The notes below the pieces were generated by a model. It worked only from the letters and a program-made list of their open reading frames with translations, was not told where the DNA came from and did not search any database. Positions 1 to 42,336 of a DNA stretch of 42,336 nt are shown here, piece by piece. Each line of letters opens with the position of its first letter. The first letter of the stretch is position 1. This stretch comes from an uncultured Lewinella sp. Its GTDB lineage: Bacteria; Bacteroidota; Bacteroidia; Chitinophagales; Saprospiraceae. A program made the translations under genes and the position numbers. The stretch lies in NCBI GenBank assembly GCA_913056515.1, contig CAJXMP010000005.1, positions 1 to 42,336 of the forward strand, written 5' to 3'.

Positions 1-164
1 ATCAAAGTGCCCCTGTGAATTGTGTTTAACGAAGGAAACTTAGAGGTGACATAGAGCAAGGATTGGAATTGATTCTTGAACTAAAAATTATCCTAATTTA
101 AAATTTAAGGCCCTCGCTTTACATCTTCTGAATCATTCCATTTTGAGCATTCGTTTCGTCACTT
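1..164. other. Non-coding left edge, not continuous with lgt
   Basis: All three forward frames contain stops (for example 16-18, 41-43, 144-146) and no convincing reverse-strand gene is visible. I see no tRNA, hairpin or repeat. Since lgt coding should fill this stretch, it is either sequence brought next to lgt by an insertion or rearrangement, or an assembly artefact at a contig end. Confidence 0.4.
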
Positions 165-197
165 TTTGCTACAAAGTTTGTTAGAGACCACAGTGAT

Positions 198-587
198 ATG
201 TCAGCATATCAAGCACTTCAGGCCACTGGACAACCTTCGGTAAGTAAAGCCTATACTGCCCTTGTTAATGATCCAGCGTATGCAGATATTCTTGCTCAGA
301 TACCTTATCGCCATCCGGCTCAACTTTATGAAGCATTTGCTTACGCCCTTTTATTCGTGATTATGTACTATGTCCTTTACCCAAAAGAAAGCTTAAGAGA
401 TAAGCCCGGTTTCTTGTTCGGAACCTGGCTCGTAGGAATATTCACCGCGAGATTTATTATTGAGTTCTTTAAAAAGAGTCAGGGTGGATTTGAAGAAAGC
501 CTTGGTTTATTGACCACCGGTCAATGGTTGAGTATTGTACCTATTCTAGTAGGCACCTACCTAATGATTCGAAAGGCAGAAGCCTAA
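198..587 (+). CDS. lgt: Prolipoprotein diacylglyceryl transferase, C-terminal part only (5' end missing)
   Basis: Lgt moves a diacylglyceryl group from phosphatidylglycerol to the lipobox cysteine of prolipoproteins in the inner membrane. The 129 residues seen match the C-terminal third: the RHPAQLYEA motif (residues 38-46), two or three membrane helices (about 46-61, 71-90, 107-123) and the RFIIEF segment (85-90), whose Arg corresponds to the essential late arginine of the family. The upstream HGG and GRxGNxxN segments are absent, while the family is usually 270 residues or more. Lgt-like reading seems to extend upstream of the ATG to about position 165 (residues ATKFVRDHSD), but a stop lies at 144-146 and all three frames before it are closed. 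The ATG at 198 is therefore probably internal and the gene is broken or the contig edge is chimeric. A hairpin terminator follows at 607-639. Family assignment is firm; the functional state is doubtful. Confidence 0.8.
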   Translation: MSAYQALQATGQPSVSKAYTALVNDPAYADILAQIPYRHPAQLYEAFAYALLFVIMYYVLYPKESLRDKPGFLFGTWLVGIFTARFIIEFFKKSQGGFEESLGLLTTGQWLSIVPILVGTYLMIRKAEA

Positions 588-606
588 AAACTCATTTTAG
601 AAACAC

Positions 607-639
607 AAAAAAGGCCCAACGCAATGTCGGGCCTTTTTT
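607..639. terminator. Bidirectional rho-independent terminator between lgt and sucB
   Basis: An 11-base A-run plus GGCCC arm (607-617) pairs with GGGCC plus T-run (629-639) around an 11-base loop. The A-run before and T-run after let it serve both converging genes: lgt ends at 587 on plus and sucB ends at 642 on minus. Confidence 0.9.
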
Positions 640-641
640 AT

Positions 642-1868
642 TTATAGATCCATAAATAAGGTTACGGGATCTTGCAGAAGCTCCTTCACTTTTACCAAGA
701 AGGTAACTGAAGTACTTCCATCAATTATTCTGTGATCATAAGACAGTGCTAAGTACATCATAGGTCTGATAACAACTTCCCCATCGACTGCAACTGGTCT
801 CTGTTGTATGGTGTGCATACCCAGGATAGCAGATTGAGGCTCATTGATAATCGGTGTACTCATCATAGAACCAAAAACACCTCCATTGGTGATGGTGAAG
901 GTTCCACCTGTCATCTCTTCTAAAGTTAATTTTCCAGAACGAGCTTTACCTGCTAGTGCTTTTAATTCCTTTTCTATATCTGCGAAGGACTTAGACTCCA
1001 CATTGCGAATTGGAGGAACAACTAGTCCAGTCGGCGTAGATATAGCGAATGAAATATCTGCATAATCGTGGTAAATAATGTCATTGCCATCGATTTGAGC
1101 ATTTACATCAGGCATTTCCATTAAGGCCTTTGCACATGCTTTTGCAAACAGTGACATGAAACCTAATTTCACACCATTCTTTTCAACGAACTTATCTTGA
1201 TATTTCTTTCTAAGCTTCATGATCTCACTGAGGTCCACTTCATTAAAAGTGGTCAGCATAGCTGTATTATTTTTTGCAGAAACTAATCGCTTAGCGATCG
1301 TTCTACGCATACGGCTCATTTTCTTCCTGTTTTCTGTACGAGCAAAAGCTGCAGTTTTAATAGGTGTTGGCGTATCGGTGGCAATAGGTTCAGGTGAGCT
1401 TACAGGTTGAGCAGCAGCAGCTTTTTCTGCGTCAGCTTTTGTAATCCTGCCATCTTTGCCCGTTCCATTTACAGTTGTTGGGTCGATATTGGCTTCAGCT
1501 AAGATTTTACCTGCAGCTGGGGAAGGATGTCCTGTAGCATAGTTCGCTGTAACTGTTGCTGGTACTTCTTCCGCTGGAGGAGCAGCTGGAGCTTCTACTT
1601 TTTCTTCTGCTTTATCAACAGGTTTTTCACCACTCGGCTCAATTTTAGCTACCAAGGCTCCGATCTCTAAATCATCTCCTTCGGCAGCCACATATCTTAG
1701 GATTCCAGCAGCTTCTGCAGGAAATTCAAGGGTTGCCTTATCAGATTCAAATTCGCAGATAGGTTCGTCTAGCTCAACATATGCACCATCTTCTTTTAGC
1801 CATTGAGATAGTGTTACCTCTGTGATTGATTCCCCGATTACAGGGACTTTCATTTCAACTACGCTCAT
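642..1868 (-). CDS. sucB: 2-oxoglutarate dehydrogenase E2: dihydrolipoyllysine-residue succinyltransferase
   Basis: This is the core acyltransferase of the 2-oxoglutarate dehydrogenase complex, which passes the succinyl group from E1 to CoA in the TCA cycle. The 408-residue protein has one lipoyl domain (about 4-78) with the lipoylated Lys44 in the SDKAT motif, an Ala/Pro/Glu-rich linker (80-110), an E3/E1-binding domain (about 112-148) and the catalytic domain (about 180-408) ending with the SYDHRIIDG motif (His379, Asp383). A single lipoyl domain, the [12 protein letters not shown] start and the length fit OdhB/SucB better than pyruvate E2. The E1 gene sucA is not next to it: the next upstream gene on this strand is an unrelated lipoprotein. 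A candidate promoter lies at 1916-1948 on the same strand, so the gene may be transcribed alone. Confidence 0.95.
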
Positions 1869-1915
1869 ATTGATTATGAAGTATTAGAATACTACAATTG
1901 TTTTCAAGAATCAGA

Positions 1916-1948
1916 CAAATATTCAATATTATCTGGTAAATAAACAAA
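1916..1948 (-). promoter_or_regulatory. Candidate Bacteroidota-type promoter for sucB
   Basis: On the minus strand a TTTG (1948-1945) is followed after 21 bases by AATATTTG (1923-1916), one mismatch from the TAnnTTTG -7 consensus known for Bacteroidota. The predicted transcript start would be about 40 bases upstream of the sucB ATG. The region is AT-rich, so a chance match is possible. Confidence 0.35.
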
Positions 1949-1969
1949 ATCGGTGCTGGAAATATTTTC

Positions 1970-2884
1970 CTATGACTTAATTCTGTCGAATTTATAGATT
2001 ATTGCCTGTCGATCTTTCGATTCGTTGCAAATATACAGGTTTTCAGCTTTGTCAAAGCATATTCCTTCAGGTTGAATGAAATTGTCTTTATCCAACTTCA
2101 CCATGGTAAGTATATTAAAGCTTGAATCAAGAACCACCAATAACTTACCTACAGAAGATAAAATGTACATATTACCCGTTGATGGTTGAATGGCAATAGC
2201 TGAAGGCTCGAAAGCAAACTCTTTAGTTTGTGGTTCAAATCGCTTTAATAACTTGTGTGCTTTTGGCAACTCTGGATGCTCTTTAATGAAGGTATAAAAA
2301 GCTTCTTTTCGAATAAATATTGGGTGATCTACATCGAGCTGTAGCTGCTCTAAATTAAAGGCGTAAATGGCTCTGTAATCTACTTCTTTGATAGATTCTT
2401 GCTTAAGTTCAGCACTTCCTTTACAGGCTAATAGCAATCTATTATTGGCACCATCAAATCCCAAGCCTTCTACATCGTTGAAGGTATTCAAGGGCGTGTT
2501 GAATTTGGTGAAATCACCATTGGTGATAGACTGTGTGTTTTCAAAGTGATAGAGTGTTCCTGAGCTTTTGAGTATGAAAATACTGGTATCAATTAAGGAC
2601 AAGTCTTCATAGTCTCCAGCTTTGTGGAAGGTATCTTCTTGGACAATTTGACCGGTGGTTGGATTTAAGGAATACAGTATACCTAATTCATCGGTGATGC
2701 CTTTTATGGTTTCAGAAACTGGGTCAAAGGCTATTCCAGAGATTTCATTGAGCTTTTCCTCTAATACTAGTGTTTGGTCCGGTTTTGATAAGTCATAGGA
2801 AATGGGATAATCAAAAGGAACCTGACTAGTACATGCTTGAGTGATTAAGGCCAAGCAGAGCATCAATGGGATTTGTTTGATCAT
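1970..2884 (-). CDS. SdiA-regulated-domain lipoprotein (beta-propeller-like)
   Basis: The 304-residue protein starts with a lipoprotein signal and a probable lipidated Cys18 in ITQAC, a slightly non-canonical lipobox. The rest looks like the SdiA-regulated family: repeats of the type ISGIAFDP, IKGITDELGILYSLN, VEGLGFDG, PSAIAIQPSTGNMYILS, and PEGICFDKAENLYICNES, which together suggest a propeller fold that senses or binds an unknown ligand at the periplasmic face or outer membrane. It has no enzyme motif that I recognise. Its start lies 2 bases downstream of the stop of the large cyclase gene, so both are almost certainly on one transcript. The family name reflects regulation in enterobacteria and does not imply that SdiA exists here. 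Precise function is unknown. Confidence 0.8.
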   Translation of the reverse strand: MIKQIPLMLCLALITQACTSQVPFDYPISYDLSKPDQTLVLEEKLNEISGIAFDPVSETIKGITDELGILYSLNPTTGQIVQEDTFHKAGDYEDLSLIDTSIFILKSSGTLYHFENTQSITNGDFTKFNTPLNTFNDVEGLGFDGANNRLLLACKGSAELKQESIKEVDYRAIYAFNLEQLQLDVDHPIFIRKEAFYTFIKEHPELPKAHKLLKRFEPQTKEFAFEPSAIAIQPSTGNMYILSSVGKLLVVLDSSFNILTMVKLDKDNFIQPEGICFDKAENLYICNESKDRQAIIYKFDRIKS

Positions 2885-2886
2885 AT

Positions 2887-5800
2887 TTATGAGATTGCTT
2901 TAGTTTTCAGGGAGTCAATGCGCATTTTGATGCTATAGTCAGGTGTGGCTTTATAGAGTGTATTTAATATGGTTAAAGCCTCTGCTCTGAATTCATCCGC
3001 ACCAGTTAGCTGATATTTAACGCAAAGCACTAGACCTTTATTTTCAGCTGTCAGTTCTTCCTCTTCTAATTGTTTAATAACGCGTTTAGCATCTTCAAAT
3101 TCCTCAATGGCTATAAGGTAGTCCGCTTTTGCGATGCTTAATTGGAAAAGTAATTGCTTGTTACCCAATTTATAGGCTATTGAAGTTGCCTCCTCCAGAA
3201 CTGGCATGATTTCATCGTATTTTTCTAATGCGATGAGCACCAGCGACTTTTCGTACAGGCTTTGACCAAGTACTAATTGGTTTTGGGTTATTCGGGTAAG
3301 TTCTATAGCTTGATTATAGTACTTAAGGGATTGTTTGTATTCTTTGAGGAAGAAATAAACATCGCCCAAGGTGTTGACAGCCTTGGCTTTTCCTTTTTTA
3401 TAGTCTAGCTTATCGGAAAGGTGTATAGCTTGTTCAAGGGTTTCAATAGCTTCGTCGAATTCACCCATTTTACTTTGTAGGTCTCCGATTAGATTGAGCG
3501 CTATGGATATACCTTGCTTGTCTCCTAATTCTTTCGTTAACTGGAGGTCTTTTTGGTAAAAGTCCATAGCCATTCGGTAATATCCTTTTTGTTCATGTAG
3601 ACTTCCCAGACTTCCTGTTGCAATAGCCGTAAGTCTTTTATTGTCAAGCTCCTCAGCTAGTTTAATACCTTTCTCTAAGGACTCTTGTGCCCGTTCGTTT
3701 TCACCTTTTTCTGTAAGTAAAATACCCTTGTTGATAGATAGATTAGCAATACCTGTTTTGTCTCCTGCAGCAGTACACTCAACAATTTCTTCATCTAAAT
3801 ATTTGATGCCTCGATCGTAGTCTCCTAGATTCATGTAGGTCAGGGCTAGATTCGCTACAATTTGGGCATTTTTGTCTCGATAGCCTACCTCTTTACTGCG
3901 TTCTAAACTATTAATAAAGTGTATTTCAGCTTCTTGGTATTCAGCTTTTCGGAAGTAGAGCAGGCCTAGGTTTCCAGAGACTTTCGAAGCTCCAACTTTA
4001 TCATTAATAACGCTAAATAATTCAATAGCCTTATCAAAGTAATGTCCCGCGTCTTTATAATTGCCTAATAATAAGTGTAGATATCCTATTGCATTGTTCG
4101 CTCTACCCATCAATGTTTTGGAGTTCAATTTATTGGATAGATAGAGTGCTTCCGAATAGGTTTCGTTTGCTTCATCCCATTTGCCAGTAACTTGGAGAAT
4201 GTCTCCAATCCTTATTAGGACTTTAAAATGAACAGCAAAGTCCTTTGAGTTTTTGACTAGTGCTAATAATTTTTGGTAGTAGATATTAGCTTGTTCGTTC
4301 TGGAAATTGTCTTTAAAATAATCTCCAGCTTTTAGTAAATACTCTTTTGTTTTAGGGGTGTTTTCGGCTTTTTCATAGTGGAAAACTAAGTCCACGAAAC
4401 GTTGCCTTAAGTTAGTAGAAAATATATTTTCTATAGCATCTGCAGTAGCTTGGTGCAAGGTTTTCAATCGAGTATGCAACTGCATATCATAGATTACCTC
4501 GTGTTGCATGGAGTGCTTGAAGCCATACCTTCCTTTTGAAAGTGGTCTTAGAATATTGTTGTTTTCTGCTTCTTTCAAAGAGGCTTTACGCTGATCATAA
4601 GCCTCTTGTTGTTCAAAAATGGACTTTTGCTTCAGAATGTCTTCGAGTACCGAAACTTCAAATTCTCTTCCAATAACAGCGGCAACTTTAAGTAATTCTC
4701 TAGCTGGACTACTTAGGTTATCCACTTTGGCTACTAGCAGGGCATTGATATTATTGTTCAGCTTAATATCTGCGTCTTGAACCACCCAATTATTGTCTTG
4801 AAAACTAAGCAGTTGATTTGATTTAAAATAATCAATTAACTGCTCGATGTAGAATGGGTTTCCGTTAGAAGTGTTTTGGAGATTTTGAAGGGATTCTTCC
4901 GAAAGTTCAGCTCCTAATAATGCCTTACAAAAAGCCTTTATACCTGAATTACTTAAGGGTTCTAAGGGGACATGTAATACTGATACAGGTCGAGGGATTT
5001 GATCAAGATTTAAAAATTCCTTGGGTTTACTGATTCCATCAGCCCTAAGGGCAAAAAGGATGATCAAAGATCTATTTTGGAAACTATTTAAGAGTTCAAC
5101 AATGAATGCTTTGGATCGCTGATCTAACCAATGGGCATCATCCACTAATATTACTGTTGGCTTAATCCTAGCTTGAATTTGAAAGAATACGCTTAAAGCT
5201 CGAATGCTTGCTGTATATTTTTCTTTGGCATCTAATCTTTTGTAGATGGAATTGGCATCTACTTTTAAGTTTAGAATAGCTTTGTATGTGGAATAAAGCC
5301 GCTTGACTTCTTGTTCTGTTTCTGGCCAATAGCTTCGTGTTTGTTCTAAGAGTTTTTCAAAATTAGATTCAAACTTTGCTAAAGTCTTTTCCTCTGACTG
5401 ATTTGCCCGTGCTTGGAAGAATTTTCTCAGATATTTTACAAAAGGATTAAGCGGATTTTGTAGGATCTGATCTGCTTCGGTATGAATCCAATTCAAGTTA
5501 TTATCTAGGGCTTTTTGTAATTCATAGGCTAATCGGGATTTCCCGATACCCGCTTCTCCTGTGAGGAAGCAGATTCCAGATCGCTGGGCTAATTGATGTT
5601 TTCTTACGAAAGCAATTAGGTTGATGAGTTCTTTCTCTCTGCCGATTAGTTTACCAGAGAATACAATATGATCGGATTTTTCGGACTTGGCTTTTAACTC
5701 ATAGGTTTTGATCAGCCCTTCAATTCCTTTGTAGCGAATTTGACCTTTATTTTTAAATTGGAATCCTGTGTGTTGGGCGATTTCTTCATCTACATATATT

Positions 5801-6951
5801 TCATTCCAATTGGCATAGGTCATTAGTCTTGCGGCTAGGTTTACACGATTACCCACTGCTGCAAATTGACTCATATGCTGACCACCAACCATTCCTGTAA
5901 AAGCTTGTCCTGAAGTAATACCCATTCTATACTTCAGGCCTTCAAACGTTGCCAACAATGATTTTAATGTATCTGCAAATTCTAATGCCCGTTCAATATT
6001 GTTTTCAAAACTAACTGGAGCTCCAAATATGGCCACTAATACTCCGCCTTTATCCCCAAAGTCAACTTCTTTAAAATATCCGGCAAAGCGATAGATTTCT
6101 CGAATAAAAATGGATGCAAATTTATTTAAAGCATCGTGATTGTCTACCCCATCAAAGGAGCAGAATACAGAGATAACAGATCTAAACTCTCCCTTTCCGA
6201 TAAAATGAATCACATCGTCAGGTAGAAATTGGCTAGATAATTCATGTATATCGAGACTTAGTTCTGGTATAGTATGATTAATGGGTCTCGGAGCTTTGTT
6301 ATCCGTTAATAAAAAATAACCTGCTTTATTAAGGGTAGAGGTGTGTACATGGGGTGGTAGAATATTTTGAAGCCGTTGGTCTAATACTATTTCTTGGTGA
6401 GAAGCACGTATTTGACTTTCGGCTGCAGCTTCTACTCCTGGTCCTCTGAAATAGTAAGATTTTTGTTCTTTCCCGATTATACCCCATTCTACCTGTCCAT
6501 AGGAGAGGCCAATTTTAATCCCAAATTTGAATTCATCTAATTCAAAATTGTTTTTGATGAAAAGGTTTCGAATGTCACAGGCTGCGTGTAATAATCGATT
6601 GACATTTTCCTCATCTTGCTCTGGGAAAATAGCAGTAAATGCGTCCCCTGCAAAATAGGGTATAAATCCACCTTGTTGGTGGACCAACTCTACCATGGGG
6701 CCAAAGATATTATTTAAAATATCTGAAAGCTTTTCGGCTCCTGCACTGCCATCTTTCATCAAGCTTTCCGTCAATGGAGTGAAACCAGAGAGATCTACAA
6801 ACATAGTACCCGCCTGCAAAGTGCCTTGTAAGCGATCATCATGGAATTGACGAAGAATAAATGCTGGTACTAAATGTTTCAATAGAATTCGAGTAGGGAT
6901 AAATAAAAACTTATCCACAAATTTAGTTAAAAGCCAAAAGATATAAGCCAA
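2887..6951 (-). CDS. Twin class III nucleotidyl cyclase / AAA ATPase / TPR protein (soluble adenylyl cyclase-like)
   Basis: At 1354 residues this has the domain order of soluble adenylyl cyclase (ADCY10): cyclase C1 (about 47-195), cyclase C2 (about 257-420), a P-loop NTPase (about 435-700) and a long TPR array (about 880-1340). C1 carries both metal-binding aspartates (Asp53 in FVDLSGFT, Asp103 in AGDAF) but has Glu174 and Glu178 where the transition-state Asn and Arg should be. C2 is the mirror image: Ser265 replaces the first Asp, while Asn371 and Arg375 (VNLAAR) are intact. Together they can build one complete active site. The purine-specifying Lys of C1 is Tyr99 and the matching C2 Thr/Asp position is Ala364, so base specificity is unclear. 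Walker A is GEAGIGKS (465-472) and Walker B ILVDDAH (601-607). No signal peptide; the first 30 residues are hydrophobic and could touch the membrane. It heads a two-gene unit with the lipoprotein at 1970-2884. Confidence 0.9.
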   Translation of the reverse strand: MAYIFWLLTKFVDKFLFIPTRILLKHLVPAFILRQFHDDRLQGTLQAGTMFVDLSGFTPLTESLMKDGSAGAEKLSDILNNIFGPMVELVHQQGGFIPYFAGDAFTAIFPEQDEENVNRLLHAACDIRNLFIKNNFELDEFKFGIKIGLSYGQVEWGIIGKEQKSYYFRGPGVEAAAESQIRASHQEIVLDQRLQNILPPHVHTSTLNKAGYFLLTDNKAPRPINHTIPELSLDIHELSSQFLPDDVIHFIGKGEFRSVISVFCSFDGVDNHDALNKFASIFIREIYRFAGYFKEVDFGDKGGVLVAIFGAPVSFENNIERALEFADTLKSLLATFEGLKYRMGITSGQAFTGMVGGQHMSQFAAVGNRVNLAARLMTYANWNEIYVDEEIAQHTGFQFKNKGQIRYKGIEGLIKTYELKAKSEKSDHIVFSGKLIGREKELINLIAFVRKHQLAQRSGICFLTGEAGIGKSRLAYELQKALDNNLNWIHTEADQILQNPLNPFVKYLRKFFQARANQSEEKTLAKFESNFEKLLEQTRSYWPETEQEVKRLYSTYKAILNLKVDANSIYKRLDAKEKYTASIRALSVFFQIQARIKPTVILVDDAHWLDQRSKAFIVELLNSFQNRSLIILFALRADGISKPKEFLNLDQIPRPVSVLHVPLEPLSNSGIKAFCKALLGAELSEESLQNLQNTSNGNPFYIEQLIDYFKSNQLLSFQDNNWVVQDADIKLNNNINALLVAKVDNLSSPARELLKVAAVIGREFEVSVLEDILKQKSIFEQQEAYDQRKASLKEAENNNILRPLSKGRYGFKHSMQHEVIYDMQLHTRLKTLHQATADAIENIFSTNLRQRFVDLVFHYEKAENTPKTKEYLLKAGDYFKDNFQNEQANIYYQKLLALVKNSKDFAVHFKVLIRIGDILQVTGKWDEANETYSEALYLSNKLNSKTLMGRANNAIGYLHLLLGNYKDAGHYFDKAIELFSVINDKVGASKVSGNLGLLYFRKAEYQEAEIHFINSLERSKEVGYRDKNAQIVANLALTYMNLGDYDRGIKYLDEEIVECTAAGDKTGIANLSINKGILLTEKGENERAQESLEKGIKLAEELDNKRLTAIATGSLGSLHEQKGYYRMAMDFYQKDLQLTKELGDKQGISIALNLIGDLQSKMGEFDEAIETLEQAIHLSDKLDYKKGKAKAVNTLGDVYFFLKEYKQSLKYYNQAIELTRITQNQLVLGQSLYEKSLVLIALEKYDEIMPVLEEATSIAYKLGNKQLLFQLSIAKADYLIAIEEFEDAKRVIKQLEEEELTAENKGLVLCVKYQLTGADEFRAEALTILNTLYKATPDYSIKMRIDSLKTKAIS

Positions 6952-7152
6952 CAGGATAAACTTTATATCCGTGCATCCTTTATACTACTTTAAGTGTCTT
7001 TTGAATAGACGCAAAAGGCAAAAATTTTGGCAATTTTATAGTCAAAAGATACGTATTAATCTAATTTATATAACCTATAATATAAAATTACTGAATCTTT
7101 GCAGTCTAAAAGCATCCCCAAAGCCTATTATACAAATAACTAAATCACTCCG

Positions 7153-9633
7153 ATGAAACGTAGTCTGCAGTTTTTAGCTGTGTTTATCCTTTTCTTTCAA
7201 GCTATACATTTGTATGCTCAGGATGCTAGTACGGAGAAAAGGTCATTTCAAATCTCTAAGCAAGATGCAGGGGTTAAGATAGATGGTCGTTTAGATGATC
7301 CTATCTGGGCGAAGCTTTCACCTATCAAGGACTTTACTATGTCAACACCAAGGTTCATGGACACTCCGAGTTATGATACCGAGGTGAAAATGTTTTACAC
7401 CGACGAAGCGGTATATATTGGAGCTCACATGATTGATGAGGAGCCCGATAAGATTCTAAAGGAAATGACCAAGCGCGATGAATTGGGGAATACTGACTTT
7501 TTTGGTTTCCTGATTGATGCTTACCAGGATGGAATAAATGCCTTAGGATTCTATATAACACCTCAGGAAATACAATATGACATTAAGTATTCTGCCGACT
7601 CAGATGGGAGAGGTTCAAGTATAGTACAAATTGGAGATCGTTCATGGGATGCTGTATGGGATGCTCAAGTAACGATCGTTGATAATGGTTGGATTGTAGA
7701 GTTTGAGATACCTTTCGCAGCCTTGCGTTTTCCAACAAAAGAAATTCAGAGCTGGAATATTAATTTTTTCAGGCACTTTAGGAGGAATAGAGAAAATATA
7801 TTTTGGAATCCGGTCAATCCAGAGGTTTTTGGTTTAGTCAACCAGTCTGGTACCGTTCACGGTATTGCAAACATTAAATCTCCCGTTAGACTTCAAGCTA
7901 CTCCTTATGTAACCTCTTACATCAATAATGTTCGTGAAGGTCAAGAATCCTTGTGGGGAAGATCTTTAAGTGGTGGTATGGATATTCGATATGGGATCAA
8001 TGATGCCTTTACTTTGGACATGACACTTATCCCGGATTTTGGGGAAGCCATTTCGGATAATCAGGTCCTTAATTTATCCCCTTTCGAAGTTCGATTTGAT
8101 GAAAATAGACAGTTTTTCAAAGAAGGGATTGAATTGTTTAATAAAGGCAATTTATTTTATTCGAGAAGGATAGGAGGCACACCTTTTGGGTATTATGATT
8201 TGGATGAGCGATTAAATGAAGGCGATTCCATTTTATCTAATCCATCAGAGACTCAACTATTGAATGCGACTAAGATTTCAGGTAGAAATTCCAATGGTTT
8301 AGGTATAGGCTTTTTTAATGCTGTCTCCAGTAATACTTATGCAGAGATTATAGATACGGAGAACCAGATTCGCGAAGAATTAACTAGTCCGATAACGAAT
8401 TATAATGTATTTGTGCTGGATCAGAATTTAAAGAATAATTCCTCTATTTCTCTAGTGAATACTAATGTGCTAAGAGTTGGTTCGGCATATGATGCCAATG
8501 TTACGGCAGGATTATTTAATCTTTTCACAGAAAATTCGACCTATAACTTGGGTGGGTTCTATAAACTATCCCAGAAGTACTATGCGGACAGCACAGCCTT
8601 AGGTCATTCCGGACAGATAAGACTGGAGAAACCCACGGGTAATTTTATTTATGAGTTTCGTTACTTAGTGGAGAGTGATACCTATGACCCTAATGATCTG
8701 GGTTTTCTGTTTAATAATAACTCTAGAGAACTTTCCGCTATGCTCATGTATCGGGAATTCAAACCTAAGAATAAGCATATTAATAGTTGGAGAGTAAGAA
8801 CTTCAGCGACCTATTCCAGGGTTTATAATCCTAATGCTTTTGCAGAGATATTCCACCGTACATGGGGGAATATCGAAACCAAAAACTTTAATGTTTTCGG
8901 TTGGTGGGTCAATGGGAGTATGATAGAAAGTAATGATTATTTTGAAGCAAGGACTGCTGGAAGAGTGTTTAAGAAACCAGCTGACATTGCTACTGGTCCA
9001 TATATTTCAACTGACTATAGGAAGCGGCTCAGCATGGACATGTTTGGAGGATATCGCTTTATTCCTGGATGGGAAGGGGCTTCCATTTATGATTTTAATA
9101 TTGGACCTAAGTTTAGGGTTAATGATCGAATGCTTTTAGAGTGGGATATAGGTATGGAGCATTTCATCAAAGAAAGAGGATTTGTGGATAATTATGTAGA
9201 TGGAGCAGGCGAGGATCAAATTCTATTTGGTATTCGGGATAGAAGATCCTTGGTCAATAACTTCAAAGTCAGATACTCTTTTACATCCAATATGACGCTA
9301 AATGTTAGAACACGCCATTACTGGAGTGTTGCTGAGTATGAAGGCTTTGGCAACTTAGATTTGGATGGTTATTTAACTCCTGTAGATGGCACATTCAATT
9401 ATGATCGAAGCTTTACTTCTTTCTTAGTGGATGCAGTGTTCCAGTGGAGGTTTGCACCAGGGTCAGATATTTTCATTGTTTGGAAAAATTCGATTGATGC
9501 ATTTGAAACAGATCCATCCATGATCTCTTATGAGTTTATGGATAATTTCGACCAATTTTCGAATTACCCCATATACAATACTTTATCTTTTAAGTTGATC
9601 TATTTCTTAGACTACAATCAACTGGTTAAATAA
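7153..9633 (+). CDS. DUF5916 outer-membrane protein with N-terminal CBM9-like domain
   Basis: The 826-residue protein has a signal peptide with likely cleavage after YAQ (residue 23). Next comes a carbohydrate-binding family 9-like beta-sandwich (about 35-235) with the typical VKIDGRLDDPIWAKL start and the WDAVWDAQV and VEFEIPFAALRF segments. The remainder (about 240-826) is the DUF5916 region, with FGEAISDNQVLNLSPFE, DENRQFFKEGIELF and FYSRRIGG blocks and aromatic, alternating strands consistent with an outer-membrane beta-barrel. Members are common in Bacteroidota and often sit with hydrolase or transporter genes; the substrate is not known. Here it stands alone, divergent from the cyclase gene and closed by a strong terminator at 9632-9666. 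The ATG at 7153 is chosen because it starts the signal peptide. Confidence 0.85.
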   Translation: MKRSLQFLAVFILFFQAIHLYAQDASTEKRSFQISKQDAGVKIDGRLDDPIWAKLSPIKDFTMSTPRFMDTPSYDTEVKMFYTDEAVYIGAHMIDEEPDKILKEMTKRDELGNTDFFGFLIDAYQDGINALGFYITPQEIQYDIKYSADSDGRGSSIVQIGDRSWDAVWDAQVTIVDNGWIVEFEIPFAALRFPTKEIQSWNINFFRHFRRNRENIFWNPVNPEVFGLVNQSGTVHGIANIKSPVRLQATPYVTSYINNVREGQESLWGRSLSGGMDIRYGINDAFTLDMTLIPDFGEAISDNQVLNLSPFEVRFDENRQFFKEGIELFNKGNLFYSRRIGGTPFGYYDLDERLNEGDSILSNPSETQLLNATKISGRNSNGLGIGFFNAVSSNTYAEIIDTENQIREELTSPITNYNVFVLDQNLKNNSSISLVNTNVLRVGSAYDANVTAGLFNLFTENSTYNLGGFYKLSQKYYADSTALGHSGQIRLEKPTGNFIYEFRYLVESDTYDPNDLGFLFNNNSRELSAMLMYREFKPKNKHINSWRVRTSATYSRVYNPNAFAEIFHRTWGNIETKNFNVFGWWVNGSMIESNDYFEARTAGRVFKKPADIATGPYISTDYRKRLSMDMFGGYRFIPGWEGASIYDFNIGPKFRVNDRMLLEWDIGMEHFIKERGFVDNYVDGAGEDQILFGIRDRRSLVNNFKVRYSFTSNMTLNVRTRHYWSVAEYEGFGNLDLDGYLTPVDGTFNYDRSFTSFLVDAVFQWRFAPGSDIFIVWKNSIDAFETDPSMISYEFMDNFDQFSNYPIYNTLSFKLIYFLDYNQLVK

Positions 9634-9666
9634 AAAAAGGCCCGATAAACATCGGGCCTTTTTTTT
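9632..9666. terminator. Bidirectional terminator between the DUF5916 gene and aspS
   Basis: Seven A, GGCCCGAT (9639-9646), a 4-base loop, ATCGGGCC (9651-9658) and eight T. The 8-bp GC-rich stem is perfect and the flanking A/T-runs extend it, so it serves both converging genes; it overlaps the aspS stop codon by two bases. Confidence 0.95.
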
Positions 9667-11443
9667 ATTCTGTATCGGATAGATTCAACAATAAGTTGAG
9701 TTCATTGAGCTGCGTGGTATCAATCTTAGACGGTGCATCTATCATCATATCTTTACCCTGGTTGTTCTTAGGGAAAGCAATGAAATCTCTAATAGAACTC
9801 TGTCCTTTCATAACAGCACAAATTCGATCGAATCCAAAGGCTAGACCTCCGTGAGGAGGAGCACCATATTCGAAGGCACCCAATAGGAAACCAAATTGTT
9901 CTTCTGCTTCTTCTTGAGTAAATCCTAATAATTTGAAATTCTTCTCCTGTAAGGCACGATCGTGAATTCTGATAGATCCTCCACCTATTTCAGATCCGTT
10001 AATCACCAAATCGTAGGCATCTGCTTTTAAGGCTTTCATGGTTTCGAAATCGCCATTGAGCATACGTTGCTCATCTTCCTTCTTTGGAGCAGTAAACGGG
10101 TGGTGCATAGCGTGGAAACGCTCAGCGTCCTCATCCCATTCTAAAAGTGGGAAGTCTAGTACCCAAAGTGGTTTGAAGTCTCCCTCTTTAACCAGGCCTA
10201 GTCGATTACCCATTTCTAATCGAAGTTCATTCAATTGTTTGCGTACTCGATCGGTCTCTCCAGATAAAATAAGTAGCATATCACCTGGCTCCGCCTGGAA
10301 TTTCTCTGCCCATATTTTTAGATCTGCATCCTCATAGAATTTACCTACAGAAGACTTGAATGTACCGTCAGCATTATATTTTACGTAAACCAAACCTTTC
10401 GCACCGATTTGTGGTCGCTGCATCCATTCAGTCAATTTTTTGATGTCTTTATTGGAATAGTTTTCTGCACATCCTTTAGCACAAATACCAACGATGAGCT
10501 CGGCATCATTAAACACAGCAAAGTCTTTTCCTTTAGCTACATCGTTTAGTTCAACGAATTCCATTCCAAACCTTAGATCTGGCTTGTCGGAACCGTATAA
10601 ACGCATAGCATCATCGTACATCATTCTTGGGAAGTCAGGCAAGTCCACATTAATGCAAGACTTAAATAAATGCTTAGTTAAGCCTTCGAAGGTATTCAGA
10701 ATATCTTCTTGGGAAACAAAGGACATTTCACAGTCAATCTGAGTAAACTCTGGTTGTCTATCTGCTCTTAAATCCTCATCTCTAAAACACTTCACGATTT
10801 GGAAGTATTTGTCAAAACCAGAAACCATAAGCACCTGCTTAAAGGTTTGTGGTGACTGCGGTAAAGCGTAGAATTGACCTGGGTTCATTCTAGATGGAAC
10901 CACGAAGTCTCTAGCACCTTCTGGAGTAGATTTGATTAAGAATGGAGTTTCAATTTCCACAAAGTCCAAATTGGATAAGTACTTGCGTGTTTCTATACCT
11001 ACTCTAGATCTGAAGATGATATTGCTTTGAGTTGAATTTCTTCTTAGGTCTAAGTAGCGGTATTTCATTCTTAGTTCATCACCACCATCCGTGTCCTCCT
11101 CTATAGTAAAAGGCGGTGTTTTTGCCGCATTCAATATTTGAAGGTCACTAACTTCTATTTCAATATCTCCTGTTGCTCTATTTGGATTTTTATTGGAACG
11201 TTCTCTAACTGTTCCTTCTACTTTTACCACAAACTCTCTTCCAAGTTTCCTGGCTGCTTCTCCTAGGTCAGCATTGTCGTCCATGTTAAAAACGATTTGC
11301 GTGATCCCATAGCGATCTCTTAAGTCGATAAAAGTAAGTCCTCCAAAATCTCTGTTTGACTGCACCCAACCACTAAGTGTTACTGATTGACCTACTTGGT
11401 CCATTCTCAATTCTCCGCAATTGTGTGAACGATACATTGCCAT
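9665..11443 (-). CDS. aspS: Aspartate--tRNA ligase
   Basis: AspRS charges tRNA(Asp) with aspartate in the cytoplasm. The 592-residue length and order fit the bacterial type: an N-terminal OB-fold anticodon-binding domain (about 1-105, with [20 protein letters not shown]), class II catalytic core, and the bacterial GAD insertion domain (about 290-420). Motif 2 is visible as [15 protein letters not shown] (219-233) and motif 3 as GLAFGFDRI (533-541). A second ATG two codons in (11437) gives the start [11 protein letters not shown], which resembles homologues, so the true start may be there. The gene stands alone on its strand, with a 190-base divergent intergenic region before the GGGP synthase gene. 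Whether it discriminates tRNA(Asp) from tRNA(Asn) cannot be told from this window. Confidence 0.97.
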
Positions 11444-11633
11444 ATGGTTTTATTGTTATGAATTCGCACTAAATTTGCTTATGCTGCCCAAAAATCGCAG
11501 TTTTAAATAAGAAAGCATAATTTAAAAAAGGCAAATAAAATGTTTTCAGTTTAAAAAATGGATATATTGATGCATTTGAGAAGACTGAACAGTATTATTT
11601 TTCTTTTTTCCGGACAGAAACCAGTTAATCAAT

Positions 11634-12404
11634 ATGTCAAAACCCAGTTTCCAAACCATTTTAAGTCAGTCTGCGAAAGCAGGTAAAAAATGCTTGGCTG
11701 TTTTAGTAGATCCAGATAAGATCTCGGAACCATTCATTCAGGCATTACAACAACGGCTTAAAACTGGTGGAATTGATTTTGTTTTTGTGGGGGGATCTTT
11801 AATATCCTCTGGTGATTTGAACGAGACGGTCAAGCAGGTAAAAGCATTTTCTCCTGTGCCAGTGGTTATTTTCCCTGGAGCTGCATTCCATGTTAGTGAA
11901 CATGCGGATGCTATCCTATTCTTATCCCTAGTTTCTGGAAGAAATCCTGAGTTCCTGATAGGTCAGCAAGTATTGGCAGCGCCTAGAGTTAAAGCTAGTT
12001 CATTGGAGGTATGTCCTACTGGATATATTTTAGTGGACGGTGGTGCATCTACTTCCGTAAGTTATGTGAGTGGAACATTACCGGTGCCACATGATAAACC
12101 AGATATTGCAGCCGTAACTGCTATGACGGCAGAGATGATGGGCATGAAACTCATTTTCATGGATGCAGGTAGTGGGGCAAGACGAACAATAAGTCCAGCC
12201 ATGATTAAAGCGGTCCGCGGATCTGTCGATTGCCCTATCATAGTAGGGGGTGGATTTAATTCTAGTGAAAGTATTGAAGCTGCGTATGCAGCTGGAGCGG
12301 ACTTGGTAGTGGTTGGGAGCATGTTTGAGTCAAATCCAGAAAAAATGGATGGACTTATTCGGTCCTTACAACGGACAAATGAATTGATTTCAAATAATAA
12401 TTAA
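11634..12404 (+). CDS. Geranylgeranylglyceryl phosphate synthase family protein (GGGPS/PcrB)
   Basis: This family joins a polyprenyl diphosphate to the sn-3 hydroxyl of sn-glycerol-1-phosphate, the first ether-bond step of archaeal lipids. The 256-residue TIM-barrel shows the family landmarks: VLVDPDK near the start (24-30), FVGGSL (51-56), VVIFPG (77-82), a GYILVDGGAST segment (129-139) that replaces the archaeal YL-type substrate loop, FMDAGSGA (176-183) and the phosphate-binding IIVGGGF (203-209) and GADLVVVGS (219-227) loops. Length and sequence suit the Bacteroidota group II enzymes. The rest of an archaeal-type lipid pathway (glycerol-1-phosphate dehydrogenase, second prenyltransferase) is not in the window, so the product is inferred. 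The stop codon directly abuts the GTG start of rsgA, so the two are co-transcribed. Confidence 0.9.
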   Translation: MSKPSFQTILSQSAKAGKKCLAVLVDPDKISEPFIQALQQRLKTGGIDFVFVGGSLISSGDLNETVKQVKAFSPVPVVIFPGAAFHVSEHADAILFLSLVSGRNPEFLIGQQVLAAPRVKASSLEVCPTGYILVDGGASTSVSYVSGTLPVPHDKPDIAAVTAMTAEMMGMKLIFMDAGSGARRTISPAMIKAVRGSVDCPIIVGGGFNSSESIEAAYAAGADLVVVGSMFESNPEKMDGLIRSLQRTNELISNNN

Positions 12405-13355
12405 GTGGAGAAAGGAATAGTAGTTAAATCAACGGGGAGTTTATATATAGTTGAGGCTGAGGATGGCCTTTTATATTCCTGTAAGATTGTTGGAAAGTTT
12501 CGCTTGGGTAATTTGAAGTTAACTAATCCAGTGGCAGTTGGTGATGAAGTGCTTTTTGCCAAAGAGCAAGAAGCGGGAAGCGGAATAATTCGTGAAATCA
12601 AACCAAGGAAAAACTACGTAGTTCGCCAATCACCTCGGAAGAAACACTTCCTACATTTGTTAGCGAGTAATATTGATCAAGCAATGCTGATTACTACCAT
12701 AGCGCATCCGAGTTTGAAGCCTGCGTTTATTGATCGTTTTTTGCTTATGACGGAGCCCTTCAATATTCCAACCTGTATTGTGTTGAATAAGGTAGACATC
12801 TATGAGGAAGAGGATTTGGAAGTTATGGAAGGATTGAAAATGATTTATGAAGAGATAGGGTATAAGGTTATCATTGCTTCGGCTATTTCTGGCTATGGTA
12901 AAGCAGATCTTGAAGCGCAATTAAAAGGGAAAAAGACGCTTTTAGCGGGTCAATCTGGGGTAGGTAAATCTTCCTTGGTTAATATGATTGATTCTAAGAT
13001 GGACTTGAGAACACAAGAGATATCGGATTACTCCGGAAAAGGTCAGCATACGACTACTTTTGCTGAGATGCATAACCTGGATTTTAGTGGAAAAATAATT
13101 GATACACCAGGTATAAAAACCTTGAGCTTTAATTATTTAGAACCACTAGATGTGACGCATAATTTTAAGGAGATGTTTGAGTTATCTTCTGATTGTAAAT
13201 TTGGAGGTAATTGTAAGCATAGAGATGAACCTCAATGTGCGGTTAAAGCGGGACTGGAAACGGGGCAAGTCAGCGAATTAAGATATTATAACTACCTTTC
13301 TATATTAGAGGAGGTAGAGGACCAAAATTATTGGGAAAGACATTCAAAAGTTTAG
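12405..13355 (+). CDS. rsgA: Ribosome small-subunit-dependent GTPase A
   Basis: RsgA (YjeQ/EngC) is a circularly permuted GTPase that checks late 30S subunit assembly. The 316 residues contain an N-terminal OB-fold (about 1-72), the permuted G domain with G4 NKVD (128-131) ahead of G1 GQSGVGKS (182-189) and G3 DTPG (233-236), and a C-terminal zinc knuckle with Cys264, Cys270, His272 and Cys278. The G4-G1-G3 order is diagnostic. Translation appears to start at a GTG that immediately follows the TAA of the GGGPS gene with no gap; no other in-frame start fits the OB-fold so well. A 54-residue membrane microprotein gene follows after 6 bases. Confidence 0.97.
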   Translation: MEKGIVVKSTGSLYIVEAEDGLLYSCKIVGKFRLGNLKLTNPVAVGDEVLFAKEQEAGSGIIREIKPRKNYVVRQSPRKKHFLHLLASNIDQAMLITTIAHPSLKPAFIDRFLLMTEPFNIPTCIVLNKVDIYEEEDLEVMEGLKMIYEEIGYKVIIASAISGYGKADLEAQLKGKKTLLAGQSGVGKSSLVNMIDSKMDLRTQEISDYSGKGQHTTTFAEMHNLDFSGKIIDTPGIKTLSFNYLEPLDVTHNFKEMFELSSDCKFGGNCKHRDEPQCAVKAGLETGQVSELRYYNYLSILEEVEDQNYWERHSKV

Positions 13356-13361
13356 AATATT

Positions 13362-13526
13362 ATGGCTTATTCAGGTAGAAAACGGTACGTGAGTAGAAGA
13401 GAGCGACTCAATAAGAATATGCGTCAATATCGGATATTGTTTTTGTTTATTCTTTTGTTTGTAGCCATGGTGGTCTTCTTCAATTGGCGCAGAATTGTTG
13501 ATTATTTAATGACCTATACCTATTGA
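13362..13526 (+). CDS. Small single-pass membrane protein, 54 residues, unknown function
   Basis: An ATG 6 bases after the rsgA stop opens a 54-codon frame ending in TGA at 13524-13526. The product has a very basic N-terminus (Arg/Lys-rich, residues 6-24), one clear membrane helix (about 25-41, ILFLFILLFVAMVVFF), then Asn-Trp-Arg-Arg and a short tyrosine-rich tail. The charge pattern predicts the N-terminus in the cytoplasm. It overlaps the convergent ligase-CBS gene by 7 bases. The composition is protein-like, the start is close behind rsgA and the hydrophobic block is uninterrupted, so I think it is a real gene, but I do not recognise a family. Confidence 0.6.
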   Translation: MAYSGRKRYVSRRERLNKNMRQYRILFLFILLFVAMVVFFNWRRIVDYLMTYTY

Positions 13527-15442
13527 TGGTCTAGACCAGCAATGAGCCTTTTAGTAATCCATTGAAACTCCGCTTTACTTAGAACGCCTATCAATTCGTC
13601 TTCTTTTACTACAGGTAGGAAGTTGTATGCTTGCTTTTGTACGATATCAAAGGCTTCTTTAAGCTTTGAAGTGGAGTGGATAAAGGTTGGATTTTCCTCC
13701 ATGACATCTTGCACTAACATAGTTTGATCAGGATCCTTCTTTTTACTCAAGGCTTCTAGTATGCCTGATTTGGTAATTACTCCGATTAGCTTTCCGGCCT
13801 TATTTTCGACGCAAAGGTGTTCTAAGTCTTTCCATTTCATAATTTGTATGACCATATCGATCAAATCTCCTGGGTAGACTGTTAGGAAATCCGTATTCAT
13901 GAATTCGGAGACCAATAAATTGGAGGGTTTATAGCTGTCGTAGTCGGACAAGTGAATGGGTGGCCATTCGTGAAGCGGCAAACCACTATTTTGATTCTTA
14001 ATCATTTGAGCGGTTAGTATAACAGAGGCTTCTTCTCTACTAAATCCTTGTTTCAGGCTGGTAAAACTACGTAATAACCAGCGTGCGCCTGTCATGTGTT
14101 GCTTCGCTCTTGCTTCGATAATGCCCAAATATTTGTCTATATCCTGATCAGAGACTCCTTGCTTTTTTAATCCGGCTTTAGCTATTGGTAAAAGTTCTTT
14201 TACTATTAATTTGGTAGCAGAGATTTTACGGTCGCCAATCCAATTAAAGCGCGTATCTATACCAAATTTGGCAGCCTTTTTAAAATTGTCGCTTACATCG
14301 GCAAAGGATAGTTCCTCTCGGATATCGTCATATTGGTCTGCAATACCAATCATCAAGCCTAACCAAAAGGCTGCATTCGCTACTTCATCTTGCGGCGTTG
14401 GTCCTGCAGGTAGGACTCTGCACTCAATTCGTAAATGTGGTTGTCCATTGTCACTGATACCATAGCAGGCTCTATTCCACCGATAAACCGTAGAATTGTG
14501 TACTTGTAATGCTTTGAGTTTAGGTGTTATTCCTTGTTCTAGTGTTTCAAGGGAGTCCTGCTCTTCATCAGCTGTCATTAATATCCTAAATCGAGCAATA
14601 TCTTCTTTGTATAACTCCAGAATAGAATGATTGAGCCAATCTTTACCAAATTGAACCCGAGGGGATTTTTCTCGCATGTGATTTCGAGTGAGGCGAGTAT
14701 CTAGCGCTTGCTGGAAGAGTGCAATTCTGGATTCATGCCATAATCTTCTTCCAAATACTAAGGGTGAATTGGTCGCAATAGACAAAACCGGAGCGGCAAT
14801 AGCTTGAGCTATATTGTACATCTTTACAAACTCGTGTTGGGAGACTTGCAGGTGTACTTGGAAGGAGGTATTTGCAGCTTCAATTAAGGGAGAGCTGTGT
14901 CTTAAATGCAGCTCATCGATCCCCTCTAGCTTAAGTTCGAAGTTTCCACCTTCTGATTGATCAATGATGGAATCCATCAAAGCTCTATATCGTACCTTTG
15001 GAGTTAGGTTGTCTAACTCTAAATTGAATTTTTGTAGTGTAGGAAGAATTCCAGTAAGTGCAATTTGAGCATCGAACGATTGAAGGGCTGTATTGATTTG
15101 TGCTAAATAATCTTGGATTTCACCTTCCATATCACTTAGACAGCTTTGCTCAAAGACCCTTGGAGTTAGATTGGTTTCTAGGTTGAATTTGGCTAGTTCT
15201 GTTTCTAGCCAAGTACAATTTGTTCCGAGCTTTTCTATTACCTCCATGCAGATTAGGGCGGGCTTATTATTCTTTTTTTGAACAATACACATTTCTTGTT
15301 CTGCCCCTATTCGTTTAATGTTATTTTCAAACATTTCACGATCTAGCATGTGTTCAAGTGCCTGAATATCTTTGATCAGGTTTTTAATGAACTGGTGCAG
15401 GTTTTTATCGTTCTGCGCAAGAGTTACTTTTTGCTCGCCCAT
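13520..15442 (-). CDS. Glutamate-cysteine ligase-like (GCS2) protein with C-terminal CBS pair
   Basis: The first 480 or so residues belong to the GCS2/YbdK carboxylate-amine ligase superfamily: RIGAEQEMCIV (45-55) is the start of the ATP-grasp-like core, followed by ETELAKFNLETNL, the substrate-side SFQVHLQV segment and ECRVLPAGPT. Members join glutamate to cysteine or another amine using ATP; the substrate here is not certain. Residues 515-570 and 575-634 form two CBS motifs (FLTVYPGDLIDMVIQIM, VIGVITKSG-type, and NFLPVVKEDELIGVLSK), a module that usually binds adenine nucleotides and tunes activity. Length 640 is well above a stand-alone YbdK (about 370) because of this fusion and an insert. 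The gene is monocistronic, convergent with the rsgA unit, with a 94-base gap to the divergent lipoprotein gene. Confidence 0.85.
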   Translation of the reverse strand: MGEQKVTLAQNDKNLHQFIKNLIKDIQALEHMLDREMFENNIKRIGAEQEMCIVQKKNNKPALICMEVIEKLGTNCTWLETELAKFNLETNLTPRVFEQSCLSDMEGEIQDYLAQINTALQSFDAQIALTGILPTLQKFNLELDNLTPKVRYRALMDSIIDQSEGGNFELKLEGIDELHLRHSSPLIEAANTSFQVHLQVSQHEFVKMYNIAQAIAAPVLSIATNSPLVFGRRLWHESRIALFQQALDTRLTRNHMREKSPRVQFGKDWLNHSILELYKEDIARFRILMTADEEQDSLETLEQGITPKLKALQVHNSTVYRWNRACYGISDNGQPHLRIECRVLPAGPTPQDEVANAAFWLGLMIGIADQYDDIREELSFADVSDNFKKAAKFGIDTRFNWIGDRKISATKLIVKELLPIAKAGLKKQGVSDQDIDKYLGIIEARAKQHMTGARWLLRSFTSLKQGFSREEASVILTAQMIKNQNSGLPLHEWPPIHLSDYDSYKPSNLLVSEFMNTDFLTVYPGDLIDMVIQIMKWKDLEHLCVENKAGKLIGVITKSGILEALSKKKDPDQTMLVQDVMEENPTFIHSTSKLKEAFDIVQKQAYNFLPVVKEDELIGVLSKAEFQWITKRLIAGLDHQ

Positions 15443-15536
15443 TTTAATTGCATTTACAGGGGAATTATTGATTGCTTAATATAATTAATATTGGTGAATA
15501 GGAATATTATATTGCATCAAATATCGTTAGTCAGAT

Positions 15537-16049
15537 ATGAGAAAAATACTTTTTGCATTGGTGTTGGTTACCTTAATAGGGTCTTGTAAAAGTGACGATG
15601 ACTTCATTTTTGAGATTCCTTATGGTCCGTTAGACTTTACGGTACCAGCTGGTCTATCTGTGTTGAATTTTCATCAATTCACCATTTCTTTTGATGCAAC
15701 AAGTATATTGGATTTAGCTAGCCAAGGGGCTTCTTATAACGAGATATTGCCCAATACTGCCTTTATTGAGTCATTGACTAATAATGATCCTCTAGGGTTT
15801 GCTCAAGATATTTCCATACGTATTTGCTCGGAAGATTTTGATAATCCTAATTGTGGGACGGAGATATTTTGGAAGAATCCTACGGAGTTTGATGAAAGTA
15901 CTCCTGCAGGCTTATGGCCAAATGAAAACGACATCTCCTCCTATTTAGAATCCGAAGATGTCGTTTTAAAAGTCAAGTTTAGTCAACTGAGGTCAACTAC
16001 AACTCAAGAGCTTAATTTATTCTTGAGACTTAATTTTGTGGCGCGTTAA
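15537..16049 (+). CDS. Hypothetical lipoprotein, probably surface-exposed
   Basis: The 170-residue product has a signal peptide ending in the lipobox LIGSC, lipidated at Cys17. The residues after it, K-S-D-D-D-F, resemble the acidic lipoprotein export signal that sends Bacteroidota lipoproteins to the outer face of the outer membrane. The mature part is beta-rich (LDFTVPAGLSVLNFHQFTISFD, and a C-terminal strand pair), with two cysteines (about 100 and 108) that might form a disulfide. No catalytic motif is visible and I do not recognise the family. It lies between two minus-strand genes and its 3' end overlaps the convergent SPOR gene by 4 bases. Confidence 0.7.
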   Translation: MRKILFALVLVTLIGSCKSDDDFIFEIPYGPLDFTVPAGLSVLNFHQFTISFDATSILDLASQGASYNEILPNTAFIESLTNNDPLGFAQDISIRICSEDFDNPNCGTEIFWKNPTEFDESTPAGLWPNENDISSYLESEDVVLKVKFSQLRSTTTQELNLFLRLNFVAR

Positions 16050-17716
16050 TTGAAACGACTCAAGTATGGTCCCGCCAAACTATTCATAGCAGCTAAAGCC
16101 ATTTTTTTACTTTCGCTTAGTGAAAAGCCTTTATCCATAAACAGGTCTTCAAGCAAGACTTGGTTTTGAAAGTATAGTAATCGAATACTGTAGGATAGTT
16201 TTTCTAGATAAACATCTTTTTGTCCCCATTTGTAGATATTCGTACTTACTGCTTCGCTCCAAGCTTGATTGGCCTCATGTTCTTGGTCAGAAATAGTGGG
16301 TTGGTCGTAGATTAATGCAATTTGATTACTCCAACTATTAGATGCTTCATAAGCATCTACTTGACCAATACTAATCTGATTGATAATAGTTAATAGCAGA
16401 TCCATTTCTTCCCAATTGTAGGTGCTTGAACAATTATTCCAGTTTATTTTTGCAAATGAAATAGGGTCCTTAGCCGAGAATTGAGAAATTTCTTTGATGT
16501 GATAATCATATAACCAGCAAGGTGCAGGAATATTTTTACCAGTGTTCATATGGATGAATAGTAGATGCTGAACGATTTGCTCCATATTTTGATAGTCGTA
16601 GGAAGCGGAGGGATCGAAGCGCATATTTTGATTAACAGAACCATTTTTAAATGCTTCTTTAATAGCTCTATTCATGGTTTTATTCAAATTATTTGAAGGA
16701 CCTGATGCAATCATTTCCAGGTAAGCCAAATAAGCCCCTGCTAGCGGTTCTGGCATCTTGACTAATTTATCTTTACAAACCATAGGTTCGTATGGTAAAT
16801 TCAATAAGACATCGTTGATGTTATTGAGCTCTAATGCGATTACATTTTCTTGATTCTGCTTTAAATGTTTGCGGTAATATTGAATCACTGGGTCTTGGTT
16901 ATACATTTGTTTAAATGCAGTTTGAGTACCCTTGCCATAATAGCCATCCAATGAACTTGTATACACACCATCTTTTTTTAGTAGTGTTTGCAATTTCAGT
17001 GCTGAAGCTCTCTTTTTATTACCCCTAATCGCCGGCTTGGATTGTTTTTTCAAAGTAGTACCGAAGTGCAATTCCCAAAAGGTGTTGAGTTCTTCTTCTT
17101 TCGCTAGTAAATCATCGAATCCTTTTTGCTGGGGCACTTGATAATTAGTTAGCTGTGGACTTGGAAGTGTAGGTTGCTCTTGATCATAATAGAAATCTGT
17201 AATTAAGTGAACCTCTTGAGGTCTAAACTTTGCTAGAAATGCACCTGGATAGCTTTCTCGGAGATTAGCTAGATTCAAATCAGCACTAGTACGATCTGCA
17301 AAGGGACCCACCAGAATTTGAATCTGACCTTTTGTTCCAGCTATTTTTCTATTACTGCTTTGATATTCAAAACTCAATGCTGCCTGATTGAAATAATCAT
17401 AAGAAGCGATTTGAACATAATATTCTGAGGGTTTATTCAGGTTTACAGGCTCTACTCGAGCATTAAAGCAGCCCTTTTCTTTAGCCAATTGTGCCTGTTG
17501 AAGTGCATCATTATAATCCTCAAAATGTCCAAGAAATACGAGCTTTTGACCTGCTTGAGTGTATAAAAGCCCTTTGTTTAAGAGGTAATCAAAATCTATT
17601 GCTTTTACATTGGAGTCAAAATTACCTAAGTTGACCTTATATCTGATTTGATCCTGCGCAAAACAGCTGCATAATAGGAATAACGCCAGTCCTGTAATCA
17701 AGCCTTTTTTCATCAT
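16046..17716 (-). CDS. SPOR-like and peptidoglycan-binding-like exported protein
   Basis: The 556 residues begin with a signal peptide (cleavage probably after CFAQ, residue 21; the LCSC stretch could alternatively be a lipobox). Two SPOR-like modules follow (about 24-92 and 97-166), each with the pattern of sidechains around VNLGNF and YVQIASY and the terminal GPF/FLGHF turn; SPOR domains bind denuded septal glycan. Residues 238-276 (LQTLLKKDG to GKGTQTAFKQ) look like a PG_binding_1 helix bundle. The C-terminal 280 residues have no motif I recognise and may be an alpha-helical domain. The gene is single and convergent with the lipoprotein gene. A role in cell-wall remodelling or division is an inference. 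Confidence 0.65.
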   Translation of the reverse strand: MMKKGLITGLALFLLCSCFAQDQIRYKVNLGNFDSNVKAIDFDYLLNKGLLYTQAGQKLVFLGHFEDYNDALQQAQLAKEKGCFNARVEPVNLNKPSEYYVQIASYDYFNQAALSFEYQSSNRKIAGTKGQIQILVGPFADRTSADLNLANLRESYPGAFLAKFRPQEVHLITDFYYDQEQPTLPSPQLTNYQVPQQKGFDDLLAKEEELNTFWELHFGTTLKKQSKPAIRGNKKRASALKLQTLLKKDGVYTSSLDGYYGKGTQTAFKQMYNQDPVIQYYRKHLKQNQENVIALELNNINDVLLNLPYEPMVCKDKLVKMPEPLAGAYLAYLEMIASGPSNNLNKTMNRAIKEAFKNGSVNQNMRFDPSASYDYQNMEQIVQHLLFIHMNTGKNIPAPCWLYDYHIKEISQFSAKDPISFAKINWNNCSSTYNWEEMDLLLTIINQISIGQVDAYEASNSWSNQIALIYDQPTISDQEHEANQAWSEAVSTNIYKWGQKDVYLEKLSYSIRLLYFQNQVLLEDLFMDKGFSLSESKKMALAAMNSLAGPYLSRFN

Positions 17717-17868
17717 AAGTTCTTATTTGGATTTTAGTTTGTCGGGGACGGGAATAAAATATTAAAAAACTAAATATAAGTGAAATAACGTATTAGGTGC
17801 TGAATTTCTGATATGAATAGTAGATTTTTTTAATCAAACGAATTGAATATGAGTTAAAAGAAACCTTG

Positions 17869-17904
17869 AATCATGATTGAATTCATCCTCAAATGTTATC
17901 TTTG
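17869..17904 (+). promoter_or_regulatory. Candidate promoter with overlapping palindrome upstream of the RND operon
   Basis: TTG (17877-17879), a 17-base spacer and TATCTTTG (17897-17904) match the Bacteroidota -33 and TAnnTTTG -7 boxes exactly. The leader to the ATG at 17995 would be about 85 bases. A perfect 10-bp palindrome AATCATGATT (17869-17878) overlaps the -33 box and could be an operator, though no regulator gene is adjacent. Confidence 0.45.
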
Positions 17905-17994
17905 GAAAGAATATAATGGGCCATTTTTCAATGTAGCGCAACTACGAGAAGAGCCTAAGTGTTCAAAGCTTAAACCAGTCCTAAATAAAATATA

Positions 17995-19140
17995 ATGAGC
18001 AAAAGGAATAAGATAATCCTAAGTACTATTGTAGGGATTCTATTTTTGTTTATTGGCATGAAGGGTTTTGACTTTCTTGCCTCCCAAAAAGAACCACCAA
18101 AAGAAAAATCCAAGTCATCTACAAAACCACTCGCAATAGTCGAAGCTATTCAGTTAGAGGAATCAAGCTTTGACATTCCATTAGAAGGGGTATTACAAGC
18201 TTATAATAAGGTGATGGTATTTACCGAGGTACCCGGTTTGATTAATGGAGGTGCAAAACCGTTTAAGGTAGGAACATATTTTTCCAAAGGGGAATCCATC
18301 TTAACTATCAATAAGGAGGAGGCTCAATTGGCATTACTAGCACAGAAAAGTGATCTGTTGAGTCGGATTGTAAGCTTATTGCCGGATATCAAACTCGATT
18401 TTCCAGATGATTTTAATCAATGGCAAGACTACGTGGATGGTTTTGATCTAGAATCGCCATTAAAGGACTTTCCAGAGATGGCCGATAATAGGGGTAAACG
18501 ATTTATTGCTGCACGAAATCTGTCAGGGCTCTTCTACAGTATAAAAAGTGCAGAAAAGCGATTAGATAAATATGAAATCAAAGCACCTTTTAGTGGGGTA
18601 CTCACTGCTGTAAATACTAATGCAGGTGCTATGGTACAACCAGGCCAAATGTTAGGCGAATTCATGCAGACCGGTCATTTTGAGTTGGTTGTTTCTGTTC
18701 TTGCATCTGACATGCGTTTTTTGGAGAAAGGTCAATCCGTAGCTTTTTATGCTCAAGATTTAGGTACGAATTATTCAGGTCGCATCAAGCGAATTTCAAA
18801 TAAAATCAATCCACAATCCCAAACGGTGGATGTTTATATCACGATTAAGGGCAAAGGACTTAAAGAAGGATTGTTTTTAACGGGATCAACTCAATCTAAT
18901 GCGGTAGAGGATATTTACGTTTTGGACAAGGCTTTATTGCTCGGTCAAGACGAGGCTTTCTTTGTGGAAGATGGTCAGCTAGTTAGGAAGCACCTCGATA
19001 TCTTAAGAATCACAGAAGCTGGTATCTATGTTCAGGGCTTAACACCAGGTGCAACAATATTAGCCAAGCAGATTCCTGGCGCCTTTGAGGGTATGGAAGT
19101 GGATGTTCAGGTGATCGATAGTACTTCACCAAAACAATAG
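17995..19140 (+). CDS. RND efflux periplasmic adaptor (membrane fusion protein)
   Basis: The 381-residue protein starts with a short cytoplasmic tail and one membrane anchor (7-24, IILSTIVGILFLFIGM). The periplasmic part shows the split lipoyl/barrel-sandwich halves (about 55-110 and 178-220, with KAPFSGVLTAVNTNAGAMVQPGQMLGE), a short helical hairpin between them (about 100-175) and the beta-barrel segment (VVSVLASDMRFLEKGQSVAFY). Such adaptors connect an inner-membrane RND pump to a TolC channel. It is three bases ahead of the pump gene, so it is the first gene of the operon. The hairpin is short compared with AcrA-type adaptors. Exported compounds cannot be deduced. Confidence 0.9.
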   Translation: MSKRNKIILSTIVGILFLFIGMKGFDFLASQKEPPKEKSKSSTKPLAIVEAIQLEESSFDIPLEGVLQAYNKVMVFTEVPGLINGGAKPFKVGTYFSKGESILTINKEEAQLALLAQKSDLLSRIVSLLPDIKLDFPDDFNQWQDYVDGFDLESPLKDFPEMADNRGKRFIAARNLSGLFYSIKSAEKRLDKYEIKAPFSGVLTAVNTNAGAMVQPGQMLGEFMQTGHFELVVSVLASDMRFLEKGQSVAFYAQDLGTNYSGRIKRISNKINPQSQTVDVYITIKGKGLKEGLFLTGSTQSNAVEDIYVLDKALLLGQDEAFFVEDGQLVRKHLDILRITEAGIYVQGLTPGATILAKQIPGAFEGMEVDVQVIDSTSPKQ

Positions 19141-19143
19141 GCC

Positions 19144-22100
19144 ATGAGGAATATCATTCAATATTTCATAAAGAATTCTTTTGCGGCTAATGCTTTAATG
19201 ATTGGTTTGGTAGTCATAGGTATCGTCAGTGGTTTACAGATGAAATCTACTTTTTTTCCTGATATACCGAATCGATTAATTTTTGTTCAAACGGTTTTAC
19301 CAGGTGCCTCCCCCGAGGAGATAGAAGAGGGGATTATTAATAAGATTGAAGAGAAGCTAAAGGGGATAACTGGTATTGAACAAATTACTTCGGTGAGTAA
19401 TGAAAATGCGGGTAATGTAACAATTGAAGTTAAGAAGAGTGCAGATGCCTATTTGGTCATTGAAGATGTCAAAAATGCCGTTAATAGTATACCATCCTTT
19501 CCTGCAGGCATGGAACCTGCTAAAGTATTCGTGAATGAGAGTGTAGGTTTTGCGATAAGCTTTGCTATTAGTGGAGCGGAGAATCTTCAGAAGTTGAAAT
19601 CCGTTGCACGAAAAGTGGAAGATGATTTATTGCTTATGGAGGGTATTTCCAAGGTTACCCTAAGTGGTTTCCCTGATGAAGAAATTGTAGTAGAATGTAG
19701 AGAACGGGACTTAAGAGCTTATCAACTCACGTTTACAGAAATTAGTACTGCCGTTCGGGCAGCTAACCTAGATATCACCGGTGGTAAGGTTAAAGCGGAT
19801 TCCGAAGAGATTCTTTTGCGCGCGCGTCAAAAGGAATATTATGCCAATGACTTACGCAATATAGTCGTAAAAAAAGATGCCAACGGAGGTAAGGTCTACC
19901 TGCATCAAGTAGCCGATATTCGGGATCAATGGGTAGAAGATAATCCTGCTAGATCTTTTCTAAATGGGGAGCCATCGGTTGTGGTAACAGTCAATAATAC
20001 ACCTAAATCGGAGGATATGATCACCATTACCGATATGGTGAATGATTATGTGGAAAACTTCAACGAAAGCGAAACGGATTTACAGGCTACCGTCATTCGA
20101 GATGGGTCAATCTTACTTCGACAACGTATTAACTTGCTTACGGAGAATGGAATTCTAGGATTTCTCCTTGTCATAGTGCTTTTAGCCATGTTTCTACATT
20201 GGCGTATTGCCTTTTGGGTAGCCTTATCGATTCCGATTTCATTTGCTGGGATGTTCATCTTTGCCAATCAATTAGATGTCACCATCAATGTGATATCCTT
20301 ATTTGGAATGATTATTGTGATTGGAATATTAGTAGATGATGGGATTGTAATAGCTGAGAATATCTATCAAAAATATGAAAAGGGATATTCAAGGATGCGT
20401 GCTGCTTTGGAAGGGACTATGGAGGTGCTGCCAGCTATTTTTACCGCTATTGTTACTACAGTAATAGCCTTTTCGGCATTCTTTTTCATAGATGGACGTT
20501 TAGGAGATTTTTTCAAAGAAATGTCTATTGTAGTATTGTTTTCCTTGGCTTTTTCCTTGGTAGAAGGTGCCTTTATTTTACCTACACATATCGCACATTC
20601 TAAGGCTTTGAAGGCTAAAGGTGAAAAAGCGGCCAAAGGATTTTTTGTCCAACTTAGACTATTCTTTGATAACCTAATGGATGGCATGCGAGATAAATTG
20701 TATGCTCCAGTACTGCGCTTTGCTACTCATAATAAATTTATGAGTTTGGCTTTTATGGTATGCCTTTTGATGTTGACCTTTGGTGCTATGAGTGGTGGAA
20801 TTATCAAAGGGACCTTTTTCCCGAATATCGAACGAGATAATATCTCCATCACTCTTAAAATGCCAGCGGGTACTAACGCTGATGAAACCATGCAGTGGCT
20901 ACAGCATATCGAAAATGCAGCTTGGAGAGCAAACGATTCTCTAGCGCAGCAATACTTTGGTGGTGAGGCAGAGCCAATCACTAAGATTGAACGTAATATT
21001 GGCCCAAGTACTTACCAAGGTAATTTGAATATCACCCTACTACCGGGAGAGAATAGAGATAGTCTAAAAGTCAGAAAGGTTTTGAATACGATTAGGGCCT
21101 ACACGGGGCCTATTGCGGATGCAGAGGAATTGGCTTTTGGCGCTCAATCAGCCTTTGGTAAACCCGTTTCTATTTCACTAGTGGGTATAGATTACAAGGA
21201 ATTAGACGAAGCTACTCGAGCGGTTAAGACTCGCTTAAATGCCTTAGAAGAAATAACGGATGTAATTGATAATAATCAAGAGGGCTTGAAAGAGATCAAC
21301 ATAGAAATGAGCGAGAAAGGCGAGTTTCTGGGTTTAAATACGCAGTTTATTTTAGCTCAAGTCCGTCAAGGTTTCTTTGGAGCGGAAGTTCAGCGGATTC
21401 AGCGCGGTAGAGACGAGGTGAAAGTATGGGTTCGCTATAACCAAGCGGATCGCTCAGATATCACCGACCTATTAAATATGCGCATTCGTGTTGGGAATGG
21501 GGTTGAATATCCATTGTCCGAATTGGCCAATGTTTCCATTGGTAGAGGGGTCGTTTCTATTAATCACTTAAATGGTAAAAGAGAGGTGAGAGTAGAAGCT
21601 GATATCTCTAATGATAATGTTTCTGTGAGTGATTTGACAGCGGGATTAAAAGATGAAATTATACCAGAGGTGTTGGCTGATTACCCTTCCGTATCTGCCT
21701 TATTTGAAGGTCAAAATAGAGAGCAGGAGCGTTCTCAAAAATCTATGCAGCAAATCATGCCCATTATTTTTGGCCTCATGTTTTTCTGTATTGCATTGAC
21801 CTTTAGGTCTGTACTACAAACAACAGCCGTTTTCTTACTGATCCCATTCTCTTTCATTGGAGTGGCTTGGGGACACTGGGCTGTTGGTATTCCTATCAGT
21901 TTGTTTTCTGTTTTAGGGGTAATTGCATTGATTGGAATATTAGTCAATGATGCTTTGGTATTTGTGGCTACTTACAATAATAATTTACAAAGTGGACAGG
22001 CTCAGATGGACGCCCTGTATGATGCAGGGATGAGTAGATTCCGTCCAATTATTTTGACATCCATTACTACCTTTGCGGGATTATTCCCCTTGTTGTTGGA

Positions 22101-22311
22101 AAAGAGTTTGCAAGCACAGTTTTTAAAACCTATGGCGGTTTCAGTCTCTTTTGGATTATTATTGATTACAGTGATCATACTTTTAATGTTGCCTGTATTT
22201 TTGATCATTCTGAATAGATTGAAGTATCATACGCTTAAGTTCTTTGGTAAAACAGTTACTTATGAGTCTGTAGAGCCTACAGCATTGGATTCAGATTCAG
22301 AAGAAGTATAA
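19144..22311 (+). CDS. RND family efflux inner-membrane permease
   Basis: The 1055-residue, 12-helix pump uses proton motive force to export compounds across the envelope. TM1 is at about 14-31, and the two periplasmic porter loops lie between TM1/TM2 and TM7/TM8. TM4 carries the proton-relay pair Asp398-Asp399 in GILVDDGIVIAEN. TM10 has GILVNDALVFV, where AcrB-type pumps have a conserved lysine; a non-lysine residue at that point is seen in some Bacteroidota/Vibrio-type pumps. The extended TM2 segment LLTENGILGFLLVIVLLAMFLHWR and ISIPISFAGMF fit the family. The 3-base gap after the adaptor and 11 bases to the next gene imply one operon. Whether the substrate is a drug, lipid or metabolite is unknown. 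Confidence 0.93.
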   Translation: MRNIIQYFIKNSFAANALMIGLVVIGIVSGLQMKSTFFPDIPNRLIFVQTVLPGASPEEIEEGIINKIEEKLKGITGIEQITSVSNENAGNVTIEVKKSADAYLVIEDVKNAVNSIPSFPAGMEPAKVFVNESVGFAISFAISGAENLQKLKSVARKVEDDLLLMEGISKVTLSGFPDEEIVVECRERDLRAYQLTFTEISTAVRAANLDITGGKVKADSEEILLRARQKEYYANDLRNIVVKKDANGGKVYLHQVADIRDQWVEDNPARSFLNGEPSVVVTVNNTPKSEDMITITDMVNDYVENFNESETDLQATVIRDGSILLRQRINLLTENGILGFLLVIVLLAMFLHWRIAFWVALSIPISFAGMFIFANQLDVTINVISLFGMIIVIGILVDDGIVIAENIYQKYEKGYSRMRAALEGTMEVLPAIFTAIVTTVIAFSAFFFIDGRLGDFFKEMSIVVLFSLAFSLVEGAFILPTHIAHSKALKAKGEKAAKGFFVQLRLFFDNLMDGMRDKLYAPVLRFATHNKFMSLAFMVCLLMLTFGAMSGGIIKGTFFPNIERDNISITLKMPAGTNADETMQWLQHIENAAWRANDSLAQQYFGGEAEPITKIERNIGPSTYQGNLNITLLPGENRDSLKVRKVLNTIRAYTGPIADAEELAFGAQSAFGKPVSISLVGIDYKELDEATRAVKTRLNALEEITDVIDNNQEGLKEINIEMSEKGEFLGLNTQFILAQVRQGFFGAEVQRIQRGRDEVKVWVRYNQADRSDITDLLNMRIRVGNGVEYPLSELANVSIGRGVVSINHLNGKREVRVEADISNDNVSVSDLTAGLKDEIIPEVLADYPSVSALFEGQNREQERSQKSMQQIMPIIFGLMFFCIALTFRSVLQTTAVFLLIPFSFIGVAWGHWAVGIPISLFSVLGVIALIGILVNDALVFVATYNNNLQSGQAQMDALYDAGMSRFRPIILTSITTFAGLFPLLLEKSLQAQFLKPMAVSVSFGLLLITVIILLMLPVFLIILNRLKYHTLKFFGKTVTYESVEPTALDSDSEEV

Positions 22312-22322
22312 AAGTTGTTTAG

Positions 22323-22775
22323 TTGAAAGCATTGTTTGAAAAATATAAATCGGGATTGATCCAAAAGTTGAAGTTTGGAATGTCGTCTATAGTGGCTACA
22401 CTGACGGACTATGTGCTGTTCTTTCTTTTGGTGGAATTCAAGGAAGGTATCTTGGCGGTATTTTGGGGAAATATGATTTCAGCTTCTGTAGGGATGTTGA
22501 TCAATTTTATACTTCAAAAACGCTATGTTTTTGAATTGAAGCGAAATGTTTATTTAGTTTTTGGGATGTCGGTATTGGTATCCCTTGGTGGAGTGGTTTT
22601 GGGTAGTTTCATCATTGATTTATTGGTAAAAAAGATCGCTTTATTTGAGGAGTATAAGATAGCTGCCAAATTGGTTGCAACGGGTTTAATCTTCTTTTAC
22701 AATTTCTACTTAAAGCGCTTCGCCTTTGAAAAGAGATTGCCTGGACAGCGAAAAGAGGAGGAGCATGAAGCATAA
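22323..22775 (+). CDS. GtrA-like small membrane protein
   Basis: The 150-residue product has four hydrophobic helices and the GtrA pattern: a basic start (QKLKFGMSSIVATLTDYVLFFLL), a second helix with GNMISASVGMLINFILQKRYVF, and a basic C-terminal end. GtrA proteins are proposed to flip or help move polyprenyl-phosphate-linked sugars across the inner membrane. The start is TTG at 22323, a reasonable choice because no ATG precedes the first helix. The gene lies 11 bases after the RND pump, and its last 11 bases overlap the start of the GT-C-like gene, so they are translationally coupled. Confidence 0.8.
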   Translation: MKALFEKYKSGLIQKLKFGMSSIVATLTDYVLFFLLVEFKEGILAVFWGNMISASVGMLINFILQKRYVFELKRNVYLVFGMSVLVSLGGVVLGSFIIDLLVKKIALFEEYKIAAKLVATGLIFFYNFYLKRFAFEKRLPGQRKEEEHEA

Positions 22776-24387
22776 GCATTTTTATTCTAGGTTATTCGTT
22801 TATCTGTTCTTTGCGGGATTCCTGCTTATAGGCCTGAATATTGTACATGATTATGGTTTAGGGTTTGATGATGAAATCCAAGAGCGACATGGTCGAGTAA
22901 GTTTTGATTATGTCAACAAAACCTTGGGTATTTCCAAAGGTCCTATCGCACCCAATAAAGAGCAATTACATGAGTATGAGTACAAATACTATGGGGTGAT
23001 TTTTCAATTAAGCTCCTTGTATATCGAAAGAAGTTTTGGCTTAAAAACCTATTTCGAACGCTACATGCTCCGACACCACCTAGTCTTCTTATTGTTCTTT
23101 TTTGCTTGCATCTGTTTTTACAGAATTCTGTATCGACATTGTGCAAATCGATATTTAGCCCTACTTGGAACGCTTATTTTTATTTTGGCACCAAGAACAT
23201 TTGCGCACGCTTTCTTTAATATTAAAGACGCTGTATTACTTGCTTTTTTTGTATTCGGCTTGTCCAGTTTTTTCAGATATCTGGATGATCCGAAATGGCA
23301 AAATGCATTATTGCATGCCTTTGTTTGTGGCCTGACGGTGAATATTCGAATAGTAGGCATTATTCTTCCCGCTTTAACGGTTGGTTGGATTGTTTTGTAT
23401 GGACTTAGTGCAACAGATAAAAAAGCATTTTTTCAGCAATGGAAAAAAGGTCTTGCCCTGTTTGCAGTTTCCACACCTGTCTTTATTTATATCTTTTGGC
23501 CATACTTATGGGAAGCTCCCTTACATAACTTTGTAGAGTCTTTTAAAGCTATGGGCAAATTCGATTGGCGTGGAGAAGTGCTATTGTTCAATGAATATTT
23601 ATACGCGCCTGAATTACCTTGGTATTATGCGCCGGCATGGATGCTGATAAGCATTCCCTTGTTTTATTGGTTTTTGTTTGTAATTGGATTTGGAAAGCCC
23701 CTTTTGAGTTGGATCAAAGATTTATTCCAAGGGAATCTAAATTGGTTAAAGGATAGAGAGCAACGATTTATCGCTATTGCACTGAGTTTCTTTTTAATGC
23801 CTTTATTAATGGTCATCATAAAGCATTCAACCCTTTATGATGGATGGCGACAACTTCATTTTACTTATGCAGGATTTGCTTTAGTAGCTTTTGCTGGTTT
23901 GCTTAGACTATTCCGTTGGAGTATTGCAAAGGGCGGGAGAACGTTTAATCTAGTCAAGATAATCACAGGCGTAAACTTGGGATATTTACTTGTCTTAATG
24001 GTGTACATTCATCCATATCAACAAACCTACTTTAATGTCTTAGCGACAGGTGATCAGTTTTCTAGGTTTGAACTAGATTACTGGGGTATTTCTTATCGTT
24101 CAGGATTAAAACAGTTGGCTGAATTAGCGGAGGAAGGGGAGTGTATTAAGTTTTATTCCTTTTCCTATCCAGGAATAGCGAATCATAAGTTTTTAGATGA
24201 GGAAACCAAAGAAAAATTGTGCTTAGGGTATAGTCCTAATGATAGCGATTATTATATAACTAATTTTAGATCTAAAGAGGAACGGAGGGATTATAAAGCC
24301 AAGAATGGTAGATTTGATAATCCTGTAGTGTTGATTGAACGATTGGGAGAGCCCATTATGGGTGTGTTTAAATTGGATAAAAAATAG
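22765..24387 (+). CDS. GT-C fold (PMT/ArnT-like) membrane glycosyltransferase-like protein
   Basis: The 540-residue, multi-helix protein resembles the GT39/ArnT-type transferases: the N-terminal membrane helix is followed by a periplasmic acidic motif, GFDDEIQERHG (Asp35, Asp36), expected to hold the catalytic aspartate, and by APRTFAHAFFNIKDA in a later loop. It has about ten membrane helices and a C-terminal soluble tail of about 120 residues. GT-C enzymes use polyprenyl-phosphate sugars, which fits the preceding GtrA gene. The start is ATG at 22765, not the upstream in-frame ATG at 22726, because an AGGAGG-like stretch (22755-22761) sits just before it and the signal-anchor starts there. 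The acceptor is unknown. It overlaps the TolC gene start by a few bases at most. Confidence 0.7.
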   Translation: MKHKHFYSRLFVYLFFAGFLLIGLNIVHDYGLGFDDEIQERHGRVSFDYVNKTLGISKGPIAPNKEQLHEYEYKYYGVIFQLSSLYIERSFGLKTYFERYMLRHHLVFLLFFFACICFYRILYRHCANRYLALLGTLIFILAPRTFAHAFFNIKDAVLLAFFVFGLSSFFRYLDDPKWQNALLHAFVCGLTVNIRIVGIILPALTVGWIVLYGLSATDKKAFFQQWKKGLALFAVSTPVFIYIFWPYLWEAPLHNFVESFKAMGKFDWRGEVLLFNEYLYAPELPWYYAPAWMLISIPLFYWFLFVIGFGKPLLSWIKDLFQGNLNWLKDREQRFIAIALSFFLMPLLMVIIKHSTLYDGWRQLHFTYAGFALVAFAGLLRLFRWSIAKGGRTFNLVKIITGVNLGYLLVLMVYIHPYQQTYFNVLATGDQFSRFELDYWGISYRSGLKQLAELAEEGECIKFYSFSYPGIANHKFLDEETKEKLCLGYSPNDSDYYITNFRSKEERRDYKAKNGRFDNPVVLIERLGEPIMGVFKLDKK

Positions 24388-24392
24388 TGCTT

Positions 24393-25730
24393 ATGCTTAA
24401 GAATATTTTTGCTTTAGTCTTTTTGATGCTTTCAGTGAGTGCAACTGCTCAAACAGAACTGAGTTTGTCAACGGCTATAGAAAAGGCAATTGGACATAAT
24501 TTACAAATAGAGTTTCAGCAGAAACAAGTTCAACTAGCGGAACAATCTGACAACTGGGCCAATGCGGGTCGAACACCAACCATTGATGCCACTATTTTCA
24601 ATCAATCAGCTATTAATCGACAAGTGAATCCTGCCAATGTGATTCTTCCTGAACAATTATCCTACACCACTGGATTACAAGGAAGTGTGGATATGAATCT
24701 AGTCCTATTCAATGGAGGGCGAATAAAATTGAACAAAGACAATCTCTCCTTGCAAACAGAACAAGCTCGATTGGATATGCGTATTGCTATCGAAGACTTG
24801 TCAGAGCAAGTTATGATAGCTTATTACAATATTCTATTATTAGAAGAGCAATTGAAAGTTTTAGAAGAGGTTAAAACATTAAGCCGGGATAGATTAGACT
24901 TTCAAGAGTTACGCCAATCCTTTGGATCAGCCAGTACCTTTGATGTACTTCAAGCAAAGGATGCCTATCTCAATGATTCGATTACTTGTATTCAATTGGA
25001 TAATCAATTAGTGGGGCTTACTAATAATTTGAAATTATTGATGGGGGAAGCTCAAGGAGCCGAAAACTATTCCTTGACCAATGATTTGGAAGATATGATG
25101 CCTTTGATCAGTGAACAAGAACTCAGACAACGCATGCTGAATAATAATAGCGACTTGGCTAATTTAAGGTTGGCCGATCAGCTGGCTCAAAATAGTATAG
25201 CGCTAGAAAAAACAAGCCTTAAGCCAACTATTGCCATGAGTGCTGGATTTAATAGCAACCTGAATTCAAGTTATCTAGATGCGGAGAATCCGATCACTAT
25301 GGAGATTATTGGTGCTAACACTTCTTCTGGGGTCAATCCATTTGTTGGTATTTCAGCAATCTATCGGATTTTTGACGGTGGGGTGCGTAAGAACAGAGTT
25401 CAAAATGCAGAACTGCGCTTGCTGTCTAATCAAGACTTAAGAAAGAACTTAGAACAAAGTTTAGGTACGCAATTCAATAACACCTATTTGCAATTGGAGG
25501 CCAATCAACAAGTACTTTTGATTAGTACAGATCAATTGGATCATGCCGCTCAGAATTTAGAGATTGCAAAAGATCGATATGAGAATGGATTGATCAGTAG
25601 TTTTGATTATCGGAGTATTCAGCTGGGGTATTTAAATGCCGCACAACGTAAATTAGAAGCTCACTTTGATGTGTTAAATGCGCAAATCGCATTAATGAAT
25701 ATTACAGGAGGCTTATATCAATTGAATTAA
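24393..25730 (+). CDS. TolC family outer-membrane channel
   Basis: The 445-residue protein has a signal peptide (cleavage after ATAQ, residue 20) and the TolC layout of two repeats of beta-barrel strands plus long coiled-coil helices. Segments such as LSTAIEKAIGHN, GGRIKLNKDNLSLQTEQARLDMRIAIEDLSEQVMIAYYNILLLEEQLKVL and the closing YENGLISSFDYRSIQLGYLNAAQRKLEAHFDVLNAQIAL are typical. It is the outer part of the RND system, separated from pump and adaptor by the GtrA and GT-C-like genes. A GTG at 24387 overlapping the previous stop is a possible earlier start by two codons; the ATG at 24393 gives the cleaner signal peptide. A terminator follows immediately. Confidence 0.88.
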   Translation: MLKNIFALVFLMLSVSATAQTELSLSTAIEKAIGHNLQIEFQQKQVQLAEQSDNWANAGRTPTIDATIFNQSAINRQVNPANVILPEQLSYTTGLQGSVDMNLVLFNGGRIKLNKDNLSLQTEQARLDMRIAIEDLSEQVMIAYYNILLLEEQLKVLEEVKTLSRDRLDFQELRQSFGSASTFDVLQAKDAYLNDSITCIQLDNQLVGLTNNLKLLMGEAQGAENYSLTNDLEDMMPLISEQELRQRMLNNNSDLANLRLADQLAQNSIALEKTSLKPTIAMSAGFNSNLNSSYLDAENPITMEIIGANTSSGVNPFVGISAIYRIFDGGVRKNRVQNAELRLLSNQDLRKNLEQSLGTQFNNTYLQLEANQQVLLISTDQLDHAAQNLEIAKDRYENGLISSFDYRSIQLGYLNAAQRKLEAHFDVLNAQIALMNITGGLYQLN

Positions 25731-25772
25731 AAAAAAGAAGCTTACTCCATACAGAGTAAGCTTCTTTTTTTT
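25731..25772. terminator. Bidirectional terminator after the RND/TolC operon
   Basis: An A-run, GAAGCTTACTC (25737-25747), a 6-base loop and GAGTAAGCTTC (25754-25764) with a run of eight or nine T form a perfect 11-bp stem. It serves both the TolC gene and the convergent MORN-like gene, overlapping the stop codon of the latter. Confidence 0.95.
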
Positions 25773-26208
25773 AATAAGCAGCTAAGGTGTTACCAAATTT
25801 TTTGCCTTTACGCCAATATTCTAGGCGCTTAAGTTCTCCATTAGGGGAATACAGAATGATATTTCCATTTTGGCTACCATCATTATTCTTTTCTACCACG
25901 CGAACTTGTACATTTTTGTAAAATATTTTGGCCTTTCCTTTTAGATGATCCTTTCTAGATTTAGCGGATGCTTTTAAGTGTCCACTTTCATCATAATAGA
26001 AGGCTTCGCCAACTTGTTTATCTCTTCGATACTTTTCAACGTACATTAGTGTACCATCCTCATAGTATCCTTTAGAGATGCCATGGATTTTTCCATTTTC
26101 TAAGCTTCCTATGTCTTTGATGTTACCACTATCGTAATAAGTGGTGTAAGTCTGGGAAAATAGTACCATAGGAAGGCATACTACTCCCAGTATTAGCAAG
26201 TATTTCAT
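25771..26208 (-). CDS. MORN-repeat-variant (YwqK-like) exported protein
   Basis: The 145-residue product has a signal peptide (MKYLLILGVVCLPMVLFSQ, cleavage after Gln19) followed by at least four copies of a short repeat, of the form YY.sGn[ik]....l.nGk.hG, of the MORN-variant (YwqK-like) family: for example YYDSGNIKDIGSLENGKIHG and YYEDGTLMYVEKYRRD. A longer reading frame would begin at 26232, but its first eight residues would spoil the signal peptide, so the start at 26208 is preferred. The family name toxin-antitoxin is historical; I see no toxin gene next to it. Probably a small secreted or periplasmic protein of unknown function. Confidence 0.75.
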   Translation of the reverse strand: MKYLLILGVVCLPMVLFSQTYTTYYDSGNIKDIGSLENGKIHGISKGYYEDGTLMYVEKYRRDKQVGEAFYYDESGHLKASAKSRKDHLKGKAKIFYKNVQVRVVEKNNDGSQNGNIILYSPNGELKRLEYWRKGKKFGNTLAAY

Positions 26209-26338
26209 TGAGTATAAGTATTTGTTCCTCAATAAATTACCGGGATGCTCTTTTCGATATTGTCGTTTGGTGTATAAATAAACGCTTAGTAATTGTCTTG
26301 GAGCAGACAGATGGGACTTTTAAAAACAAATACAAATA

Positions 26339-27061
26339 TTAGGTAAAATGCTTTAACATAATGACTTCCTGCTTACTTAAATGGCGATATCTTCCGCGTG
26401 GGAGATCTTTTTTGGTTAAGCCTGCGTAATAGGTTCGATCGAGTTTTTCAACCGTGTACCCTAGGTGGGCAAAAATTCTACGCACAATTCGGTTCCTACC
26501 GATGTGGATTTCAATCCCAACATCCCTTTTCGTTTTCCCTCGCACATAATCTACACCTAGAACTGGGGCAAGTCCATCTTCTAGCTCTAATCCAGCCCTG
26601 ATTTTATTCAAATCCTGTGGATTGATCTCTTTATCGAGATGCACTTCATAGAATTTTTTGACTTTATGGCTTGGATGAGCCAGTTTTTTAGCTAAATCGC
26701 CATCATTGGTAATCAGTAAAAGACCTGTAGTAGGGAAATCGAGCCGTCCAACGGGGAAGATGCGTTCAGGAATATCTTGCTTTATTAAATCCATGACGGT
26801 TTTCCTACCTTTTTCATCAGAAAGCGAGGTGATGGTGTTCTTAGGTTTATTCATTAAGAGGTAAACCTTGTTTGTTTCTTGCTGTAAGATCCGACCGTTG
26901 TATTCTACTTTATCAAAATCCTGTACTAAGTAAAACGGTTCAAGTTTGACCTCGCCATTAACTTTTATTTTTCCAGCCTTGACTAGCTCTGCTGCCTTTC
27001 TTCTGGAGCATACTCCTGAAGAGGCTACAAATTTATTCAATCGTACACCTTCATTTTCCAT
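26339..27061 (-). CDS. rluB: Pseudouridine synthase, RsuA/RluB/E/F family
   Basis: The enzyme converts a specific uridine of rRNA to pseudouridine. The 240-residue protein has an S4 RNA-binding domain at residues 5-52 (VRLNKFVASSGVCSRRKAAELVKAGKI) and the catalytic domain with the signature GRLDFPTTGLLLITNDG, where Asp108 is the nucleophile. Length and start fit the RluB branch rather than RsuA, but the exact target (23S U2605 in E. coli) is an inference, hence the symbol is tentative. The gene begins 18 bases after the dnaB stop on the same strand, so the two are likely co-transcribed. No clear terminator follows before the MORN-like gene. Confidence 0.85.
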   Translation of the reverse strand: MENEGVRLNKFVASSGVCSRRKAAELVKAGKIKVNGEVKLEPFYLVQDFDKVEYNGRILQQETNKVYLLMNKPKNTITSLSDEKGRKTVMDLIKQDIPERIFPVGRLDFPTTGLLLITNDGDLAKKLAHPSHKVKKFYEVHLDKEINPQDLNKIRAGLELEDGLAPVLGVDYVRGKTKRDVGIEIHIGRNRIVRRIFAHLGYTVEKLDRTYYAGLTKKDLPRGRYRHLSKQEVIMLKHFT

Positions 27062-27079
27062 AAAAAATCAACTTATTAA

Positions 27080-28594
27080 TTAGAATGGAATGTCCTCGTC
27101 GTCATTCATTCTGGAAGGACGGGTAATCACATCAGACCCATCAAGGTTTGTATTAAATGTACCCTCCGGTAGATTTTCAAAATCTAGGTCATCCAGATCT
27201 GTGAACTTAGCATAATCTGCAATAAAGCGAAGTTTGATATTTTCTAAGGCACCATGCCTGTTTTTTGCAACTAGGATTTCTCCAATACCTTTTAGTGATT
27301 CTCCCTCTTCGTCTTCTAAGATTTGATAGTATTCACCGCGATAGATGAACATTACCATATCGGCATCCTGCTCGATAGATCCAGATTCACGAAGATCGGA
27401 AAGCATAGGTTTTTTTGTTCCTCCACGTGATTCAACTGCACGACTAAGCTGGGAAAGGGCAATCACAGGCACATTCAATTCTTTCGCCAATGCTTTTAAA
27501 CCTCTGGAAATAGCCGATACCTCTTGCTCTCGATTACCTTTACCATCACTTCCTCCACTCATCAATTGCAAGTAATCAATGATGACCATTTGAATATCGT
27601 ACTGAGCTTTCAGACGTCTACACTTGGCTCTAAGTTCAAAGATATTAATACCAGGGGTGTCATCAATGAAGATTGGAATATCAGCCATTTGTTCAATAGC
27701 TGTATAAAGCTGTTGCCATTCGTATTCTTCTAGATTACCCTTACGCATTTTTTGACCAGAAATTTCAGCTTCTAGCGTAACCAATCGTTGGACTAATTGG
27801 ATATCCGACATCTCCAAGGAAAAGATGGCTACCCCTTTATTAAAGTCCATGGCAGCATTTTTGGCAAGAGCAAGTACAAAGGATGTTTTACCCATACCAG
27901 GTCTAGCAGCCAGAATAACCAAATCCGAAGGTTGCCAACCGGACGTTAATCGGTCCAAGTTGAGGAAACCAGTTGGTACACCTGTCAGTCCATCCTCTTT
28001 ATCCTTCAATTCCTCTAGCTGCTGTCTGAATTTAGCAGTTACTGAACTCATCGTTTCTACACCACGACTCATATTGCTTTGCGTAATGTCAAACAATCCT
28101 TTTTCAGCATCGTCTAGGAGAGCGAAAACATCTGTACTATCCTCATAAGAATCTTTGATAATCTTAGTGGATACACGAATCAATTCACGCTGAATATATT
28201 TCTGCGCTATAATTCTAGCGTGATACTCAATATTTGCTGCAGAGGCTACTTTATTGGTTAGTTTAACTAAATAACCAGGTCCACCAATATCATTTAGTTT
28301 CTCTAGTTTTTTTAGTTCTTCCGTTACGGTTAATAGATCAATAGGATGCGATCCATTAAACAAGGCGATCATCGCTTCGTAAATATGTTTATGGGCATCT
28401 AAGTAGAAGCTATTCGCTGTAATGATATCCATAACCGATGACAGTGCATCCTTATCTAACATAAGGGCTCCCAATACTGCTTCTTCCAAAGCAGTAGCCT
28501 GCGGTTGAACTTTTCCGAAGACATAATCGGAAAGCTCCCCTTTAGACGTACGAGCGGGTTGTACCCTATTTGTTTTTTTAGGAAAATCTGCCAT
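27080..28594 (-). CDS. dnaB: Replicative DNA helicase DnaB
   Basis: DnaB is the hexameric 5'-3' helicase that unwinds the replication fork. The 504 residues hold the N-terminal DnaG/DnaC-interaction domain (about 30-135) and the RecA-like helicase domain with Walker A RPGMGKTS (231-238), Walker B VIIDYLQL (337-344, Asp340) and the later RGLKALAKELNVPVIALSQLSR motif with the arginine-finger region PMLSDLRESGSIEQDAD. A short disordered start (about 1-30) and an acidic tail ending in DDEDIPF frame it; such acidic ends are common in replisome proteins. A candidate -7 box TAGCTTTG lies 20 bases upstream. Adjacent rluB is probably in the same unit. Confidence 0.97.
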   Translation of the reverse strand: MADFPKKTNRVQPARTSKGELSDYVFGKVQPQATALEEAVLGALMLDKDALSSVMDIITANSFYLDAHKHIYEAMIALFNGSHPIDLLTVTEELKKLEKLNDIGGPGYLVKLTNKVASAANIEYHARIIAQKYIQRELIRVSTKIIKDSYEDSTDVFALLDDAEKGLFDITQSNMSRGVETMSSVTAKFRQQLEELKDKEDGLTGVPTGFLNLDRLTSGWQPSDLVILAARPGMGKTSFVLALAKNAAMDFNKGVAIFSLEMSDIQLVQRLVTLEAEISGQKMRKGNLEEYEWQQLYTAIEQMADIPIFIDDTPGINIFELRAKCRRLKAQYDIQMVIIDYLQLMSGGSDGKGNREQEVSAISRGLKALAKELNVPVIALSQLSRAVESRGGTKKPMLSDLRESGSIEQDADMVMFIYRGEYYQILEDEEGESLKGIGEILVAKNRHGALENIKLRFIADYAKFTDLDDLDFENLPEGTFNTNLDGSDVITRPSRMNDDEDIPF

Positions 28595-28613
28595 ACTATT
28601 GTTGAAATTCTTA

Positions 28614-28621
28614 CAAAGCTA
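28614..28621 (-). promoter_or_regulatory. Candidate -7 element upstream of dnaB
   Basis: The minus strand reads TAGCTTTG, a perfect match to TAnnTTTG, 20 bases before the dnaB ATG. No TTG is found at the usual 17-23-base distance, so the call rests on the -7 box alone. Confidence 0.3.
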
Positions 28622-28658
28622 TAAAAGCATTTTATGAAAATAAGGAAATAACGGATGC

Positions 28659-28698
28659 AAAAAAAGGAATTCAAAGTTTTGACTTGAATTCCTTTTTT
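28659..28698 (-). terminator. Terminator downstream of the subtilase gene
   Basis: Seven A, GGAATTCAA (28666-28674), a 9-base loop and TTGAATTCC (28684-28692) plus six T. The stem is perfect for nine pairs. Its place between the subtilase stop (28722) and the dnaB start (28594) implies it ends the propeller-barrel/subtilase transcript. Confidence 0.85.
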
Positions 28699-28721
28699 AA
28701 AGACAGCTATAAATTAACTAT

Positions 28722-30473
28722 TTATTGGAGAATCAGCTTACCGCTAAATTGATTTTTTTCTGAATCAATCAGATAAAAATACATACCCTTGGATAGCTTA
28801 GTCAAATTCAAAGGATTGCTACCCGAAGGAATACGCTGTTCGTGAACGACCCGACCATTGGTATCCATTAACTGCATATAGGCGTCTTGAATATGGACTG
28901 GAAGATTCACATGCAATAGGCCATCCGTTGGATTTGGAAACACTTTTGCGTTTTGGGTGTCCAAAGTTTCGGTTTGATTGATATCAATGACTAAAGCTGC
29001 CTCAACAGCCGCTAATACATCAATTCTACCATAACCATAAGTGTTATTCGGAATATTCATTCCAGATACTCCACCACAATTTTCTTCCGTTGTTTTTGCT
29101 ATTGCCGTTTCTTCCAAGATGTCTTCAATAAGGGCTACTTGTCCAGCTAGCTCTGGTCTAGCAGAAATAATTAAGGCAACTGCACCAGCCACATGTGGAC
29201 CGGCCATAGAGGTGCCACTATATGTACTGTAGGCATTGTCTCTAACGCAGGAATATACATTTCTTCCAGGTGCACTGACATTGGGTTTTAATCGATCGGA
29301 TCCATCTACGGTAACAGGACCTCGACTTGAAAATCCAGTAATTTGATCTCCTTCATTGGTCGCACCTATGGTAAAACTATTTTCAAAGATTGCAGCAGGC
29401 GTGCTGATAGATGAACAACCTTGTGACCCGCTATTACCAGCTGAGGCTACGACTACTACCCCTGCAGCTTTTAGATTGTCTACTGCAGTCTCAAGAATGG
29501 AAAAATTAGCTGGATTACAGCCTTCAGACTCTGGGCATGCCCATGAGTTGTTGATTACATGAGGTGCTTGGTTGGGATCTGGATCGGCTCCATTACTATC
29601 TGTTGGAGCAAGAAACCACTCAAAGCACTCCAAATAAGTACTTGGTTTGCCGTGTCCTCTTTCCATATTTCTACAGCCTATCCAACTCGCTTCAGGCGCT
29701 ACTCCAATTTTTCTAAAACCAGCCTCACCTACCATAGTGCCTACGGTGTGTGTACCGTGATTATGATCATCACATGGAGCTATATTATTCAATCCGCATG
29801 GGTTATTTCCAGTATTATCTTCATTGATTTCATGAATGGCATCGTGCCAGTTGTAGTTGTGGTCTTCAACGCCATTATTCCAACCTTTATATTGTGCTTT
29901 AATAGCTGGGTGATACCATTCTACCCCAGTATCTTGTCCGCCAATAATAACACCTGCACCTTTATATCCTAAATCCCAAACTTCATCTCCTTTTATCATT
30001 TCTATCCCCCATTCGATGGTGTCTTGTGTTCTAACACTAGCATCAGATTGGAAGGAATCATCTTTAGGTAGTTCGTTTTGATACCATAAATCAGTTTGAA
30101 TACGGGCAATTAAAGGATGGGTTTGTAATTGCTGTAATTCTTCTAAGTTTATGGCACTCAATATGGCATTACTGAGTAAGTAACTTTTACTGGGACGATT
30201 CCAAGACTGTAATAAGTCAATAAGTGGTTGTTGGGTATTGATCGCATGTTGGCGCAGCGCATTAAAAACATGCTGACCCTTTTCTGCCTTAGTCCACTGT
30301 TGAGGTAGATCCTTGAATTGCACCTGATCCTTCAGGATAATCAATACATCCTGTTGGTTGTTTTGATCCAATAGTTGAAGTAATTCAGGATCTACTTGTG
30401 CTTGCTGCGCACTTGTGTTTACTGCTAAAATTCCAAAGAAGATAGCGAGCAGTTTCCAAGCTTTTATTTTCAT
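28722..30473 (-). CDS. Subtilisin-family serine peptidase (S8) with type IX secretion sorting domain
   Basis: A secreted endopeptidase of 583 residues. It has a signal peptide (cleavage near SAQ, residue 23), an inhibitor-type prodomain (about 25-135), and the S8 catalytic domain with Asp181 (GGQDTGVEW), His239 (HGTH), the oxyanion Asn309 (INNSWAC) and Ser422 (GTSMAGPHVAG). The last 73 residues (from 511, KVFPNPTDGLLHVNL) form a type A C-terminal domain that routes proteins through T9SS, which fits Bacteroidota. The mature enzyme is likely attached to or released from the surface. Six or more cysteines in the catalytic domain suggest disulfides. The gene starts 12 bases after the stop of the larger propeller/barrel gene, so both are co-transcribed. 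Confidence 0.95.
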   Translation of the reverse strand: MKIKAWKLLAIFFGILAVNTSAQQAQVDPELLQLLDQNNQQDVLIILKDQVQFKDLPQQWTKAEKGQHVFNALRQHAINTQQPLIDLLQSWNRPSKSYLLSNAILSAINLEELQQLQTHPLIARIQTDLWYQNELPKDDSFQSDASVRTQDTIEWGIEMIKGDEVWDLGYKGAGVIIGGQDTGVEWYHPAIKAQYKGWNNGVEDHNYNWHDAIHEINEDNTGNNPCGLNNIAPCDDHNHGTHTVGTMVGEAGFRKIGVAPEASWIGCRNMERGHGKPSTYLECFEWFLAPTDSNGADPDPNQAPHVINNSWACPESEGCNPANFSILETAVDNLKAAGVVVVASAGNSGSQGCSSISTPAAIFENSFTIGATNEGDQITGFSSRGPVTVDGSDRLKPNVSAPGRNVYSCVRDNAYSTYSGTSMAGPHVAGAVALIISARPELAGQVALIEDILEETAIAKTTEENCGGVSGMNIPNNTYGYGRIDVLAAVEAALVIDINQTETLDTQNAKVFPNPTDGLLHVNLPVHIQDAYMQLMDTNGRVVHEQRIPSGSNPLNLTKLSKGMYFYLIDSEKNQFSGKLILQ

Positions 30474-30485
30474 AGTAGTGAAGTA

Positions 30486-33400
30486 TTAAAAATCATATCC
30501 TAAGGAGAAGAATAATCTTGGGTCTTGTTTTTCTCCTGTTTCTATCCCCTGAGCATAGTCAATTCTCAAATAGTAGCCCAATATAAGCATACGTGCTCCT
30601 GCGCCATAGCCCATAACAAAAGGATCTCTAAAGAATTTTACGGAAACAAAGACATTAGGATCACCAGGTGGATCGATGTCTTGAAGATTCTTGATGTTCA
30701 GTGGGTTGTCATCCGCAAATGGACTTTTCCCTATCCATGCAGAACCCGCATCAAAGAATCCCACCAATTGGAAGTTCCTCAGGAATGGCGACTTGATATT
30801 CTTTGAAATATATTGGAATACAGGGATTCGAATTTCAGCATTCAATAATGCATAGGAGTTACCGTTTCTTATATTCGATGAGAATCCCCTTAAATTTGGC
30901 ATCATCATTTGGTACCTAAATCCATCGGCCACTAGTGGAACGGGAATATCGTCGTTACTATCCGAATTGGTGGAGAATAACATATTATCCGTAGCGCCCA
31001 CAAAATAAGCGACCTTTTCACTTCCAATAGAGGTGGCAGCCGCAATCCTTGTTGCGAAAACAGATCGCTTCAGGATAGGAATATAATTCCGAGCATCCAA
31101 TGTAAATACCGACATGAAACCTTGGTTAAAGTCAAATGAAGCATTATCGGTCAGATCGATTTGCATGCCTTTAGAGATTTCCATGGTTGCCTTTGCACGA
31201 GTACCATTTAGGATGTTCATCTGCTTATTGATGGTGTTATCATAGATGTATTCTGTTCTCCATCGGATTCGTTGAACATTCTCTGATAAGGTTTCAAGCG
31301 TACTGACATCCGTTGCTAATTGTACTTGTTGATCCAATCTAAGGTTCAATCCAGTTTTGATAGATTCAAACGGATTAAAAGGATAGGAGACTTTGTATTC
31401 TGCCACAAAGGAGTTTGCCTCTAACTTAGGTTGGATTTGGCTCGGGAATAAAGAGCCGTTATCGATAGTGAATTTAAAAGACGATCTATAGACAAATATC
31501 TCTTTATCGATTCTCTTTTTATCATTATTGTAACGCATGTAAGCTTCATAGCCATTGAAGGTAGATGGGAATTTAATGCCAGCCTCCAATTCGTGATCTT
31601 CTAAAAGATCTTTGAAGTTTGCTTTCATTAGAATACCCATTCTTGATCCCCTAGGATCTTGCTCATTCGCTGGTTGAAAGGCTTGTAAGCTTGGTGTACC
31701 GTTATATGGATAATAATCATCTAGTAGATTATTATTATCAAATTCAGTGGTTATGAAATCATTCCTGAACATCAGACGATAAGGAATAACATCAGAGGGA
31801 AAATATTGATAGGGCTTTTGCTCTAAGTAGTTTTCTCCTAACGTTAGTTTAGCAGCCGTATTTAGATAGGTATCTATTGCTGTTTCTTCCGTGTTATTAT
31901 TCGTTGATTCTTCTTCTGTTTCTTCCACTTCAAAGCCAGATTGGAAAATATAGGTATCTATATTTAACGAGTCTGCATCTTCGTTTTTATAATCAGGCTC
32001 CAAGAATGCTTCTTCCTTCAGAATAGTTAGCTTTTCATTGCTTGGAAGATCCTTTTGTTCAAAGTCTTTTTCCAATAGAGTAGCTTCTGCCTCTGGATTA
32101 TATTTTTCAATGTAGATCACAGATTGATCCTGCGATTGCTGTTTACTTATAAATCGGCTTAGATTACTATTGTACTTATGGTAATCAATATTATAGGATA
32201 GATTAGTTTGAGGATGTGATTTTCCTCGCTTCTCAATAATCGGAATGATTCGAACACTATCAATCTCCGTAAGTCGCACGCTATCCAATACATTTTCCAA
32301 AAGTGTATCCTGTTGGAAATAGCCAATATCACCGTCGTTGAAGAAGACCTCCTGCTCATAATGGTGAATATACTCCTCAATCTCCCCTAAATACCTATTT
32401 CTAATCCCACTTTTATCGGATAAAAAGGTGAAATAAGTCTCATCAACCCACAGGGGCTGTCGTTCATTTACATTAGAGGTATTGGTTAATCGAATCAATT
32501 TACTTCCATCCTCTGGCAAGAAGAAAATATCAAACTTGGCATCGGGAAGTATAGAGTCAATTCGAATCTTACGTTCATTAAGCGTGTCCGGACGATTAGA
32601 GGCAAAAATATAGCCCTTGCGTCCGTCTAATTGGGCCGGCTGTGCATCCAGATCATCCCAAATATCATTGGTAATGCGAGTCGTTTGACGGTCTACTAAG
32701 CTGTACATAAATAAATCGGAGAATCCATTTATACTAGCAGAGAACAACATTCTATAGTTATTCTTATAAGCTATGGAATGGATGCGCTGATATTGATTCG
32801 TGATAGGTTCTGTTTGCTTGAACTTATCGGTATATACATCATACTGTCCCAGGTAGATTACGTCATTTTTCTCAAAAACAATAGCTAACTCCTGTCCAGA
32901 ACTATTCCAAGCTACCATAGGGTAATTGTAGTCGGTTCGCTGTAATTGGTTCCGCTGACCACCTCTAAGGATAATATCTGTTTCGTCTTTCTCTAAGTGC
33001 TTAAGAATAACTTTATATCGACCCATATCATTGATGACATACACGAGTCTTTTTCCATCCGGGCTAAGCTGAATATCCGTAATGGGATGGTTCTTTTTGT
33101 TTTTCAGCTTGATGCGTTCTCCAGAAAGGGTGTCTGTTTGTTCAACTTCTTTTTGATACAACTCTTTATAAAAGGCGTAACTGTCTTTTTGCACTTTGTT
33201 AGAAGACATACCTAGGACATCGTAAAAACCTGAATCTAGGGAACGATCGTTTTTAGCTAAATATAGAATGGTAGGTATAACCCCAGCTTTATTTCTAGAA
33301 TCCACATAAAACCAAATGGATTTACCAGCTAAGGTAGGCTGAGCAATGGCAAACTCCTTGTATGATTTATATACATCAAGGCTAAGGATTTCTCTCATGG

Positions 33401-33971
33401 CACTATCATCGGTACTGGTCCATCCGTCAGCTATATACTTCACTAATCCATCAGTAACCCAATCCGGTAGATTGAGTAGAATGCTGGATTGTACCATTTC
33501 TTGTATCGAATTGCCAAATAAGATAGAGTTCAGGAAGATTCTTGCGGTACCTTCTCTAATTTGAGAGCGCAGCAATTGGTGGTTACCATTGAAGTACACA
33601 AAGATTTTGTTACCAAGGACCAAGGCTTTCTGATCAAAGGTGTTCAATAATTCCTCATCACCGATATTACTTTGATTGAGGTCAGTGATATCCTTATAAA
33701 CAATGATCTCTATTTTATCATTGATTCTGTGCTCCGTGAGTTCCTCGATTTCACCATATATTTCCTCTGCAATCATTACAGAGCTCTGGCCTACATTACG
33801 TCCTGTACCGTACCAAAAACTTACAAAGTTATCGCTTTCATATTGCAGCCAAGTGTCAAAATCTGAATGATATTGCACCCTGTTTTTCCCAAATTGAACA
33901 TTGGCTACCTGCGCATGAGTTGCGAGGAAAAAAAGATTGGCAATTAATATGGTGAGGACGATTCTTTTCAT
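30486..33971 (-). CDS. TolB-like beta-propeller outer-membrane protein with degenerate N-terminal peptidase domain
   Basis: The 1161-residue protein has a signal peptide (cut after HAQ, residue 21). Residues 35-190 resemble a peptidase MA-like gluzincin fold, with the family phrase NLPDWVTDGLVKYIADGW (167-184), but the HExxH motif is REGTA (139-143) and the third ligand glutamate is Asp174, so it is probably inactive. Next come PD40 blades like those of TolB (about 296-560, with ITDIQLSPDGKRLVYVIND), an acidic, low-complexity linker (about 560-730) and a C-terminal beta-barrel of the BamA/Omp85-like surface-antigen kind (about 740-1161), ending in a terminal Phe (LFFSLGYDF). It could act as a surface export or docking protein. 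It is the first gene of a unit with the T9SS subtilase. Confidence 0.8.
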   Translation of the reverse strand: MKRIVLTILIANLFFLATHAQVANVQFGKNRVQYHSDFDTWLQYESDNFVSFWYGTGRNVGQSSVMIAEEIYGEIEELTEHRINDKIEIIVYKDITDLNQSNIGDEELLNTFDQKALVLGNKIFVYFNGNHQLLRSQIREGTARIFLNSILFGNSIQEMVQSSILLNLPDWVTDGLVKYIADGWTSTDDSAMREILSLDVYKSYKEFAIAQPTLAGKSIWFYVDSRNKAGVIPTILYLAKNDRSLDSGFYDVLGMSSNKVQKDSYAFYKELYQKEVEQTDTLSGERIKLKNKKNHPITDIQLSPDGKRLVYVINDMGRYKVILKHLEKDETDIILRGGQRNQLQRTDYNYPMVAWNSSGQELAIVFEKNDVIYLGQYDVYTDKFKQTEPITNQYQRIHSIAYKNNYRMLFSASINGFSDLFMYSLVDRQTTRITNDIWDDLDAQPAQLDGRKGYIFASNRPDTLNERKIRIDSILPDAKFDIFFLPEDGSKLIRLTNTSNVNERQPLWVDETYFTFLSDKSGIRNRYLGEIEEYIHHYEQEVFFNDGDIGYFQQDTLLENVLDSVRLTEIDSVRIIPIIEKRGKSHPQTNLSYNIDYHKYNSNLSRFISKQQSQDQSVIYIEKYNPEAEATLLEKDFEQKDLPSNEKLTILKEEAFLEPDYKNEDADSLNIDTYIFQSGFEVEETEEESTNNNTEETAIDTYLNTAAKLTLGENYLEQKPYQYFPSDVIPYRLMFRNDFITTEFDNNNLLDDYYPYNGTPSLQAFQPANEQDPRGSRMGILMKANFKDLLEDHELEAGIKFPSTFNGYEAYMRYNNDKKRIDKEIFVYRSSFKFTIDNGSLFPSQIQPKLEANSFVAEYKVSYPFNPFESIKTGLNLRLDQQVQLATDVSTLETLSENVQRIRWRTEYIYDNTINKQMNILNGTRAKATMEISKGMQIDLTDNASFDFNQGFMSVFTLDARNYIPILKRSVFATRIAAATSIGSEKVAYFVGATDNMLFSTNSDSNDDIPVPLVADGFRYQMMMPNLRGFSSNIRNGNSYALLNAEIRIPVFQYISKNIKSPFLRNFQLVGFFDAGSAWIGKSPFADDNPLNIKNLQDIDPPGDPNVFVSVKFFRDPFVMGYGAGARMLILGYYLRIDYAQGIETGEKQDPRLFFSLGYDF

Positions 33972-34147
33972 GCTATCTAATTTCTTTGGGCACTTCTATT
34001 CTTTATATAAACGATAATGTTTTGATTACCTTTATACATAAAATAATTTTAATTCAGGTTTGATACAATGTATTAGGGCTGTATTTAGAAACAATTTAAC
34101 TTTTTTACTGAAGCTAAACAGTACTAAGCCATCAATTCTGACTTAAA

Positions 34148-34795
34148 ATGACAACAGTTACTAGTTTCACGTTCAATCCATTTCAAGAAAACACCTACAT
34201 CGTTGAAGACCCTTCAGGTGCATGTGTAATCTTTGACCCTGGTTGCAGCAACAAACAGGAGGAGGATATCTTATTAACTCATATTCAGGACAAAAAACTC
34301 CGTCCAGTTCGATTAATCAATACGCACTGTCATATTGACCATATATTAGGAAACGCTTTTGTTGCGGAACAGTTTGGCTTAGACTTGGAGATTCATGAGG
34401 GTGAATTGCAGGTTCTAAACCAAGGACCAATGGTTGCAGACATGTATGGTATTGGGTATGTGTCTCATTCACCACAGCCCCAACGCTTTATTGAAGTAGG
34501 GGAAGAAATTGCTTTTGGGGATACTGTTTTAAAAGCTTTATTTACACCCGGTCATTCACCCGCTAGCCTATCCTTTTATTGCGAGAAAGATCAATTTCTA
34601 ATAGCAGGTGATGTGTTGTTTTTTCAAAGTATAGGTAGAACGGATTTACCAGGGGGTGATTTTGCAACACTTGAACAAAGTATTCAGAATGAACTGTATA
34701 CGCTACCAGACGAGGTGATTGTATACCCAGGACACGGTCCTAAGACACGTATAGGGTATGAAAAACATAATAATCCATTCGTAAGACCTAAATAG
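34148..34795 (+). CDS. MBL-fold metallo-hydrolase, glyoxalase II-like
   Basis: This 215-residue enzyme is a binuclear metallo-beta-lactamase-fold hydrolase, most like the YcbL/GloB-type thioesterases. The metal site is complete: THCHIDH (His60, His62, Asp64, His65), His136 (PGHSPAS), Asp155 (LIAGDVLF) and His196 (YPGHG). It lacks the long C-terminal helical domain of true GloB, so it acts on a small thioester such as S-lactoylglutathione-like or another substrate. No obvious partner gene is adjacent. It overlaps the convergent rnhB by 8 bases. Confidence 0.88.
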
Positions 34796-35411
34796 ATAAT
34801 TCAAGTTGTTGGCCTTTGAGCAAGGTAAAACTCTTTCTGTGGTGTTCACAGGGCCCATGAGCTTCGATAGCTTCCCGGTGAGCTTTGGTGGGGTAGCCTG
34901 CATTGGAGTCCCATTTGTAGTGTGGATAATCCTGGTGAATGCGTTGCATGTATGCGTCTCTATGTGTTTTGGCTAAGACAGAGGCTGCTGCAATGGAAGT
35001 AAATTTTCCATCCCCTTTAATAATGCATTCAAAAGGGATATCGGAGTAAGCTTTGAAGCGATTTCCGTCTATGAGCAATAATTCGGGTCGAACTTGAAGT
35101 TGATCTATTGCCTTGTGCATAGCTAAAAAAGAAGCATTAAGGATATTGATTTCATCAATTTCTTCAGGACTACATATACCAACTGCCCAAGCTAATGCAT
35201 GTGCTTCAATAAAAGGCCTTAGAATGGCCCTATTTTTCTCTGAAATTTTTTTGGAATCGTTGAGTAAAGGATGTTCAAAACCATCGGGTAAGATAACTGC
35301 TGCTGCAAATACCGGACCAGCCAAACAGCCTCTTCCAGCTTCATCACAGCCAGCTTCTATGCTATTTTTTGAAAAGCGTTTTTGCAGTTTGACTTTTGAT
35401 TTTGATGACAT
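34788..35411 (-). CDS. rnhB: Ribonuclease HII
   Basis: RNase HII cuts the RNA strand of RNA-DNA hybrids and removes single ribonucleotides from DNA. The 207 residues show the [12 protein letters not shown] motif with Asp23 and Glu24, the metal-binding Asp115 in LLIDGNRF and Asp134 in the [22 protein letters not shown] segment. Length is normal. Its ATG is immediately adjacent to the stop of the OmpA-like gene with no gap, so it is translated from the same mRNA. It overlaps the convergent MBL-fold gene by 8 bases at the 3' end. Confidence 0.96.
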
Positions 35412-36518
35412 TTAATCCACATTGAGAATTTTAAATTCTACCCGTCTATTCTTGGCTCTTCCTGCATTACTGCGATTACTTTCAACAGGTTTGGAATAGC
35501 CAAAAGCTTCATAGGTCAAGCGACTAGGGTCTATGCCTTGATTAGTTAAAAAGGCAATGACCGAACGTGCTCGTTTCCTTGAAAGATAGAGATTATAATT
35601 CTCACTACCAATACTATCGGTGTGTCCGTGGATTTCAATCTTCATATTTGGATGCTCCTTTAATATGCCGAGGAGCTTGTTCAATTCAATGAATGACCTT
35701 GGGTGGAGATCCCATTTATCAAAATCGAAATAAATATTTTTAAGTTGGATGACTTTACCTGGTTTTAAGACTTGATCGCGTAGATCTTCTTTTTCCTTTG
35801 GTACAGGAAGTATGGGCGGTATTTTTTTGATTAAAAAATCATCAAAATAATAATAGGCATAAGGCAATAGGGCTCCATCGGCATCAAATTCCGTTTTAAT
35901 ATCATCAAAAAAATTGCCCACTACAATAAAATTATAGGCTGAATCCGCTTGAAACCCTCCTCTAATTTTAACCCATTCCAATGGTTTGTTCTGAACAACA
36001 GAAACATCATTGAATAAAGGCATTATATCCATGGTTTCTACAATTTCTTCATCCGTCTGATTTACAGATAGGGCTACACCGAAATTATTGCACGCCATAC
36101 TTCCTTGGAGTTTAGACACATAGAATTCAACGTAGTAGTTTTGACCTACGACAAGTTCTTCATTGAGGCGTATTTGGACGTATTCTCTACAGTGGGGCTT
36201 TCCATTTTCACAGCCAAACATGGTTAAACCAACCATAGATGATCCGCTATGTGCTTTTTGCAAGTGAAATCCTTTGCTTTGCCAATGTTTAGGAATTCGG
36301 ATATTTTGACCGTAAGCATCTGGAGAGGCTAGAGTGGGAGAATCCCAAAATTTCATAAGTGAAGTAAAATCACTGCCTTTATAGAACCAACCCAAAGGAG
36401 GTCCAGAAAAATCCTCGAATCCAGGATTTGGTACTAGATTAACTGCTTCCTTGTTTTGAGCCATTCCCATGTGCCAGATGCACACCAAGAGTAAGCTGAA
36501 TAATAATCTCATCGGCAT
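35412..36518 (-). CDS. OmpA family protein with N-terminal galactose-binding-like domain
   Basis: The 368-residue protein has a signal peptide ending near GMAQ (residue 21), a beta-sandwich module (about 25-235, NPGFEDFSGPP and YYFDDFLIKK features of CBM-like domains) and a C-terminal OmpA domain (about 258-366) with IYFDFDKWDLHPRSFIELNKL and the peptidoglycan-binding HGHTDSIGSENYNLYLSRKRARSV motif. It should sit at the outer membrane, anchored to peptidoglycan, with the lectin-like part outward or periplasmic. Translation could also start two codons later at 36512. It heads a unit with rnhB. The ligand of the first domain is not known. Confidence 0.85.
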   Translation of the reverse strand: MPMRLLFSLLLVCIWHMGMAQNKEAVNLVPNPGFEDFSGPPLGWFYKGSDFTSLMKFWDSPTLASPDAYGQNIRIPKHWQSKGFHLQKAHSGSSMVGLTMFGCENGKPHCREYVQIRLNEELVVGQNYYVEFYVSKLQGSMACNNFGVALSVNQTDEEIVETMDIMPLFNDVSVVQNKPLEWVKIRGGFQADSAYNFIVVGNFFDDIKTEFDADGALLPYAYYYFDDFLIKKIPPILPVPKEKEDLRDQVLKPGKVIQLKNIYFDFDKWDLHPRSFIELNKLLGILKEHPNMKIEIHGHTDSIGSENYNLYLSRKRARSVIAFLTNQGIDPSRLTYEAFGYSKPVESNRSNAGRAKNRRVEFKILNVD

Positions 36519-36630
36519 TTTTTGCGATCTACTTTAGACTTATAATGTAAGTATTAAAACTTTTATTATATGCAAGGTAGGATTCAAATCGCTTAGAGAA
36601 TATTGCTGCTAGTAGCATAGCAGACAAAAA

Positions 36631-36656
36631 AAATGGGGAATTTTCATTCCCCACTA
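36631..36656 (-). terminator. Terminator after the ALDH gene
   Basis: TGGGGAAT (36634-36641), a 4-base loop and ATTCCCCA (36646-36653) form a perfect 8-bp stem. On the minus strand it is followed by seven T (36627-36633 as A). It ends the transcript of the dehydrogenase whose stop is at 36660, about 4 bases away. Confidence 0.9.
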
Positions 36657-36659
36657 TTT

Positions 36660-38186
36660 TTATAGATCAAATTTAATCCCTTGTGCCAATGGCAGTTCGG
36701 TACTATAATTGATTGTATTTGTTTGTCGACGCATATAAGCTTTCCAGGCATCCGAACCGGATTCGCGGCCGCCTCCAGTCTCTTTTTCACCACCAAATGC
36801 TCCTCCAATCTCTGCTCCAGAAGTACCAATGTTCACATTTGCAATTCCACAATCAGATCCTCTTGCTGAAAGGAATAATTCTGCCTCGCGAAGGTCTTTA
36901 GTCATGATGGCTGAAGATAGACCTTGAGGCACATCATTCTGAAGCGCAATCGCTTCGTCTAAGTCGCTATATTTGATTAAATATAGGATCGGAGCAAAAG
37001 TCTCATGTTGAACGATTGCATAGTCATTCTGTACTTCTGCGATACAAGGTTTTACATAACAACCGGACTCATATCCAGCTCCTTCTAAGACACCACCTTC
37101 AACTACGAAAGTACCGCCCTCTGCCTTTACTTTTTCGATAGAACTTAGGTAAGCATTTACGGCATCCTGATCAATTAATGGCCCCACGTGGTTATTCTCA
37201 TCTAGTGGATTACCGATTTTCAATTGAGGATATGCCCCTGCAATTTTTTCTTTCACAGCGTCATATACACTTTCATGTATGATTAATCGACGAGTGGATG
37301 TACATCTTTGACCACAAGTACCTACAGCACCAAATACTGCACCTGGAACCACCAAGTTCAAGTCTGCATTTTCAGTGATGATAATGGCGTTATTTCCACC
37401 TAATTCCAATAAGCTCTTACCTAAGCGACCAGCTACTTCTTGCGCAACGATTTTGCCCATGCGAGTAGATCCTGTAGCAGATACCAAAGGAACGCGCTTA
37501 TCTTGAGTCATATATTCACCTACCTTGTAATCTCCGTTTACGATACAAGAGATTCCTTCTGGTAATTGGTTGTCTTTAAGTACTTGGTGGAAAATGTTTT
37601 GACAGGCGATAGCACATAAAGGTGTTTTCTCAGAGCCTTTCCAAACACATACATTTCCACAGATTAGCGCAATCATAGAGTTCCAAGACCATACGGCTAC
37701 TGGGAAGTTGAAAGCGGAGATAATACCAACTACACCTAGTGGGTGCCATTGCTCATACATTCTGTGTAATGGACGCTCAGAGTGCATACTCAATCCATAC
37801 AATTGACGAGATAGACCGACTGCAAAATCACAGATGTCAATCATCTCCTGCACCTCACCATATCCTTCCTGTAAACTTTTACCCATTTCATAGGAAACCA
37901 GTTTACCTAAAGCTGTTTTATGCTTTCTCAGTGCATCGCCATATTGCCTAACAATCTCGCCTCTTTTTGGCGCTGGCACAGTTCTCCAAGTCTTATAAGC
38001 TTCTTGAGCTGTGGCCATCACTTGTTCATACTCCTCTTTAGTTGTCGTACTTACGGAGCCAATGAATGTTCCATCCACTGGTGAGTATGAATCAATATAG
38101 TTTCCAGAATCTGTTGACTGTACTCCAGTCCAAGTTCCGGCATTCTTTTCTTTTAAACCCAATTCTTTCAGAAAGTCTAAATTCAT
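36660..38186 (-). CDS. amaB: Aldehyde dehydrogenase, ALDH7 family (aminoadipate-semialdehyde dehydrogenase type)
   Basis: The 508-residue enzyme belongs to ALDH family 7, which oxidises L-2-aminoadipate 6-semialdehyde (lysine breakdown) and related aldehydes with NAD. The oxyanion Asn160 (SAFNFP), the general base Glu261 (LLELGGNN) and the nucleophile Cys295 (CGQRCTSTRR) are in place; the start (LKELGLKEKNAGTWTG) and the end (INYSTELPLAQGIKFDL) are ALDH7-like. Neither saccharopine dehydrogenase nor lysine aminotransferase is visible near it, so the substrate and the symbol are tentative. A -7-like box (TATTTTTG) is present at 38220-38227, suggesting its own promoter. Confidence 0.87.
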   Translation of the reverse strand: MNLDFLKELGLKEKNAGTWTGVQSTDSGNYIDSYSPVDGTFIGSVSTTTKEEYEQVMATAQEAYKTWRTVPAPKRGEIVRQYGDALRKHKTALGKLVSYEMGKSLQEGYGEVQEMIDICDFAVGLSRQLYGLSMHSERPLHRMYEQWHPLGVVGIISAFNFPVAVWSWNSMIALICGNVCVWKGSEKTPLCAIACQNIFHQVLKDNQLPEGISCIVNGDYKVGEYMTQDKRVPLVSATGSTRMGKIVAQEVAGRLGKSLLELGGNNAIIITENADLNLVVPGAVFGAVGTCGQRCTSTRRLIIHESVYDAVKEKIAGAYPQLKIGNPLDENNHVGPLIDQDAVNAYLSSIEKVKAEGGTFVVEGGVLEGAGYESGCYVKPCIAEVQNDYAIVQHETFAPILYLIKYSDLDEAIALQNDVPQGLSSAIMTKDLREAELFLSARGSDCGIANVNIGTSGAEIGGAFGGEKETGGGRESGSDAWKAYMRRQTNTINYSTELPLAQGIKFDL

Positions 38187-38219
38187 GGTGTTGTGGTTTT
38201 AACTGATTAAAATTCGCCT

Positions 38220-38227
38220 CAAAAATA
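38220..38227 (-). promoter_or_regulatory. Candidate -7 element upstream of the ALDH gene
   Basis: The minus strand reads TATTTTTG, matching TAnnTTTG, about 34 bases before the ATG at 38186. No upstream TTG at the right distance was found, and the local AT-richness makes this weak. Confidence 0.25.
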
Positions 38228-38261
38228 GGTATTTATCAAAGACTTGATAATGGATTGCGGA

Positions 38262-39095
38262 TTAATTTTTAGAATACCAATGCTTTTGTAAAAAGCGATC
38301 GACTTCTTTCTGTGCTTCAAGAGCAGCATTTTCATTGTATCTATCTCCTGAGGGATTGGCAAAGGCATGGTCTGCATCATACCAATGTTCTTCAAAAGAT
38401 TTTTTGCTTGCTTTACAAATCGCTTGGAATTTATCAATCATTTCATGGTTAATCCAACGATCTTTTTCTGCAAAAATCCCCAGTATGGGTGCTTGTAACG
38501 GAGCCAGTTCTTGCACACTTTCTACAGGACTTCCATAATAAATTACACAGGCATCAGCTTGATTCTCTGCCGCAATTGCAGTCCTTAATGACCAGCCACC
38601 ACCGAAGCACCAACCGATAGTTGCAATGGATGCATCAGCGCCTGAGAACGCAATAGCTGCCTGAACAATTTCCTGTGCTCTTTCTGCACTTAACTCATTC
38701 ATATAAGTGGATGCTTCCGCTCTATTACTGGCTACTTGGCCATCGTACATATCTAGGGCTAAAACATGGATGTTTTGGTATTGATCAAAAAAGGCTTGTG
38801 CGGCTTGTTTTACATAATCGTTTAATCCCCACCACTCGTGAATGACGATTAGGTATTTATTACTGGCTTGGATGGGCTCGAAATAGAACGCTTGAGCGTC
38901 TTTGCCAGAAGTAGTAGACAGCTTGATTTTTTGACCAATTCCTTCGTAGTTTAAATCTCCGGGTTCTTCATGTACTTCTTGAAAGGATTGATCAGAGGTG
39001 AATTGTTGCATACCCGATTTTTCTTGATTTTGGGGTGCATTGGAGCAGGCTGATAGCACAAGGCTAAGCAGCAAGGATAGTGATAATAGTCGCAT
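38262..39095 (-). CDS. Dienelactone hydrolase family lipoprotein
   Basis: The 277-residue protein has a lipoprotein signal with LSLVLSAC (Cys17). The mature part is an alpha/beta hydrolase of the dienelactone hydrolase family: Glu87 (IHEWWG), the nucleophile Cys163 (IGWCFGG), Asp212 (AEKDRW) and His243 (DADHAFANPSG) make the Cys-Asp-His triad. The cytoplasmic enzyme of the family splits dienelactones or similar esters; here the lipid anchor places it in the envelope and the substrate is unknown. It starts 14 bases after the phoH stop on the same strand, so it is probably in one transcript with phoH. Confidence 0.85.
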   Translation of the reverse strand: MRLLSLSLLLSLVLSACSNAPQNQEKSGMQQFTSDQSFQEVHEEPGDLNYEGIGQKIKLSTTSGKDAQAFYFEPIQASNKYLIVIHEWWGLNDYVKQAAQAFFDQYQNIHVLALDMYDGQVASNRAEASTYMNELSAERAQEIVQAAIAFSGADASIATIGWCFGGGWSLRTAIAAENQADACVIYYGSPVESVQELAPLQAPILGIFAEKDRWINHEMIDKFQAICKASKKSFEEHWYDADHAFANPSGDRYNENAALEAQKEVDRFLQKHWYSKN

Positions 39096-39109
39096 ATGTT
39101 GAAAAAATT

Positions 39110-40156
39110 TTAAACGGAGGAGCTGGGTTCCTCTGTTTTGGGTTTGTTACTTGTCTTTGCTTGTTCTTGTTCTGCTTTTTCTGCTTCTCTTTGAGCTTGA
39201 CGATCCGCTTCAGCCTTGTCGTAGGCAACAATGATTTCTTTAACTAGACGGTGTCTAACTACATCTTCAGCACTTAAACGAATGGTTGAAATACCATTTA
39301 CATCTTTAAGTACTTTGAGTGCCATTTTCAGACCTGAGGTTACCGATCTTGGCAAATCAATTTGAGATAAATCACCCGTAATGATACATTTTGCACTTGG
39401 CCCAAGACGTGTTAGGAACATCTTGATTTGCATACTAGTACAGTTCTGTGCTTCATCTAAAATAATAAAGGCATCATTTAGTGTTCGACCACGCATAAAA
39501 GCCAATGGCGCAATTTCAATCGTTCTATTGCCAATGAAATGCTCAATTTTATCTGCTGGTAGCATGTCATACAATGCATCGTAAAGTGGCCTTAAGAATG
39601 GATCTACTTTATCTTTTAAATCACCCGGCAGGAAACCTAAATTTTCTCCTGCTTCTACCGCAGGACGGGTGAGTATGATTTTTTTGACTACTCGATTCTT
39701 GAGTGCTCGCACAGCTAGAGCGACTGCGGTGTATGTTTTACCGGTTCCTGCAGGACCAACTGCGAAGACGATATCACTTTTTTCAGAAGCAGAGACTAGC
39801 TTTTTTTGATTGACAGTTTTTGCCTTTATTGGAGTACCCTTTTTACCGTGGACAATGGTAACATTATTTTTATCCGACGCACTCAATTTATGCTCAAATG
39901 GATTATTATCATTGAGCAAATCTTCAACTACTTGAGCATTTAGTTCGTGATTTTCTTTAATCATGCGAACCATTATCTCAAATTTTGCCTTTAGTTTTTG
40001 AGTTTCTTTTTTTTCACCGACCAACTTGATCGTATTTCCTCTGGCGGTAATATTGATGTTTGGAGATGCGGCACGAATAAGATTCAGGTGGGCATTTTGT
40101 TCCCCGTAAAGTGATACGAGGTCTATGTCTGTGATGGTTAAGTTTATTTCACTCAA
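39110..40156 (-). CDS. phoH: PhoH family ATPase
   Basis: PhoH-like proteins are P-loop ATPases of the helicase type, linked to RNA processing and stress. The 348 residues contain a KH-like N-terminal segment (about 1-70), then the ATPase domain with Walker A GPAGTGKT (134-141) and Walker B IILDEAQN (231-238), and the [13 protein letters not shown] and [13 protein letters not shown] stretches. The final 30 residues are charged and Lys/Glu/Ser-rich, probably disordered. It is the first gene of a unit with the dienelactone hydrolase and is divergent from the SAM hydroxide adenosyltransferase gene. Confidence 0.93.
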
Positions 40157-40294
40157 TACCTTAAAATAAAAGATTAAACATTAGAATAAATTCGAAATAT
40201 AGCTTTAAAGACTTATATTTCTTGCTGCATTTAGTGCAGTAGTTGCTATTTGTAATTAGAACAATGAAAAATTAAAAATCGTTGCTCTAATTTG

Positions 40295-40302
40295 CAAAGA
40301 TA
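40295..40302 (-). promoter_or_regulatory. Candidate -7 element in the phoH/SAM hydrolase divergent region
   Basis: The minus strand reads TATCTTTG, a perfect TAnnTTTG match and identical to the box before the RND operon. It would give phoH a leader of about 130 bases. No -33 TTG at 17-23 bases was seen. Confidence 0.3.
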
Positions 40303-40353
40303 GGCACAAAATTTTAATGGAATATTAATATTGGAAATTACAGGGCCCTACGA

Positions 40354-41136
40354 ATGAGAATATTAAGTTTGACGAGTGATGCGGGAACAAATAGCCATTA
40401 TATAGGCGCCATTAAAGGTGCTGCGCTAAAGGCTGCCCAGTTCGATATACTTCCGGTGGATATTAACCACCAGATACCTGCTTTTGATATCATTCGGGCT
40501 GCTTATTGTGTCAAAAATTTTTATTCCCATTACCCCGAAGGTACTATCCACTTAGTTTCTGTCAATGATTATTATGGTTCGGCTCCAGCTATGTTGTTGG
40601 TTGAAGACAAAGGCCATTATTTTATACTTCCAGACAATGGGATCATTACATTGATTTTTGAGTCCTTACCAGGCAATATTAGAAGCTATACACTCGATCT
40701 GAATGATCGTTCTCCATTGATATCGGTTGTGGAAAAAATTATTGTTGATTTGTATGCTGACACCCCATTGGATAAAATGGGTAAGTCCGCAAAATCTGTT
40801 ATGCAAGGTTTAGGTTTCCAGCCTGTTATTGAGACGGATCGTATAAGAGGAACCATCGTATTCGTAGATAACTACGGCAACGTGGTGGTGAATGTGCATA
40901 AAATACTTTTTGAATCGGTTTTTGAGGAGAATGATGTCGTCATTTATTTTAAACAAAATGACCCTATTCAAGGTCTTAGTAAGAGTTATAATGATGTAGA
41001 GATTGGAGAGCCCTTGTGTCATTTTAATTCTTCTAACTTATTAGAATTGGCAGTCAATATGGGCAATGCCAGTACCTTGTTGGGTCTTAATATCGATGAT
41101 CTGATCCAAATTGAGCTGGCTCCCCAAAAGAAATAA
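40354..41136 (+). CDS. SAM hydroxide adenosyltransferase-like protein (DUF62)
   Basis: The family hydrolyses S-adenosyl-L-methionine to adenosine and L-methionine and is related to the SAM fluorinase/chlorinase. The 260-residue length and two-domain layout fit. Seen motifs: TSDAGTN (7-13, Asp9), PDNGIITL (93-100) and VDNYGNVVVNV (171-181). The usual VVDPGVGS loop reads VNDYYGS (70-76), so one position expected to be Asp is Asn71; this may be lineage-specific or affect activity. It is followed after 2 bases by an ABM-fold protein and then aroB, so the three appear co-transcribed. The start is the ATG at 40354. Confidence 0.83.
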   Translation: MRILSLTSDAGTNSHYIGAIKGAALKAAQFDILPVDINHQIPAFDIIRAAYCVKNFYSHYPEGTIHLVSVNDYYGSAPAMLLVEDKGHYFILPDNGIITLIFESLPGNIRSYTLDLNDRSPLISVVEKIIVDLYADTPLDKMGKSAKSVMQGLGFQPVIETDRIRGTIVFVDNYGNVVVNVHKILFESVFEENDVVIYFKQNDPIQGLSKSYNDVEIGEPLCHFNSSNLLELAVNMGNASTLLGLNIDDLIQIELAPQKK

Positions 41137-41138
41137 TC

Positions 41139-41432
41139 ATGCTGCAACGTATAGTAAAAATGCATTTTAGGGCAGAAGAAGTGGAAGGGTTTTTGGCTCT
41201 TTTTGAATCTGTGAAAGGGGATATTAGATCTTCTGAGGGATGTCATGCCTTAAAGTTGTTGCGTGATCAGCAAAATCCTTGTATTTTCTTTACCTACAGC
41301 GTGTGGGAAGGGCCAGAATTTCTGGAACGATACAGACATTCGGAATTGTTCGGAAGAGTATGGAAGTCAACTAAATCCAAGTTTGCTCATAGAGCGGAGG
41401 CTTGGTCGGTTGATCTCCTCCATGAATTGTAA
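41139..41432 (+). CDS. ABM-fold (antibiotic biosynthesis monooxygenase-like) small protein
   Basis: The 97-residue protein has the dimeric alpha+beta-barrel ABM pattern: an RIVKMHFRAEEVEGFLALFESVKGDIRSSEGCHALKLLRDQQNP start, then FFTYSVWEGPEFLERYRHSELF. The family covers haem-degrading and quinol-oxidising enzymes and others with unknown activity; no haem ligand is certain. It starts 2 bases after the SAM hydrolase stop and aroB starts 8 bases after its own stop, so it sits in the same operon. Confidence 0.75.
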   Translation: MLQRIVKMHFRAEEVEGFLALFESVKGDIRSSEGCHALKLLRDQQNPCIFFTYSVWEGPEFLERYRHSELFGRVWKSTKSKFAHRAEAWSVDLLHEL

Positions 41433-41440
41433 AACGTACT

Positions 41441-42336
41441 ATGGAGCTTATTGCATTATCTGATTCAACCATTTTATCAGGAAAAGAGGCCTGGGAGAAA
41501 CTAGAAGGACTAGTTTTAGACGGCTCTTGGACTACCTGTGTTGTCTTAGTTGATGAAAATACGGCTAAACATTGTTTTCCACTTCTAAAGACCCTACTTC
41601 CTAAGCTAGACTTCAAACTAATAGAAATACCTTCAGGCGAAAAGCATAAGACCATGCGCACATGCCAATCTATCTGGCAGGATATGTTATTTCACAACCT
41701 CGATAGAAATGCGCTTTGTTTCAATTTGGGTGGTGGAGTTATTGGGGATATGGGTGGATTCTGTGCATCTACTTTTATGCGTGGTATTGATTTTATTCAA
41801 GTGCCAACGACCTTGTTGGCCATGGTTGATGCTTCCGTTGGTTCTAAGCTGGGTATAGATTTTAAAGGGTATAAAAACATGGTGGGCATGTTTAATGATC
41901 CGGACTTGATCATGATACATCCAACATTTTTGAAGACCCTACCTAGAAAAGAGTTACGATCAGGCTTTGCTGAGATGATCAAGCATTTATTGATCGCTGA
42001 TCGCGATGGATGGGAAGAATTGGTGGCCTTAGAAGACTGGAAGGATTGGCTTACAGAGGAACAGATATTCCATTCCATTAGGCTAAAGAAGTCTATCGTT
42101 GAGCAAGACCATTTTGAAAGTGGAATTCGAAAAGGCTTGAATTATGGACACAGTTTTGGTCATGCTGTTGAAAGTTTAGGGCTGAGACATAGTGATTTTC
42201 CCAGCTTGAGGCACGGTGAATCCATTGCCCTAGGTATGGTCCTGGAGAACATAATTTCACACGAGAAAGGGCTTCTACCAAAGGATGAATTAGAGGAAAT
42301 AACCAGCTATATATTTGAGGTCTTTAAAGCTATTCC
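41441..42336 (+). CDS. aroB: 3-dehydroquinate synthase, 3' end beyond the window
   Basis: AroB converts DAHP into 3-dehydroquinate in the shikimate pathway using NAD and a divalent metal. From the ATG at 41441 the frame stays open for 298 complete codons to the window edge; a full enzyme has about 350. The signatures are strong: PSGEKHKT (64-71), the NAD loop GGGVIGDMGGF (97-107), QVPTTLLAMVDASVGSK (120-136), and metal ligands Glu178 (FAEMIKH), His241 (NYGHSFGHAVE) and His258 (RHGE), with the same 63- and 17-residue spacing as the E. coli enzyme. It lies 8 bases after the ABM-fold gene. Confidence 0.97.
   Translation, partial: MELIALSDSTILSGKEAWEKLEGLVLDGSWTTCVVLVDENTAKHCFPLLKTLLPKLDFKLIEIPSGEKHKTMRTCQSIWQDMLFHNLDRNALCFNLGGGVIGDMGGFCASTFMRGIDFIQVPTTLLAMVDASVGSKLGIDFKGYKNMVGMFNDPDLIMIHPTFLKTLPRKELRSGFAEMIKHLLIADRDGWEELVALEDWKDWLTEEQIFHSIRLKKSIVEQDHFESGIRKGLNYGHSFGHAVESLGLRHSDFPSLRHGESIALGMVLENIISHEKGLLPKDELEEITSYIFEVFKAI

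Follow-up and report, generated by a model that had tools for sequence, protein, structure and literature searches.

A Saprospiraceae sAC-type tandem cyclase with a probable guanylyl-type residue pair

Results and Discussion

The window, that is, the whole stretch of 42,336 nucleotides analysed here, carries on its minus strand a single open reading frame of 1354 residues (P0001, 2887..6951) that encodes a tandem cyclase followed by an ATPase domain and TPRs. The frame opens with a TTG codon at 6951, and the first base of the codon for residue n lies at 6951−3(n−1). A second TTG, at residue 24 (6880..6882, minus strand), is a candidate alternative start near the onset of the family similarity: six homologues align with the protein from about residue 24–25 onward, and the open frame of homologue L009 starts there. 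Two bases separate the stop codon from the ATG of the downstream gene (1970..2884, minus), which encodes an SdiA-regulated domain and has, as judged by eye, a lipoprotein-like start. The divergent upstream gene (7153..9633, plus) encodes a CBM9-like domain together with DUF5916. Both genes are conserved neighbours, and the commonest neighbour families around the homologues are those also present in the window.

The protein is built from two class III cyclase domains, C1 (about residues 25–215, 6307..6879) and C2 (about residues 240–420, 5692..6234), an AAA_16 ATPase domain (residues 434–631, 5059..5652) with a Walker A motif GEAGIGKS (465–472) and a Walker B-like DDAHW (604–608), and a TPR region found by domain search (about residues 915–1298, 3058..4209), all on the minus strand. 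This is the layout of mammalian sAC (ADCY10). The Guanylate_cyc profile (PF00211) matches two stretches of the protein with 83.9 bits, against a curated cut-off of 21.9, and by this profile test it is a class III nucleotide cyclase. The AAA_16 domain, with the TPRs behind it, is the C-terminal P-loop ATPase of an sAC-type protein, and the Walker A Gly-Lys is present in all 72 homologues whose sequence covers this region.

A structure model of residues 20–425 (C1–C2) has a mean pLDDT of 88.9. Its full-length superposition on sAC has a Z of 41.8, with 404 aligned residues, an rmsd of 2.6 and 22% identity; the next type of structure to be matched is the membrane cyclase AC9 (Z 37.0). ADCY10 also ranks first in the sequence profile search (E 7.8e-41), and K146 of C1 aligns with sAC Lys144. 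An earlier sequence-only reading had called the protein sAC-like and proposed structure prediction and alignment with ADCY10 as a check; alignment, profile and fold match agree with it, and the modelled tandem C1–C2 is of the sAC type.

Both metal aspartates are present in C1 (D53 and D103), with Glu at the Asn and Arg positions (E174 and E178). C2 supplies the catalytic N371 and R375 and has neither metal aspartate, S265 standing at the first position and G299 at the second. The sequence-only reading had described this asymmetric one-site logic, including the two Glu residues and the loss of the first Asp in C2, and it holds up, with the second Asp absent as well. A survey of 199 genomes of this family gave 95 long homologues, and D53, D103, N371 and R375 are each kept in all of them; the counts over 95 and 113 rows used here leave out duplicates and 80 loci found with search patterns containing E295/A364. 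In the alignment, the metal Asp pair and the Asn/Arg pair of a class III site are split between C1 and C2, and on the strength of the fold match the two pairs would meet in space. The E174/E178 pair is, by the homologue counts, no family trait: position 174 is Asp in 55 and Asn in 8 of the 95 homologues, position 178 varies, with Arg in 8, and C1 has neither Asn nor Arg in 80.

We now consider the residues known from human sAC to bind bicarbonate, Lys95 and Arg176 (PMC12867704). At the Lys95 position the protein has Tyr99 (codon 6655..6657, minus), which is Tyr in 85 of the 95 homologues, and at the Arg176 position Ala177, where none of 113 homologues has Arg. Since both ligands are replaced, the label of a bicarbonate-regulated sAC does not apply, while the sAC-type fold is unaffected; some animal sACs likewise lack one bicarbonate ligand (PMC12867704).

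Base recognition in the composite site of sAC involves Lys334, which is provided by C2 (PMC12867704), and Thr405 (PMC12250328). The counterpart of the adenine-recognising Lys334 is Glu295 (codon 6067..6069, minus), which is aligned gap-free through the common DKG motif in both the alignment and the profile. Ala364 (codon 5860..5862, minus) is found at the Thr405 position, seven residues ahead of the Asn, as in sAC. Two other residues were considered and rejected: Tyr99, which lies four residues before D103 in C1 and aligns with sAC Lys95, and K301 of the DKG motif, because the sAC FDKG at 338–341 is distinct from Lys334. The sequence-only reading was thus right that the base-recognition pair is altered and that Ala364 is part of it, while the residue replacing the adenine lysine is Glu295 in C2 and not Tyr99.

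Instead of the Lys with Asp or Thr of adenylyl cyclases, the protein has E295/A364, which fits the description of guanylyl cyclases, where Glu replaces Lys and the second position is taken by one of C, S, T, H, A and G (PMC4215837). E295 is kept in 94 and A364 in 88 of the 95 long homologues. In single-domain cyclases encoded by genomes of this family, the E295 column contains Lys in 10 of 12 rows (the poorly aligned row L176 included), Gln in one and Glu in one, and the sole Glu row has Gly second, which is the pair of Cya2. The contrast set consists of 16 loci, with L172, L173, L174, L178, L180 and L181, whose motif was unmatched, left out. The adjoining K294 is conserved equally with E295 (each 109/113), and a slip of the strand by one residue would, in this alignment, restore a lysine at the base position.

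The earlier proposal of another nucleotide can tentatively be narrowed to GTP, read through Glu295/Ala364, because guanylyl cyclases have Glu at the lysine position and one of the six listed residues second. With a residue pair as in cGMP-making enzymes, the protein is probably a guanylyl cyclase. We give a probability of roughly 0.55 to the reading that the protein, with its sAC architecture and one active site, works as a nucleotide cyclase with a preference for GTP and under the control of its ATPase/TPR part. Points that count against GTP are the equally conserved K294, the loss of the helper Tyr known from Cya2 and the drift of the base positions in more distant tandem relatives.

A comparison with the closest known systems shows how the features combine. 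sAC has the same tandem C1–C2 with one composite site, metals in C1 and Asn/Arg in C2, a DKG loop in C2, and a predicted P-loop/STAND domain behind the cyclase domains (PMC12802110), but its Lys334, Thr405, Lys95 and Arg176 are Glu, Ala, Tyr and Ala here. A precedent, compared by description, is the eukaryotic sGC of Dictyostelium, a guanylyl cyclase homologous to sAC (PMC6660944). The Synechocystis guanylyl cyclase Cya2 likewise has Glu at the base-lysine position and a small second residue; unlike the present protein, it is a homodimer (PMC3591389) with Gly second and a helper Tyr (PMC4215837, PMC4886424), where Ala374 is found here and Ala in 108/113 homologues. XC_0250, a proven guanylyl cyclase of Xanthomonas campestris, has Ala at a substrate-specifying position, as Ala364 here, and its A150S variant is inactive, but Leu and Ala replace the catalytic Asn/Arg that are invariant in our family (PMC3770947). 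The DUF2652 proteins of Bacteroidetes, predicted to be guanylate-cyclase-like from a Glu at the lysine position (PMC4886424), belong to the same phylum, but they are mostly short and single-domain with Glu-Lys/Arg pairs, in contrast to the tandem PF00211 protein of 1354 residues.

An adenylyl or dual ATP/GTP cyclase of sAC type, in which adenine is read by other contacts and the pair only relaxes specificity, is unlikely. The full-length matches among solved structures are adenylyl cyclases, sAC and then membrane cyclases. Cya2, with its Glu-Gly pair, also has adenylyl cyclase activity (PMC3591389), a triple mutant of Ma1120 treats ATP and GTP alike (PMC4215837), and nucleotide specificity arises during catalysis and not at binding (PMC7384201). 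Against it stand the near-invariance of Glu295 in the family, compared with Lys in most of the other cyclase rows of the family, and the finding that Lys to Glu abolished the adenylyl cyclase activity of CyaG and Rv1625c. For these two mutants PMC4215837 tells of no gain of guanylyl cyclase activity, a point against the GTP reading.

The base positions were also followed in relatives outside the family, the set leaving out G330, G413, G416, G422 and G432 of one search's 54 matches. The pairs Lys/Thr, Gln/Thr, Asn/Thr and Glu/Thr occur in tandem relatives from another family within the order; among the more distant tandem relatives we find E/T (L155), N/T (L157), Q/T (L156), K/T (L158) and Q/A (L151), as well as L/T in Leptospira and E/M in Ensifer. 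Lys/Ser is present in two cyclases from rhizobial plasmids (L229, L231) that combine a single cyclase domain with an ATPase part. Given this drift, the base positions of such distant relatives need not always mean GTP. In a tree calculated with a quick method from 62 of 159 rows (11 exceptions and 51 of 148 E/A rows, pattern-found loci and some duplicates included), the E/A rows cluster; since L156/L158 were chosen as the outgroup and a number of branches are long, the tree does not give the order of the changes.

This variation in distant tandem relatives would suit a nucleotide sensor devoid of cyclase activity, in which C1–C2 binds ATP or GTP and reports to the ATPase/TPR part. So would a structure match (6yii, Z 26.4) to a Pseudomonas class III cyclase-like protein titled 'ATP-binding protein', on which our literature search found no paper. 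The suggestion of the sequence-only reading that the protein senses rather than synthesises is nevertheless improbable, because the metal aspartates and Asn/Arg are kept throughout the 95 homologues, and a sensor alone would not obviously need all four.

The substrate of Pycsar cyclases is CTP or UTP. That the protein is such a pyrimidine cyclase, making cCMP or cUMP in phage defence, is very improbable: the PADLOC Pycsar cyclase models match C1 and C2 (best E 1.1e-12, on C1) and the purine lysine is absent, but this similarity is weak and expected of any class III domain, no PADLOC model matches the two direct neighbour genes, about half of the family's sampled genomes (95/199) retain the cyclase gene, and the combination of Glu and a small residue is known from the recognition of guanine (PMC4215837).

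As to the cGMP pathway around the enzyme, no receptor was identified among the commonest neighbour families, which the annotation covered, and one may lie among the rarer families near some of the homologues. A search of the genome for the phosphodiesterase PF00233 gave no match, and the control was also silent.

For the ATPase part, Apaf-1 and CED-4 are the best structure matches and the MalT-system structure 8bob has rank 12, with other AAA proteins interspersed; the matches to Apaf-1, CED-4 and MalT have E about 1e-6 to 1e-5 and query TM-scores of 0.34 to 0.52. PMC6660944 speaks of P-loop domains in bacterial sACs, and on that account the cyclase-ATPase layout is not unique to the present protein.

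For the working enzyme we infer catalytic activity, GTP preference and gating, and with them its substrate and signal, as follows. C1 would bind two metals via D53 and D103, while C2 would bind the base and give the catalytic residues (E295, A364, N371 and R375), the pseudo-symmetric second site having no metal aspartates. If Glu295 and Ala364 read guanine and not adenine, the reaction would most likely be GTP to cGMP, perhaps with some residual use of ATP. The STAND-like ATPase and the TPRs would receive a signal and gate the cyclase.

Conclusion

The sAC-type architecture is already known. What would be new is that a bacterial lineage of this type has a guanylyl-type pair as a fixed feature; we found no description of this tandem cyclase family in the open-licence library searched, and no paper there on Saprospiraceae with guanylate cyclase. 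That a Saprospiraceae lineage of bacterial sAC-type enzymes recognises guanine in its single composite site and makes cGMP under a STAND ATPase/TPR sensor is, in our estimate, an evenly balanced proposition. What cGMP does in bacteria is poorly understood (PMC3770947), and a title in the reference list of PMC4215837 calls bacterial guanylyl cyclases scarce.

If the GTP-preferring reading is true, the protein would be a prokaryotic one-chain counterpart of the heteromeric guanylyl cyclases. In PMC12802110 we found no regulator specific for full-length sAC, and the family would then also provide a bacterial system for studying how the P-loop/STAND part regulates sAC. Being common and conserved in the sampled genomes, it would also be a natural test of substrate switching in sAC-type enzymes, because the pair differs among tandem relatives in another family of the order (Lys/Thr, Gln/Thr, Asn/Thr and Glu/Thr).

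Results and Discussion

The gene of interest (2887..6951, minus strand) is a real open reading frame of 1354 aa, counted from a TTG at 6951. Pfam places two Guanylate_cyc stretches (domains C1 and C2) in its product, AAA_16 at residues 434–631 and TPRs at about 915–1298. The TTG at 6951 is the first possible start, and the 23 extra residues it adds are absent from the homologues compared. Since these homologues align from about residue 24–25, a TTG at 6880–6882 (minus strand, about residue 24) fits the family N-terminus better, and translation may in fact begin at this codon, with its first base at 6882.

AlphaFold2, run on residues 20–425 with 18 family rows, gave a C1–C2 model with mean pLDDT 88.9 and pTM 0.87. 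Its best 24 Foldseek matches are all human soluble adenylyl cyclase (sAC, ADCY10), and VIA-align yields a Z of 41.8 over 404 residues for sAC, as compared with 37.0 for AC9 and values near 20 for single-domain cyclases, CaGC and Cya2 among them. Structure prediction and alignment thus bear out the kinship with ADCY10 proposed in the sequence-only reading. The single composite active site proposed there is likewise found: the metal residues D53 and D103 come from C1, whose Asn and Arg places are occupied by E174 and E178, and N371 and R375 come from C2, whose metal places hold S265 and G299. D53, D103, N371 and R375 are each present in 95/95 long homologues, C1 is without both Asn and Arg in 80 of these 95, and an Asp at position 265 or 299 occurs in none of them.

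We now turn to the base-binding positions. In C2 of sAC, Lys334 recognizes the ATP base via water (table in PMC12867704) and Thr405 is described as touching adenine (PMC12250328), while bicarbonate is bound by Lys95 and Arg176, both in C1 (the same table). The alignment to human sAC pairs Lys95 with Tyr99, Arg176 with Ala177, Lys334 with Glu295 and Thr405 with Ala364. Of the earlier suggestion that Tyr99 and Ala364 replace the adenine Lys/Thr pair, the second half stands; Tyr99 is ruled out, as it aligns with the C1 bicarbonate ligand Lys95. Between F289 and the end of the DKG motif the alignment with sAC has no gap, the family profile gives an identical register, and an independent anchor, Gxxx[K/E] in single-domain cyclases of same-family genomes, falls at the Glu295 column. 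Because these three agree, the counterpart of the missing adenine lysine is, as judged by alignment, Glu295 in C2, which lies inside a predicted strand of the AlphaFold2 model (model residues 273–280, i.e. 292–299). That neither bicarbonate ligand is kept speaks against regulation by bicarbonate in the human manner, though other mechanisms may operate.

In the single-domain cyclases, the Glu295 column holds Lys in 10/12 rows (locus L176 is poorly aligned); of the other two, one has Gln and one Glu. The row with Glu, L182, is a frame of 402 residues that has a single cyclase domain. Its base pair is Glu-Gly, as in the guanylyl cyclase Cya2, and we count it as a second candidate of that kind; a member of the tandem family is present in its genome (G193) as well. 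The genome of the window (87% complete) yielded just one further PF00211 cyclase, which carries Lys-Asp. At another locus, L184 (G010 C38), two cyclase frames (452 and 462 aa) resemble each other and lie side by side; PF00211 matches number 30 in this genome.

Among the 95 long homologues, E295 is kept in 94, A364 in 88, K146 in 87 and Y99 in 85; the pairs at 295/364 other than E/A are E/V (4), E/S (2), E/N (1) and Q/A (1). When the set is widened to 113 non-redundant loci (from 122 examined), 109 have E295 and 103 have A364, and D53, D103, E295, A364, N371 and R375 occur jointly in 102. The 80 named loci were excluded from both sets of counts, because their search patterns included E295 and A364.

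Of 199 same-family genomes, the window's own among them, 95 have a long homologue, taking rows with E no higher than 8.9e-29. At E 1e-30, 53/298 genomes match in the order, 50 of the same family (one match each) and 3 of another; at E 1e-20, 3/395 match in the phylum, all of the same family. Sixty of the 80 named loci are labelled Saprospiraceae and another 7 Lewinella or Phaeodactylibacter; across the cyclase part, the closest named relatives stand at 72 and 71% and are labelled Sphingobacteriales and Saprospiraceae. Farther tandem relatives have mixed base pairs (E/T, Q/T, N/T and one K/T). The last, L158 (from genome G325, which belongs to a different family within the order), is 25% identical and has Lys, Lys and Thr at the Lys95, Lys334 and Thr405 places. 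Tandem sAC-type cyclases on Leptospira borgpetersenii plasmid lbp2 (L228) and an Ensifer adhaerens plasmid (L230) have the odd pairs Leu/Thr and Glu/Met, so bacterial proteins of this type differ at the base positions.

What substrate would such a site prefer? Guanylyl cyclases are reported to have Glu at the adenylyl-cyclase Lys place and C, S, T, H, A or G at the second (PMC4215837). Cya2 has Glu-Gly where the present protein has Glu295/Ala364, and XC_0250, a proven guanylyl cyclase, has Ala at a substrate-specifying place, its A150S variant being reported to lose activity (PMC3770947). Given this guanylyl-type Glu/Ala pair, the XC_0250 precedent and a full set of catalytic residues, we favour a one-site cyclase that would prefer GTP. 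We only infer this preference, because Lys-to-Glu is reported to have abolished adenylyl cyclase activity in CyaG and Rv1625c (PMC4215837), Cya2 is described as using ATP too (PMC3591389), and K294, which adjoins E295, is equally conserved (109/113 each). The cyclase domains match Pycsar cyclase models weakly (best E 1.1e-12), as may be expected of class III domains.

The model of the ATPase part (residues 428–868) has pLDDT 80.3, and its best matches are Apaf-1 and CED-4, with the MalT system at rank 12, every match being weak. As the Walker A Gly-Lys is retained in 72/72 homologues covering that stretch, the ATPase is probably live, and it may gate the cyclase.

An SdiA-regulated domain gene (1970–2884, minus) starts 2 bases past the stop codon of the cyclase. 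Among 67 named loci with enough flank, 26 have it downstream in the same orientation, and it is possibly a functional partner. A CBM9-like/DUF5916 gene (7153–9633, plus) is divergent from the cyclase and is found upstream of it in 28/65 named loci. Neither neighbour carries a pointer to a cyclic-nucleotide pathway; four matches for cNMP binding occur in the window's genome, each within an open frame of 198–235 aa.

The sAC architecture is already described from eukaryotes and bacteria (PMC12802110, PMC6660944), and a sAC-type guanylyl cyclase from Dictyostelium (PMC6660944). We found no description of this tandem family in the open-licence literature searched. The guanylyl cyclases predicted earlier in Bacteroidetes are DUF2652 proteins, distant class III relatives (PMC4886424), whereas the present protein, which would prefer GTP, is of the tandem sAC type.
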